Below, one piece after another: positions 1 to 51,305 of a stretch of DNA of 51,305 nt. The notes beneath the pieces were generated by a model. That model saw only the letters and a program-made list of their open reading frames with translations. It was not told the origin of the DNA and made no database searches. The stretch lies in assembly GCA_028279545.1 (NCBI GenBank), contig JANQNN010000002.1:1-51305 (forward strand), given 5' to 3'. A program made the position numbers and the translations under genes. Source of the stretch: Nitrosopumilaceae archaeon (GTDB taxonomy: Archaea > Thermoproteota > Nitrososphaeria > Nitrososphaerales > Nitrosopumilaceae). Positions within the stretch are counted from its first letter, which is position 1, and every line of letters begins with the position of its first letter.

Positions 1-182
1 CACCAGAAATAAAACCAGAACCTACACCAGAAATAAAACCAGAACCTACACCAGAAATAAAACCAGAACCTACACCAGAAATAAAACCAGAACCCACACC
101 AGAAATAAAACCAGAACCTACACCAGAAATAAAACCAGAACCCACACCAGAAATAAAACCAGAACCCACACCAGAAATAAAA
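1..182 (+). repeat. 24-bp in-frame tandem repeat (PEIKPEPT units)
   Basis: Seven complete 24-bp units run from base 3 to 170, followed by a half unit to 182; the array continues off the left edge. Each unit encodes the octapeptide PEIKPEPT in the frame of the downstream gene. The only variation seen is CCT versus CCC for the second-last proline, which is synonymous. The near identity suggests recent expansion by slippage or unequal recombination, and copy number may be misassembled. It is a coding repeat, not a CRISPR, because there are no spacers. Confidence 0.95.
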
Positions 183-482
183 TCAAAGACGGAAGTGGAT
201 TCAAATGATCCTTTTGAAGGAATTTCCGACCAAGACATTGTTGAATTTTCTGAATTGTATAAGATACCTCCACCTGAAAATGATGATGAAGCTAAAAGAT
301 TAGCTGTAAAAATTAGAGGTTGGATAAAAAATGGAAAATCTCAAAATACTAATGAAAATCAAGTTAATTCTCAAGATGACTTTAAAGAATTTGAAGATAA
401 AAATGGATATGAACAAAAACCAGATAAAGAAGAAAAAAAACTTAAAAAGAAAAGAGGTATGTTTGGGTTATTTAAAAAATGA
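3..482 (+). CDS. C-terminal part of a Pro/Glu/Lys-repeat protein of unknown function (5' truncated)
   Basis: The reading frame is open from the left edge through the PEIKPEPT array and ends at a TGA at 480-482. After the repeat comes an acidic segment, a short possibly folded part (around [14 protein letters not shown] and [14 protein letters not shown]), then a charged low-complexity tail ending in a Lys-rich stretch and MFGLFKK. An ATG at 195 could be read as a start, but the frame is open and clearly coding upstream, so the true start lies outside the window. The Pro-rich repeat resembles an extended linker. The stop overlaps the argF start by four bases (ATGA), which suggests co-transcription. 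I do not recognise the family. Confidence 0.75.
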
Positions 483-1393
483 AATTAAAAACAAAAAATT
501 TACTAACTTTATCGGAGATTTCCTCAAAGGAATTTTCTGACTTAATTAAATTCTCTATTAAACTAAAAAGGGATTTAAAAAATAACAAGAATACACCTTT
601 GTTAAAAAACAAAACACTAACAATGATTTTCCAAAAACCTTCTACAAGAACTCGAGTAAGTTTTGAAATTGGGATGTTTCAACTAGGAGGATATGCTATT
701 AATCTATCCACCAATGAAATGCAATTATCAAGAGGGGAAACAATTGAGGATACTGCAAAAACACTTTCAAGGTATACTGACTGTATAATGGCAAGGGTCT
801 ATGATCATGAATTATTGGTTAAACTAGCAGAATTTTCTAGCGTACCTGTCATTAATGGATTATCTGATTCATTTCATCCATGTCAAATTCTCGCAGATTT
901 TATGACTATTAAAGAAAAGAAAAAAAAACTCAGAGGTTTGAAATTAGCATGGATTGGTGATGGAAACAATGTTTGTAATTCAATGATCTATGGTTGTGCT
1001 TTATCAGAAATGAAAATGTCTATTGCAACTCCAAAAGGTTTTGAACCTAATAGCCAAGCAGTAAAAGAATCTAGAAAATTTACGGGAATTGAAATAACAA
1101 CTGATCCCATAAAGGTAATTAAAGATGCTGATGTCGTAGTTACTGATACCTTTACTTCTATCCATAACTTAGATAAAAAAAGAACAAAAAAATTCCTCCC
1201 AAAATTTCAAGTAAATTCAAAATTAATGAAGCATGCAAAAAAAGATGCAATCTTTTTACATTGTCTTCCAGCAAAAAGAGGGGGGGAGGTAACTTCCTCG
1301 GTAATCGATGGACCACAATCTGTTGTTTGGGATGAGGCAGAAAATCGGTTACATACTCAAAAAGCTTTACTTACTTTCCTAATTCCCACTTAA
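479..1393 (+). CDS. argF: Ornithine carbamoyltransferase
   Basis: This cytosolic enzyme transfers the carbamoyl group from carbamoyl phosphate to ornithine, giving citrulline in arginine synthesis. The 304 residues match the usual family length. The carbamoyl-phosphate motif STRTR is at residues 55-59, and the ornithine-site HCLP motif is at 261-264, followed by AKRGGEV. The DGNNVCNS segment in the second domain is typical of OTCases rather than aspartate transcarbamoylases. The ATG overlaps the preceding stop. It is followed after 36 bp by the ribosomal operon, an unusual neighbour for argF; a TATA box in that gap indicates that the ribosomal genes have their own promoter. Confidence 0.95.
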
Positions 1394-1395
1394 CG

Positions 1396-1402
1396 TATAT
1401 AA
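1396..1402 (+). promoter_or_regulatory. TATA box for the rpl18-cbf5 operon
   Basis: TATATAA lies just after the argF stop, centred about 31 bp upstream of the rpl18 ATG at 1430. With the usual archaeal spacing of 25-27 bp this predicts a transcript start only a few bases before the ATG, a nearly leaderless mRNA. No Shine-Dalgarno motif precedes that ATG, which fits. Inferred from spacing and sequence only. Confidence 0.6.
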
Positions 1403-1429
1403 GAGCAGGTTCAAAATCGAGTTCTGTAG

Positions 1430-1912
1430 ATGGCCTATTCAAGAATATTGAGAAGACTTCGTGAAGAAAAAACTAATTATAAAAAAAGGGGGACTATGTT
1501 GCGCGGAAAAAGAGAATTTATCACCGTCAATATTTCTAACGAAAATACTCATGTTCAAATTTTAAAACCAGAGATTTCTGGAGATAAAGTTTTAGCATCA
1601 TCTCATTCTAGAAATTTACTTGAACGAGGTTGGAAGGGTTCAAGAAAGAGCGTACCAGCAGCCTATCTAACGGGATACATTGCAGGAAAAAAGGCTCTTA
1701 GTAAAGGTTCAAGCGGGGCAATCCTTTACACAGGAACCCGAAAGTACACCCAGAGAATGGCAGCTGCATTAAAGGGTGTTATAGACGCTGGCCTAGAGGT
1801 ACCTGCTAGTCCGGAAACTTTTCCACCATCTGAAAGAATCAATGGAGAACATCTAACTGTAAAAAATGACATTCCTCAAATTAAATCCGCAATTGATAAG
1901 GAGGTAAAATAA
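1430..1912 (+). CDS. rpl18: Large-subunit ribosomal protein uL18 (L18)
   Basis: This 5S-rRNA-binding protein of the large subunit is 160 residues long. The N-terminal MAYSRILRRLREEKTNYKKR is typical of archaeal/eukaryotic L18, and the core has the ARG/GKK-type RNA-binding stretch (ERGWKGSRKSVPAAYLTGY). It is the first gene after the TATA box at 1396-1402 and leads an operon of very tightly packed genes. In many archaea L32e and L19e precede L18; here argF does. Confidence 0.96.
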   Translation: MAYSRILRRLREEKTNYKKRGTMLRGKREFITVNISNENTHVQILKPEISGDKVLASSHSRNLLERGWKGSRKSVPAAYLTGYIAGKKALSKGSSGAILYTGTRKYTQRMAAALKGVIDAGLEVPASPETFPPSERINGEHLTVKNDIPQIKSAIDKEVK

Positions 1913-1915
1913 AAC

Positions 1916-2599
1916 ATGAGTCAAACAACTCAGACCAAACCAGGTCAAGGTTCAATGGGACAGGGAAAGCCTGGCCAAGGAACCAGACGACCGAAAAGAG
2001 AAGCAGTTGAGGAAATTTGGGTTCCAAAAACTATTTTGGGACAAAAAGTAAATTCTGGAGAAATTTCATCTATTGAAGAAATATTGGAGGCTGGTTTGAG
2101 AATTCAAGAAGCAGGAATTATTAAAAAATTACTTCCAGATTTGAAAAGTGAAGTTGTAGATGTAGGTATAATACAAAAAATGACTTCTAATGGTCAATCA
2201 ACTCGCTTTAAGGCAATTGTTGCTACTGGAAATGAAAATGGTTATTTGGGAATTGGTCAAGGAAAGTCCAAACAAATGAGGATTGCAATTGAAAAAGCTA
2301 CAAACCAAGCATTTCTAAACGTAAGCCCAGTTAAATTGGGATGTGGCAGCTGGGAATGTAGATGTGATCAAAAACATTCAGTTCCATTTAAAATTCGAGG
2401 AAAGGGCGGAAGTGTAACGATTGAAATTATTCCTGCCCCAAGGGGATTGGGCTTAGTTGCAGGAGGTAAAATTAAACGATTATTGGAGTTAGCAGGATTA
2501 AAAGATGCATGGACAACAGCTAAAGGTTCAACACCAACAATGAATTCTACTTCAAAAGCAATTCTGGATTGTCTTAGACAAACATTTAGTCAAGGTTGA
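1916..2599 (+). CDS. rps5: Small-subunit ribosomal protein uS5 (S5)
   Basis: This 30S protein is involved in decoding fidelity and mRNA entry. Of its 227 residues, about the first 25 form a Gln/Gly/Pro/Lys-rich extension (GQGSMGQGKPGQGTRRPKRE), followed by the double-stranded-RNA-binding-like S5 N domain (around residues 70-140) and the C domain (RGLGLVAGGKIKRLLELAGL). CGSWECRC resembles the Cys-containing insert of archaeal S5. A clear ribosome-binding site, GGAGGT, lies about 10 bases before the ATG, inside the end of rpl18, so internal operon genes here use Shine-Dalgarno initiation. The downstream junction is TTGA. Confidence 0.96.
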   Translation: MSQTTQTKPGQGSMGQGKPGQGTRRPKREAVEEIWVPKTILGQKVNSGEISSIEEILEAGLRIQEAGIIKKLLPDLKSEVVDVGIIQKMTSNGQSTRFKAIVATGNENGYLGIGQGKSKQMRIAIEKATNQAFLNVSPVKLGCGSWECRCDQKHSVPFKIRGKGGSVTIEIIPAPRGLGLVAGGKIKRLLELAGLKDAWTTAKGSTPTMNSTSKAILDCLRQTFSQG

Positions 2600-2604
2600 T
2601 TACG

Positions 2605-3072
2605 ATGGCAAAAGCATATCTTGTAGTTAGAATAAAAGGTCAAGCTAATGTACCCTATTGGGCAGTAACAACTATGACCCTGCTAAAACTTGATAAAAAA
2701 TTCCGTGCCACAATTTTGCCAGCTAAAGATAACACATTAGGAATGTTAAACAAAATAAAACATTACATTTCTTGGATTGAATTAGATGCAGATTTAGCAA
2801 AGGATCTTCTTGATAAAAAAGGAAGAAAATCAGGCTATCAAAAAATTACTTCAGAAGATCTTAAGGATTTAGGTTTCAACAGTATTGATGACCTTGCTAA
2901 AGCCTTAGCTGAAGGAAAAGCAACATTGTCAAAACTAAAACCTCTAAAACCTTGGTTTGCTTTGTCTCCACCAAGACACGGATTTAAACGAAGTACAAAA
3001 AAACTGTATGGACAAAAAGGAATCCTAGGAATGAATAAAGAACTTGATACAATTGTGAGGCGTATGATCTAG
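2605..3072 (+). CDS. rpl30: Large-subunit ribosomal protein uL30 (L30, archaeal long form)
   Basis: The 155 residues match archaeal L30, which is much longer than the roughly 60-residue bacterial form. The conserved N-terminus is MAKAYLVVRIKG, followed by an MLNKIKHYISWIELD region and a C-terminal PPRHGFKRSTKKLYGQKG segment. I chose the ATG at 2605 because it gives the usual N-terminus. A TTG at 2596 overlapping the uS5 stop (TTGA) would add MIT and cannot be excluded, since this genome uses TTGA junctions elsewhere. Confidence 0.94.
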   Translation: MAKAYLVVRIKGQANVPYWAVTTMTLLKLDKKFRATILPAKDNTLGMLNKIKHYISWIELDADLAKDLLDKKGRKSGYQKITSEDLKDLGFNSIDDLAKALAEGKATLSKLKPLKPWFALSPPRHGFKRSTKKLYGQKGILGMNKELDTIVRRMI

Positions 3073-3073
3073 C

Positions 3074-3499
3074 ATGGCTACCAGACTAAGAAAAACAAGG
3101 CGACTCCGAGGAGGAAGGAACATGGGATGGGGCCAGGTAGGTCAGCATCGTGCTAGTGGTCACAAGGGCGGTCTAGGTATTACTGGTTTAATGAAACATC
3201 ATTACAGTACGATGCTAAAAGATTACCCTGACCATTATGGTCATTCTTCAACTCATACCCCTAACCCTAATGTAATAAAAAAATGGGCAAATATTCGGGA
3301 TCTAGATGACCTGTTTGCTAAATACGGAAAAGAAGAAGGAGGGAAAAAAATTATTGATCTTGCTGGGGCAGGATTTGATAAATTACTTGGTGGTGGAAAA
3401 CCATCTGAAGCTTACTCTGTTAAGGTAGATCAATTTACCGCAACAGCTGAAGAGAAAATCAAATCTGTTGGGGGAGAAGTGTTATCTAGAAATGGCTGA
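3074..3499 (+). CDS. rpl15: Large-subunit ribosomal protein uL15 (L15)
   Basis: This 141-residue 50S assembly protein has the N-terminal basic, glycine-rich extension typical of archaeal/eukaryotic L15 (RKTRRLRGGRNMGWGQVGQH, then GHKGG) that threads into 23S rRNA. A C-terminal beta-rich domain ends in a Val/Gly-rich strand. The start is one base after the uL30 stop. Its 3' end overlaps secY by eight bases. Confidence 0.95.
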   Translation: MATRLRKTRRLRGGRNMGWGQVGQHRASGHKGGLGITGLMKHHYSTMLKDYPDHYGHSSTHTPNPNVIKKWANIRDLDDLFAKYGKEEGGKKIIDLAGAGFDKLLGGGKPSEAYSVKVDQFTATAEEKIKSVGGEVLSRNG

Positions 3500-4922
3500 G
3501 GGTAGTCTCACTGCTATAATAAGGAAGGTTGTATTCAAAGCCGAACCATATCTTCCTCAAGTCCCAAAACCAAAAAAGAAAATTTCTTTACAAACAAAAC
3601 TTCTCTGGTCAGGAATTTGCCTCTTAATTTATTTGGTAATGGGACAAACTCCATTATTTGGAGCAACTGCACCAGCTTTTGATTTTCTTCAGTTTGCCAG
3701 AGTTATTTTTGCCTCCCAACAGGGAACATTAGTTGAATTAGGAATAGGCCCTATTGTTACGGCTGGTTTATTGATGCAATTACTTCGAGGTTCAGATATT
3801 CTAAAATTTGATTTTAAAAAACCTGAAGAACGAGGAATATTTCAGACAGCCACTAAGCTTGTAACCTATGTTGTAATTGTTGCAGAATCAATTGTATATG
3901 CTATTGCTGTTTATGGTCCCGGAATTACAGAGCCGTATGTTTTGTTTGTAATGATTGGTCAATTAATGGCAGCCTCCATTATTGTAATGTTCCTTGACGA
4001 ATTAATCCAAAAAGGTTGGGGCTTAGGAAGTGGAATAAGCCTGTTTATCATGGCAGGAGTTGCTCAACAAATATTATGGAGTTTATTCAGCCCGTTACCT
4101 GCAGGAGATGGTGGAACTATTGGCATTATTCCTTATCTCGGGCAATCTATATGGGAAGGTGACCTTTCTAATGTCTTTTTCCGTTCAAACCAATTGCCGA
4201 GCATTTTTGGATTGTGTTTAACAGCGGGAGTACTATTGATTTTGGTATTTACTCAAGGAATGAAAATTGAGATTCCTATTGTTTCCACAAAGTATAGGGG
4301 ATTCAACGCAGTTTATCCGATAAAAATGATGTATGTCTCAAACATTCCTGTAATTTTAGCTTCTGCTCTTACTGCAAACGCAGTATTCATATTCCAAATG
4401 TTTTGGGCAAATATGAACCCGAGAAACAATAATTTCTTTATGAATATAATAGCACAATTTGATCCAACAAGCCCGTCAACCCCAATTGGAGGATTGATCT
4501 ATTATATCACTCCGCCTAGAGGACTTGAAATAGCTATGTTGGATCCTAGCCGAGCGGTAGGATATGTTTTGTTCATGATTGGAATCGTAGTTGTTTTTGG
4601 AAAGTTATGGGTAGAGCTAGGAGGTTTATCTCCAAAAAGTGCAGCACAGAATTTGCTGGATGCAGATGTTCAAATCCCAGGCTTTAGAAGGTCAAACAAA
4701 CCAGTGGAAGCTTTACTAAACAAATACATCCCTTCAGTAACCATAATTGGATCCACGATTTTGGGTTTGTTAGCTGGAGTATCTGATGTATTAGGTGTAT
4801 TCGGTTCTGGTATTGGAATTTTACTAATGGTAGATATTTTGATTAATTATTACACTCAACTGGTAAGAGAGCAAGTGGAAGTAGTAATGCCGAAATTAGG
4901 TGCCTTACTTGGTAGAAAATAA
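3492..4922 (+). CDS. secY: Protein translocase subunit SecY
   Basis: This is the pore subunit of the SecYE-beta channel that moves or inserts proteins across the cytoplasmic membrane. About 10 hydrophobic segments span the 476 residues. The plug/TM2 region and LGIGPIVTAGLLMQLL are diagnostic, and the cytoplasmic loops include KMEIPIVSTKYRG-type and RRSNKPVEALLNKYI sequences. I chose the ATG at 3492 (MAEGSLTAIIRK). A TTG at 3468 would add eight atypical residues. It overlaps uL15 upstream and the adenylate kinase gene downstream, as in the archaeal spc operon. Confidence 0.96.
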   Translation: MAEGSLTAIIRKVVFKAEPYLPQVPKPKKKISLQTKLLWSGICLLIYLVMGQTPLFGATAPAFDFLQFARVIFASQQGTLVELGIGPIVTAGLLMQLLRGSDILKFDFKKPEERGIFQTATKLVTYVVIVAESIVYAIAVYGPGITEPYVLFVMIGQLMAASIIVMFLDELIQKGWGLGSGISLFIMAGVAQQILWSLFSPLPAGDGGTIGIIPYLGQSIWEGDLSNVFFRSNQLPSIFGLCLTAGVLLILVFTQGMKIEIPIVSTKYRGFNAVYPIKMMYVSNIPVILASALTANAVFIFQMFWANMNPRNNNFFMNIIAQFDPTSPSTPIGGLIYYITPPRGLEIAMLDPSRAVGYVLFMIGIVVVFGKLWVELGGLSPKSAAQNLLDADVQIPGFRRSNKPVEALLNKYIPSVTIIGSTILGLLAGVSDVLGVFGSGIGILLMVDILINYYTQLVREQVEVVMPKLGALLGRK

Positions 4923-5487
4923 AAAAGTTGTTGTAGTAGGGATACCTGGGGTAGGAAAGACCACGGTAATTAATAGAATTGCTGAAATAATAAAAGAGAG
5001 ACAAAAAACAATCAAAGTTACGAATTTTGGAACCATAATGTTTGAGGTTGCAAAAGAAAATGGATTAGAAAATAGAGATGAGCTTCGAAAACTTCCAATC
5101 TCAGAACAAAAGAGACTCCAAAAAGATGCCGCAGATAAATTAAGTAAATTTGAAGATGATGTGATCATAATTGATACTCATGCGTTTATTAGAACTCCGG
5201 AAGGATTTAATCCTGGATTACCCTATTATGTTTTACAGATAATTGAACCTACTCATTTTATTATAGTTACAGCAAAAACAGAAGAAATCTATAATCGCCG
5301 TATGAAGGATGAGACCAGAAATAGAGATAAAGCTGCAATCACTACAATAAAAAAAGAATTAGATATTCAATCTGCTATGATGTCTGCATGCTCTATTTTA
5401 TCAGGCTCGCCATTAAGTCAAATTCAAAATAATGAAGGAAAACTTGAAGAAGCAGCAACTAAAATAATAAAGGCAATAGGGTTATAG
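4909..5487 (+). CDS. adkA: Adenylate kinase, archaeal AdkA type
   Basis: It catalyses ATP + AMP = 2 ADP. From this start it has 192 residues, the length of the archaeal trimeric AdkA family rather than bacterial Adk. The P-loop GIPGVGKT is at residues 11-18, and DTHAFIRTPEGFNPGLP and the ETRNRDK segment match AdkA substrate-binding regions. No ATG is available. I favour TTG 4909 because AGGTG sits six bases upstream, with GTG 4900 as the alternative. The start lies inside the end of secY, and the downstream gene follows after two bases. Confidence 0.92.
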   Translation: MVENKKVVVVGIPGVGKTTVINRIAEIIKERQKTIKVTNFGTIMFEVAKENGLENRDELRKLPISEQKRLQKDAADKLSKFEDDVIIIDTHAFIRTPEGFNPGLPYYVLQIIEPTHFIIVTAKTEEIYNRRMKDETRNRDKAAITTIKKELDIQSAMMSACSILSGSPLSQIQNNEGKLEEAATKIIKAIGL

Positions 5488-5489
5488 AT

Positions 5490-6125
5490 ATGGAACTTGA
5501 ATTTATTCTACTTTTCCTAGATACAATATTTTTACAGGATGATGGAGGGATTTTTGGATTTTTTGAAGATACTAAAAATGGTCTAGGTAGTGATGATCCT
5601 ATAATAAAAGGTATAATTCCATCGATGTTTGCAGTTGCGGGAATTGGCATTTTGTTGAATTTGTTCAATGCAGGAATAAGAAAAAAAATGATTGACCAAG
5701 TCAAACTAAAACGAATTATGAAAGAAACCAGAGCATGGCAGAAGGAAAGAATTGCTGCAATAAGGGCAAAAGATCAAGCTAAAACAGATCAACTAAATAA
5801 AAAATCTGCATACATGAACAAAATGTCCATGGAAATGATGCAAATGAATATGCGACCAATGATGATTACATTTGTTCCATTAATTTTGATTTTTTATTTG
5901 GTGCTACCTCAATTGTTTTTCTATACAGTAGCTTTGTCACCTATTCCTCTTAATGTTATTCCTGGAGAATTTTTCCAACTAACGTGCACCAGCGAACAAG
6001 CCCTTGATCCTGAACATGTTTGTCCAGAAGAGAATTCATTATACCTTTGGGCTTGGTATTTTCTTGCATCTATTGCATTTAGTGGAATCATTATGAAAGT
6101 AACAAAAACAACCATGGGAGTTTGA
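5490..6125 (+). CDS. EMC3/TMCO1-like (DUF106) membrane insertase of the Oxa1 superfamily
   Basis: This archaeal homologue of the YidC/Oxa1/EMC3/TMCO1 superfamily probably helps insert membrane proteins alongside SecY. In its 211 residues, TM1 (around 45-65) is followed by a basic, Met-rich cytoplasmic hairpin (RKKMIDQVKLKRIMKETRAWQ onward, to MNKMSMEMMQMNMRPM), then TM2 (about 127-150) and TM3 (about 188-208), the usual layout. An extracellular loop contains two Cys (CTSEQ, HVCPEE) that could form a disulfide. Its place between adk and cmk downstream of secY matches archaeal operons. The stop overlaps the next start as TTGA. Confidence 0.87.
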   Translation: MELEFILLFLDTIFLQDDGGIFGFFEDTKNGLGSDDPIIKGIIPSMFAVAGIGILLNLFNAGIRKKMIDQVKLKRIMKETRAWQKERIAAIRAKDQAKTDQLNKKSAYMNKMSMEMMQMNMRPMMITFVPLILIFYLVLPQLFFYTVALSPIPLNVIPGEFFQLTCTSEQALDPEHVCPEENSLYLWAWYFLASIAFSGIIMKVTKTTMGV

Positions 6126-6682
6126 CAAAATCAATCGTAATTTGTGGCCCTCCTGCTGTTGGTAAAACAACCGTAGCTAAAGGACTTGCAAATGAATTTA
6201 ATTTAACTTACCTAAGTGGAGGTGACGTCCTAAAAGACCTGGCTAAAGAACAAGGATTTGAAGTAAGTGGGGATGATTGGTGGGACACTGAAGAAGGTAT
6301 GAAATTTCTCGAGCAAAGAGAAACAAATTCCGAGTTTGATAAAAAAGTTGATGAAAAACTCGTTGAACTTTTTAAAAAAGGAGGAATGGTGATTACAAGC
6401 TATACATTACCTTGGTTAGTTGAGAATGGAATAAAAATATGGTTAGATGGGTCTCATGACAGCAGTTCAAAAAGAATGCAAAATCGTGACAATATGAGTT
6501 CAACTGAAGCATTTGAGGTTACAAAAAAACGTTATGACAAAAACAAATTATTGTACAAAAAATTATATGATTTTGATTTTGGAGACGATTTTTCTGTTTT
6601 TGATAAAATAATAGATACAGATGATCTTAGTGCGAAACAAGTAATTGAAGAATCAAAAGAAATTGTGAGAAACCTTCTTTGA
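6122..6682 (+). CDS. cmk: Cytidylate kinase, archaeal type
   Basis: It phosphorylates CMP/dCMP with ATP. The 186 residues include the P-loop GPPAVGKT at 9-16 and the N-terminal SGGDVLKDLAKEQG, typical of archaeal Cmk. IWLDGSHDSSSKRMQNRDNMS is the lid/nucleotide-binding region. The start is TTG, overlapping the previous stop by four bases (TTGA); no ATG is available nearby. The stop overlaps the next start in the same way, implying translational coupling. Confidence 0.93.
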   Translation: MTKSIVICGPPAVGKTTVAKGLANEFNLTYLSGGDVLKDLAKEQGFEVSGDDWWDTEEGMKFLEQRETNSEFDKKVDEKLVELFKKGGMVITSYTLPWLVENGIKIWLDGSHDSSSKRMQNRDNMSSTEAFEVTKKRYDKNKLLYKKLYDFDFGDDFSVFDKIIDTDDLSAKQVIEESKEIVRNLL

Positions 6683-7677
6683 CTTTAAAACAATTAGAAA
6701 ACCTAATTGAAATTGATCAGGATTTAACAGACGATTCCTTTGGAAATTATTTTGATAAAAGGAGTATAGAACAATTACTTGATTATGGTTTAATAATACT
6801 GGACAAACCACCAGGCCCTACAAGTCATGAAACTGTTGCTTGGACAAAACGCCTATTAAAAATTCCAAAAATAGGCCATAGTGGAACACTTGACCCACAA
6901 GTTTCGGGCGTTCTTCCACTAGGTCTTGGAGAAGCAACTAAAGCCTTGGGAGTTTTACTTTATGGACCAAAAGAATATCATGCTCTTGGAAGGATTCATT
7001 CGCTTCCTTCTAAAGAAAAATTAGATGAAACCATTAAACTATTTACGGGAAAAATTTTTCAAAAACCCCCTCAACGATCTTCGGTAGTTAGACAGACCAG
7101 AATAAGAACGATACATGAATTTGAAATTCTCGAGCAAAAAGAAAGGCTGTTGCTGACACGCATTCTTTGTGAATCTGGAACCTATATCAGAAAACTGTAT
7201 TATGATATTGGCGAATTCTTGGGTTCTGGAGCAACTATGATAGAATTACGACGAACAAGAGTTGACCAATTTTTAGAATCAGATGGTTTGGTAACATTAC
7301 ACGAATTAGCAAATGCATTTTCACTTTGGGAGGAAAAAAAGGATTCTAGCAAATTAATGAAAATAATAAAACCTATAGAATATGCTCTCAGCGGCCTTAA
7401 ATCAGTAATTATTAGAGATTCTGCAGTAGATGCTTTGTGTCATGGGGCACAACTTGCAATCCCAGGAATTTTAAAAATTAGCCCACATCTTAAGAATGGA
7501 GATCTTGTAGCAATTTATACTCAAAAAGGTGAAGTTGTAGCCCTTGCAAAATCAAATATGTCAGAACAAGAAATTCAAGATGCGACTAAAGGGTATGCTT
7601 TTGAAACAAAGAGAATCATTATGGCCCCAAACACTTATCCTAAAAAATGGAGAAAAAAAACTTCACAAAAAGAATAA
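6679..7677 (+). CDS. cbf5: tRNA/rRNA pseudouridine synthase Cbf5 (archaeal TruB homologue)
   Basis: This is the catalytic subunit of H/ACA guide-RNA pseudouridylation particles, which can also modify tRNA position 55. The 332 residues carry the TruB core with catalytic Asp72 in GTLDPQVSGVLP, the LDKPPGPTSHE motif (41-51), and CESGTYIRKLYYDIG. A C-terminal PUA domain covers roughly 240-320. The start is TTG with a TTGA overlap to cmk. It is the last gene of the operon. L34e and L14e genes, often interspersed here in other archaea, are absent. Confidence 0.95.
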   Translation: MTLKQLENLIEIDQDLTDDSFGNYFDKRSIEQLLDYGLIILDKPPGPTSHETVAWTKRLLKIPKIGHSGTLDPQVSGVLPLGLGEATKALGVLLYGPKEYHALGRIHSLPSKEKLDETIKLFTGKIFQKPPQRSSVVRQTRIRTIHEFEILEQKERLLLTRILCESGTYIRKLYYDIGEFLGSGATMIELRRTRVDQFLESDGLVTLHELANAFSLWEEKKDSSKLMKIIKPIEYALSGLKSVIIRDSAVDALCHGAQLAIPGILKISPHLKNGDLVAIYTQKGEVVALAKSNMSEQEIQDATKGYAFETKRIIMAPNTYPKKWRKKTSQKE

Positions 7678-7703
7678 AAATTAATTTAAAAAACAGTTAG
7701 TAC

Positions 7704-8162
7704 TTGTCTTCTAAAACATTAATCGCATTTACAGTTGTTGGCATAATAGCAGGACTTGTTACAGGAGTTTTTTTTATTGAGGTGAAAAATACAAACCAGT
7801 TAGTTTTTGTTGATGGACCATCTCTTTCTATAGTAACTGAAAAATTTGATTTCAAAAAAGGGGAAGAAATTAAAATTTCCATTGTTAATTCTGGAACAGT
7901 ACCATTAACATTTTCAGATTCCTCTTTTGGCCTTCAAATTACTGGGCTATCTGGTATGTTAATGTATACACCAGAAATTTTTCAAGTACAAAATGTAAAA
8001 CCTCCCTCGTTATTACCCAAAGAAGAAGTAGTTTTTGTCTGGGATCAAATAAAAAACGATGGTGACGCTACTCTTGAAGGATTATATAAAATCCATTCAA
8101 AAGGTTTTGATCCTGAAAACAACGAAGTTAAAAAATCTACCACAGTTACTATTTGGAAATAG
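7704..8162 (+). CDS. Predicted membrane-anchored extracellular beta-sandwich protein
   Basis: The 152-residue protein starts at TTG, with one N-terminal hydrophobic helix (TLIAFTVVGIIAGLVTGVFFI, about 4-25) that could be an anchor or uncleaved signal. The rest is beta-rich, with FDFKKGEEIKISIVNSGTVPLTFSDSSFGLQI resembling the intracellular-proteinase-inhibitor (BsuPI) or Ig-like folds seen in archaeal surface proteins. The fold assignment is inference. It lies 26 bp after cbf5 on the same strand and could be read through, though a poly-T/poly-A stretch separates them. Confidence 0.6.
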   Translation: MSSKTLIAFTVVGIIAGLVTGVFFIEVKNTNQLVFVDGPSLSIVTEKFDFKKGEEIKISIVNSGTVPLTFSDSSFGLQITGLSGMLMYTPEIFQVQNVKPPSLLPKEEVVFVWDQIKNDGDATLEGLYKIHSKGFDPENNEVKKSTTVTIWK

Positions 8163-8178
8163 TTTTTGTGCCAAGTCA

Positions 8179-8191
8179 TATAATATATAAT
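8179..8191 (+). promoter_or_regulatory. TATA box for tRNA-Ser
   Basis: The sequence ATATAATATATAA lies about 35-47 bp upstream of the mature tRNA-Ser 5' end. With normal archaeal spacing, transcription would start about ten bases before the tRNA, leaving a short leader for RNase P. Assignment is by position and composition only. Confidence 0.5.
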
Positions 8192-8225
8192 CAATTTTTA
8201 CAGCAAAATTTGTCCAATGACAATT

Positions 8226-8323
8226 GCCGGGGTCGCCTAGCCTGGTAGGGCGCGCGCCTGGAAATATTAAACCATAAAGCGCGTTCTCGCAAGGGAACGG
8301 GAGTTCAAATCTCCCTCCCGGCG
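8226..8323 (+). tRNA. tRNA-Ser(GGA) with a 14-nt intron after position 37
   Basis: Folding by eye gives a 7-bp acceptor stem (8226-8232 with 8316-8322, one G-U), a D arm at 8235-8251, an anticodon stem CGCGC/GCGCG (8253-8257, 8279-8283), and a T arm GGGAG/CTCCC with loop TTCAAAT. A long type-II variable arm (TTCTC/GGGAA with a GCAA loop) and discriminator G at 8323 fit serine rather than leucine. The loop between the anticodon-stem strands is 21 nt. Removing 14 nt (about 8264-8277), the canonical archaeal intron position, leaves CTGGAAA with anticodon GGA. CCA is not encoded. It reads UCC/UCU serine codons. Confidence 0.92.
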
Positions 8324-8344
8324 CCTTTAATTTTATTTATCTTA

Positions 8345-8375
8345 ATGGAAATTTTTTTAAAAATAAAATTTCCAT
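8345..8375 (+). terminator. AT-rich 11-bp inverted repeat downstream of tRNA-Ser
   Basis: ATGGAAATTTT (8345-8355) and AAAATTTCCAT (8365-8375) form a perfect 11-bp stem with a nine-base loop, 21 bp past the tRNA. The T-run in the left arm could itself terminate archaeal polymerase. Terminator is the likeliest role, but a regulatory structure for the downstream small gene is possible. Confidence 0.45.
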
Positions 8376-8483
8376 ATTTAGAATTGATGTTTGAAGATTT
8401 TATAAAATAAAAAATAATTTTCCTTAAAATATTTTATTCTAATTCCAATAACCTTAAGTTTCAATAAATTCAAAAATTCTTGT

Positions 8484-8669
8484 ATGACCGAAAAAACAAA
8501 AAATGAAATTACTTCTTCCGGTATAAAATTAGATGATTTAATTATACATTTTAGAGAAAAATGTAAAATTTGCGGTCATCACAGGATAATGCATGATTCC
8601 TTAGGAAAATGTGAAGGTGTTATGAACAAACCTTGTAATTCTGGCTGTGATGATTTTAACCCCGAATAA
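8484..8669 (+). CDS. Small Cys/His-rich protein, probable zinc binder
   Basis: The 61-residue protein has an ATG start. The N-terminal half is helical and polar, and the C-terminal half carries CKICGHHRIMHD, then C...C...C (KCEGVMNKPCNSGCDDF). This gives two Cys and up to three His followed by three more Cys, a plausible single zinc site or two partial sites. I do not recognise a named family; short Cys-rich proteins of this kind recur through the window (12957, 38127, 41302, 50446). It stands alone, with the tRNA upstream and a convergent gene downstream. Confidence 0.7.
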   Translation: MTEKTKNEITSSGIKLDDLIIHFREKCKICGHHRIMHDSLGKCEGVMNKPCNSGCDDFNPE

Positions 8670-8690
8670 ATTTTGAAATTTATGTAATCT

Positions 8691-9509
8691 TTATTTTTTT
8701 AATTCAAAGATCATTTTTTTATTTATTTGGGTTAGAAAAATAATTACAAAAAAAACCAAAACAAGCATCATCATAACTATAGATCCAAATTCCGGCACAA
8801 CGGTAAAAATAATTACTTCTCCTTTGGGACCATCCAACTCCTTTAGGTCTCCATCCATTCCTATACCATTAACGGAAATTTCAATAATTACTGGCTCTTC
8901 GGAATTTAAAGGACGAGAAACTATTGTAGATAAACCATTTTCTGAAAAAATTTTTTGATTTTCTAATATTGTTTTATCCTGTTGCTTAACAATTATTCCA
9001 AAATGGACATTTGAAATTAATGAATTATTTTGGCCAAGAAAAGAAAGATTGATTTCCATTGGTTGATTTACGTTTGGCTTACTTGATATGATTTGAACAA
9101 TGATTTCTCCATTTTCTGTTGTCCCACGTTGAAGGGTGTGATCTTTTATACCCGCAGGCGTAGTGTCAATTATTCCAGTTTTTGATTCTTCTAGACTTTC
9201 TAAAATTTCCAACTGAGAATAAAATTTACTTTTTTCAATTAATTTTTCACTTCTATCCGAACCAGTATAATCCCATAAATAATCATTATACAGACTAGCG
9301 CAAACCCTTGATTCAAGTGAATGTTTATGATGCTCAAAAAATTTATCCCCTAGAAATTCATACAAAGGAAAATTTTCCTGACACCACTCAATTCCATTTT
9401 CAGTAAAATATCCATTTGAAAAAAATGGATTTGCATATGAAATTTGATAGAATTGAGGAGAGCTAAAAATTAAAGTAATTATTATAATATATTGAAAAAT
9501 TTCTTTCAA
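8691..9509 (-). CDS. Secreted surface protein with PEFG-CTERM sorting signal
   Basis: The 272-residue protein has an N-terminal signal peptide (IIIITLIFSSPQFYQISYA, about 7-25). A Cys-containing region of about 100 residues follows (WCQENFP and VCASLYNDY, one possible disulfide), then a beta-sandwich-like domain. The end is the tripartite motif PEFG at about 238-241, a hydrophobic helix (MMMLVLVFFVIIFL) and a basic tail. PEFG-CTERM signals are known from Thaumarchaeota as presumed archaeosortase substrates, cleaved and anchored at the cell surface. The function of the exported domain is unknown. Confidence 0.75.
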   Translation of the reverse strand: MKEIFQYIIIITLIFSSPQFYQISYANPFFSNGYFTENGIEWCQENFPLYEFLGDKFFEHHKHSLESRVCASLYNDYLWDYTGSDRSEKLIEKSKFYSQLEILESLEESKTGIIDTTPAGIKDHTLQRGTTENGEIIVQIISSKPNVNQPMEINLSFLGQNNSLISNVHFGIIVKQQDKTILENQKIFSENGLSTIVSRPLNSEEPVIIEISVNGIGMDGDLKELDGPKGEVIIFTVVPEFGSIVMMMLVLVFFVIIFLTQINKKMIFELKK

Positions 9510-9657
9510 TTGTACTAAAAAAAAGGAATTATGATTAATGTTTTGCTATCTAATTCTCTATAATGACAAAAAATCTATTGGACCGTTTTTAAAATTTTAT
9601 TTTATTAAAAAAAATTTCTAGTATTTTGTGTAATTAATTTAAAATTGTGACAGAATC

Positions 9658-10977
9658 TCAAGTAGATATTTTTTCGATTAAATCACTAAATTTCCAGGGT
9701 CCACAATCACAATCATCTTTCTCTCTTCTAAAAAAACCTCTTTCATGCAATCGATTAATTATGTGGACTGAAAAGGGCAGTGCACCTGTAGCTCCTGGTG
9801 AATTATAATTTAAAATATGAAGGGACATTGAATCATCTTCTATAATCATATCTGATACGAATTTTCCTTTATCATTAATTACCGAAGATCTTATTCCTGC
9901 AGTTCCTTTGTTTGTTATTTTATCTGCATCTATTTTTGGTAGAAATCTTGTTACCCTTTCTATCATTGCAGATTTTGACATTGAGGATTGAATTTCATTA
10001 ATAGCAAGTTTTTGAAACTGTTTATCAAAAACTGCTTTCCTTGCCCCTGAATTAATCATTTCAAGTAATTTTGGAACAAATTCTTTTAGATTTTCTGAGG
10101 CTTTATACCCATATGGACTAAAAACAGGAACTGCATTGGGTCCAATTTCGCAAGTTCCATCTACTCTAATTATCCAATGAGGGTCTAAAAACGGGTAGTC
10201 TGGAAAATCTGGTACCGAGTAAACACTTTTTTTTGTTAAATTAAAATATTCTTTGGGAGCCTTCCAATATTCTCCTCTAAAATGAACATCTGTGAGGTTT
10301 TGACCAACCTCCATCTTATGTGCAATATCTATAGACTCTCCTCCTGCAACGTTTATTACAAAATTTGAAAAAATTTCATGTTCATTATTTAAAATAATTT
10401 TCCATTTACCATCTTTTTTTTTAATATCAGTAACTTTTGTGTTTAAAAGAAATTTCATCCCATTGTTTCTAGAATCAATCATTAAAGAATTCGTAAATTT
10501 TGAATAATCAGTTGACGCGTCTTTGTGCACCTGAAGACAAGTATCGCATTTTATCTCAGGCTCAATTTTTTTTAGTTGAGATGAGGTTAGTAATTCAATT
10601 TCATCTTCTTTTAATCCATTTTGTTTACCCCATCTAAGATATTTTTCTAAAATTTTTGTACTTTTTTTGTTTAGGGAAACCTCTAAGACTCCATCCTCTT
10701 TGAAAGGTAAATTTTTGAGTTGAGAGTATTTTTTTATCATATCGTATCCATGATAAGCTGCTTTTGCAAACATCTTTTTCTTTTCTGGATCGTAAAGATA
10801 TGGTGCATGTACTTTTCCTGTATTCCTACCACTGGTATGAAACGCGACTTTGTGTTCTTGTTCAATTGTGACAATTTTTTTGGTTTTGTTAAGATAGGAT
10901 AAAAAAAATGACAAAGAAGTACCTAAAATTCCTCCTCCAATTATAACCAGATCAAAATCATGAGTCATTTCTTTCAA
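9658..10977 (-). CDS. FAD-dependent oxidoreductase of the DAO/L-2-hydroxyglutarate oxidase (LhgO)-like family
   Basis: The 439 residues include an N-terminal Rossmann FAD motif (FDLVIIGGGILGTSLSFFLS, about 8-27), the ribose-binding Glu in TIEQE, the SGRNTGKVHAP signature seen in LhgO-like enzymes, and the C-terminal GTAGIRSSV and NYNSPGATGALPFSVHI FAD-contacting segments. LhgO oxidises L-2-hydroxyglutarate and passes electrons to quinone; the malate:quinone oxidoreductase branch is similar, so the substrate is uncertain. C-terminal CDCGPW is a small extra Cys cluster. The gene is probably transcribed from the 77-bp divergent region shared with the gene at 11055. Confidence 0.82.
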   Translation of the reverse strand: MKEMTHDFDLVIIGGGILGTSLSFFLSYLNKTKKIVTIEQEHKVAFHTSGRNTGKVHAPYLYDPEKKKMFAKAAYHGYDMIKKYSQLKNLPFKEDGVLEVSLNKKSTKILEKYLRWGKQNGLKEDEIELLTSSQLKKIEPEIKCDTCLQVHKDASTDYSKFTNSLMIDSRNNGMKFLLNTKVTDIKKKDGKWKIILNNEHEIFSNFVINVAGGESIDIAHKMEVGQNLTDVHFRGEYWKAPKEYFNLTKKSVYSVPDFPDYPFLDPHWIIRVDGTCEIGPNAVPVFSPYGYKASENLKEFVPKLLEMINSGARKAVFDKQFQKLAINEIQSSMSKSAMIERVTRFLPKIDADKITNKGTAGIRSSVINDKGKFVSDMIIEDDSMSLHILNYNSPGATGALPFSVHIINRLHERGFFRREKDDCDCGPWKFSDLIEKIST

Positions 10978-11054
10978 TATTATTTCTTATTCCTTGATAT
11001 TAAACTCAATATAGAACAATCAAGATTAATATCATCTAAAATTTCACCTTTTAT

Positions 11055-11336
11055 GTGCTTCCAGACAAGTGTTCTATAAAAGAGCATGGGAAACCCTGTG
11101 TAAACCCACCAGAATTTATTGTATCTGTAATTGTGAAAAATGATGAATATATGGTTGGTGTTACTTGCGAAAAACATAAAAAAATTGTCTCCGGTAAAAT
11201 CCAAAGTCTTCAGCAAGAAGAAAAAATTCCATTAGGAAAAATAGGATTTTCTAGATTGAAAGCAGTTGGAACTGATTGTATTCATGCAGATCAAGATGAA
11301 TTTGTAGAGATAGATATAAAGAATTTAAAAGATTGA
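11055..11336 (+). CDS. Small Cys-containing protein of unknown function
   Basis: The 93-residue protein begins at GTG. It carries CSIKEHGKPC near the N-terminus, then TCEKHKK and a later lone Cys in TDCIHADQ, so a Cys/His zinc site (C..H..C, C..H) is possible. The rest is an alpha/beta mixture ending in an acidic patch. No named family is recognised. It is divergent from the FAD oxidoreductase. An antisense reading frame over the same bases (10980-11216) has no domain-like features and was not called. Confidence 0.65.
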   Translation: MLPDKCSIKEHGKPCVNPPEFIVSVIVKNDEYMVGVTCEKHKKIVSGKIQSLQQEEKIPLGKIGFSRLKAVGTDCIHADQDEFVEIDIKNLKD

Positions 11337-11361
11337 AATAATTTTATTTTATTAATCAAAT

Positions 11362-11733
11362 ATGCTTTTTGAAATTTTATCTGATTTAGTGAAAATTGAA
11401 AATGTATTATTTATTATAAAAAATGACTCTGTAACTTCAGAAATAAGAAGTAATTCTCTTAATATTAAAAAAAAGAAAATTGGATAACAATCGGAGAAAA
11501 TGATGATCCTGCTCATTTTCATATTAATTCCAACTTAATAAAAACAGTTGAATTTTTTCAAGAAGAAAAAGAAACACGAACAAGCTTTAGTGTTAGGTTT
11601 TTTGATATTAGTAAAAAGAGAGTACTTGCAGCTTTTTTTACCAAAATGTATGACGGAAACAATCTTAAAAAAAACAAGACAAAAGGAATTTGAAAATTTA
11701 CGCAAAAAGTATGGTCCTTTGAATCAATTATAA
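11362..11733 (+). pseudogene. Frameshifted gene (possible HutX/ChuX-like protein) broken at two A8 runs
   Basis: From the ATG at 11362 a good coding sequence stops at TAA 11485-11487. Just before that stop, coding continues in another frame after the A8 run at 11467-11474 (from GAA 11475: ENWITIGENDDPAHFHINSN and onward) to TGA 11691. At the second A8 run (11667-11674), removing one A restores the first frame, giving KKTRQKEFENLRKKYG and a stop at 11731-11733. One added A at the first run and one lost at the second rebuild a protein of about 123 residues. SFSVRFFD and HFHIN resemble haem-utilisation HutX/ChuX-type proteins, but weakly. It may be a sequencing artefact, a recent pseudogene or a slippage-expressed gene. 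Confidence 0.7.
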
Positions 11734-11760
11734 AAAAAAATCTTGTCTGAAAAGACAAGA
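11732..11760 (-). terminator. Intrinsic-type hairpin plus T9 (minus strand)
   Basis: TCTTGTCT (11741-11748) and AGACAAGA (11753-11760) pair perfectly around a four-base loop. On the minus strand the hairpin is followed by nine T residues (bases 11732-11740), so it resembles an intrinsic terminator for transcripts coming from the dehydrogenase gene at 11936-12904. It also abuts the stop of the frameshifted plus-strand gene and could act on both strands. Confidence 0.6.
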
Positions 11761-11768
11761 GAAAAACA

Positions 11769-11855
11769 TCATTTTTGTAATTTTTTCTTCTTTTCGTTTT
11801 CAGTTTGTTGTTTTGCTAATTTTAATTCTTCATTGGTATGCTTGAATTTTTTCAA
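11769..11855 (-). CDS. Possible 28-residue Lys-rich microprotein (weak)
   Basis: From a TTG at 11855 a 28-residue, strongly charged helical peptide (KKFKHTNEELKLAKQQ then a Lys run) ends just before the hairpin terminator. The same frame stays open upstream through a hydrophobic stretch (AVFILIIVGNI) but without a standard start codon. It could therefore be the tail of a small membrane protein with an unusual start, or a remnant. Kept only because it fills an otherwise empty 200-bp gap. Confidence 0.22.
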   Translation of the reverse strand: MKKFKHTNEELKLAKQQTENEKKKKLQK

Positions 11856-11935
11856 CTCAATATTACCTACAATTATTAATATAAAAACCGCAGTATTCTT
11901 TTAGGAACAACTCGTGACCAATTTCGGAAATTTTT

Positions 11936-12904
11936 CTAAAAACCCACTGAAAACCTGGGCTTTTTACCCCTTATACCTAAATGAAGATTTTTAACGGTAA
12001 TTTCTGCCATTTTAGCCCTGGTTTCTTCTGTCGAACTGCCTATGTGGGGAGTTAATGTAATATTTGAAATCTTTGTAAATGGATGACTTTTCCCTATGGG
12101 TTCAAATTCAAAAACATCAAGGGCGGCACCGCCAATTTTTTTCTTTTTCAAAGAATCAACAAGATCATTTTCATTAATTATTTTTCCCCGTGCTGTATTA
12201 ATTAAAAATGCTGACTTTTTCATTTTTTCAAAAATTTTTTTATTGAATAATTGATGGGTCTGGGGTGTATGAGGTACATGAATTGATATTACATCACTTT
12301 GTTTGAGAAGCTGTTCAAAGGATACAAATTTTACGCCTAGTTTTTTTTCTTTTGATTTTGGCAAAGGTTTCCTATTATTGTAAATTATTTTCATATCAAA
12401 TGATTTTGCTCTTTTTGCAAAGGTACTTCCAATTCTACCTAATCCAAAAATGCCAAGAGTTTTTTTTTGTAAATCCATACCCACATAATCATAAGCACCA
12501 AAAATCTTTTTCCAATTCCCACCACGAATAATTCTGTCTCCTTCTGAGACTCTTCGCATTATATCTATCATTAAAGAAAAGGCAAGATCTGCTGTTGCAT
12601 CTGTTAAGATTTCAGGAGTGTATCCCACACGAATTTTATTTTTTTTTGCACTTTCTATGTCAATGTGATCAAAACCCACGCTAAACGTGCTAATTACTTT
12701 GAGCCCTTTTGCTTTGTTTAACATAATATTATCAATTTGGTCATATGGAAAGCAAATTAACCCATCAATTATTTCCATTTTAGATTCTAATTTTCTTCTT
12801 GAAATTGGAATTTTACCTGTATGAACTTCGACCTGATAATGTTTTTTCAGATCCTTTATTGCAAAATCATGAAGTTTCCTTGTAAGAAATACTTTTTTTT
12901 TCAT
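11936..12904 (-). CDS. D-isomer-specific 2-hydroxyacid dehydrogenase (glyoxylate/hydroxypyruvate reductase-like)
   Basis: This NAD(P)-dependent enzyme would interconvert 2-oxoacids and D-2-hydroxyacids. The 322 residues contain the Rossmann motif GIFGLGRIGSTFAKR, the catalytic Arg in NTARGKIINENDLV, and the catalytic His in LTPHIGSSTEETR. The domain order (split catalytic domain around the NAD domain) matches GyaR/GhrB proteins; no ACT domain is present, so it is not a full-length SerA. I chose the ATG at 12904; a TTG two codons upstream is possible. Substrate cannot be assigned from sequence. Confidence 0.9.
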   Translation of the reverse strand: MKKKVFLTRKLHDFAIKDLKKHYQVEVHTGKIPISRRKLESKMEIIDGLICFPYDQIDNIMLNKAKGLKVISTFSVGFDHIDIESAKKNKIRVGYTPEILTDATADLAFSLMIDIMRRVSEGDRIIRGGNWKKIFGAYDYVGMDLQKKTLGIFGLGRIGSTFAKRAKSFDMKIIYNNRKPLPKSKEKKLGVKFVSFEQLLKQSDVISIHVPHTPQTHQLFNKKIFEKMKKSAFLINTARGKIINENDLVDSLKKKKIGGAALDVFEFEPIGKSHPFTKISNITLTPHIGSSTEETRAKMAEITVKNLHLGIRGKKPRFSVGF

Positions 12905-12956
12905 TATCAATGAAAATTATCTCAAACCATTTATACGATCTCTTTATAGGTCTTTT

Positions 12957-13100
12957 ATGGGATACCAGGAGGAAGACGAAGAATTTGCAATATGTATTGA
13001 ATGCGGAAATTCGATTGAAAAATGTGTTTGTGTTTGTCCCTATTGCGGGGAACGAGATAAATGTGAATGCGCTCTGTTTGATGCAGCTACAGGAGGTTAG
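12957..13100 (+). CDS. 47-residue zinc-ribbon microprotein
   Basis: This short gene encodes MGYQEEDEEFAICIECGNSI and then KCVCVCPYCGERDKCEC, with eight Cys in pairs (CxxC, CxCxCxxC, CxC), a dense metal-binding pattern. A TATA-like TTTATA at 12930-12935 lies about 25 bp before the ATG, predicting a leaderless mRNA, which supports the start. A longer overlapping frame (12910-13104) has no such pattern and is a shadow. Function unknown; it might bind zinc or iron-sulfur. It precedes the korA-type gene by 51 bp. Confidence 0.72.
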   Translation: MGYQEEDEEFAICIECGNSIEKCVCVCPYCGERDKCECALFDAATGG

Positions 13101-13151
13101 TTAAATAATTTAACCATGTTCCTAATATTATGAAGATTTAAGTGATAATTT

Positions 13152-15062
13152 ATGAGTTCTATTGATTTTTCTTGGTTAATTGGGGGACCGCAAGGAAGTG
13201 GTGTGGAATCAGGAGCTAATGTTTTCTCAAAAGTTTGCGCGGAGTTGGGGTATCAAATATTTGGAAAACGAGAATTCCACTCAAATATCAAAGGTGAACA
13301 TAGTTACTTTATAGTTAGAATTTCAGATAGTGTTATTCACTCAAATGTAAACGAAGTTAGCCTAATGATTTCCTTTGATGCAGAAACTATCTTTAGGCAT
13401 TATGATGAGGTTATGCAAGGAGGCGGGATTATTTATGATTCTGATTTACAAGAAACCAGTACTGATTCAGTAAGAGCTCTTGATAACCATTTTAAAGAAA
13501 GACTGCATAAGGATTTAGAATCAAAAAATAAACCTTTTACAATAAGCGGCGTACTTGAGATAGCCAAAGAAAAAGGGGTTCATCTTTACCCTGTTTCTTT
13601 TAAAAAAATTTTATCCAGTTTAGCAGAACAAACTGAAAATCCAAAATTAAAGGGAATGATTCGAATGTATAATGTTATTGGAGTCTCTCTTTCTTTAGGT
13701 TTGATAAAGATGCCATCTACTTCTTTACTTCAATCAATTGACTCAATATTTTCTAAAAAACCAAAAATTGCAGAAATAAACAAACTTGCTGCAAATTATT
13801 CCTATAATTTTGCTATATCAAAATTTACAAATTTTCCTTTTACTTTAATGGGTACAGAAAAACAAAAAGATACCATTCTTGTACAAGGACATCAGGGCAC
13901 ATCCATTGGAAAAATGGTCAGTGGATGTAGATTTCAATCATATTACCCCATCACTCCTGCATCAGATGAAAGCGTTTTTCTAGAATCAAATGAACTTTTA
14001 GAAGTTTATCATGACAGACCAGGTTCTACCTTAGTAATTCAAACAGAGGATGAAATTTCTGCTATTGGTATGATGATTGGATCTTCCTTAACCGGTACAA
14101 GATCATCTACATCCACATCAGGACCAGGTTTTGCTTTGATGGCTGAGGCCATTGGTTGGGCAGGAATGAATGAAGTTCCAATAGTTTTAACCTTGTATCA
14201 AAGAAGTGGTCCATCTACTGGTCTTCCTACTAGGCACGGTCAAGATGATTTATTATTTGCAGTAGCAGGAAGCTTTGGTGATTTTCCAAAAATTGTATAT
14301 TCCTCAGGTGACATTGAAGAAAGCTTCTATGATACAGGTAGATGTTTTAATTATGCTGATGTATACCAAGTACCAGTAATTCACATGATGGACAAATTCC
14401 TTTCAAGTTCAGTGGTAACATGTAAACGATTTGATCCTAAAAAAATTACGATTAATCGAGGAAAATTATTGGATACTATTGAAGGGGAATACAAACGATT
14501 TGCCTTTACTGATGACGGAATTTCCCCACGCTCTAGATTGGGACTAGATAATGGTATTTTTTGGAATACAGGTGATGAATCAGATGAATACGGCCATATT
14601 ACTGAGGATCCTCAAATGCGAATAAAGATGATGGATAAAAGAATGTCTAGATTAGATTTAATTTTAAAACAAATTCCTGAAAATGAGCAAATAATATCTC
14701 ATAACATTGCAGAATACACTATAATTTCATGGGGATCAACAAAAGGTCCCATTTTAGATGCTTTGGAAATGCTCAAAAAAGAAGGAATCGATATTGGATT
14801 TATACAAATAAAATTACTTCACCCTTTTCCAGCCAATAGCATTAAAACATTACTTCAAAAAGCGAAATACATTATTGATATTGAGGCAAACCATTCAGGG
14901 CAATTAGGAAAAATTTTCAAACAAAATGTAACGAGAGAAGTTGATTATTTTATTCTAAAATATACAGGAAGAGGTATGACTTGCACTGAAGTGTATCAAT
15001 CTTTGAAAAAAATAATTGAAAACAAAGCAAAGAGAAGGGAGGTTTTAGATCATGGCTCTTAA
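13152..15062 (+). CDS. korA: 2-oxoacid:ferredoxin oxidoreductase, fused gamma-alpha subunit
   Basis: With the beta subunit it converts a 2-oxoacid plus CoA to acyl-CoA, CO2 and reduced ferredoxin, or the reverse. In the 636 residues, the gamma domain comes first ([18 protein letters not shown], about 10-190). The alpha (pyrimidine-binding) domain has [37 protein letters not shown] and [10 protein letters not shown], and a transketolase-C-like end follows. This fused arrangement is typical of archaeal two-subunit enzymes. 2-oxoglutarate and pyruvate versions cannot be separated here. In a Thaumarchaeon it could link carbon fixation to 2-oxoglutarate supply. Confidence 0.93.
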
Positions 15063-16014
15063 ACTGGCCGATTATAAAACAAATGTACATAATGACTGGT
15101 GTCCGGGTTGTGGCGATTTTGGAATTGTTAATGCATTACAGATGGCATTGGCCGAAATGGGAATTCAGCGTGATAAGGCCACTATTTTTTCTGGTATAGG
15201 TTGTTCGGGAAAAACCTCACATTTTATCAATACATATGGAATTCATACCCTGCATGGAAGAGTTTTAACATTTGCACAAGGTGGAAAACTTGCAAATCCA
15301 GAAATGACAGTTGTAGCTGTGGGTGGTGACGGTGATGGATTAGGAATAGGTGCAGGACATTTTGTTGCAGCAGGTAGACGAAATATTGACATGACTTACA
15401 TAATTTTTGATAACGGTGTTTATGGATTAACCAAAGGACAAGCATCTCCTACTTTGAAATTAGGTGAAAAAACAAAATCGCTTCCCTCACCAAATACAAA
15501 TTATAATGTAAATCCAATTGGATTAGCAGTAGCAAGTGGTTTTACATTTGTTGCTAGGGCCTATTCTTATGACGTGAGACATCTCAAAGATTTGATTATT
15601 CAAGCTATTAGACATAAGGGACTGTCTTTTCTGGATGTTTTACAACCTTGTCCTACCTACAATGATATCAATACAAGAGATTGGTATGCAGGGGAGGATT
15701 TAGCTAAAGAATCTATGGAAAGGCATTCAAGGATTTACAAATTAGAAGAAACTCATTTTGATCCTGTGGTGCATTATGCCGATGAAACAGAAATAGATGA
15801 AAAATTAGCTCAAGCATTGATTAAATCTTTAGAGTGGGGAAATAAAATACCCATTGGAGTATTTTACAAAAACGAAACAATTTCCCCATTTGCCTCTAGA
15901 TTAACCGATAAAATACCAAATTATTTGGAAAATTCTCCAGCAAAACAAAAAATTTCGGAGGATGGTGTTCCCACAACCGATGTTACGAGTATCCTTAATT
16001 CCCTGAAAGTCTAA
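15052..16014 (+). CDS. korB: 2-oxoacid:ferredoxin oxidoreductase, beta (TPP-binding) subunit
   Basis: The 320-residue subunit binds thiamine pyrophosphate and one [4Fe-4S] cluster. [16 protein letters not shown] holds the first CxxC ligands, [11 protein letters not shown] the next Cys, and CPTYN another. The TPP/Mg motif is [20 protein letters not shown] to [15 protein letters not shown]. The ATG lies 11 bases inside the end of the alpha gene, so translation is probably coupled. The large ferredoxin at 33367 is a possible partner, as inference only. Confidence 0.94.
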
Positions 16015-16067
16015 AGTAAGATAACCTAAGAAGTTATAGTCTAGTTTGTATGTAAATTATTTTACAA

Positions 16068-16502
16068 TTGAACATAAATGAGGCTAATAAAATTTTCAGA
16101 AAATCGATAATAAAAGGATTCTTTGAACCTCAATTGGTAAATTTAGATTTTAAAAAATCTGGAATTAAACATCCTTCAATTAATCATGATGGCTTAATGC
16201 AATCAAAATTACTGCATATTTTTTTTGATATTGAAACCGGATCAGATTATCCAGACGGCGATGAATGGTTTATTGTGGAATTTCTTTTTCCTTATGATGT
16301 TAAACTTCCTGATTTGTTAAAAGGCCCAGATTTTTTTACAACTATATCTTCAGAAGATAAAAAAACTTTTTGGCATCATCGCGAGTTGGTACGATTCAAA
16401 TATGGAAAGTCCAAAAAACTTACCGATGCTTTAGAATTTTTAGATTTAAAATACAAAGAGCTTCATGGACTTATTGAACCACTACAAAAAGATCTTATTT
16501 GA
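16068..16502 (+). CDS. Conserved-looking protein of unknown function
   Basis: The 144-residue protein starts at TTG 16068. It is rich in aromatic and acidic residues (HIFFDIETGSDYPDGDEWFIVEFLFPYDVKLPD), with no signal peptide, membrane helix or known motif. It stands 53 bp after korB. Its 3' end overlaps the convergent gene by eight bases. Coding potential is supported by sustained non-repetitive sequence over the whole length. No family recognised. Confidence 0.6.
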   Translation: MNINEANKIFRKSIIKGFFEPQLVNLDFKKSGIKHPSINHDGLMQSKLLHIFFDIETGSDYPDGDEWFIVEFLFPYDVKLPDLLKGPDFFTTISSEDKKTFWHHRELVRFKYGKSKKLTDALEFLDLKYKELHGLIEPLQKDLI

Positions 16503-17031
16503 TGGGAATCCAACTATCTCCTCTAAAAGTATATTTTCGTTCTTTGGAAGTGGCTAAATTAAGACGCCATCTAATTGATTGTGGATCAAATTTGTAAATT
16601 AATTCATCAATATCGGTGGGCAGTTTTTCAGGATCCATATGGTAAGGTAATAATTCCAAGACAAAATCAATTTTTTCAATTGCGTTATCGTACCAACGTC
16701 TCTCGTCTATATCTAGGATAAAGGAAATTTTTTTGTTTCCTAAAAAATTTATTTTAATTTTAATGGCGTTTCCTGATCCACGTCTCCTCTTCATTTCCTT
16801 AAAAACTGCTTTGATTTTCTCCCATCTTTTAAATTCAAACCAATTGAAAAAATCATCATTAAAGGCTAAAGGAATATCCCATTCGAGAAAACTTACGAAA
16901 TCTTCATCATTGGGTTCAATCTCCTCTTGGGAAATAAAAAATCTTGAATTTAGGTAGCCATAAATTACTTCGATTTCCCATGGTGAAATTCCATAATACC
17001 TGAGAATTGTTTTTAAATTCTGTTCGGACAC
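16495..17031 (-). CDS. Unknown protein with charged, Trp-rich sequence
   Basis: The 178 residues begin at GTG (VSEQNLKTILRYYGISPWEI). The sequence is rich in Trp, Phe and charged residues, with a basic RRRGSG stretch around residues 82-87 and a beta-rich middle (IKIKINFLGNKKISFILDID). There is no membrane segment or recognised motif. The gene is convergent with the preceding one (8-bp overlap of 3' ends) and divergent from the gene at 17137. Confidence 0.65.
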   Translation of the reverse strand: MSEQNLKTILRYYGISPWEIEVIYGYLNSRFFISQEEIEPNDEDFVSFLEWDIPLAFNDDFFNWFEFKRWEKIKAVFKEMKRRRGSGNAIKIKINFLGNKKISFILDIDERRWYDNAIEKIDFVLELLPYHMDPEKLPTDIDELIYKFDPQSIRWRLNLATSKERKYTFRGDSWIPIK

Positions 17032-17136
17032 TATTACAAAATCATGGGTTTTATAATTAAAGCTTCAAAAATTTACCAAATTGTACAAATTAACCATAAA
17101 AACTAAAATTATAAGGAATGAAATTTTATTTAATCT

Positions 17137-17466
17137 ATGAAGAAAGAATTTGTAGTAAAGAGTATTGATGCTGCACCCGATGGAGCTCCATATGTGGTAG
17201 TTTCTTTATCTTCGGTCAAAGATCTTAAGGATGGTATTTCCTCACCTCAAAATCCCTTTGGCTCACCTAAGGTAATGGGATTTTCAAATATGAACGACAT
17301 GATGAAAGATTTAAACAAAATGCTTGCAGGTGCAGGTGGCGGATTTGGAATGCAGGGAGGAATAACTCAATTAAAACTGGAAATGCATGAATACAAAGAA
17401 TTGGGATTAGCTGTTGGTGATAAGGTTTTTCTCGAATTGACCAAAGAAGAATCTTTGGGAATTTAG
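17137..17466 (+). CDS. Unknown 109-residue protein with a Gly/Met-rich central loop
   Basis: N-terminal beta strands (KKEFVVKSIDAAPDGAPYVVVSLSS) and C-terminal strands (GDKVFLELTKEE) flank a flexible middle (NMNDMMKDLNKMLAGAGGGFGMQGG), suggesting an OB- or infB-like small beta fold with an inserted loop. No family is recognised with confidence. The ATG is preceded by an AT-rich promoter-like region shared with the divergent gene. Confidence 0.65.
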   Translation: MKKEFVVKSIDAAPDGAPYVVVSLSSVKDLKDGISSPQNPFGSPKVMGFSNMNDMMKDLNKMLAGAGGGFGMQGGITQLKLEMHEYKELGLAVGDKVFLELTKEESLGI

Positions 17467-17482
17467 TTAAATTTCAATTAAT

Positions 17483-18034
17483 CTAGATTGTGTTAATATA
17501 TTTCCAAAGATAAAACAACCCAATAGTTCCAATCACAAATAACATTGGTTTCCAAGCAAAAACTGGAATGCTGGGGGTAGAGAGTTTAACTTTATAATTG
17601 TCAACAATTGTTTTTACATTTTTTTTGATTTTATCGTGCCAAATATTATATTCTATTTGATATTTTTTTAGTATCTCTTCTATTTCGTATACAACGGGAG
17701 TTCTTTGAGAAAATAAATGCTGAAGGTAATCTCGTGAAACTTCTACCTCGGCATGAATTCCAATTAAACCCTTTTTCAAATCCACCATTCTTACATGCAT
17801 CTCCCATGGTTTTTTCAGTTTGAGGTTAAGACCATGTCCAATCTGATCTGGTTGTTTGTGTTCGAATTTTACCTTGGTGAATCCTTCGGATTTAAAAATA
17901 TGTAATAATTCCTCAAAATTTTTCTTTACAACAATATGGAGCTGCTCCAATCCTTCCTTATTATCTACATTTATTCTATGCATTAATCCATCCAAAAACG
18001 AAACCGTTTTGGGATAACTTGTCATATACTCCAT
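17483..18034 (-). CDS. Unknown protein with a C-terminal membrane anchor
   Basis: The 183-residue protein has a soluble alpha/beta N-terminal part, a helical segment (DYLQHLFSQRTPVVYEIEEILKKYQIEYNIW), and a single C-terminal hydrophobic helix (WKPMLFVIGTIGLFYLWKYI, about 161-180), so it is likely tail-anchored with the bulk in the cytoplasm. The ATG at 18034 is used; a Met three codons later is possible. No domain recognised. Confidence 0.65.
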   Translation of the reverse strand: MEYMTSYPKTVSFLDGLMHRINVDNKEGLEQLHIVVKKNFEELLHIFKSEGFTKVKFEHKQPDQIGHGLNLKLKKPWEMHVRMVDLKKGLIGIHAEVEVSRDYLQHLFSQRTPVVYEIEEILKKYQIEYNIWHDKIKKNVKTIVDNYKVKLSTPSIPVFAWKPMLFVIGTIGLFYLWKYINTI

Positions 18035-18086
18035 TGAATGACCCTAAGAAAACCTCTATTTAAATTCCAAGGAGAAGAATTTTTTC

Positions 18087-18854
18087 TCAAGCATTGGTTA
18101 AACCTCTTACATAGATACATTGATCAGCAGAAATAGCCATTTCAGAGGAATTGATTTTTCTATCGGTTAATTTTGCTTCTGAATCTCTTACAATGGCAAA
18201 AGGTTTGGACTCGTCTCCTTCTCCCATCTTATGATTTGCAATGGTAGCAATATTATCAATAACTGCTTGAAATGTTACTTTAAGTGGATTTCCCTCAAGG
18301 TCCTTTTTTGACCTCATATCTAATACTGGTTCAATTCCTCCACAAGAAATTGCAATACCTGATGTACCAACACGTCCAGGCATTAATCTACTATCTACAA
18401 GAATAACCCCAACATGAATTAAAAATTTTAAAAAAATATTCCTACGTAATTGTTCAGCAACTAAAAATGGATTTTTTGGATATAGTATAACCTGATTTTT
18501 TTTTGCATTTGATTTATCGATACCTCCATTTGGCGCCATTATGTTTTCTGATGAAGTAATTACAAAACCTGTTATTCCTCCAAAAATTTTATCTGTTTCC
18601 CGAAGAACCACTTCAGACATTTCGGGTTTCATTTGAAATTTTTTAGAAATTTCAAATCCCTTCTTTGATACCTTCACTTGATCTAAATCTAACAATCTTC
18701 CTTGTGAATTTGAGATGTATTTTGTTGAAATAACAAGAACATCCCCTTCTTTTAATTGAATACTATTCTCCTTTAATGACTCTAGTAATTCCTCAAAAAC
18801 ATCAAACCTCCCAATTTTTCTTTTTGAAGGTAAGGTTAAAACCGTAAGGGGCAT
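18087..18854 (-). CDS. cofE: Coenzyme F420-0:L-glutamate ligase
   Basis: It adds gamma-linked glutamates to F420-0 using GTP, the last steps of F420 synthesis. The 255-residue length fits archaeal CofE. Diagnostic stretches are LKEGDVLVISTKYISNSQGR near residues 38-57, the metal/GTP-binding HVGVILVDSRLMPGRVGTSG and AISCGGIEPVLDMRSKKDLEG. No other F420 gene is adjacent. The neighbour upstream on the opposite strand is the LeuC-type gene at 18928. Confidence 0.93.
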   Translation of the reverse strand: MPLTVLTLPSKRKIGRFDVFEELLESLKENSIQLKEGDVLVISTKYISNSQGRLLDLDQVKVSKKGFEISKKFQMKPEMSEVVLRETDKIFGGITGFVITSSENIMAPNGGIDKSNAKKNQVILYPKNPFLVAEQLRRNIFLKFLIHVGVILVDSRLMPGRVGTSGIAISCGGIEPVLDMRSKKDLEGNPLKVTFQAVIDNIATIANHKMGEGDESKPFAIVRDSEAKLTDRKINSSEMAISADQCIYVRGLTNA

Positions 18855-18927
18855 ACCTTACTAGACAATTCTTTTCTTTTTTATTCTTCTGAAAAGCTTT
18901 TAATCTGTAAAGAAAACTTTTTGGTTT

Positions 18928-20199
18928 GTGAATATCGTCGAAAAAATCTTAGCCCGCGCTTCAAATAGGAATGTAGTATCTCCAGATGAAGTAATTTTTG
19001 CCAATATTGACAAAGTTATGGTTCATGACGTTTCAGGTCCAGGTGTATTGAAGGTATTTGATAAATTAAAAAAACAAGGAGTTAATGTTGAAAAATTATG
19101 GGATCCTTCAAAGGTTTGGGTAGCTGAAGACCATTTTGTTCCTTCTGCCGAAAAAATTTCTGCAGAAAATATAGTAAAATTACAAAATTTTACGAAAACC
19201 TATGGAATTGAAAAACACTTCAAATATGGAATGGGGCAATATGGTATTTGCCACACCCTATCTCATGAAGAAGCTTTAGTTTTACCAGGAGAAGTGTATG
19301 TAGGAGGTGATTCACATACAAATACCACTGGAGCATTAGGTGCATTTGCGTGTGGTTTGGGGCATACTGATATTGCTTATGTTTTATTGAATGGAAGAAT
19401 TTGGTTCAAGGTCCCTGAAACTTTGTATTTTAAGTTAAATGGAAAACTACCAGACCATGTTATGGCAAAGGACTTAATCTTAAAAATAATTGGAGAAATA
19501 GGAACTGACGGGGCTAACTACAAAACTATGCAATTTGGAGGTAGCGGAATAGATGAAATGACAGTTGAAAGTAGACTGACACTTTGTAACATGACTACTG
19601 AGGCTGGCGCAAAAAATGGAATTGTAGAACCAGATCAGAAAACTGTTGATTATCTTCAAATGAGAGGTGCAAGTAACTTTAATTTAGTTAAAGGTGATTC
19701 TGACGCAGAATATTCAAAAGTCTATGAATTTGAAAGTTCAGAAATGGAACCAATAATTTCAAAACCTTTTTCCCCTGAAAATACTGTTATTGTTAGAGAA
19801 GCTCCTACTGTTGATTTAGATAAATCCTATATTGGCTCATGTACCGGCGCAAAATATGAAGATTTAGAAGCTGCTGCTAAAATTCTTAAAGGAAGACAAG
19901 TAAAAATCCGAACAGAAATTTTACCTGCTGCTATATCAATTTACAAACGAGCAATGGAAAATGGTTTAATTAAGATATTTTTAGATGCGGGGGCAACAGT
20001 CGGTCCACCTACATGTGGAGCATGTTGTGGAGCTCATATGGGAGTATTGGCAAAAGATGAGATTTGTGTAAGCACAACAAATAGAAACTTCCCAGGAAGA
20101 ATGGGACATGTAGAATCTCAAACTTATCTTTCATCGCCTTTAGTGGCTGCAGCATCTGCAGTAACTGGTAAATTAACAGACCCGAGGGATTTGAATTGA
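18928..20199 (+). CDS. leuC: Aconitase-family hydro-lyase large subunit (LeuC/homoaconitase type, archaeal branch)
   Basis: This large subunit of a [4Fe-4S] dehydratase isomerises a malate-type acid such as isopropylmalate or homocitrate. The 423 residues match the short archaeal-type LeuC. Cluster ligands are visible in GSCTGAKYEDLEAAA (where the bacterial type has SCTN) and PPTCGACCGAHMGVL. VGGDSHTNTTGALGAFACGLGHTD is the conserved active-site stretch. It starts at GTG and is coupled to the small subunit by a TTGA overlap. Because a second, bacterial-type pair follows directly, its substrate may differ; homoaconitase or a dimethylmalate-type dehydratase is possible. Confidence 0.88.
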   Translation: MNIVEKILARASNRNVVSPDEVIFANIDKVMVHDVSGPGVLKVFDKLKKQGVNVEKLWDPSKVWVAEDHFVPSAEKISAENIVKLQNFTKTYGIEKHFKYGMGQYGICHTLSHEEALVLPGEVYVGGDSHTNTTGALGAFACGLGHTDIAYVLLNGRIWFKVPETLYFKLNGKLPDHVMAKDLILKIIGEIGTDGANYKTMQFGGSGIDEMTVESRLTLCNMTTEAGAKNGIVEPDQKTVDYLQMRGASNFNLVKGDSDAEYSKVYEFESSEMEPIISKPFSPENTVIVREAPTVDLDKSYIGSCTGAKYEDLEAAAKILKGRQVKIRTEILPAAISIYKRAMENGLIKIFLDAGATVGPPTCGACCGAHMGVLAKDEICVSTTNRNFPGRMGHVESQTYLSSPLVAAASAVTGKLTDPRDLN

Positions 20200-20681
20200 A
20201 GGGAAAAGTGATAAAATATGCAAAAGACAACATTGACACCGATGTCATAATTCCAGGACAGTATCTCAAAATTCATGATTATAAAGAATTGGCTTCTCAT
20301 GCAATGGAAGGATTAGACCCTGATTTTCATTCCAAGGTAAATGAAGGGGATTTTATTCTATCTGGAAAAAATTTTGGATGCGGTTCATCACGTGAACACG
20401 CACCAATAGCACTTTCAAATTCAGGAATAAAGGCAGTTCTTGCTCTTTCCTTTGCAAGAATTTTTTATAGAAATTCAGTTGACGGTGCTTTTTTGTTACC
20501 TATCGAAATTGATGAAAAAACCTATCAAAATATCTCAGAAGGAGATGAGCTTGAAATAGATATAAAATCAAACACGATACAAAATATTACCCAAAACAAG
20601 ACATATCCAATGAAACCCTTTTCAGAAATAATTAGAAAAATTATTGAATCGGGCGGACTTTTCAATTACGATTTAGATTAA
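20196..20681 (+). CDS. leuD: Aconitase-family hydro-lyase small subunit (LeuD/homoaconitase type)
   Basis: The 161-residue swivelling domain pairs with the large subunit at 18928. [15 protein letters not shown] and [17 protein letters not shown] are family signatures. The substrate-specificity loop after the first signature reads YLKI (23-26). In Methanocaldococcus the isopropylmalate enzyme is reported with YLRT and the homoaconitase with YLV(Y/T), so this loop does not settle the substrate. It starts at TTG, overlapping the previous stop. Confidence 0.87.
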
Positions 20682-20688
20682 GATCAAA

Positions 20689-22104
20689 ATGGGAAAAACA
20701 CTTTTTGAAAAAATTTGGGACTCACATATTGTTGCAGGAAAAGAACAAGGACCGTCCTTGATTTATGTTGATAGACATCTTGTTCATGAAGTCACTTCTC
20801 CCCAAGCATTTGATGGATTACGATTGAATAACCGGAAAGTAAGAAGACCTGATTTGACTATTGCCACAATGGATCATAATGTTCCCACCAATGATAGAAG
20901 TTTACCCATTTTGGATCAAACATCTGCAATCCAAATTGAAACTTTGAAAAAAAACTGTCGAGATTTTGGAATTAAACTATTTGATATTAACAGTCCTAAT
21001 CAGGGAATAGTACATGTTATTGGCCCTCAATTAGGAATAACCCTACCTGGTACCACAATTGTTTGCGGTGATAGCCATACTTCAACACATGGTGCATTTG
21101 GCGCTTTAGCGTTTGGAATAGGAACAAGTGAGGTTGAGCATGTTTTAGCATCCCAAACCATCTGGTTAGAAAAACCCAAGTCTTTTGAAATTAAAGTAAT
21201 GGGAAAAAGGAAAAACCCTCATGCAGTAACTGCAAAAGACATTATTTTATCAATTATCAAAAATATTGGAACAGCGGGTGGAACTGGCACCGTTGTTGAA
21301 TACTCAGGAGAAGGAGTAAAAGATCTTTCAATGGAGCAAAGAATGACAATTTGTAATATGTCAATTGAGGGAGGTGCAAGGGCAGGGCTCATTGCACCTG
21401 ATGAGAAAACTTTCGATTATCTACGAAATAGAAAATACACTCCAAAAAACTACGAATCTCTCGTGGATTATTGGAAAAAAAATCTTAAAACTGATCCTGA
21501 TGCAAAATTTGATAAAACATTTACACTTTCCATTGACAATATCGCTCCTCAAGTGAGTTGGGGAACTAATCCTGGTATGACATGTGATGTTTCAGACTCT
21601 ATTCCAACTCCTCAAGATTTCTCAAAAGGTGACAAAAATCAAGAAAAAGCTGCAGAAAAAGCTCTTGAATACATGGACTTAAAATCCGGGACACCAATAA
21701 CTGAAATTACTATTGATAGAGTTTTCATTGGATCTTGTACCAATGCTAGATTGGATGATTTAATCGAGGCATCCAAAGTTATCAATGGGCAAAAAGTTTC
21801 TGAAAATGTTAGAGCCATGGTTGTGCCAGGTTCTCAAATGGTAAAAAAACAAGCCGAAGAAATGGGAATCGATAAAATTTTTACAAAGGCTAATTTTGAA
21901 TGGAGAGAATCTGGATGCAGCATGTGTTTAGGAATGAATCCTGATATTTTATCTCCTGGTGAAAGATGTGCAAGTACTTCAAATCGAAATTTTGAAGGAA
22001 GACAAGGTACAGGTGGAAGGACTCACTTGGTTAGTCCAGTAATGGCAGCTGCAGCTGCAATAGAAGGACATTTTGTTGACGTAAGGAAAATAAATTTGAA
22101 TTAA
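20689..22104 (+). CDS. leuC: 3-isopropylmalate dehydratase large subunit, bacterial type
   Basis: It is part of the leucine pathway, converting 2-isopropylmalate to 3-isopropylmalate. The 471 residues have the bacterial LeuC N-terminus ([30 protein letters not shown]), [29 protein letters not shown], and cluster ligands in [11 protein letters not shown] and [11 protein letters not shown]. It lies seven bases after the archaeal-type small-subunit gene on the same strand. The bacterial-type sequence beside an archaeal-type set suggests acquisition by transfer in an ancestor; base composition does not stand out. Confidence 0.94.
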
Positions 22105-22105
22105 A

Positions 22106-22690
22106 ATGGAAAAGTTTCAAAAAATTAAAAGCATAATTTCTCCTCTTGATCAAGTTAATGTAGATACTGATCAAATAATTCCTAAACAGTTTCTAAAACT
22201 TGTTCAAAAATCAGGTTTTGGAAAATATTTATTTTTTAATTGGCGGTATGACAAAAATGAAAATCCCGAACCAAACTTTGTCTTAAATGATAAAAAATAC
22301 AAAAATTCTAAAATTCTTTTGACTGGGGCTAATTTTGGTTGTGGTTCTAGCAGAGAACACGCAGTATGGGCAATAAAAGATTACGGTTTTTCTGTAATAA
22401 TTGCTCCCTCATTTGCTGATATTTTTTATAGCAATTGTTTCAAAAATGGAGTTTTACCAATAATTTTGAATGAAGGAATAGTTGAGCAATTAAAAAATGA
22501 AAAAGAAGAACTAGAAATTGATTTAGAAAACCAAATTTTAAAAACAAAATCTAAACAATTTTCATTTGATATAGATTCCCACAAAAAGAAAATTCTTTTA
22601 GAAGGGTTAGATGATATTTCTCTAACTTTGAAATTAGAATCAAAAATCTCTGAATTTGAAAAAAAATCTAAGGTTCCATCTGTTTTATAA
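22106..22690 (+). CDS. leuD: 3-isopropylmalate dehydratase small subunit, bacterial type
   Basis: The 194 residues match bacterial LeuD. VNVDTDQIIPKQFLK, FNWRYDKNENPEPNFVLND and [16 protein letters not shown] are diagnostic. It is the partner of the large subunit starting at 20689, separated by one base. The 3' end overlaps the convergent nucleotidyltransferase gene by 23 bp, an unusually long tail-to-tail overlap. Confidence 0.94.
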   Translation: MEKFQKIKSIISPLDQVNVDTDQIIPKQFLKLVQKSGFGKYLFFNWRYDKNENPEPNFVLNDKKYKNSKILLTGANFGCGSSREHAVWAIKDYGFSVIIAPSFADIFYSNCFKNGVLPIILNEGIVEQLKNEKEELEIDLENQILKTKSKQFSFDIDSHKKKILLEGLDDISLTLKLESKISEFEKKSKVPSVL

Positions 22691-23396
22691 TTTTCTTTAC
22701 TTCTTTTTGATTTCTTTCTAATAATGTAGGCGACTCTGCATCAATCCATTCTTTATCTTCAATATCATAGGCACCAATTTTTCCTTCTTTGGATAGTTCC
22801 TGTAAAATATCAAACGATAGGTTGATCTTTTGTTTTTTTGATTTTCTTTTAATTCTTTTAATAATGTCTTTTCCTAAAATGTAGATTCCTAAACACTCTG
22901 ACATGGGTAATTTCATAATAGGCTTTTCTTTAAATTTTTTGATTATTCCATTTTCAACTACTGCAAATCCTGTTTCTTCTTTTCTTTTGGTTCTTGTGGC
23001 TATACAGGCAACGCTTTTAGTTTCTTTGAACCTCTTATACATTTTTTTTAAATCAATCGCGCAAAGATTATCTACAAACCATAAAACGAATTCCGAATCT
23101 TCATTAAGTTGTTTTCCAAGATGTAAAAGGTCTCCTGCAGTCCCACTTTGAGAATCTTGAACGAAAGAAATTTTTTTTTTGGTTTTTGTATTATTATAAT
23201 AATTTTTTATTTGACCTCCTAAACCAGAAAAATCAGAAACAATAATGATTTCGGAAATAAAACTAAAAGAGATTAGGTATCTTACAATGTAATCAATTAA
23301 GGGTCTTTCATTAATTGGTGTCATTGCCTTAGGGAAAAACTCCGTGTATGGTTTTCCCCGTGTTCCTTTTCCTCCAGCTAAAATTATTGCCTTCAC
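22668..23396 (-). CDS. Sugar-phosphate nucleotidyltransferase (NTP_transferase family)
   Basis: It probably makes an NDP-sugar for glycan synthesis. The 242 residues start at GTG. The N-terminal MKAIILAGGKGTRGKPYTEF with FPKAMTPINERPLIDYIV is the nucleotide-binding signature; LWFVDNLCAIDL is the metal-binding region, with Asp in the usual GD position. There is no left-handed beta-helix, so it is a short RmlA/GalU/ManC-like enzyme; the sugar is unknown. It directly follows rps9 by three bases, where many archaea have rpoN/rpoK. Confidence 0.85.
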   Translation of the reverse strand: MKAIILAGGKGTRGKPYTEFFPKAMTPINERPLIDYIVRYLISFSFISEIIIVSDFSGLGGQIKNYYNNTKTKKKISFVQDSQSGTAGDLLHLGKQLNEDSEFVLWFVDNLCAIDLKKMYKRFKETKSVACIATRTKRKEETGFAVVENGIIKKFKEKPIMKLPMSECLGIYILGKDIIKRIKRKSKKQKINLSFDILQELSKEGKIGAYDIEDKEWIDAESPTLLERNQKEVKKIIKQMEP

Positions 23397-23399
23397 TGT

Positions 23400-23849
23400 C
23401 TAACGGTATGATTTTTGTTTTCTTCTTCGAGCACCAGGGCCGCCAAATTTTTTGGGTTCTTTTCTTCTGGCATCCCCGCTAATCAAATATTTATCAAATT
23501 CCACAATTCTTTGTCTTAAATCTTCTCGTATGGATTTAGAAAATGGATGATCTTTGGGTTCTTTTTTGGATTTAGTCCATCCTATTAGTGCTCTTGCTAT
23601 TCCAACCGATATGGCATTTGCTTGTCCCATTATTCCGCCACCTCTTACTCGGATTGAAAGATCAATCTTATCTCTATAATCCCCACTAATTTCAAGAGGA
23701 GCTAGAATTACTTCTCGAGCAGTTTCTTGAGGAAGCATTTCAACGGGAACGTTGTTTATTCTTACTTTCCCATTTCCTTTCATAATGAAAACATGTGCAC
23801 TTGCAGTTTTCCTTGTTGCAAAATAGATTTCGGTTTTGGGTATTGTCAT
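23400..23849 (-). CDS. rps9: Small-subunit ribosomal protein uS9 (S9)
   Basis: This 149-residue protein contacts the P-site tRNA through its basic C-terminus, seen here as a GGPGARRRKQKSYR tail. RVRGGGIMGQANAISVGIARAL is the core signature. Its start overlaps the uL13 stop by four bases. It belongs to the conserved cluster rpo3-rpl18e-rpl13-rps9 on the minus strand. Confidence 0.96.
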   Translation of the reverse strand: MTIPKTEIYFATRKTASAHVFIMKGNGKVRINNVPVEMLPQETAREVILAPLEISGDYRDKIDLSIRVRGGGIMGQANAISVGIARALIGWTKSKKEPKDHPFSKSIREDLRQRIVEFDKYLISGDARRKEPKKFGGPGARRRKQKSYR

Positions 23850-24307
23850 TCAGTCCACCCAATTGTTCTGCCAAGATCTGCCATTGTGGTATAATTTGCT
23901 GCTGATTTTCTTATCATTGCTTTTTCAAATTTAATTTTTTTAAACGACTTGACTTCTTTTGGACTCCCAATAAATGTACGAAGTCTTTTATGTGCTGATA
24001 TTCCAGAGGATTTTTCTCTTGGCAACATTCCTTTAATCATTTTCTTCATAATAGTATCAGGTCTTCTTGGGTGTTTAGGTCCATGTTTCCAATGATTAAT
24101 ACTGTTTATTTCTAAAAAATCTTGATATTCACTAATAATATTACTTCTAGTTCCACTAATCATTATTTTATCACAATTTACAATTGAAACTCTGTTTCCG
24201 TTTAGAAGTAATTTTGCCACCACTGAAGATAACCTACCAGCAATGTGGTTTGTAGCATCAATTACAATTGGTTTATCTAGTGAAACCACGTTTTCTTGAC
24301 TAACCAA
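23846..24307 (-). CDS. rpl13: Large-subunit ribosomal protein uL13 (L13)
   Basis: The roughly 153-residue protein has archaeal signatures IDATNHIAGRLSSVVAKLL and PHRPD-like HPRRPDTIMKKMIKGMLP. No ATG is available. I chose TTG at 24307 because GGAG lies nine bases upstream; a TTG at 24316 has that motif directly adjacent, and GTG 24289 is a later option. The start overlaps the eL18 stop. Confidence 0.94.
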   Translation of the reverse strand: MVSQENVVSLDKPIVIDATNHIAGRLSSVVAKLLLNGNRVSIVNCDKIMISGTRSNIISEYQDFLEINSINHWKHGPKHPRRPDTIMKKMIKGMLPREKSSGISAHKRLRTFIGSPKEVKSFKKIKFEKAMIRKSAANYTTMADLGRTIGWTE

Positions 24308-24647
24308 GAAAAACAACTCCTTTTCCTGTTGGATTATTTTTTATCAAATCTGAAAATGACGATAACTTTCCACCTGTTTCAATTATTTTAGTTGCTGCAG
24401 AATCTGAAATTGAAAAGGAACAAAGGGTAATTTTATGAGATATTTTTCCAGTCCCAAGTACCTTTCCGGGAAAAACCACAATATCATTTTCTTTTGTAAG
24501 TTGAGCAATTTTATACAAGTTTATAGATCTCTTTGCAACAGATGGTTTTAAGGCATAATTTGCCAATTTGGCCCAAATTTGCGCTTTATGGCTGGATGAG
24601 GCTTTTTTTAATTCCTTAGCCATCTGTATTACAATTTGATTAGTCAT
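24300..24647 (-). CDS. rpl18e: Large-subunit ribosomal protein eL18 (L18e)
   Basis: The 115 residues match archaeal L18e. KKASSSHKAQIWAKLANYALKPS and VVFPGKVLGTGKISHKITLCSFSISDSA are conserved. The ATG gives the normal N-terminus. It lies 43 bp downstream of rpo3 and overlaps uL13. Confidence 0.95.
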   Translation of the reverse strand: MTNQIVIQMAKELKKASSSHKAQIWAKLANYALKPSVAKRSINLYKIAQLTKENDIVVFPGKVLGTGKISHKITLCSFSISDSAATKIIETGGKLSSFSDLIKNNPTGKGVVFLG

Positions 24648-24690
24648 GTGAATAAATCCCTTTAAAACCCAAATATAATGTGTATGCTTA

Positions 24691-25332
24691 CTAATCTGCT
24701 TTTAATTGCTCAAGTACGTCTTTGAATTCTCCCATTCTATTTCGAAGTTCTTCAACTCCGGCTAAGATAATATCTTCAGGGTTTAAGGCACCTGTGGATT
24801 CAACGGTAAGAATCCTTTCATTATCTTTATCAGTTTCTACTAGTGTTGCAATATTTGATGCATTCCATTTTGCATGTTCTCGGCCACGGCCAAGTCTAGC
24901 ATAGCATTCTACTTTGACTCTTTGTCCTGGGGCTAATTGAACAATGGGAATTTTATCAGAAACTGGTTTCACTGAATCATCTTCTGAAGTTAACTCATCA
25001 GATAAGACTGCCTTGGTAACGTCAGTGTCTCCTGAATCTAAAACCAACATTACCCTACAGTTAGAGCATCCAGATTCACTATGACACTCACATTTTTCTG
25101 GTTCATTAAACCTTGTTAAATCAGTCTTTATTGGGACTAGTCCTAATCTATGAGCAAGTCCTTCATCTGGCAAAACAGAAGAGTTTTCAATAATGTCGAC
25201 TGTATCAATGGCAAAAACAGGAACTCCGTTTAAGCATAATCTTCTAAGAGCGTTGGAATATTGTAAGGGTATATCCTTAAGCTTAACTGACATAGTATTT
25301 TCATTTTTTGAAATAACCTCTAAGGAAGACAA
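24691..25332 (-). CDS. rpo3: RNA polymerase subunit Rpo3 (RpoD)
   Basis: This assembly subunit, homologous to the alpha N-terminal domain and Rpb3, has 213 residues. The N-terminal dimerisation part contains NALRRLCLNGVPVFAIDTVDI. Domain 2 carries four closely spaced Cys at 81, 83, 89 and 92 (CECHSESGCSNC), a shortened version of the metal or Fe-S-binding insert of archaeal D subunits; whether it holds a cluster is unknown. The C-terminal helix GVEELRNRMGEFKDVLEQLK completes the dimer interface. First gene of the minus-strand ribosomal cluster. Confidence 0.95.
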   Translation of the reverse strand: MSSLEVISKNENTMSVKLKDIPLQYSNALRRLCLNGVPVFAIDTVDIIENSSVLPDEGLAHRLGLVPIKTDLTRFNEPEKCECHSESGCSNCRVMLVLDSGDTDVTKAVLSDELTSEDDSVKPVSDKIPIVQLAPGQRVKVECYARLGRGREHAKWNASNIATLVETDKDNERILTVESTGALNPEDIILAGVEELRNRMGEFKDVLEQLKAD

Positions 25333-25421
25333 ATCTTAATAGAAAATTTTCAAAGTCCAAATAAAAATCTAGCTAGATTTACGCATAATTAAATACCCAG
25401 AACTCATACACTATTTCGTAA

Positions 25422-26108
25422 ATGGCTGATGTTTCTGTGATAAAGTACTCCTTTGAAGGAGAAAAATTTGAAATTTTGGTAAAACCTGACCCGGCTTTGG
25501 AGTATAAGCTAGGCAAGAAAAAGGAAATCTCTTCAGTATTAGTTTCTGATGATATCTATACAGATTCTAGTAAAGGTACAAAACCTTCAACTGAAAAATT
25601 ACAAAAAGCCTTCAAAACAGAGGACATGACGGAAATTGCTAAATTAATTCTTCAAAGGGGAGATCTTAATCTCACTACCGAGCAAAGGAGAAAAATGGTT
25701 GAAGAAAAACGTAGACAACTAATCGAATTTATTTCAAAGACCTATGTGGACCCAAGAACCCATTTACCTCATCCTCCGCTGAGAATTGACCAAGCTTTTA
25801 AGGATGCAAGAATTTCTGTTGATCCTCAAAAAAAAGTAGAAGAACAAGTAAAAGATATTGTAGAAAAATTACGATCTATTATTCCCTTAAAATCTGAGAA
25901 CTTGACCCTGGAAATAACAATCCCTGCACAATTTGCATCACAATCATATGCAGTTTTAAAATCAGTTGGTACTTTGAAAAATGAAGAATGGCAAAATAAT
26001 GGTTCATTAAAAGCAATACTTGAAATACCCGCTGCAGCAAGGCCAAACGTGATTGATAGACTAGGGTCAATAACAAAGGGTTCTGCTTCAGTTGAGGTAA
26101 TGAATTAA
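25422..26108 (+). CDS. sbds: Ribosome maturation factor SBDS
   Basis: This 228-residue orthologue of the Shwachman-Bodian-Diamond protein acts in 50S maturation with EF-2-like GTPases. An N-terminal FYSH domain (about 1-90) includes EDMTEIAKLILQRGDLNLTTEQR, followed by a helical middle domain (VDPRTHLPHPPLRIDQAF) and a ferredoxin-like C-terminal domain. It leads the archaeal exosome superoperon. Its stop and the next start share one A (TAATG). Confidence 0.96.
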   Translation: MADVSVIKYSFEGEKFEILVKPDPALEYKLGKKKEISSVLVSDDIYTDSSKGTKPSTEKLQKAFKTEDMTEIAKLILQRGDLNLTTEQRRKMVEEKRRQLIEFISKTYVDPRTHLPHPPLRIDQAFKDARISVDPQKKVEEQVKDIVEKLRSIIPLKSENLTLEITIPAQFASQSYAVLKSVGTLKNEEWQNNGSLKAILEIPAAARPNVIDRLGSITKGSASVEVMN

Positions 26109-26788
26109 TGGAAAATAAAAGAAAATATGTTATACCTGGGGACGTGATAACCACTGGACCCTTTAGACCGGAGCAGAATGTAGTTTTAGAAGGAAATAAA
26201 ATTATTTCCACCACTATTGGGATTTCAGAAATATATGATGACTCTGTAAGAGTAATTTCCTTAACTGGAAAATACATTCCTAAAATTAATGATTTGATAA
26301 TCGGAAAAGTAATTTCACATTCTTCTCTATCCTGGGAGCTTGATATCAATTCATGTTATGTTGGATTTTTACCAGCCCAGGATGTTTTTGGGCGAGATTT
26401 TTCAGCTCATGCAGATGAGTTAACTTCAAAATTAAAAACAGGCGATCTTGTAGCGGCTAGAATAGCTAATTCAGATAGAACCCGTGATCCATTAATTACC
26501 ATAGCTGATAGAGATCTAGGAAAAATTGATTCAGGAGATTTGGTCGAGATCTCTCCAAGTAAAGTTCCAAGATTAATTGGTAAAAAAGGAACCATGATAC
26601 AGGCCATCGAAAATGCTACTAATGCCGAAATTACAATTGGTCAGAATGGATGGGTTGTAGTTTCCTGTGAATCTCCCGAGGGATTATTAAAGGCTAAAAA
26701 AGCAATAAAGATGGTTAATGAGCAAGCACATGTTGCAAATTTGACTGATCAAGTAAAAGAAATGTTAGAAATAAAAGGTGAATCATAA
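26108..26788 (+). CDS. rrp4: Exosome RNA-binding subunit Rrp4
   Basis: This cap subunit guides RNA into the exosome ring. The 226 residues include an N-terminal beta domain (PGDVITTG), an S1 domain (about 60-135) and a KH domain (KVPRLIGKKGTMIQAIENATNAEITIGQNGWV, with the GxxG loop as GKKG). It shares one base with both neighbours (TAATG junctions), typical of tight translational coupling. Confidence 0.95.
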   Translation: MENKRKYVIPGDVITTGPFRPEQNVVLEGNKIISTTIGISEIYDDSVRVISLTGKYIPKINDLIIGKVISHSSLSWELDINSCYVGFLPAQDVFGRDFSAHADELTSKLKTGDLVAARIANSDRTRDPLITIADRDLGKIDSGDLVEISPSKVPRLIGKKGTMIQAIENATNAEITIGQNGWVVVSCESPEGLLKAKKAIKMVNEQAHVANLTDQVKEMLEIKGES

Positions 26789-27525
26789 TGGGTGGACGAG
26801 AAAGTACGTTAGTATTGTTAGATGAAAATGGAATTCGTTGTGATGGTAGAAAAATAGACGAACCTAGAAGAATTATGATTAAAGCCGGAGGCTTGAAGAA
26901 TGCTGATGGTTCAGCGTACATTGAATTTGGAGATAACAAAATTCTTGTAGGTGTTTTTGGCCCTCGGGATGTTCATCCTAAACACATGTCCAACACTGAC
27001 ACAGGAATTTTACGGGTTAGATATCATATGGAGCCTTTTTCTGTAGGTGAGAGAAAAAACCCAGCTCCTTCAAGAAGAGAAATTGAAATTTCAAAAGTAA
27101 TTAAAGAGGCTCTAATGCCTGCAGTAATTCTTGACAAGTTTCCAAGAACAGCTGTAGATGTTTTTATCGAAGTTCTCCAAGCTGATGGTGGAACAAGATG
27201 TGCTGCCTTGTCAGCTGCTTCAGTAGCATTAGCTGATGCAGGAATTCCAATGAGAGATTTAGTAGCAGCCTGTGCAGCTGGAAAAGCAGCAGATACAATT
27301 ATCCTTGATGTAAACAATGAGGAAGACCAAGCAGGTCAAGCTGACATGCCAATTGGTTACATGCCTAGTCTTGAAAAAATAACTCTTCTTCAGTTAGATG
27401 GTGTTCTAAGTCCTGAAGAATTTAAGAAATGTGTTAATGTAGGAGTTGATGGATGTAAGATTGTTTACGATCTTCAAAAGAAAGCTCTAAATGAAAAATA
27501 TTTTCAAAATGGGAGAGATCAATAA
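26788..27525 (+). CDS. rrp41: Exosome catalytic subunit Rrp41
   Basis: This phosphorolytic 3'-5' exoribonuclease subunit has an RNase PH fold and 245 residues. RCDGRKIDEPRRI, RVRYHMEPFSVGERKNPAPSRREIEISK (RNA/phosphate-binding arginines) and the catalytic-region ALSAASVALADAGIPM with DVNNEEDQAGQADMP are conserved. It pairs with Rrp42 in a hexameric ring. Confidence 0.96.
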   Translation: MGGRESTLVLLDENGIRCDGRKIDEPRRIMIKAGGLKNADGSAYIEFGDNKILVGVFGPRDVHPKHMSNTDTGILRVRYHMEPFSVGERKNPAPSRREIEISKVIKEALMPAVILDKFPRTAVDVFIEVLQADGGTRCAALSAASVALADAGIPMRDLVAACAAGKAADTIILDVNNEEDQAGQADMPIGYMPSLEKITLLQLDGVLSPEEFKKCVNVGVDGCKIVYDLQKKALNEKYFQNGRDQ

Positions 27526-28341
27526 ATGGTACAACAAAGTATTATTGATGATTTAAAAAAATCACAGATTTTGGATTTACTTGAACAAGGAAAAAGAATT
27601 GATGGAAGAGCGTTTGATGAACCAAGAAAAGCAACTGTAGAGGTCAATGCTATCCCAAAAGCAAACGGTTCGGCCAGGGTTAGATTAGGTGATACTGAAG
27701 CTTTGTGTGGAGTAAAAATACAACCTGACAGACCTTTTCCAGATATGGGCGATAAGGGAATTTTTATTTGCACTGCTGAACTTTTACCTTTATCTCATCC
27801 TAGTGTTGAAACAGGTCCTCCCAATCCAGATGTTATTGAATTAGCAAGAGTTGTGGATAGAGGAATTAGAGAAAGTCACATGGTGGATGTAGCTGAATTA
27901 GTAATTGAAAAAGATAAATCTGTTGTAGGTGTTTTTGCAGATATTGTAGTTGTAGATTATGATGGTAACTTGTTTGATGCGTGCTCTTATGCAGCCACAG
28001 CTGCTCTTCTAAATTCAAAAATGCCCAAATGGGAAATGAAGGATGACATACCTACACTGGTAGAAGGAGAAGAATCCGATTTACCTACCACTACTATTCC
28101 TGTTTCAATTACAATGGCAAAAATTGGAAATCATATTGTGGTTGACCCTAATTCTGATGAATGGGCATGTATGGATTCTAGAGTTACCATAACTACTGAT
28201 TCACTTGGAAATATTGTTGCTATGCAAAAGGGGGGAAATGATGGATTTACTGTTGAGGAAATTATCAAATGTGGTGAACTTTCAATAAAGGCGGGAGCCC
28301 AAATTAGAGAAACTTTAAAAAATGCAATAAAAAGCGATTAA
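27526..28341 (+). CDS. rrp42: Exosome subunit Rrp42
   Basis: The 271-residue RNase PH-fold partner of Rrp41 lacks catalytic acids of its own but is needed for activity. The archaeal signature KRIDGRAFDEPRKATVEV and VETGPPNPDVIELARVVDRGIRES are visible. Its ATG follows the Rrp41 stop directly. Confidence 0.96.
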   Translation: MVQQSIIDDLKKSQILDLLEQGKRIDGRAFDEPRKATVEVNAIPKANGSARVRLGDTEALCGVKIQPDRPFPDMGDKGIFICTAELLPLSHPSVETGPPNPDVIELARVVDRGIRESHMVDVAELVIEKDKSVVGVFADIVVVDYDGNLFDACSYAATAALLNSKMPKWEMKDDIPTLVEGEESDLPTTTIPVSITMAKIGNHIVVDPNSDEWACMDSRVTITTDSLGNIVAMQKGGNDGFTVEEIIKCGELSIKAGAQIRETLKNAIKSD

Positions 28342-28345
28342 TAAA

Positions 28346-28555
28346 ATGGCCAAGAAAAAATCACTAAAAGGTCTGGGAGCAAGGTATGGAATTAAACATA
28401 GAAAACAATACACGAAAGTTCATCTTCAGCTTAAAGAAAAAAGAACTTGTCCAGATTGCGGCTCTAAACAATTTGGCAGAGATGCAGTAGGCATCTGGTC
28501 ATGCAAGAAATGTGGATTCAAAATTGCTGGATTGGCATACGATGTCAAACTTTAA
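28346..28555 (+). CDS. rpl37ae: Large-subunit ribosomal protein eL43 (L37Ae)
   Basis: The 69-residue zinc-ribbon protein has CPDCGSKQFGRDAVGIWSCKKC, giving a C-x2-C...C-x2-C site, and the N-terminal KGLGARYGIKHRK. It is the expected gene after rrp42. The small RNA polymerase subunit P, which often follows in other archaea, is not present between this gene and pcc1. Confidence 0.95.
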   Translation: MAKKKSLKGLGARYGIKHRKQYTKVHLQLKEKRTCPDCGSKQFGRDAVGIWSCKKCGFKIAGLAYDVKL

Positions 28556-28787
28556 CTCACATATTGTGGTTGATGCAAAAGATAAAACAAAAGCAATTTT
28601 TGATTCAATAAATACAGATAACAAGTTTTATCCTGAAAATCCTACCAAAACTCGAATAAAATACTCCAATAAAATTGAAATTTTTATTGAATCAGATCAT
28701 ATCCCTCATTTACGTGCAAATCTAAATTCTGCTTTACGATTAATTCAAGCAAGCTATGATGTAATTGATTCAGTTGATGGTCCATAA
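28542..28787 (+). CDS. pcc1: KEOPS complex subunit Pcc1
   Basis: This 81-residue dimerisation subunit of the KEOPS complex acts in t6A tRNA modification. The small alpha/beta fold ends in FIESDHIPHLRANLNSALRLIQASYDVID, the conserved helix. I use the internal ATG at 28542 (MSNFNSHIVVDAKD); an upstream frame start at 28512 would read through eL43 sequence. It overlaps eL43 by 14 bases. Confidence 0.85.
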   Translation: MSNFNSHIVVDAKDKTKAIFDSINTDNKFYPENPTKTRIKYSNKIEIFIESDHIPHLRANLNSALRLIQASYDVIDSVDGP

Positions 28788-28856
28788 TTTTTAGCGAAAA
28801 TTTTAATAATTTTTTTGAAAAACAATTTTAAAAAAAAGAAAAACTAGGACTTTAGT

Positions 28857-29522
28857 ATGGAAAAATTTAATCACGTTCCCCTAAAAATTTCCCAATCAGA
28901 ACTAATCGAGAAGGAAGATGGACATTATTATCAAACACCAAGCGGACAAATTTATCCATCAATCACCACTATTTTGCAAAAAACCCAAACCAAAGAAAAA
29001 CGAGAAAGCCTAGAAAAATGGAGGCAACAAGAAATTGCCTCCGAATACATAACTCAACAATCAGGGATAATTGGTTCTGAAACTCATATGATGATTGAAC
29101 AATATCTAAAGGGAGAACAAAAAGACGAAAAGTTTAACCTTTTATCCGAGGCACATTTTCAAAATTTACTTCCTTTTGTAAATAAAATTAATGAGATACA
29201 TGGAATTGAATTGAGGCTATATAGTGATAAAATGAAACTTGCAGGAACCTCTGATTGTATCGCAAAATACAATGATAAATTATCAATTATAGACTACAAA
29301 ACCAAACGGAGTAATCAACGTGAGGAATGGATGACTGACCATTTTATTCAGGCTACATCTTATAGTAAAATGTTCAAGGAACTTACGGGAATTGGGGTGG
29401 AACAAATTGTGATTCTTGTTTCCAGCGAAAAAAATACTCGAATGGAATTTATAAAAAATCCTGATGATTATTTGGATTTACTTCAACAACGAATTGACCT
29501 ATATTACTCCCAAAATTCCTAA
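28857..29522 (+). CDS. PD-(D/E)XK superfamily nuclease-like protein
   Basis: The 221-residue protein resembles RecB/MGME1-type exonucleases. A GxxxH element (GSETHMMIEQYLKG, 73 onward), Asp133 in GTSDCIAKYN, the core IIDYKT (Asp146, Lys148) and Gln165 with a following Tyr match the order H...D...DxK...QxxxY. This suggests a DNA exonuclease, but no helicase partner is adjacent. It interrupts the otherwise classic exosome/Pcc1/prefoldin gene order and could take part in repair with the XPF nuclease gene two genes downstream. Confidence 0.75.
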   Translation: MEKFNHVPLKISQSELIEKEDGHYYQTPSGQIYPSITTILQKTQTKEKRESLEKWRQQEIASEYITQQSGIIGSETHMMIEQYLKGEQKDEKFNLLSEAHFQNLLPFVNKINEIHGIELRLYSDKMKLAGTSDCIAKYNDKLSIIDYKTKRSNQREEWMTDHFIQATSYSKMFKELTGIGVEQIVILVSSEKNTRMEFIKNPDDYLDLLQQRIDLYYSQNS

Positions 29523-29567
29523 TTGGAGCCGGTAAAGATATAATGAAACTAGACTCTCCCAGATAAT

Positions 29568-29975
29568 ATGTCAGCAGGACAAATGCCACCTTGGCTTCAA
29601 GAACAATTAATGAAATTGCAACAATCTCAACAAAACCTTCAAGCAATTATGCAACAAAAACAACAAATTGAAATGGAAAATATAGAGACTGAAAAATCAA
29701 TAGAGGAATTAAAAAAAGCCCAAGATACAGATATGGTGTATAAACACGCGGGTTCAATTTTGGTAAAATCCACCAAAAAAGAACTTCTCGAAGAATTAGA
29801 AGAAAAAAAAGAGCTTACTAAAACTCGTTCTACAGTTCTTGAAAAGCAAGAAGCCAGGTTAAAAGAAACCTTGAAGGAACAAGAAGAAAAAATTACACAA
29901 ATGATGAAAAGTGGAACCTCACCAGAAGAAAATACTTCTAAAGGAGAACCAACTTCTGATAATCCACGAAAATAG
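29568..29975 (+). CDS. pfdB: Prefoldin beta subunit
   Basis: The 135-residue subunit of the hexameric chaperone hands nascent proteins to the thermosome. Two long coiled-coil helices flank the beta-hairpin region (YKHAGSILVKSTKKELLEELEEKKEL). An unusual Gln-rich N-terminus (LMKLQQSQQNLQAIMQQKQQ) and a polar C-terminal tail of about 20 residues after the second coil are present. Gene order after the exosome operon is as in many archaea. Confidence 0.92.
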   Translation: MSAGQMPPWLQEQLMKLQQSQQNLQAIMQQKQQIEMENIETEKSIEELKKAQDTDMVYKHAGSILVKSTKKELLEELEEKKELTKTRSTVLEKQEARLKETLKEQEEKITQMMKSGTSPEENTSKGEPTSDNPRK

Positions 29976-30023
29976 TAGGATTAAAATTTCAAACAAGTTA
30001 TTAACAAAATCCTGGAAATAGAA

Positions 30024-30713
30024 ATGGTGGAATTAAAAAACTTACGTATAGTAGTTGATGAACGAGAACGAAAAAGCGGGATTCCTGATTTACTTAAAGC
30101 CATTGGAATGAATGTAGAAATGAAAACTCTTCCAATTGGTGATTATATTGTAGCTTCTGAAACAATAGTTGAAAGAAAAAGCATTAGGGATCTTTTAACT
30201 TCAATTTTTGATGGTAGATTATTCGATCAATGTAATCGTTTAAAGGAAAATTTTGAATTTCCAATAGTAATGATGGAGGGAAATGTTGATGAAATTGAAG
30301 AGATAGCAGAAAACCCATTGGTGTTTTATGGTGCCCTATCAACGGTTGTGATTGATTTTAAAATCCCTATAATTCCTACCCCTAGTGCAGCTCATTCTGC
30401 CAAATTACTTTTGTCGATGTGTTCTAGGAAAGAATCTCCAAAAGGACCATTTTTAAAAAAAATTAGAAAATATGATGATTTGGAAAAACAACAGTTATCT
30501 TCACTTTGTAGCCTTCCTGGAGTAGGAGAAAAATTTGCTACTCGAATGTTGGAAAAATTTGGCTCACCTCTAAATGCCTTTAATGCTTCTTCATCTGAGC
30601 TTGCAAAAGTAGAGGGTTTGGGAGCATCTCGCTCAAAAAAAATAAAAAAAATACTTGAATCCGAAAGTAAATTTCTAAAAAAAATTAACCAAAAAAAATT
30701 ACATGACATGTAG
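30024..30713 (+). CDS. xpf: XPF/Mus81-family structure-specific endonuclease (short, helicase-less form)
   Basis: It cleaves branched DNA such as 3' flaps and forks. The 229 residues begin with the ERCC4 nuclease domain: DERERKSG (12-19), GDYIV (39-43) and the catalytic ERKX3D motif (Glu50, Arg51, Lys52, Asp56). A tandem helix-hairpin-helix domain follows (LCSLPGVGEKFATRMLEKFG and KVEGLGASRSKKIKKIL). The missing helicase domain matches crenarchaeal/thaumarchaeal XPF rather than euryarchaeal Hef. The C-terminus lacks an obvious PCNA-binding box. Confidence 0.93.
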   Translation: MVELKNLRIVVDERERKSGIPDLLKAIGMNVEMKTLPIGDYIVASETIVERKSIRDLLTSIFDGRLFDQCNRLKENFEFPIVMMEGNVDEIEEIAENPLVFYGALSTVVIDFKIPIIPTPSAAHSAKLLLSMCSRKESPKGPFLKKIRKYDDLEKQQLSSLCSLPGVGEKFATRMLEKFGSPLNAFNASSSELAKVEGLGASRSKKIKKILESESKFLKKINQKKLHDM

Positions 30714-30761
30714 AGCTAAAAAGAGCTAGAATATGTGGTTTAACATTTTACTTGGATAAAC

Positions 30762-31277
30762 CTATTTGATGATTTTTTTGGCAGGAACATTAGAAGATTC
30801 CTTCTTGAGTAATTTTTTCTTTAAAGTCGTGCCACACACAGAACATTCTTTCTCACTTTTAAAACTTAAACTGCACCCAGGACAATAGTAAATCCATTTA
30901 CCTACATCTTTAATTCCCTTGGTCATTAAGGGTGAAATTTTTAACCCTAAATTTTTTGCAACATTTGAAATAGCAAAATCATCAGAAATTATTTGACCCT
31001 TAAGATCTATACATAAAGCCAGAACAGACAAATCTTGTTTTGAAAGTTGTTGGAAATCCCCAGTAGTTTTAGAAACGTCGATGGCTTTCTTTACCATTTT
31101 TTTATCTGGGTCTCGAATTTTTAGCCTACTTGTTTCCAATAGTGTTTCCAAAAGCTTTTGATTTTTTTTAATATGTTTTATTTCATTAAAGACTAACGAA
31201 GTGGTATAATATTCATTGGAGCTTCCAAAAGGAATTCCTGCATAAAATGCACTTGCATCAAGAATTCTAAAATCCAA
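30762..31277 (-). CDS. nob1: Endoribonuclease Nob1 (PIN domain plus zinc ribbon)
   Basis: It trims the 3' end of pre-16S rRNA. The 171 residues hold a PIN domain with acidic residues Asp7, Glu32, Asp82 and the DD at 99-100, followed by a zinc ribbon (C132-x2-C135...C145-x2-C148) and a Lys-rich tail. It starts at TTG, overlapping the end of the NAD kinase gene by 11 bases, so the two are probably co-transcribed. Confidence 0.92.
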   Translation of the reverse strand: MDFRILDASAFYAGIPFGSSNEYYTTSLVFNEIKHIKKNQKLLETLLETSRLKIRDPDKKMVKKAIDVSKTTGDFQQLSKQDLSVLALCIDLKGQIISDDFAISNVAKNLGLKISPLMTKGIKDVGKWIYYCPGCSLSFKSEKECSVCGTTLKKKLLKKESSNVPAKKIIK

Positions 31278-32082
31278 GTTTACTCATCTGTCTGAGGCCT
31301 CTCTTCTTTAATCTAATAAACACTGCAGGTTTTTTGTATTGTTTTATTATGATTGGCTCTTCATATCCAGCAGTTTTTACAACTTGGGCATCCATAACAA
31401 TATGACAATCATGGGAAGAAATAATTTCTATTTTTTCATCCGGAACTACTATGGATTCCAAACGATAAACAGGAGCTACTGGGGTAATTATTAAAACATT
31501 CAAACTTTCATGAAGTATTGGCCCTCCTAAAGAAAATGAATGGCCTGTTGAACCACTTGGTGTTGCTATTATTACTCCATCCATTTTTTGTTTTACAGTA
31601 TCATTTTGAAATTTAATTTCAATTTCAGCAGTTTTTGTAAGGTTAGTTCTATTGATATAAATCTCATTTAATGCTGGAGGAAATTCCTTACCGCCACAAG
31701 ATGCCACTACTCTAATTCTTTTATCTAAAAAAAACTTGCCTTTTAAAATTTGATTTATTGCTTGGTCTAACTCTTCTATGGTTATTTCTGATAGGATTCC
31801 TCTATTCCCACCAACATTTATGGTTAAAATTGGAGTTTCGTTTTCCAAGTGCCGAAAAACTCTGAGAGTTGTCCCATCACCTCCAAGAGTTACAACCATA
31901 TCTAATTTTTCTTTTTTTAAATCCTCTAGGGACTCCATTTTTTTTGCACCTTCAATTTCAATGGGAGCAATGGTGTAAACCTTGGATTTTTTTGCTAAAA
32001 ATTTTTTTGCCACACTTTTAGCTGTTTCTTCAGATTCTTTTGAGCCTACTTTGCTAACGATTGCAACTTTGTTTAATTTCAA
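31267..32082 (-). CDS. nadK: NAD kinase
   Basis: It phosphorylates NAD to NADP. The 271 residues include the GGDGT motif (67-71), NVGGNRGILSEI (89-100) and the second signature GVIIATPSGSTGHSFSLGGPI. Length and motifs fit archaeal PpnK without an inositol-phosphatase fusion. It shares its operon with nob1 and is divergent from the rhodanese gene at 32177. Confidence 0.94.
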   Translation of the reverse strand: MKLNKVAIVSKVGSKESEETAKSVAKKFLAKKSKVYTIAPIEIEGAKKMESLEDLKKEKLDMVVTLGGDGTTLRVFRHLENETPILTINVGGNRGILSEITIEELDQAINQILKGKFFLDKRIRVVASCGGKEFPPALNEIYINRTNLTKTAEIEIKFQNDTVKQKMDGVIIATPSGSTGHSFSLGGPILHESLNVLIITPVAPVYRLESIVVPDEKIEIISSHDCHIVMDAQVVKTAGYEEPIIIKQYKKPAVFIRLKKRGLRQMSKLGF

Positions 32083-32176
32083 GTAGTTTTTCTGATTTTT
32101 ATTTACTTAAAAATGATATTTTTTAAGATTAAATTTCGGAAAACAATTAAGTATGAAAACAAAATCATGCAATATT

Positions 32177-33022
32177 ATGAGTTACGCGCATCCTGAAGTT
32201 TTGGTTGATACTGAATGGATGTCAAACAATCCACCTAATGATGAAAGGAAAATAGTTGAAGTAGATTATGACCCTGTAAATGGCTATCAAAAAGGGCATA
32301 TACCTGGAGCAAGCCTAATTTGGTGGAAACGAGACATCAACGATCCTATAACAAGAGACATCATCAGCAAAAAACAATTTGAAGAGTTAATGTCAAAAAA
32401 TGGAATATCTGAAAATACTGAGGTAATTCTGTATGGTGATTTTAATAATTGGTTTGCGGCATTTGTTTTTTGGGTTTTCAAAATCTATGGACACGAAAAT
32501 CTCAAAATTATGAATGGCGGTAGAAAAAAATGGGAAATTGAAAATAGAGAATATTCTACTGAAGAACCACAACTTCCTTTAACACAATACAAAGCACAAC
32601 CACCTGATGAAGGACTTCGAGCATATTTGTTTGATGTAAGTAGAGCTTTGGATAAAGAGGATACAGTTATGGTAGACGTCAGATCTCCTGCGGAATTTAC
32701 AGGTCAAATTACTGCGCCACCTGAGTATCCAATGGAACATGCACAAAGAGGAGGACATATTCCAGGAGCAAATAATATCCCTTGGGCTACTGCAGTAAAC
32801 GATGAAGATGGTACCTTCAAATCAGTCGATCAATTAAAACAAAATTATGAACCAAAAGGCATCACTCCAGATAAAGATGTAATTTGTTATTGTAGAATTG
32901 GAGAAAGATCCTCTCACAGCTGGTTTGTTTTAAAGTATCTTCTGGGATACCCAAAGGTTAGAAATTATGATGGTTCATGGACAGAATGGGGTAATATGAT
33001 AGGTAACCCTGTGGAAAAATAA
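32177..33022 (+). CDS. Tandem-rhodanese sulfurtransferase
   Basis: It is probably a thiosulfate or 3-mercaptopyruvate sulfurtransferase. The 281 residues carry two rhodanese domains. The first has Asp in the active loop (LYGDFNNW) and is inactive; the second has the catalytic Cys239 in CYCRIGERSS. The interdomain VDVRSPAEFTGQ and RGGHIPGANNIPW signatures are clear. I chose the ATG at 32177 (MSYAHPEVLVDTEW); an ATG at 32153 would add eight residues. The gene two bases downstream may be coupled. Confidence 0.9.
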   Translation: MSYAHPEVLVDTEWMSNNPPNDERKIVEVDYDPVNGYQKGHIPGASLIWWKRDINDPITRDIISKKQFEELMSKNGISENTEVILYGDFNNWFAAFVFWVFKIYGHENLKIMNGGRKKWEIENREYSTEEPQLPLTQYKAQPPDEGLRAYLFDVSRALDKEDTVMVDVRSPAEFTGQITAPPEYPMEHAQRGGHIPGANNIPWATAVNDEDGTFKSVDQLKQNYEPKGITPDKDVICYCRIGERSSHSWFVLKYLLGYPKVRNYDGSWTEWGNMIGNPVEK

Positions 33023-33023
33023 A

Positions 33024-33329
33024 TTGCTATTAGATCTACCAATTTTAAAAAAAGGCAAATTTTACTTTATCAAAGATGGAGAATCCGAAATCATTTTGGA
33101 GGATGCAACCAAAAGAGGTTTAAAAGTAAAAGAAAAATCAATAGATCAAAAGTTTGGAGTTAATGCAGATAAGGGAATGATTCATGATATGGACGGAATT
33201 GGTCATTGGGTTCCTATACGATGGTATTTTTCAAAAAATGAATTTAATTTTAATCAGGTTTTAGAATTTGCTGAGGCTATGGATAAAAAATACACGGAGC
33301 TTCGGGAAATAACATGTCCTGATGACTAG
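33024..33329 (+). CDS. Unknown 101-residue protein coupled to the rhodanese gene
   Basis: It starts at TTG one base after the rhodanese stop, suggesting translational coupling and a shared role. The sequence is alpha/beta (KGKFYFIKDGESEIILEDAT; GHWVPIRWYFSKNEFNFNQVL) with one C-terminal Cys (ITCPDD). No motif recognised; an accessory or acceptor protein of the sulfurtransferase is possible but unproven. Confidence 0.65.
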   Translation: MLLDLPILKKGKFYFIKDGESEIILEDATKRGLKVKEKSIDQKFGVNADKGMIHDMDGIGHWVPIRWYFSKNEFNFNQVLEFAEAMDKKYTELREITCPDD

Positions 33330-33366
33330 ATAACCTTTTTAAATAAATCGAATTCAATGTAATTAA

Positions 33367-34314
33367 ATGTCATTACTCCTTAAGGATCGAGTTTGGTCAA
33401 TGGAGGCCCCCACAGCAAAACGTGGAGTTTACCCTCTTCATGGTTTTAAGTTGGGACTTTATAGACTGCCCATAAATTTAGAAGATCCTGATGAGATTAA
33501 ATCTGTACATGAAGGTTTGAAAAAGGCATTTGAAATGGATGCATATGCAGACCGAATTTTTGCCACCTATAGGTGGAAAGAACAAAACATGGATGATCCT
33601 GACGCTAAGGGTTTTGAAGAAGTTGAATTATCTGTAACGGTTGAAATTGTAACTGGAGAAGTTGTAGACATTATTTATCAAATCTTTCCGATAGAAAAAT
33701 TTGGAGATCCTCAATGGGTTAAAGACTATAGGAAAAAAGCTGATCATTTTGCAAAAATGATTATTGATACTATTTTACGAAATACAATTTTAGCCGACAA
33801 AATGGTTGATTTTCTAATAAAAGACCAAAAGATAACAGAGCTAAATGCCATTATCAAGTTAGAAGAAATGACCCCACTGGCCAAGATAGTTTTAGATGCC
33901 AAACCAAAACCAAAACCAGTTGAAGAAGTAGCAGCTGACGATGGTGGTCCTGAAATCCCTGTACTTGATGGACCAAAATCCGGACCAATTGATGTTGAAT
34001 ATAAATCAAAAATGAAAGCAACTGGTGCTTATAATGCTAATGGACATTCCATTAAAACTTGGGGACGACGTGGGTCGGATAATAAACAGATGGGAGTTTG
34101 GGGAGAATTTGTATCAGTAGATTATGATATTTGTGTTGCAGATGGGGCATGTATTGAGGCCTGTCCTGTTGGAGTATACGAATGGTTTGATACTCCAGGA
34201 AATGTAGCATCAGATAAAAAACCATTGATGTCAAAAGAGCCAGATTGTATTTTTTGTCTTGCTTGTGAAGGTGTATGTCCACCATCTGCAATTAAAATAT
34301 TTGAGCAAAAATAA
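33367..34314 (+). CDS. Large Sulfolobus-type [3Fe-4S][4Fe-4S] ferredoxin with a long N-terminal domain
   Basis: Of 315 residues, the last 65 or so are a dicluster ferredoxin. The first motif C256-x5-C262-x3-C266-P, with Asp259 in place of the second Cys, fits [3Fe-4S]; the second, C294-x2-C297-x2-C300-x3-C304-P, fits [4Fe-4S]. VYEWFDTPG matches archaeal zinc-type ferredoxins. The first 180 residues form an unrecognised alpha/beta domain, joined by a Pro/Lys/Asp-rich linker (about 181-225). It may act as an electron acceptor for 2-oxoacid oxidoreductases; the N-terminal domain could target it to a partner. Confidence 0.85.
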   Translation: MSLLLKDRVWSMEAPTAKRGVYPLHGFKLGLYRLPINLEDPDEIKSVHEGLKKAFEMDAYADRIFATYRWKEQNMDDPDAKGFEEVELSVTVEIVTGEVVDIIYQIFPIEKFGDPQWVKDYRKKADHFAKMIIDTILRNTILADKMVDFLIKDQKITELNAIIKLEEMTPLAKIVLDAKPKPKPVEEVAADDGGPEIPVLDGPKSGPIDVEYKSKMKATGAYNANGHSIKTWGRRGSDNKQMGVWGEFVSVDYDICVADGACIEACPVGVYEWFDTPGNVASDKKPLMSKEPDCIFCLACEGVCPPSAIKIFEQK

Positions 34315-34367
34315 ACTTCAAAAATTGCAAGTATAAATAGTCAACAAACAGGATGAAAAGCTAAGAA

Positions 34368-36437
34368 ATGGCGATTAATCCGTTCACAGCTTTTGTTTTT
34401 GATATTTTCATTATATCTGCGGTAATCATAACGGCTTATACTGTCAACTTTTACTATCTTACATTTCTTGCAGTTAAAAGAAAAGAAAATTTGAAAACCA
34501 CAGATATTGGAACGCCCTCGGTTACCATTCAGCTTCCACTTTACAATGAAAAGTATGTTGCAAAACGATTAGTTGATTCGGTATGTGCTTTAGATTATCC
34601 CAAAGATAAAATGAATATAATGGTATTAGATGACTCAGATGATGACACAGTAGAGCTTTTAGCTGGCGTGGTAAAAGATTACAAAAAACAAGGATTTCAA
34701 ATAGAGCACATAAGACGAGGCACCAGAAGAGGCTACAAAGCTGGTGCCTTAAAATATGCTATGCAAATTACCGACACAGAATATGTGGCAATTTTTGATG
34801 CAGACTTTATGCCTCCAAAGTGGTTTCTTAAACGAGCCATCCCCCATTTTTCAAAATCAGATATTGGATTAATTCAATGTAGATGGGGCCATGTAAATGA
34901 AAATTATTCTACAATAACCAAGACCCAAGCCTTGAGTCTTGATTTTCATTTTCTAATTGAACAAAAAGCAAAAAGTAATTCTCATTTGTTTATGAACTTT
35001 AATGGTACTGCAGGGATTTGGAGGCGTGATTGTATTGATGACGCAGGTGGATGGCATACTGCAACTCTTGTAGAAGATTTGGATTTAAGCTACAGGGCAC
35101 AAATGAAAGGATGGAAATGCGTATTTTTGCCTGATATTGTAGTTGACGCGGAGCTTCCAGTTCAAATGAATGGAGCTAAACGACAACAATTCCGATGGGC
35201 AAAGGGATCCATTCAATGTGCAATAAAATTACTTGGGGGAATTGCAATAAAAAGAAAAGTTTCCATTGAGGCCAAAATTCAAGCCTTTATTCAATTGACA
35301 CGCCATATAGTTTATCCCTTGATGTTAATTCAATTTTTGGCATTACCAGTACTTTTAGCAGCAGACATTAACCTGTATGTGGTTAGTTTAATCCCGGCAT
35401 TAACTATAGCAACTTATCTTGCCATGGGTCCTGGCGCTTATCTATTGATTATGCAAAAGATGTACCACAAGTCTTGGAAATCAAAAGCCAAAATTTTACC
35501 ATCACTAATAATTTACAATGCAGGAATGTCAGTAAATAACACCGTGGCAGTTTTTGACGCCGTATTGGGAAAAAAGAACGAGTTTTTGCGCACTCCAAAA
35601 TATGGAATAATAAATAAACAAGATGATTGGCGAGACAAGGCATATAATTTACCTTTTACCAAAACTACTCTTCTCGAAATTTTCTTTGGTGTATATGGAT
35701 TAATGGGAATCTTAATTTCAATTTATTCAAACAATTCTTTTTTTGCTCCCATAATAGGACTACAAACAATTGGATTTTTCTTTATAGCTTTCATGAGCCT
35801 ATCTCATACCAGATTTAAAAGAAATAAATCCACGAAGTTACAAATTCCAACCAAGGAAGAAAAAATGGCAAATAGAATTTACCAACTAGCCATGATAGGA
35901 ATGATAGGAATTATCATTTTTGGGGCTGCTATGGCAATTTATGGTTATAATGAAGATATTTATCCACTTGACAGGATGCGGGGTCATTTTGATGGAATTA
36001 TTGGGACGTCTGATCCTGAAACAATCAAATCCCATTTAGCTGCTATTAAGCAAGATTTGGCTGTTGTAACTGAAGATATGACCGAGACCACAAACGCAGA
36101 GGGAGAAATTACAGGGAAAAACCCGGTTTGGATATTTCCTACAGAGTCAACAAATTTCCTCAGAATTGAAAGTGACGTAGATTCCATGATAACATCTATT
36201 GAAAAAATTTCAGCTGTGCCAAAAGATAGTTCAGCATATCATACTGGAATGCTTGCCATTAAAGAACAATCCAAAAAACTTACAATTAATATCATGGATG
36301 CAACTCCTTATTCTTACGTAAGTGTTTCAAACATAATTTTTAGTACGTTATGGATTGCAATTATTATTGGAATCTTTGCTGCCTTGAAGAGAAAGAAAGA
36401 TCAATTAACCAGATATGAGGAAACCTCTGGAGTTTAG
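34368..36437 (+). CDS. Membrane glycosyltransferase family 2 (cellulose-synthase-like)
   Basis: The 689-residue processive-type transferase has an N-terminal membrane helix, then a GT-A domain with DDSDDD (near 88), FDADF (near 143), the acceptor/catalytic VEDLDLSYR (near 235) and QQFRWAKG (near 274, the QxxRW motif). Several membrane helices follow (about 300-400, 435-490, 515-535), then a roughly 110-residue extracytoplasmic segment and a last helix near 650-675. It probably polymerises and exports a polysaccharide. No PilZ domain. The 3' end overlaps the convergent coiled-coil gene by four bases. Confidence 0.9.
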   Translation: MAINPFTAFVFDIFIISAVIITAYTVNFYYLTFLAVKRKENLKTTDIGTPSVTIQLPLYNEKYVAKRLVDSVCALDYPKDKMNIMVLDDSDDDTVELLAGVVKDYKKQGFQIEHIRRGTRRGYKAGALKYAMQITDTEYVAIFDADFMPPKWFLKRAIPHFSKSDIGLIQCRWGHVNENYSTITKTQALSLDFHFLIEQKAKSNSHLFMNFNGTAGIWRRDCIDDAGGWHTATLVEDLDLSYRAQMKGWKCVFLPDIVVDAELPVQMNGAKRQQFRWAKGSIQCAIKLLGGIAIKRKVSIEAKIQAFIQLTRHIVYPLMLIQFLALPVLLAADINLYVVSLIPALTIATYLAMGPGAYLLIMQKMYHKSWKSKAKILPSLIIYNAGMSVNNTVAVFDAVLGKKNEFLRTPKYGIINKQDDWRDKAYNLPFTKTTLLEIFFGVYGLMGILISIYSNNSFFAPIIGLQTIGFFFIAFMSLSHTRFKRNKSTKLQIPTKEEKMANRIYQLAMIGMIGIIIFGAAMAIYGYNEDIYPLDRMRGHFDGIIGTSDPETIKSHLAAIKQDLAVVTEDMTETTNAEGEITGKNPVWIFPTESTNFLRIESDVDSMITSIEKISAVPKDSSAYHTGMLAIKEQSKKLTINIMDATPYSYVSVSNIIFSTLWIAIIIGIFAALKRKKDQLTRYEETSGV

Positions 36438-38065
36438 GAAATATTCAATTCTTTTCTAATTTCATCTACTGCTCTAATTCCGTAAATGTCTCTAATCTGT
36501 TGAATTCTAATTGCTTCTTTTACTAGATCTCGCCCTAAAGAATCAATTAAGATTGAGAACACATCACTGAATCTAATTTCCCATTTATCTGCACAATCAA
36601 GAATTTTACTCACGGCCCATTTTCTAACTTCTTGTGGTAATGGAATTTTGTTACTTGCTTCAATTGATAGCCTATCAAATAGGTTAACAATATTGGCAGT
36701 CTGGTTTGCCATATCTTCTAGGTCTTTACCTTCGCCATACTTTGATTCTGAATGCATTCTTATATTAGATTGATATTCTGAAAGTTTCAGTAAAGCCATC
36801 ATTTCTTTGGAAGAATCCGTTGATGCTTTGTTGGTAACATTTTTCATGGATTGAAGTTCCTGAAACACCTTGTCAGTTTTTTTATGAAATTCAGCCGATA
36901 AAGAATCCTGAGTTTTTAATACCTCATTAATCGAGGATACTTTTTGCTCAATTGTATTTGTTTTATCAAAAACATTATTTTTAAAATCGGCTATATCTTC
37001 TTGAACTGATTTTAGACCCTCACCCACAAAAGCAGTTGAATCAGCTCGGTGTGAAAGACTTCCAACCTCAGTTTCAATTTTATCTATCTTCCCTCCAAAA
37101 TCCGAAAGGATTTGAGTTTTTCCGGCTAGGGAATTTATTTGATCTTTGAGGCCTTCAATATCTGAATTTAGGTTAGATAAAGAGTGGGTTTTGGTTGCAA
37201 TCCCTTCGAATTGTTGTTTAAGACCTTCAATTACGCCGCCTAATGAATCAATTTTTTCCGCTTTTGTTGAGATGGAATCTATGGAGCTTTTTATTGTTTT
37301 AAGTTCTGTATTTAAGTTTGAAAAGGATTCTGTTCTTTCACCAATTCTATCTAATTCTTTTTTCAAATTTGATATCATTTGTGAAGATGTTTCGATTTGA
37401 TCAGTTTTTCCAGAGATAGAATGAATATTATTTTTTAACACATCAACTTCTTTTCCTATATCTAATACCGAATCAGTTTTACCTGAAATGTTCCGTAAAT
37501 CATCTCTCACCTCATCGATTCTTTGAGAGATTTTGATTATCATTTGGGAGTTATTACTAATTGAATTCATACTTTCTTCAACTTGATGAGATAAGTCTTC
37601 AGTCTTGGGTCCGGATTTTTGAATTTGGTTAATTTTAGATACTTCTTCTTGAAGTTTGGATGTTTGATCCTTTATCTTTGTAATTAAGTTTGATTGAGTT
37701 CTTACTTGATTTAATCCTGCATAGAGTTTCTGGGTGTCATCTTCAATTATGTTTAATCTGTTAGATTGTTTTTTTATGTTCTCAAGAGTACCTGTTAAAG
37801 TGTCAATCATTCCCTTCATGGAAACAAGAACTTTTTGATTATCACCAAAAATTTTTGACATTGCTTTAATTTCTTTTTGAAGGGCTTTGGTAGAGTCTGA
37901 TACGTTGGCTACTTTTTTTAAAATTGCTGCCTGAGAGGGTTCTCTTTTTACATTTTTTGTTTTACTAGAACTTTTGGTTTTAGCGGAACTTTTTGTTTTA
38001 CTGGGACCTTTTGATTTACTAGAACTCGTTGATTTTATTGGTTTTTTTATTGATTTTTTTACCAT
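36434..38065 (-). CDS. Long coiled-coil repeat protein of unknown function
   Basis: The 543 residues include a Lys/Ser-rich N-terminus (about 1-45, STSSSKSKGPSKTKSSAKTK-like). A long coiled coil of approximately 28-residue repeats follows, each containing a variant of SISGKTDQI or SLAGKTQIL (about 190-350). A globular helical C-terminus is last (about 450-543: IPLPQEVRKWAVSKILDCADKW, VFSILIDSLGRDLVKEAIRIQQIRDIYG). No membrane segment. The repeat is reminiscent of methyl-accepting or spacer coiled coils but lacks their signature. The basic N-terminus could bind nucleic acid or polysaccharide. Confidence 0.8.
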   Translation of the reverse strand: MVKKSIKKPIKSTSSSKSKGPSKTKSSAKTKSSSKTKNVKREPSQAAILKKVANVSDSTKALQKEIKAMSKIFGDNQKVLVSMKGMIDTLTGTLENIKKQSNRLNIIEDDTQKLYAGLNQVRTQSNLITKIKDQTSKLQEEVSKINQIQKSGPKTEDLSHQVEESMNSISNNSQMIIKISQRIDEVRDDLRNISGKTDSVLDIGKEVDVLKNNIHSISGKTDQIETSSQMISNLKKELDRIGERTESFSNLNTELKTIKSSIDSISTKAEKIDSLGGVIEGLKQQFEGIATKTHSLSNLNSDIEGLKDQINSLAGKTQILSDFGGKIDKIETEVGSLSHRADSTAFVGEGLKSVQEDIADFKNNVFDKTNTIEQKVSSINEVLKTQDSLSAEFHKKTDKVFQELQSMKNVTNKASTDSSKEMMALLKLSEYQSNIRMHSESKYGEGKDLEDMANQTANIVNLFDRLSIEASNKIPLPQEVRKWAVSKILDCADKWEIRFSDVFSILIDSLGRDLVKEAIRIQQIRDIYGIRAVDEIRKELNIS

Positions 38066-38126
38066 ATATTTTGGAAAGAAAATATTATGATAAAAAAGTT
38101 AGGTCTAAAATAAAAAAAGTAAAGAG

Positions 38127-38234
38127 CTACTTATTGACAACTTTTGGCTCATGTAGTAACTCATGGAAGGTCTTTTCAACAAGACCGTTTTCTGTTTCTA
38201 TAAATCCCATGGGACAAAATTCGCATTGAATCAT
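38127..38234 (-). CDS. 35-residue C2H2-like zinc-finger microprotein
   Basis: MIQCEFCPMGFIETENG leads to TFHELLHEP: C-x2-C, 16 residues, H-x3-H, a slightly long C2H2-like finger. The ATG is three bases from a perfect 9-bp inverted repeat (38237-38257) and about 28 bases from an AT-rich TATA-like element, as expected for a leaderless, regulated mRNA. The small size makes the call tentative, but promoter, operator and metal motif agree. Confidence 0.55.
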   Translation of the reverse strand: MIQCEFCPMGFIETENGLVEKTFHELLHEPKVVNK

Positions 38235-38236
38235 AA

Positions 38237-38257
38237 AGTACGGTATGGTACCGTACT
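38237..38257 (-). promoter_or_regulatory. 9-bp perfect inverted repeat, probable operator
   Basis: Half-sites AGTACGGTA and TACCGTACT are separated by TGG. The repeat lies between a TATA-like element (AATATTAATA around 38258-38267, read on the minus strand) and the start of the microprotein gene at 38234. In archaea a site between TATA and start normally blocks polymerase recruitment, so a repressor is expected. The binding protein is unknown. Confidence 0.6.
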
Positions 38258-38392
38258 ATTAATATTTGGGTAATCCTATAATTACCATTTCGCAGTCAGA
38301 TACCCCAGGTCATTTTTCTACATTTTTTTCAGTTGACCTACTCATCATTCTACAAAGGAAATAGATCCTTTTGAAATAAAGACCTTAAAATT

Positions 38393-38479
38393 CTATTTGT
38401 CTCGTAATTCAATTCCTTCATTTTCTAATTTAGCAAAGGAGCCCAGGGGCAAGAACCTATGTAATTTTTTTCGAAGCAC
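38393..38479 (-). CDS. Possible 28-residue microprotein (weak)
   Basis: A GTG at 38479 opens a 28-residue frame (LRKKLHRFLPLGSFAKLENE, then GIELRDK and stop). It fills an otherwise empty part of the 446-bp gap 38066-38512 and would be divergent from the antiporter promoter. The composition looks protein-like, but length and start codon give little support. Confidence 0.3.
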   Translation of the reverse strand: MLRKKLHRFLPLGSFAKLENEGIELRDK

Positions 38480-38512
38480 AACTGTTTTTAAACAAAATTA
38501 TCCAATCATATC

Positions 38513-39838
38513 ATGCAATATTCTTCATTGCAAATAGAATCTGGAGAGATTCAGGAATCTTTGAGTCAAACTGTATCAAGCCTAATCGAGCAAATAACTC
38601 CAGAGCTTCCTCATAGTTCTTTTGTTACTGATTTGGCTTTTATTATGATAATTGGAGCTGTTATCACTCTTGCTTTCTTCAAAATAAAACAACCTTTGAT
38701 TATTGGCTACCTTTTTGCGGGGATGATAATTGGTCCTTTGTCTCCTCTTTGGGCTTGGATCCTTCCTGATGGTGGACCTTCATCAGAACTTACAGGAGGA
38801 GTTGGAATTTTATCTGATATTTTTACCTTAAACTTATTTGCAGAAATTGGAGTAATTTTATTACTTTTTGTAATTGGAATCGAATTCCCTTATGCCAAAA
38901 TCAAAAGTATTGGTAGAGTAGCAATTGGGGTAGGAACTCTCGGTCTATTGTCTACCCTAGGAGCAGTATTTTACATCGCTACTGCTCTTGGACTAAACTT
39001 TATGGATTCATTATTCATAGCTGCTGCACTTTCTATTTCAAGTACAGCAATAATTGTGAAAATATTTGAAGAAATGGGGACAATCAAAAGAGAATCATCT
39101 ATTCTTGTTTTAGGAATTTTAATTGTAGAAGATGTAATAGCTGTTATTTTAATTTCCTCTCTTCAATCAATTGCTTTGGTAGGTTCTGTGTCTATTGAAT
39201 CGGTTTTGGTTATTGTTCTGGTTGCAGCTGGATTGATTGGTGGAACCTTTACAGTTGGAACAAAATTAATTCCACCTTTAATTGATAGAGTAGCAGCCTC
39301 AGAACATCGTGAAATACTTTTGTTAAGTGTTTTAGGGGTATGTTTTGGATATGCCCTTTTAGCAAATATTGTTGGTTTGTCAGTTGCTATTGGAGCATTT
39401 TTAGCAGGAGTTCTAGTAGCAGAATCCAAATCTGCCGAAGTTGCCAAAATCTTATCTAGTCCTATTAAAGATATGTTTGTCGCAATCTTTTTCATTTCAG
39501 TAGGAGCTTTAATGGATATTTCTCAACTTGGAAATTATATCTATATTGCAATTGCCTTAATTGCGGTTGCAATTGGGATGAAATTTGGTGGAAATATGAT
39601 TGGTAATTTTTTGTTCCGACAAAAGAGGGTAAAGTCTCTGCGTTCTGCTTTTGCGTTAGCCGCACCTAGAGGTGAATTTTCAATTGTTATTGTTAAAGCA
39701 GGCGTAGATATTGGAGCTGTAAGTTCATTTTTGTTTCCATTAATTGGGGTTATCTCAATAGTAACCGCATTTCTCTCACCATTTCTAGTAAAGGCTGGTG
39801 ACAAAATTATCCCATCATTACAAGAGAAAGATGAGTAG
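38513..39838 (+). CDS. CPA2-family cation/proton antiporter (KefB/NapA-like)
   Basis: The 441-residue membrane protein has about 12-13 hydrophobic helices after a short N-terminal segment. LFAEIGVILLLFVIGIEFPYAKI, ALSISSTAIIVKIFEEMG and ILIVEDVIAVILISSL (with the ED ion-binding region) are family signatures. There is no TrkA-N or TrkA-C regulatory domain. It probably exchanges Na+ or K+ for H+ in pH and salt balance. The 3' end overlaps the next gene by eight bases. Confidence 0.9.
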   Translation: MQYSSLQIESGEIQESLSQTVSSLIEQITPELPHSSFVTDLAFIMIIGAVITLAFFKIKQPLIIGYLFAGMIIGPLSPLWAWILPDGGPSSELTGGVGILSDIFTLNLFAEIGVILLLFVIGIEFPYAKIKSIGRVAIGVGTLGLLSTLGAVFYIATALGLNFMDSLFIAAALSISSTAIIVKIFEEMGTIKRESSILVLGILIVEDVIAVILISSLQSIALVGSVSIESVLVIVLVAAGLIGGTFTVGTKLIPPLIDRVAASEHREILLLSVLGVCFGYALLANIVGLSVAIGAFLAGVLVAESKSAEVAKILSSPIKDMFVAIFFISVGALMDISQLGNYIYIAIALIAVAIGMKFGGNMIGNFLFRQKRVKSLRSAFALAAPRGEFSIVIVKAGVDIGAVSSFLFPLIGVISIVTAFLSPFLVKAGDKIIPSLQEKDE

Positions 39839-40262
39839 CGAATTAAAAAAATTACTTGGTGAAGTTCATGAGGGAATTACCATATTTGATTTTGATGGAA
39901 AACCGGTTCCTTGCATTATTTTTGAAGAAAAAAAATATGATGACATAATTTCAAAGGTATCTGGAAAGGCACTTTCAATTGACACTGACCTCAATATATT
40001 ACAGGATGGGCTGGGTCATGTTTTTGTAGAAATTGTGCTAACATTTTCTGAGGGAGGTTTTGTAGAAAAAATCTTAGTTAACGCAAATACTGATATTTTA
40101 TTTTTTGAATCTCTTGCACAAACGACTATGCTTGCAATTTCTTCACCAAAATCTTCCTACGGAAAAGATAATGTGTTTATGATTCAATTACCTAGACCTG
40201 ATAAAGCAAGAGATGCTCTTAAAATCATAAAAGATGGATTGAACCAATCTGAAATTAAATAA
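39831..40262 (+). CDS. Unknown protein co-transcribed with the antiporter
   Basis: The 143 residues start at ATG 39831 (MSSELKKLLGEVHEGITIFDF), eight bases inside the antiporter gene; an upstream start at 39798 is a frame shadow. The fold looks alpha/beta, with no membrane helix. Coupling suggests a cytoplasmic regulatory partner of the antiporter, but this is inference only. Its TAA is followed immediately by the 3' CCA of the tRNA-Gly gene on the other strand. Confidence 0.7.
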   Translation: MSSELKKLLGEVHEGITIFDFDGKPVPCIIFEEKKYDDIISKVSGKALSIDTDLNILQDGLGHVFVEIVLTFSEGGFVEKILVNANTDILFFESLAQTTMLAISSPKSSYGKDNVFMIQLPRPDKARDALKIIKDGLNQSEIK

Positions 40263-40339
40263 TGGTGCAGTTACCGGGATTTGAACCCGGGTCACGTACT
40301 TGGCAAGCACGAGTACTAACCAGACTGTACTATAACTGC
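40263..40339 (-). tRNA. tRNA-Gly(GCC) with encoded CCA
   Basis: On the minus strand the sequence folds with acceptor GCAGTTA/TAACTGC, D stem GTAC/GTAC, anticodon stem CGTGC/GTACG (one mismatch-like G-U pair) and loop TTGCCAA, and a T arm CCGGG with TTCAAAT. The anticodon GCC reads GGC/GGU glycine codons. Mature positions cover 40266-40339, and CCA is encoded at 40263-40265. No intron. The gene abuts the convergent protein-coding stop at 40262. Confidence 0.94.
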
Positions 40340-40402
40340 AACACTCAAGAGAAACGAATTTGGCTATTAAACTGTTTTTAACTATTTCATGTAAATAATA
40401 TC

Positions 40403-40666
40403 ATGGATGAAAAAATTGAAAATATAATTGAAAAAAAAATCCAAGAGTCAATTTCAAAGAAGAGTGAATTTAAAAAAATTATCCTACTCTTTTCAGATAT
40501 TGAAGACTCTAGACCATTTGTATTAGGAATTATTATTGGGCGACTTTACAACTCTTTTTTTTACCAAACCAAAAGAATCCTAAATCGTGAACCTACCGAA
40601 AAAGAGTTTCAAGAGTTCATTGAATTGGTAAGAAATAAAAAATCAATATTTGAAAAATTATGGTGA
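40403..40666 (+). CDS. Unknown 87-residue helical protein
   Basis: The ATG start gives a charged helical N-terminus (MDEKIENIIEKKIQESISKK), a middle with hydrophobic FVLGIIIGRLYNSFFYQ and a helical acidic end. The hydrophobic part is short for a membrane helix. Nothing recognised. The 3' end overlaps the convergent uL16 gene by nine bases. Confidence 0.6.
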   Translation: MDEKIENIIEKKIQESISKKSEFKKIILLFSDIEDSRPFVLGIIIGRLYNSFFYQTKRILNREPTEKEFQEFIELVRNKKSIFEKLW

Positions 40667-41164
40667 TATTTTTCCATGTTCGACTACTTTGATGCTTGGT
40701 GTTCCTGGTAATTTTACACATGCACCTTTTAATGATTTTTTTGCAGCTTCTACATGTGGCCCATTTACATACAATTCCATTATACATTGTCCTTTACGAA
40801 CTCGAGCTCCTAAACTGACAGCTTTTCCCCAAGCCCTTCTCATACCCTCTTGAAGTCTGTCTGCCCCAGCTGCAGCTATCATTTTATTTTCTCTAAGCAG
40901 GTTATGAGGATAAATTCGTAATCTAGAATAATATCCTGATTCTCCTGTAGTTTTTTCTAGAGTTTTATTTGCAGCCAGCCTACAAGCCTCAATGGCCATA
41001 TGCCTTATCTGAATATTTTCGTTAATTAGCAATTGTACACAATACTCATAATTTGCTTTTTTTCCTCCTTGAAATTTTGCAATTTTTATTTGAGGCTTAC
41101 CCTTAATGTACTTCTTTCTCGTAAATGGTTGTCCTTTTCCATCTCTATAATTTGCCCCATGCAT
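40658..41164 (-). CDS. rpl10e: Large-subunit ribosomal protein uL16 (L10e)
   Basis: The 168-residue protein near the peptidyl-transferase centre and tRNA elbow carries the conserved NYRDGKGQPFTRKKYIKG N-terminus, RIYPHNLLRENKM and GADRLQEGMRRAWGKAVSLGARV. It is a single gene, apart from the ribosomal operons. The start at ATG 41164 gives MHGANYRD. Confidence 0.96.
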   Translation of the reverse strand: MHGANYRDGKGQPFTRKKYIKGKPQIKIAKFQGGKKANYEYCVQLLINENIQIRHMAIEACRLAANKTLEKTTGESGYYSRLRIYPHNLLRENKMIAAAGADRLQEGMRRAWGKAVSLGARVRKGQCIMELYVNGPHVEAAKKSLKGACVKLPGTPSIKVVEHGKISP

Positions 41165-41301
41165 AATATCCTAAAACAAAAATGCCCATATTTTAACGGT
41201 TAGACAACTTATCCTTCAAAGGTTATGAAGAAAAATGATTATCCTTTTAATCTTCAAATATATTGACTTGATTAGGGAAAAAGAGAGGGCAAGAATTTAG
41301 A

Positions 41302-41574
41302 TTGAAAGAAGATTTTTGTGATTTTTGTAAAGGAGAGGGAAAAACCTCATCTTACGTATGCGTATATTGTAATGGAACAGGCGAATGGAATCCTGCTGCA
41401 CAAGCCTATATGGAAAATCATATTTGTCAATGTATTGTTTTGGATAGAAAATTTTGTCCTGTTTGCAATAAACCCTGCCACCACGACACATCATTGAATC
41501 CAAAACAAAAGATAGATCCTGGAAATGGAGGAATTTCTTCTGCCGAGTCCAATCCAGAGATTGTTGTTGCATGA
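41302..41574 (+). CDS. DnaJ-type zinc-finger small protein
   Basis: The 90 residues start at TTG. CDFCKGEGKTSSYVCVYCNGTGEW holds two CxxCxGxG-type elements as in the DnaJ Cys-rich domain, and CQCIVLDRKFCPVCNKPCHH adds further Cys and His. There is no J domain. It may be a stand-alone zinc protein aiding folding or binding RNA; function unknown. Confidence 0.7.
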   Translation: MKEDFCDFCKGEGKTSSYVCVYCNGTGEWNPAAQAYMENHICQCIVLDRKFCPVCNKPCHHDTSLNPKQKIDPGNGGISSAESNPEIVVA

Positions 41575-41673
41575 TTGTTAAAATAAAATTGAAAACATCC
41601 AAATTTCATTCCTTTTAGGAAATTTCCCTTTTTACCAACATAAATATGGAAATCTTATTATTTTATCTTCATC

Positions 41674-42237
41674 ATGGATGAAACTCCTCAAGTTGTTGGT
41701 GAATTAATGGGCGATCAAACTCAAGTTTCTAATAACGAAATGATCCATGACCTTGAAATAAAAGGATTTGGAGAAATTGAAAATGGCAAATTATTTTTAA
41801 AATTTTTTGAATCGTTGTATTTACTCTATATTGAAAAATTAATTTTAATGAAAGGAAAGAAAAAAATTAAATTTGATGATCTTATGAATTTGTACCAAAA
41901 AAAAGAATCTGATTCTCTTTCAAAATTTTTAATTTATAGAGATTTGCGAAATCGTGGATACGTAGTAAAGGATGGTTTTGGTTTTGGTTCTGATTTTCGA
42001 GTATATGAAAGAGGGCACTTTGGTGAAAAGGGAGCTAAATTCCTAATCTTTGGTTTTAGTGAAGGCCAGCAGGAAAAAATGGGAAATCTTCAAGAGAAAA
42101 TCAAGGAAATTACTCAAATGGGTAAAGAACCTATTATTGCAGTTATTGAAAGAAGAGGAGAAGTGATTTATTACAAAATTAATAAAATTAATTTTTATGA
42201 AAATAAATCAAAAGAAAACAATTCTTTTAAAATTTAG
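41674..42237 (+). CDS. tRNA-splicing endonuclease-family subunit lacking the catalytic His
   Basis: The 187-residue protein resembles archaeal EndA. The C-terminal fold has YRDLRNRGYVVKDGFGFGSDF (89-108), RVYERG with Tyr111, KFLIFGF and PIIAVIERRGEVIYYKI with a candidate Lys151. The catalytic His normally in the EHSKYLV element is replaced (GEKGAKFLI, Gly120); the nearest His is 115. A Tyr-and-Lys-only version suggests a structural (beta) subunit of an alpha2beta2 enzyme, as in crenarchaea, with the catalytic subunit elsewhere. The intron in the window's tRNA-Ser shows that such an enzyme is needed. Confidence 0.75.
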   Translation: MDETPQVVGELMGDQTQVSNNEMIHDLEIKGFGEIENGKLFLKFFESLYLLYIEKLILMKGKKKIKFDDLMNLYQKKESDSLSKFLIYRDLRNRGYVVKDGFGFGSDFRVYERGHFGEKGAKFLIFGFSEGQQEKMGNLQEKIKEITQMGKEPIIAVIERRGEVIYYKINKINFYENKSKENNSFKI

Positions 42238-42890
42238 ACATTATAGGCCCACTCTGATGAAAATTTAAGTAAACTATTTTCTTCGGCATATAAATAATCA
42301 TAAACTTCAACATACTTTGTTTTATTTTCCCATAATTCTTCAAAATCTTTTCTTTTCCTATCTACTCTGGATTTATCGTTCCAAGAAGTAAAAACATCAA
42401 CTGATTCAAAGTCACGAGTCTGGGTTGAGAATGATTCTTTTGATGTTCCAGTAAAGGCAACCATTTGATCATGCTCATCTAAAAATAATCCAATTCTCTC
42501 CGAAAAAGAATCTGTAATTTGTTCTGAATTTGGGATTGCTACCTTTAGCTCAATTTGGCCATTATTTACAATATCTTGTAGTTTTTGAATCTTGGAATCT
42601 TTAATAAACTGCCCATCAAATCGCTTTGTATATTTTTCAGAAAACAATTTGGTTAAAGTACTTAATTCTGAAATTTTAAATCTGTGACCAGTTATCATTC
42701 GTAATTTAGCTTTTCCTGAAGAGAAATTATCAAATGCCATTGCAATGGTCGCCAATGACTGGATAGATAAAAAGTCTACACATCTATCATATTCAATACA
42801 ATGACTTAAACAAGGAAAGAAAAATTCTGCCACTATATCATCTCTATCAGAACGATATTCCTCTTTCAAACCTATATCTCTAAGACCCAA
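42234..42890 (-). CDS. PLD-like domain protein with degenerate active site
   Basis: The 218 residues resemble the phospholipase-D-like domain at the N-terminus of defence- or restriction-type helicases: RIGLFLDEHDQMVAFTGTSKES, then ESVDVFTSW and RKRKDFEELWENK. The HxK of the active site reads SER (Ser130, Arg132), so nuclease activity is doubtful. No helicase follows; the protein is stand-alone. Its 3' end overlaps the endonuclease-like gene by four bases. It may be a remnant of a larger helicase or a binding-only version. Confidence 0.6.
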   Translation of the reverse strand: MGLRDIGLKEEYRSDRDDIVAEFFFPCLSHCIEYDRCVDFLSIQSLATIAMAFDNFSSGKAKLRMITGHRFKISELSTLTKLFSEKYTKRFDGQFIKDSKIQKLQDIVNNGQIELKVAIPNSEQITDSFSERIGLFLDEHDQMVAFTGTSKESFSTQTRDFESVDVFTSWNDKSRVDRKRKDFEELWENKTKYVEVYDYLYAEENSLLKFSSEWAYNV

Positions 42891-43015
42891 CGTTAATTGA
42901 TGGTAATTTCATTATTTAAAGAAACAATTTTTGTTAAACACAATTACTTTGAGGGCTAAAAACAGAAAAAATTAACAAAACCGGTTTTAATCCGGAATTC
43001 TTTAAAAATATCAAA

Positions 43016-43753
43016 TTGGAACCAGGTTTGAACACAAAAAATCTCAACGAATCCTTAATTGAAACTATCCAGGAGCGCTTATTTTACGCTGAGATAAATT
43101 TAGATAAAATTCCAACTTCAATTCCAATTGATATATTTCCTAAAGATAAAATTGCTGCAGAAATCGCCATCGATGGATTTTTATTTTATTCTAATGGAGC
43201 GCTAGACTTGGTTTTTGCAGAAATAAATAGAAAACTAAGCCTACAATTGGATTCCAAACAACTTCATCCTTCCATTATTCTTCAATCTCTTGAGGGTTTA
43301 AATTCAGAACATGCAATAACCCTAAGAGAGGAATTCCAAAAATATTTTCAAAAACCGACACATGAAGAAAGAATAATTTCTGATCAAGAATATACTGATG
43401 GTTTAAATCGATATGGAAATGACATTATTGGTTTTCATGCGGAATATGAAGATAGAAACGGGATAAAATACCAACATTTTTGGAATCGAGTCAGCAGTAG
43501 ATTATGGGAAATCAGAAATCAACAATTTTTGGAAACTTATGACTCGATTTTAAAAAATTTAGGAAAAAGAGGAAAAGGAAAGCCAAGAAATTATTTACGA
43601 GTAAAAATTGCTGAAGATGGTCAACCAATAGCTTTTTGGGATTCTGCTCATTATGAAAACCCCAAAAGGTATTACATCAATATTTTATCTCTGGTTAAAC
43701 GGTTTATTGATAAGATCCTTGGAATTTTAAATCACCAAAGCATTCTGAAATAA
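43016..43753 (+). CDS. Unknown 245-residue protein
   Basis: It starts at TTG (or an upstream non-ATG codon). Helical N-terminus (ERLFYAEINLDKIPTSIPIDIFPKDKIAAEIAIDGFLFYSNG split across about 20-60), then a polar alpha/beta stretch and a basic segment (KRGKGKPRNYLRVKIAEDG, around 190-210). No recognised motif. It is transcribed away from the PLD-like gene, so the 125-bp region between them holds divergent promoters. Confidence 0.6.
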   Translation: MEPGLNTKNLNESLIETIQERLFYAEINLDKIPTSIPIDIFPKDKIAAEIAIDGFLFYSNGALDLVFAEINRKLSLQLDSKQLHPSIILQSLEGLNSEHAITLREEFQKYFQKPTHEERIISDQEYTDGLNRYGNDIIGFHAEYEDRNGIKYQHFWNRVSSRLWEIRNQQFLETYDSILKNLGKRGKGKPRNYLRVKIAEDGQPIAFWDSAHYENPKRYYINILSLVKRFIDKILGILNHQSILK

Positions 43754-43869
43754 TAGAAATTGTAAAAAACCTTTCAAAAATCTCATCGATCACCTTTTTT
43801 ATTTCAAAAAACAAAAAGATCGAAATTTTTTGGGATTTGCCCTCATTTTGTGCGCATTTTTAATAGCAA

Positions 43870-44241
43870 ATGTTAAAAGATAAAGCAAGCTCAAAAAATT
43901 TGATGAAGTTCCTCTTATTTCTACTTCCAATATTGATGGTAAGTACAGGCCTAGCATATGCAGAGCCTTTTGAAAATATTCAATCTTCTGTTTTGGATTA
44001 TACAGAAAATACTGCTACCGTTCAGATTTCTTGGAACCAAGATGAGACGGCCTCTTCATATGAAATTGGTTGTGTTAGCTGTTTTCCAAATACTGAAGAA
44101 TCAACCTCTAGCACTAGTATAACTCTCAGCGAGATTACAACTTTCCCAAATAGCTCTATTGCTATGCTTTATGGATTGGCATATGATTTGGAAGGTAATC
44201 TTATTGCGGCCAAACAAATTTTTGTAAATTTAGAGTCTTGA
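43870..44241 (+). CDS. Small secreted protein with Ig/FnIII-like sequence
   Basis: The 123 residues include a signal peptide (MKFLLFLLPILMVSTGLAYA, with cleavage probable after AYA near residue 31). The rest is Ser/Thr-rich beta sequence (TATVQISWNQDETASSYEIGC...) resembling a single fibronectin-III-like domain with a CVSC pair that could bind metal or form a disulfide. There is no sorting tail, so it may be released. The ATG at 43903 would also serve. Confidence 0.6.
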   Translation: MLKDKASSKNLMKFLLFLLPILMVSTGLAYAEPFENIQSSVLDYTENTATVQISWNQDETASSYEIGCVSCFPNTEESTSSTSITLSEITTFPNSSIAMLYGLAYDLEGNLIAAKQIFVNLES

Positions 44242-44278
44242 AATAGCAGTTATTAACTCATTTAAAATAAAACAAAAA

Positions 44279-45343
44279 ATGCAAAAAAATGGTTTAGAGT
44301 ACTCTAACATTTCTCCAACAGAGTGGTTCTTACTGCATCAATTTCTTTATGATTTAAAAAAAATAAATTCTAATTGTCTCTCTGTCTATTATCAATATGG
44401 AAAAGAAAAAGAAATTATTTCTTTATTAAAAGAGAGAAAGAGAACTCCACAATTTGAAAAAATAGAATCAATAATTGAAAAAAAAATTAAAGACCTTTAC
44501 AAAAATCATTCTTCAGCCGGAAAATTTGCTAAAACATTTTGTATTTTTGGATGGTTAAAAAATGAAAAAGTAAAAATCAATCATATAGGAACCTCAAAGA
44601 AATTACCTTTTATCTATATGGCAAGTAAAAAACCATACACCAAACCCTTTCGAGATGTTCTAAAAACAAATTTTGAGGTATTGCTTGTTGTTATTGATCA
44701 AAAATCAGCAAGGATTCAAAAATTCAATGGAAGTCAACTAGTTCAAGAAATTAAAATTAAAATCCATCTGCAAGGACGGCATAAAAAAGGCGGACAAAGC
44801 CAAGGTAGATTCCTTAGAGCAAGACAAACCAAAATTCATGTTTTTTTTAAAAAAGTAGCAAACAAAGTCAAATTAATGGGTTCTAATTCTGAGTTAATAC
44901 TTTTAGGAGGAATTGGATCGGCGAAAACAGAATTTTTTGATTATCTTGATACCGAAATGATAAAAAAATGTCGTTTTGTTGAAAATCTAAATTCTTCTAC
45001 TTCATTAGATGATATCCACAAAAAATTAATTTATCATTTATACCAATATAGAAAAAAATATGTTTCAGAAATTATTGAAAAATATGAGAATCTAGTAAAG
45101 GAAGGTCTAACAGCAAAAAGAAATGATATTATTTTCAAAGCCTTGGAAAAAGGTGCTGTAGACACACTAATTGTTTCTGCAGATTATCACACCAATTTTC
45201 AATTTAAAAAAATAATCAAAATGTTAGAAATGGCACAACATACCTCTGCTAAAATAGAGTTTGCTACCTCTCCTAAAATTATCAAGAAACTTCACATTGA
45301 TAATTCAGTTTTAGCCATCCTACGATACCGATTTAATTCCTAA
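44279..45343 (+). CDS. eRF1-family protein with GGQ motif but no NIKS motif (VLRF1-like)
   Basis: The 354-residue protein has GRHKKGGQSQGRFLRARQ, with GGQ at 171-173, the peptidyl-tRNA hydrolysis motif of archaeal/eukaryotic release factors. The N-terminal part lacks the stop-codon-reading NIKS loop, and the whole is shorter than the usual 400-plus-residue aRF1. This pattern fits the Vms1-like/VLRF1 group, thought to release nascent chains from stalled ribosomes. It is not the main release factor. A C-terminal eRF1 domain-3-like region (ALEKGAVDTLIVSADYH) is present. Confidence 0.7.
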   Translation: MQKNGLEYSNISPTEWFLLHQFLYDLKKINSNCLSVYYQYGKEKEIISLLKERKRTPQFEKIESIIEKKIKDLYKNHSSAGKFAKTFCIFGWLKNEKVKINHIGTSKKLPFIYMASKKPYTKPFRDVLKTNFEVLLVVIDQKSARIQKFNGSQLVQEIKIKIHLQGRHKKGGQSQGRFLRARQTKIHVFFKKVANKVKLMGSNSELILLGGIGSAKTEFFDYLDTEMIKKCRFVENLNSSTSLDDIHKKLIYHLYQYRKKYVSEIIEKYENLVKEGLTAKRNDIIFKALEKGAVDTLIVSADYHTNFQFKKIIKMLEMAQHTSAKIEFATSPKIIKKLHIDNSVLAILRYRFNS

Positions 45344-45414
45344 TTAGTTTAGTAAACCTCAAAAACTTTTTGGAAATTGAAAAATGAAATTAAACCAAAA
45401 AAAGATTTGATTAC

Positions 45415-47013
45415 TTATTCTCTAGCAATGGTTATCAAATCTGATATTTGTTTTCCCTTTCCTTGAGGAAGAGCAGTTATTCCCCCATCCAAACTCTCAG
45501 TTTGGACTCCTTTTCCTGCAAGGGTCTTGACTGCCATTAAAGACGTGTTTCCCGCCATACACACTAACAATGATTTTCCTTTCGATCCTTTAAGATCCTC
45601 TGTTAATTCTTCTGGAATTTGTTGTGAAGTTAATAATTTCTCAACGGTTCTTGCCTTTGGAACTGCAATCTTTGTTTTATCAACACCTAATGATTTAGCA
45701 ATTAACTCTATTCCTTCTTCTCGAGGTGTATATTGTGTATGAATCCAAATTATTTTGTCGTATTCGTCTACACTTGATACTGCATCATTTAGAGAAACCC
45801 TGATTCTATTTTTATTTGACATTTCCAATAAATTTTTTTTGTATTTTTGTATTCCATCAGCCACAATTGCTACAAATTTACCACCATTACCGAAATTTGC
45901 CATTTGTAAAATCGCGTAAAGTGCAAGTGCGCTACTTTCTCCTATATCATGGCCCTTATCTACAAAAAACTTTAGAAGAGGTTTAACTTGCTCAAAATCC
46001 ACTTCATGTTGGCCGGAGTAAATTTCTGGTTTGTATAATTTTAATCCAAAAGCCTTATCTTTAGTTCTTATTCCTGCTACATCTTGACCTGCAGCTGGAA
46101 AAACAATATGCACAGATTTTTTATCATATTTTTCAGAAACGTAATTGCTCAGCCCTCCAGATGTGCCTCCGGTTCCAAAGGTACACACAATTCTAAAATT
46201 ATCTAATGATTTTCCATTTTCTTGCAACTGTTGGTCGATTTCGGCTGCAGTTACAGTTTTATGCACATCAATATTTAGTTCGTTGTCATATTGTTCTGGA
46301 CAAAAACAGCCATAGATTTTTGCAAGATGCTTGGCTAGATTGATGATATCTTGGTCCACCAAAAGCGATTGTATTTCATCGCTTGATTTATCAAAAATGG
46401 CTGGATCAAAACCCATCCCTGATAATTGTGAACGGATGTTGGCAGCTGTTGCTTTTGCTGCCAATTCATTAGCACTTCCCTTCATTCCTGGGGCAGGACA
46501 TATATCCATATCAAGATCCATTATTCGAATATTTTCATTCCTAAGTTCTTCAAAGACTCCTTCTTGTAATTTTCTTGATACAAGTGCAATTACATTTAGT
46601 CCTAGTTTCGATAATTGTCCAAGAGCTATTCCAAAGTTTCCCGAAGTTGCCTCAATTATTGTATGTCCGCTTTTGAGATTTCCGGTAGCAATTGCATTGT
46701 TAATAATGTGAACTGCAGGTCTAACTTTGATTGAACCGGTAAGCAGATTGGAATCAAATTTTCCAAAGACCTCTAAGTCACTTTCATCAAAATTTAGATT
46801 GTAAATTGTTTTTGCACATTCTTTCAAATCTTTTGTAAGGTCGATTAATGGAGTTCGATTTACAATCTCTTTTTTTCCATGATTCTCCTCTAAATGAGGA
46901 ACTTTACTCCAAATTTCTTGTTGAAATTTCTCAAGAAGAAGGCTGTCTACCTCGTTTTCCTTATTCATATCCACTACTTTATCTCCTCTGTTTACCATCA
47001 CAATTATTCTCAT
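45415..47013 (-). CDS. PLP-dependent cysteine-synthase-like enzyme fused to a rhodanese domain
   Basis: The 532 residues hold a fold-type II PLP domain (about 45-390) with Lys96 in TGSIKVRP, EATSGNFGIALGQL and the phosphate-binding GTGGTSGG. A C-terminal rhodanese-like domain (about 400-532) has a Cys485 loop (LLVCMAGNTSLMAVKTL and LDGGI). The pairing suggests sulfide or persulfide delivery directly into an amino-acid synthase. The N-terminal start is unsure: ATG 47013 is used, while GGAG suits a GTG at 46974. No other cysteine-pathway gene is adjacent. Confidence 0.8.
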   Translation of the reverse strand: MRIIVMVNRGDKVVDMNKENEVDSLLLEKFQQEIWSKVPHLEENHGKKEIVNRTPLIDLTKDLKECAKTIYNLNFDESDLEVFGKFDSNLLTGSIKVRPAVHIINNAIATGNLKSGHTIIEATSGNFGIALGQLSKLGLNVIALVSRKLQEGVFEELRNENIRIMDLDMDICPAPGMKGSANELAAKATAANIRSQLSGMGFDPAIFDKSSDEIQSLLVDQDIINLAKHLAKIYGCFCPEQYDNELNIDVHKTVTAAEIDQQLQENGKSLDNFRIVCTFGTGGTSGGLSNYVSEKYDKKSVHIVFPAAGQDVAGIRTKDKAFGLKLYKPEIYSGQHEVDFEQVKPLLKFFVDKGHDIGESSALALYAILQMANFGNGGKFVAIVADGIQKYKKNLLEMSNKNRIRVSLNDAVSSVDEYDKIIWIHTQYTPREEGIELIAKSLGVDKTKIAVPKARTVEKLLTSQQIPEELTEDLKGSKGKSLLVCMAGNTSLMAVKTLAGKGVQTESLDGGITALPQGKGKQISDLITIARE

Positions 47014-47113
47014 ATAAAATCCTGATGTGTTTTTTCTACTACATTTTTTATTTAATTCTAAAATTTTCTAAAATAACTTATATCTTACAACCTGGATTAG
47101 AAATAAGAACAAA

Positions 47114-47524
47114 ATGACTACCCTAAAAATTATTGACATAGAGGGAATCGGCCCTGCATATGCAGAAAAACTTGAATCAATTGGAATTAATAATTCTGAT
47201 AATTTACTGGAACAAGGAAAAACTCCTGATGGCCGAAAAGACCTTGTAGAAAAGACTGGGATATCTTCAAAATTAATTATGGAGTGGGTAAATCTCTGTG
47301 ATTTAATTAGGATAAAAGGTGTTGGGGAAGAATACTCTGATCTTCTTGAAGAGGCGGGGGTGGATACGGTTGTTGAACTTGCAACCCGGAATGCGGAGAA
47401 TCTGCACAAAAAAATGCTAGAGGTAAATGAAGAAAAAAATTTGGTCCGAAGTCCACCTACTATTGATCAAGTAACCGCTTGGGTGGCAGAAGCCAAAACT
47501 CTTCCAAGAGGAATCGAATACTAA
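47114..47524 (+). CDS. DUF4332-like helix-hairpin-helix protein (first paralog)
   Basis: The 136-residue protein has two helix-hairpin-helix-like elements (IEGIGPAYAEKLESIG near residue 9 and IKGVGEEYSDLLEEAGVDTV near 68), a non-specific DNA-binding motif. It closely resembles the protein starting at 50700 over nearly its whole length, so the two are duplicates. No catalytic residues recognised. It may bind DNA or serve as a protein adaptor. The ATG at 47114 lies close to the divergent PLP gene. Confidence 0.8.
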   Translation: MTTLKIIDIEGIGPAYAEKLESIGINNSDNLLEQGKTPDGRKDLVEKTGISSKLIMEWVNLCDLIRIKGVGEEYSDLLEEAGVDTVVELATRNAENLHKKMLEVNEEKNLVRSPPTIDQVTAWVAEAKTLPRGIEY

Positions 47525-47646
47525 TTCTCAAATTTTTCCCTGTATTTTTTTATTAAAAAATTAAAGACATGCTCTCAAAAAATATGAAATCATCATTTTA
47601 GATAATGTTAGAAAGGATTTTATTTTGATTGGAATGAGGTTTATCA

Positions 47647-47844
47647 ATGGTTTTAAAAGTAATCGAACTTGTGGGTTCATCTTCTCAAAGCTGGGAAGAA
47701 GCTACAAAAGACGCAGTAAGCAAGGCACAAGAAACTGTAAAAGAAATCAAAGGTGTTGACCTAATTGCACAAACAGCCGTTGTAAAAGATGGTAAAATTA
47801 CTGAATATCGTGCCAATGTCAAAATTGGATTTGTTGTAGAATAA
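47647..47844 (+). CDS. Dodecin (flavin-binding)
   Basis: The 65-residue protein resembles dodecins, dodecameric stores of FAD, FMN or riboflavin: VLKVIELVGSSSQSWEEATKDA, then a helix and KITEYRANVKIGFVVE. The conserved Trp35 of flavin dodecins aligns near the SWEEA element. It is a single gene. The neighbouring gene at 47976 on the same strand is 131 bp away. Confidence 0.88.
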   Translation: MVLKVIELVGSSSQSWEEATKDAVSKAQETVKEIKGVDLIAQTAVVKDGKITEYRANVKIGFVVE

Positions 47845-47975
47845 ATCTACCCATATTCTATTTTTCTTTAAATGGATTGTATTTACTATCATTTTTTATT
47901 TTAAATATTCAATTTTTTTTTGGGAAATTTCTTTAAAAAATAAGACTTTTAGCCTAAATCTAATCGAAATAGTAT

Positions 47976-50357
47976 GTGGAGATATATGAAAAACTTGGTG
48001 AGTTTTTTCTAGGTAAACATTACAATTTATCAAAGAAAGTAGAAGAGGAATTTCCATTACTTTATGATGCAAAAAATCTTACAACACATGCAGTTTGCGT
48101 TGGAATGACTGGCAGCGGAAAAACGGGTCTTTGTATTACTTTAATGGAAGAAGCCATTTTAGATAAAATTCCTATTATCATTATTGATCCAAAGGGAGAC
48201 TTGGGAAACATGCTTCTAACATTTCCCAATCTTCGTGCAGAAAACTTCCGTCCATGGATTAACGAAGATGATGCCAGAAGGAAAAAAATTACTCCAGAAG
48301 AATTTGCAAAAATGCAAGCACAGATGTGGAAAAATGGTCTTGCAAGCTATGGACAAAAACCAGAAAGAATAAAAAATTTAAAAAATTCAGCAGAATTTGT
48401 TATTTACACGCCAGGAAGCCAAATGGGAGTCCCAATCTCAATACTATCTTCTTTTTCTGCTCCTTCAGAGGAAATCATAAAAGAACCAGACCTTTTTCGA
48501 GATAGAATTTCTACGACTGCCACTAGTCTTCTTGAACTTTTGGGAATTAATGCAGATCCGGTTCAAAGTAGGGAACATATTCTACTTTCTACTTTATTTG
48601 ATCATTTATGGCGAAAAAGAATCGAGGTGGACTTGGGAACAATAATTCAATCAATTCAAAATCCCCCATTTCAAAAAGTAGGATTCATGCAAATTGAAAC
48701 CTTCTTTCCAGAAAAGGATCGTCTCAAGTTTGCTTTACAAATAAATAATTTACTTGCTGCGCCTGGGTTTCAAGGTTGGCTTACTGGACAACCACTTGAT
48801 ATTGATCAAATTTTTTACACTCCACAAGGAAAACCACGAGTGGCCATTTTCTCTATTTCCCACCTACCTGAAACAGAAAGAATGTTTTTTGTTTCCTTAT
48901 TGCTTAACCAAATTCTAAGCTGGATGCGTACTCGCTCAGGCACTTCAAGCTTAAGGGCATTACTCTACATTGATGAAATTTTTGGATATATGCCCCCAGT
49001 TTCTAAACCTTCATCCAAGAAACCCCTACTAACTTTACTTAAACAAGCAAGAGCATACGGGTTAGGATTAGTCCTTGCAACTCAAAACCCAGCCGATTTG
49101 GATTACAAGGGACTTTCCAACACAGGAACTTGGTTTATTGGACGACTCCAAACTCAGCGTGATAAAGAGCGTATGCTTGATGGATTAGAAGGAATCTCTA
49201 ATGGGAAAAATTTCAATAGAGACGCGATAGATAAAACCATTTCAAGTTTAGACAAGAGAGTTTTTCTTCTTCATAATGTTCACCAATCAGAGCCAACAAT
49301 TTTTCATACTAGATGGGCAATGTCTTATCTTCGTGGGCCACTCACTCGCAACCAAATACAAGTTTTAATGAAAAACAAAAAAAATATTTCAGTTTTAGAA
49401 TCAAAAAAAACTAGTTCTACGCCAAAACCATCTGAAAATTTCCAATTAACATTACCCTCTTACCCAATTCTTCCTCCAGGCATTCCACAATTTTTTGTTT
49501 TTGACAAAGATTCCTCATATAATTTTCAAGCCACGGTCTTAGGAATTGCTACAATTCATTATCAAAATCCAAAAACAAAGAAAAAAGCGCATACTGAAAA
49601 AGTTTATTCCTTGGTTTATTTGGATGAGGATCTTCTAGATGTAGACTGGGAAGATGCAGAAGATGTTTTAATAAAAGAAAGTAAACTAAGAAAAAGAGTT
49701 CCAAAAAATGGAAGATTTACTACCCTACCTGACCAAGCTACAAAGGCTAGGAGTTTTTCTAAATGGAAAAGGGAATTTAAAAACCATCTTTATCGAAATA
49801 AAGGAATAGAATACTTTGAAAGTAAAAATTTCAAAATTACCTCAAAACCATTGGAAAGTGAACGTGATTTTAGAATTAGGTTAGGAGAAATTGCAAGAGA
49901 AAAAAGAGATTATGAATCAGAAAAACTCCGTAAAAAATACAAAACAAAAACTGATTCTCTGTTAGAACAACTTAGAAAAGCCAAACAGCGGATAGAAAAA
50001 GAAAAAGAACAATCTAAAGGGCGTAAATTGCAAACGGCAATATCCATTGGAGCATCACTTCTATCTGCTTTTTCAGGTAGTGGTGGCCTAAACATGTCAA
50101 CTTTGAGTAGAGCTACTACTGCAGTTAGCAGTGCGGCACGGCAAGGAAAGGAATATGGCGATATTAATCGTGCAGGAGAAACAGCTGATGCTATTATTGA
50201 AAAAATTGATGCAGTAAAAAGTGAACTGCAACAAGAAATAGATAAACTTGAGGAACGATTTGATCACTTATCTGAAGAATTAATTGTAAAGGAAATTAAA
50301 CCAAGAAAATCTGATATTCAAATTAAAACTGTGGCTTTAGTATGGATATCTGAATAG
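47976..50357 (+). CDS. HerA/FtsK-like ATPase with C-terminal coiled coil
   Basis: The 793-residue protein starts at GTG. The N-terminal P-loop GMTGSGKT is at 43-50, an IIDPKGDLG segment follows, and the Walker B region LLYIDEIFGYMPP is near 330-340, with TQNPADLDYKGLSN further on. This is the HerA/VirB4/TraG fold of DNA translocases. A proline-rich linker, an extra domain (about 500-640), a long coiled coil and a Gly/Ser-rich hydrophobic stretch (about 686-710) follow. There is no NurA nuclease nearby, so it is not the canonical HerA-NurA pair. Confidence 0.78.
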   Translation: MEIYEKLGEFFLGKHYNLSKKVEEEFPLLYDAKNLTTHAVCVGMTGSGKTGLCITLMEEAILDKIPIIIIDPKGDLGNMLLTFPNLRAENFRPWINEDDARRKKITPEEFAKMQAQMWKNGLASYGQKPERIKNLKNSAEFVIYTPGSQMGVPISILSSFSAPSEEIIKEPDLFRDRISTTATSLLELLGINADPVQSREHILLSTLFDHLWRKRIEVDLGTIIQSIQNPPFQKVGFMQIETFFPEKDRLKFALQINNLLAAPGFQGWLTGQPLDIDQIFYTPQGKPRVAIFSISHLPETERMFFVSLLLNQILSWMRTRSGTSSLRALLYIDEIFGYMPPVSKPSSKKPLLTLLKQARAYGLGLVLATQNPADLDYKGLSNTGTWFIGRLQTQRDKERMLDGLEGISNGKNFNRDAIDKTISSLDKRVFLLHNVHQSEPTIFHTRWAMSYLRGPLTRNQIQVLMKNKKNISVLESKKTSSTPKPSENFQLTLPSYPILPPGIPQFFVFDKDSSYNFQATVLGIATIHYQNPKTKKKAHTEKVYSLVYLDEDLLDVDWEDAEDVLIKESKLRKRVPKNGRFTTLPDQATKARSFSKWKREFKNHLYRNKGIEYFESKNFKITSKPLESERDFRIRLGEIAREKRDYESEKLRKKYKTKTDSLLEQLRKAKQRIEKEKEQSKGRKLQTAISIGASLLSAFSGSGGLNMSTLSRATTAVSSAARQGKEYGDINRAGETADAIIEKIDAVKSELQQEIDKLEERFDHLSEELIVKEIKPRKSDIQIKTVALVWISE

Positions 50358-50445
50358 CTCCCTAGATTCTTAAATCACTACAAGCAACTTTATTATTTTT
50401 TATTCTTGTTTGTAAAAAAATCCAAGAAAAAAACAGATCTATTAT

Positions 50446-50574
50446 ATGGTAAGACAATGTAATGATAGTATGGTAATTCATTGTGAATGTGGGATTTGTC
50501 AACATCAAAATGAACCCGAATGTATTAAAAAAGAATGCCATTGTTGTAGCAATTTTCATTTACGTTCAGGTTGA
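50446..50574 (+). CDS. 42-residue Cys-rich microprotein
   Basis: MVRQCNDSMVIHCECGICQH and then EPECIKKECHCCSNFH hold eight Cys and four His, a dense zinc or cluster-binding pattern. An ATG at 50446 and a TGA at 50572-50574 bound it. It lies between the HerA-like gene and the second HhH gene on the same strand. No family recognised. Confidence 0.6.
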   Translation: MVRQCNDSMVIHCECGICQHQNEPECIKKECHCCSNFHLRSG

Positions 50575-50699
50575 GCCTAATTTTTACTTGTTACTCTTCA
50601 AAAATAAATTTTCTAGAATTTGTCAATAAACTATTTCATTTTTGATATTCAACAGAAACCATTTTAACATGGGTTAATTACGAAGTTTTATTGACAGTA

Positions 50700-51305
50700 T
50701 TGAAGATAATAAAAATAGAAGGAATTGGACCTGCTTACGCAGAAAAATTAAACTCAATTGGAATTAAAACGTCTAATGACCTTTTGAAGCAAGGAAAAAC
50801 CCCTCAAGGAAGAAAAGAACTTTCAAAAAAATCAGGAATATCTGGAGATTTAATTTTAAGATGGGTTAATCTTTCGGATTTAATTAGAATTAAAGGAGTG
50901 GGAGAAGAATATTCAGATCTTCTTGAAGCTGCAGGAGTTGATACTGTAGTTGAAATGGCTACACGAAACGCGGATAACCTTTATGAAAAAATGTTGGAAA
51001 TTAACAACAAAAAGAATCTTGTTCGAAGAACTCCTAAGTTAAAGGATGTAAATTCTTGGGTATCACAAGCAAAAAAATTACCTAGAAAAGTAGAATACTC
51101 TTCAGAGAAGAAATCTCAACCAGAAAATTTTTCTGATCTTGAAGAAAAAATTTCACAGTTAGAAGAAAAAATTGCAAAATTTTCAAATCAGAAAGAAATT
51201 AAACCTGAAGCTAAACCAGCCGAACCAAAACCAAAGCCAGCAGAAACAAAACCTGCAGAACCCAAAAAGGAGACTCTTCCAAAAGGCACTGTGAAAAAAC
51301 CAGCA
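50700..51305 (+). CDS. DUF4332-like helix-hairpin-helix protein (second paralog, 3' truncated)
   Basis: It starts at TTG (50700) and is open to the right edge, 202 codons so far. The first roughly 135 residues match the protein at 47114, with IEGIGPAYAEKLNSIGI and IKGVGEEYSDLLEAAGVDTV. A coiled-coil segment (EEKISQLEEKIAKFSNQKE) follows, then a Lys/Pro/Glu low-complexity tail (KPEAKPAEPKPKPAET) that continues outside. The tail resembles the Pro-rich repeat at the left edge of the window, but shared ancestry is not shown. Confidence 0.8.
   Translation, partial: MKIIKIEGIGPAYAEKLNSIGIKTSNDLLKQGKTPQGRKELSKKSGISGDLILRWVNLSDLIRIKGVGEEYSDLLEAAGVDTVVEMATRNADNLYEKMLEINNKKNLVRRTPKLKDVNSWVSQAKKLPRKVEYSSEKKSQPENFSDLEEKISQLEEKIAKFSNQKEIKPEAKPAEPKPKPAETKPAEPKKETLPKGTVKKPA

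Follow-up and report, generated by a model that had tools for sequence, protein, structure and literature searches.

Near the right-hand end of a 51,305-nucleotide stretch of a Nitrosopumilaceae archaeon (contig JANQNN010000002.1; hereafter the window), a HerA-class ATPase lies among two DUF4332 helix-hairpin-helix (HhH) proteins, a dodecin and a Cys-rich microprotein (Table 1). We read this group as a chromosomal cassette of bacterial origin in which an extra HerA-class hexameric DNA translocase would act with an HhH adaptor in the maintenance of DNA at times of stress, and we put the probability of this reading at roughly 0.45. The family assignments, the predicted fold, the conserved motor residues, the linkage and co-occurrence of the genes, the selection on them and the bacterial ancestry are established, and each is taken up below.

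Table 1. Coordinates of the cassette genes and their upstream elements in the window, and of a small protein found at related loci (locus given before each range).
Feature	Position	Strand	Description
TATA-like box AATAACTTATA	47072..47082	+	Upstream of DUF4332-1; putative promoter
DUF4332-1	47114..47524	+	136 aa, tandem helix-hairpin-helix, pI 4.7; Pfam DUF4332 E=1.1e-42
TATA-like box GATTTTAT	47616..47623	+	Upstream of dodecin; kept in 4/5 relatives; putative promoter
Dodecin	47647..47844	+	65 aa; Pfam Dodecin E=2.8e-23
Promoter-like block ATAAGACTTTTAG	47940..47952	+	Upstream of ATPase; near-identical in 5/5 relatives; putative role
HerA-class ATPase	47976..50357	+	793 aa, GTG start; DUF87/HerA E=1.6e-9
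Cys-rich microprotein	50446..50574	+	42-aa ORF; conserved core from Met at 50470
TATA-like box ATTTTAAC	50661..50668	+	Upstream of DUF4332-2; kept in G005 and G006; putative role
DUF4332-2, 5' part	50691..51305	+	TTG start, runs off window; DUF4332 E=3e-43
LEA/phasin-like protein	L050:1993-2181, L049:8922-9131, L052:408-617, L051:11265-11432

The ATPase is made up of a RecA-type motor (residues ~1-470), a beta domain (~505-616) and a coiled-coil hairpin (629-696 and 715-761). The coiled coil and the Gly-rich hydrophobic segment described in the initial annotation are both real and conserved, but the segment, which forms the hairpin tip (~687-714; poorly ordered, with low model confidence), is only mildly hydrophobic (Kyte-Doolittle ~1.0). 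Across 43 homologs the motor residues are invariant or near-invariant (Walker A GMTGSGKT, DE at 333-334, TQN at 369-371), and the RecA-type motor with Walker A, acidic Walker B and Gln sensor places the protein in the HerA clade of the HerA/FtsK superfamily. The top Foldseek matches of its AF2 model (pLDDT 84) are HerA 4d2i and 9x1m (E ~1e-15). In this model only two strands precede the motor, with Walker A at residue 43, and no HAS-barrel was found either there or by Pfam search. Sequence and model together point to a HerA-class protein that lacks the HAS-barrel, and its C-terminal beta domain and hairpin lie outside every known HerA model.

Comparison with known systems sets the protein apart from each of them. 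Archaeal HerA, the motor of the HerA-NurA complex for resection of double-strand-break ends, has the same RecA-like fold, Walker A, DE and TQN, but the ATPase differs from it in the missing HAS-barrel, in having no adjoining NurA and in possessing the beta domain and hairpin; linked NurA and Mre11-Rad50, as expected of a canonical HerA, are absent from its surroundings. That no NurA is visible, as had been remarked, is true locally, although a separate NurA-HerA-Mre11-Rad50 run lies on contig C37 of the same genome (Rad50 being named from sequence and position, the other three genes from Pfam or position), and its HerA has a HAS-barrel match. Because the genome also holds this canonical operon, the ATPase is an extra HerA; the profile match between the two is limited to ~120 residues. 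YjgR of Escherichia coli K-12 (DUF853, PF05872, HerA clade) likewise has Walker A near its N terminus and is matched by hhalign in the motor half over 185 columns, but it is 500 aa long, the match ends with that half and nothing aligns with the C-terminal extension of the ATPase. Membership of YjgR/DUF853 was rejected, PF05872 giving 19.4 bits over residues 27-77 only against a cut-off of 22. The motor core also resembles those of SIR2-HerA, DUF4297-HerA and MADS mad8, from which the ATPase differs in its C terminus and in the lack of an effector partner and a HAS-barrel, the HerA_antiphage model giving 28 bits against an equivalog cut-off of 800. Similarity to TraD, CedB and IcmO is weak and lies in the motor core, with a CedB equivalog score of 35 against a cut-off of 700. 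The libraries searched contain no named function for the ATPase family, and a literature search found no paper on it and a mention of DUF4332 in a figure legend.

The initial annotation placed five genes on one strand, and all five ORFs are present there, all on the forward strand. Intergenic spacing is roughly 90-130 bp, and alignments of the upstream regions of relatives reveal a conserved TATA-like block 20-40 nt 5' of the start, one per cassette gene; for DUF4332-1 an alignment of five relatives contains a conserved AATAA-TTATA block ~30-40 nt 5' of the ATG. With a conserved box in front of every one of them, the genes are probably transcribed separately, and the arrangement would be a linkage of single genes, not one tight operon. 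Pairwise dN/dS among relatives is ~0.05-0.23 for all cassette genes (0.04-0.11 for DUF4332-1, and 0.05-0.08 for the Cys-rich microprotein where computable), which indicates purifying selection. Elsewhere in the window an eRF1-domain-2 (baeRF-like) protein (44279-45343), a possible ribosome-rescue or hibernation factor, adjoins a PALP gene. The PALP-family (cysteine-synthase-like) neighbour in G006 (L322, G006:C87:25508-27094) has one in-frame TAA in the aligned stretch.

Both HhH proteins are full-length members of DUF4332 (PF14229; 145.5 and 147.3 bits against a cut-off of 23.2, E ~1e-43), a family without assigned function. The AF2 model (pLDDT 92) is all-helical with two HhH repeats, and its weak local similarity (E >0.2) to the tandem HhH domains of the RadA/Rad51 N terminus, NusA AR2 and BAF supports only a shared HhH superfold. 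The two proteins had been called near-identical; their DUF4332 domains share 71% identity over 136 aa. DUF4332-2 differs further in that its domain (aa 1-136) is fused to a Nitrosopumilaceae-specific coiled-coil, Pro/Lys-rich tail, which is cut by the contig end. The window's final 99 bases (51207-51305) recur without change at the end of contig C24 and at the start of contig C10, as would be expected of a junction in the assembly graph, and the window ends inside DUF4332-2 because this identical repeat broke the assembly. We infer that the gene continues into C10 and encodes ~346 aa, in agreement with an intact full-length homolog of 335 aa in G005 (L053). Contig C36 of the window genome bears the 3' flank of the native tail gene, and the simplest reading of the assembly is that C24-repeat-C36 represents this native gene and C41-repeat-C10 the DUF4332-tail fusion. 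The repeat-induced contig break at a tail common to two genes suggests recent gene conversion or fusion.

Homologs of the tail occur in 17 of 31 genomes, some of which have no DUF4332 and some no ATPase. The earlier idea that a coiled-coil, Pro-rich tail could connect partners is better recast, the tail being a Nitrosopumilaceae protein family that is also present where the ATPase is missing. The native tail protein in relatives (L332:8509-10526, L333:8230-9348, L334:9309-11338, L342:8424-9455) is Nitrosopumilaceae-specific and coiled-coil/KPAE-rich, with a repeated aromatic C-terminal motif; it is sometimes found in tandem, and its locus usually adjoins peroxiredoxin and aquaporin genes.

The dodecin is a full-length member of PF07311 (82.5 bits, residues 2-65) and sits between DUF4332-1 and the ATPase in five of five genomes. 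The 42-residue, eight-Cys protein of the initial annotation is a real ORF, but its conserved form begins at an internal Met and has 34 aa with seven conserved Cys, the eighth (C5 of the 42-aa reading) falling outside; homologs lie 3' of the ATPase in G005, G006 and G009. Further downstream an MscS-like protein follows in G006, and partly in G001, and G006 also has DUF4332-2. Four relatives carry a small amphipathic, LEA/phasin-like repeat protein 3' of the ATPase that is absent from the window (Table 1). Two Nitrosopumilus genomes encode an MscS-type transmembrane protein close to the ATPase, and other archaea do so separately (L050:930-1892, L052:1-312, L183:174-1025).

Full-length orthologs of the ATPase (76-81%) are present in four of nine same-genus relatives, or five of ten genomes once that of the window, itself Nitrosopumilus-like, is included. 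Strong DUF4332 hits coincide genome for genome with the full-length ATPase (5/61 relatives), and both are absent elsewhere in the sampled family. The annotation had proposed that scattered, unlinked genes in relatives would speak against a module; instead, each of the five genomes of the genus with the ATPase has DUF4332, dodecin and ATPase in this order. Their flanks differ in three ways (G000; G001 and G006; G005 and G009), so that the triple is constant across three chromosomal settings; these five Nitrosopumilus cases represent one clade and not five independent events. A check for the same order in several genera of Thaumarchaeota had been proposed; the triple does not extend beyond one genus, and archaeal homologs at a greater distance have neither DUF4332 nor dodecin nearby. 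Comparison with empty sites gave no clean insertion junction, the genes upstream of the PALP neighbour differing among genomes. In another archaeon (G159:C2:15557-15997) an ATPase fragment with an internal TAG is probably a decayed copy.

Bacterial and archaeal genomes were scanned for relatives of the ATPase, which gave at least 576 stretches, and the best 79 of these outside Nitrosopumilus align over nearly the full length at 46-52% identity. The family is large, spanning about ten bacterial phyla and some archaea. In a tree of 133 proteins the Nitrosopumilus clade branches deep within the bacteria, with no sister resolved, and the other archaeal homologs are placed separately. This nesting in a bacterial family, at ~50% identity over the full length, supports acquisition of the Nitrosopumilus ATPase from bacteria; naming a donor was set aside, given the lack of a resolved sister. 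No ATPase was found among 50,697 phage records, and 72,556 plasmid records contain only two weak partial matches. An origin from a phage or plasmid was rejected on these counts. Five viral contigs give convincing matches (33-49%); one viral-labelled contig (L136, IMGVR_UViG_3300035698_017915) encodes a relative at 49% over residues 7-464 and may be host contamination.

In bacteria, DUF4332 is the commonest Pfam family among the 92 immediate-neighbour proteins of ATPase homologs, and it recurs in several phyla. It adjoins the ATPase in five of 79 loci (L081, L086, L087, L100, L116) and lies ~3 kb away in L104; it is absent beside the ATPase in the other 74, and is thus not obligatory there. Strong stand-alone DUF4332 proteins are encoded in 12 of 50 bacterial genomes with the ATPase and lie near an ATPase gene in seven, a count that includes L104 and a divergent second copy in L198. 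Linkage changes state at least six times on the ATPase tree. Among 201 Chloroflexota genomes the two co-occur in 15, against 3.75 expected (Fisher 1.7e-8, uncorrected for ancestry), and are adjacent in only one; shared ancestry may contribute to this excess. In Gemmatimonadota (n=121), two of the three DUF4332 genomes have the ATPase, adjacent in both. An adjacency was also seen out of sample, in G395. Together with the order kept in five Nitrosopumilus genomes, the rank of DUF4332 among bacterial neighbours bears out the association of HhH protein and ATPase that the annotation proposed. UvrA, UPF0114 and DUF486 were also considered as neighbours and were discounted as apparent lineage synteny, mainly in Nitrospira.

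How might such a cassette work? The ATPase would form a ring, probably hexameric, on double-stranded DNA and move the DNA by ATP hydrolysis. Its beta domain and hairpin could serve as docking parts in place of the HAS-barrel, and the hairpin tip may contact a partner or a membrane. The HhH protein would either grip DNA, as HhH motifs are expected to, or dock on the ring as a loading adaptor; the acidity of DUF4332-1 (pI 4.7) does not favour direct DNA binding. In Nitrosopumilus this partner appears to have been duplicated, with one copy fused to the native disordered tail protein. The dodecin and Cys-rich microprotein here, and the LEA/phasin-like and MscS-like proteins in relatives, would fit DNA maintenance at times of stress. 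This stress setting is suggestive for the Nitrosopumilus cassette and is not established for the ATPase family as a whole. Among the first 79 loci, a handful of bacteria have MscL, MscS, BON-LysM or DUF937 genes close to the ATPase, but these appear in none of 33 further loci, and an osmotic-stress cassette as a family-wide rule was therefore dropped.

The same genes could instead belong to a stress regulon, answering one shared signal (osmotic, redox or starvation) with no complex between ATPase and HhH protein. The separate TATA-like boxes, at ~90-130 bp spacing, keep this explanation alive, and the dodecin, LEA/phasin-like and MscS-like genes that join the cassette in relatives agree with it. 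So do two bacterial arrangements: in KSB1 a DUF4332-BON/LysM-DUF937 run lies ~3 kb from the ATPase on the opposite strand, and a Persicobacter plasmid (L344:5992-6877, NZ_AP025295.1) carries DUF4332 followed by DUF937, with a Crp/Fnr regulator before them, without the ATPase. Out of sample, the stress genes no longer accompanied the ATPase, whereas DUF4332 adjoined it once again, and the DUF4332-ATPase pairing, found in several phyla, is more specific than that of any other stress gene; co-regulation alone is a serious if somewhat doubtful contender. Most bacterial family members are not beside DUF4332, as would be expected if the ATPase were an independent, housekeeping-type translocase with neighbours of no functional consequence, but the repeated independent linkage, the co-occurrence and the conservation of the triple across three contexts make this quite improbable.

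The initial annotation had also considered defence and a conjugation-like module. An anti-phage system in the style of SIR2-HerA or DUF4297-HerA, with the motor paired to an unrecognised effector, would agree with the patchy distribution across several phyla, the HerA defence structures among the Foldseek matches and the partial matches to the PADLOC mad8 and HerA models in 43 of 43 homologs. These PADLOC and NCBIfam matches cover the motor core only, far below equivalog cut-offs, and no SIR2, DUF4297 or nuclease effector adjoins the ATPase in the Nitrosopumilus loci or appears in the top 25 Pfam families, by frequency, of its immediate neighbours in bacteria, nor is a NADase among the frequent neighbours. 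With no HAS-barrel match for effector docking, a small acidic HhH partner devoid of catalytic residues and strong purifying selection, defence is improbable. Transfer of DNA by conjugation or a mobile element is very improbable: the weak likeness to TraD, CedB and IcmO and the three chromosomal sites stand against that low CedB score, the lack of relaxase, pilus or T4SS genes in the Nitrosopumilus loci and the absence from phage records and near-absence from plasmid records. As the annotation had noted, no mobile-element hallmark was found.

Recurrence in several unrelated bacteria suggests a two-part DNA-handling machine rather than virus defence or conjugation. More broadly, and more tentatively than the cassette reading itself, some environmental bacteria may share a widespread machine in which a HerA-type ring with a coiled-coil arm and no HAS-barrel works with a tandem-HhH DUF4332 subunit, and which Nitrosopumilus acquired and rewired by fusing a second HhH copy to an archaeal disordered tail. 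The recurrent link provides a concrete candidate partner for an ATPase family without a named function, and DUF4332, a domain of unknown function, gains a testable role through it. The host is an ammonia-oxidising archaeon of the ocean with a bacterial-type gene set, and the tail fusion suggests how this abundant marine group adapted an acquired bacterial module.
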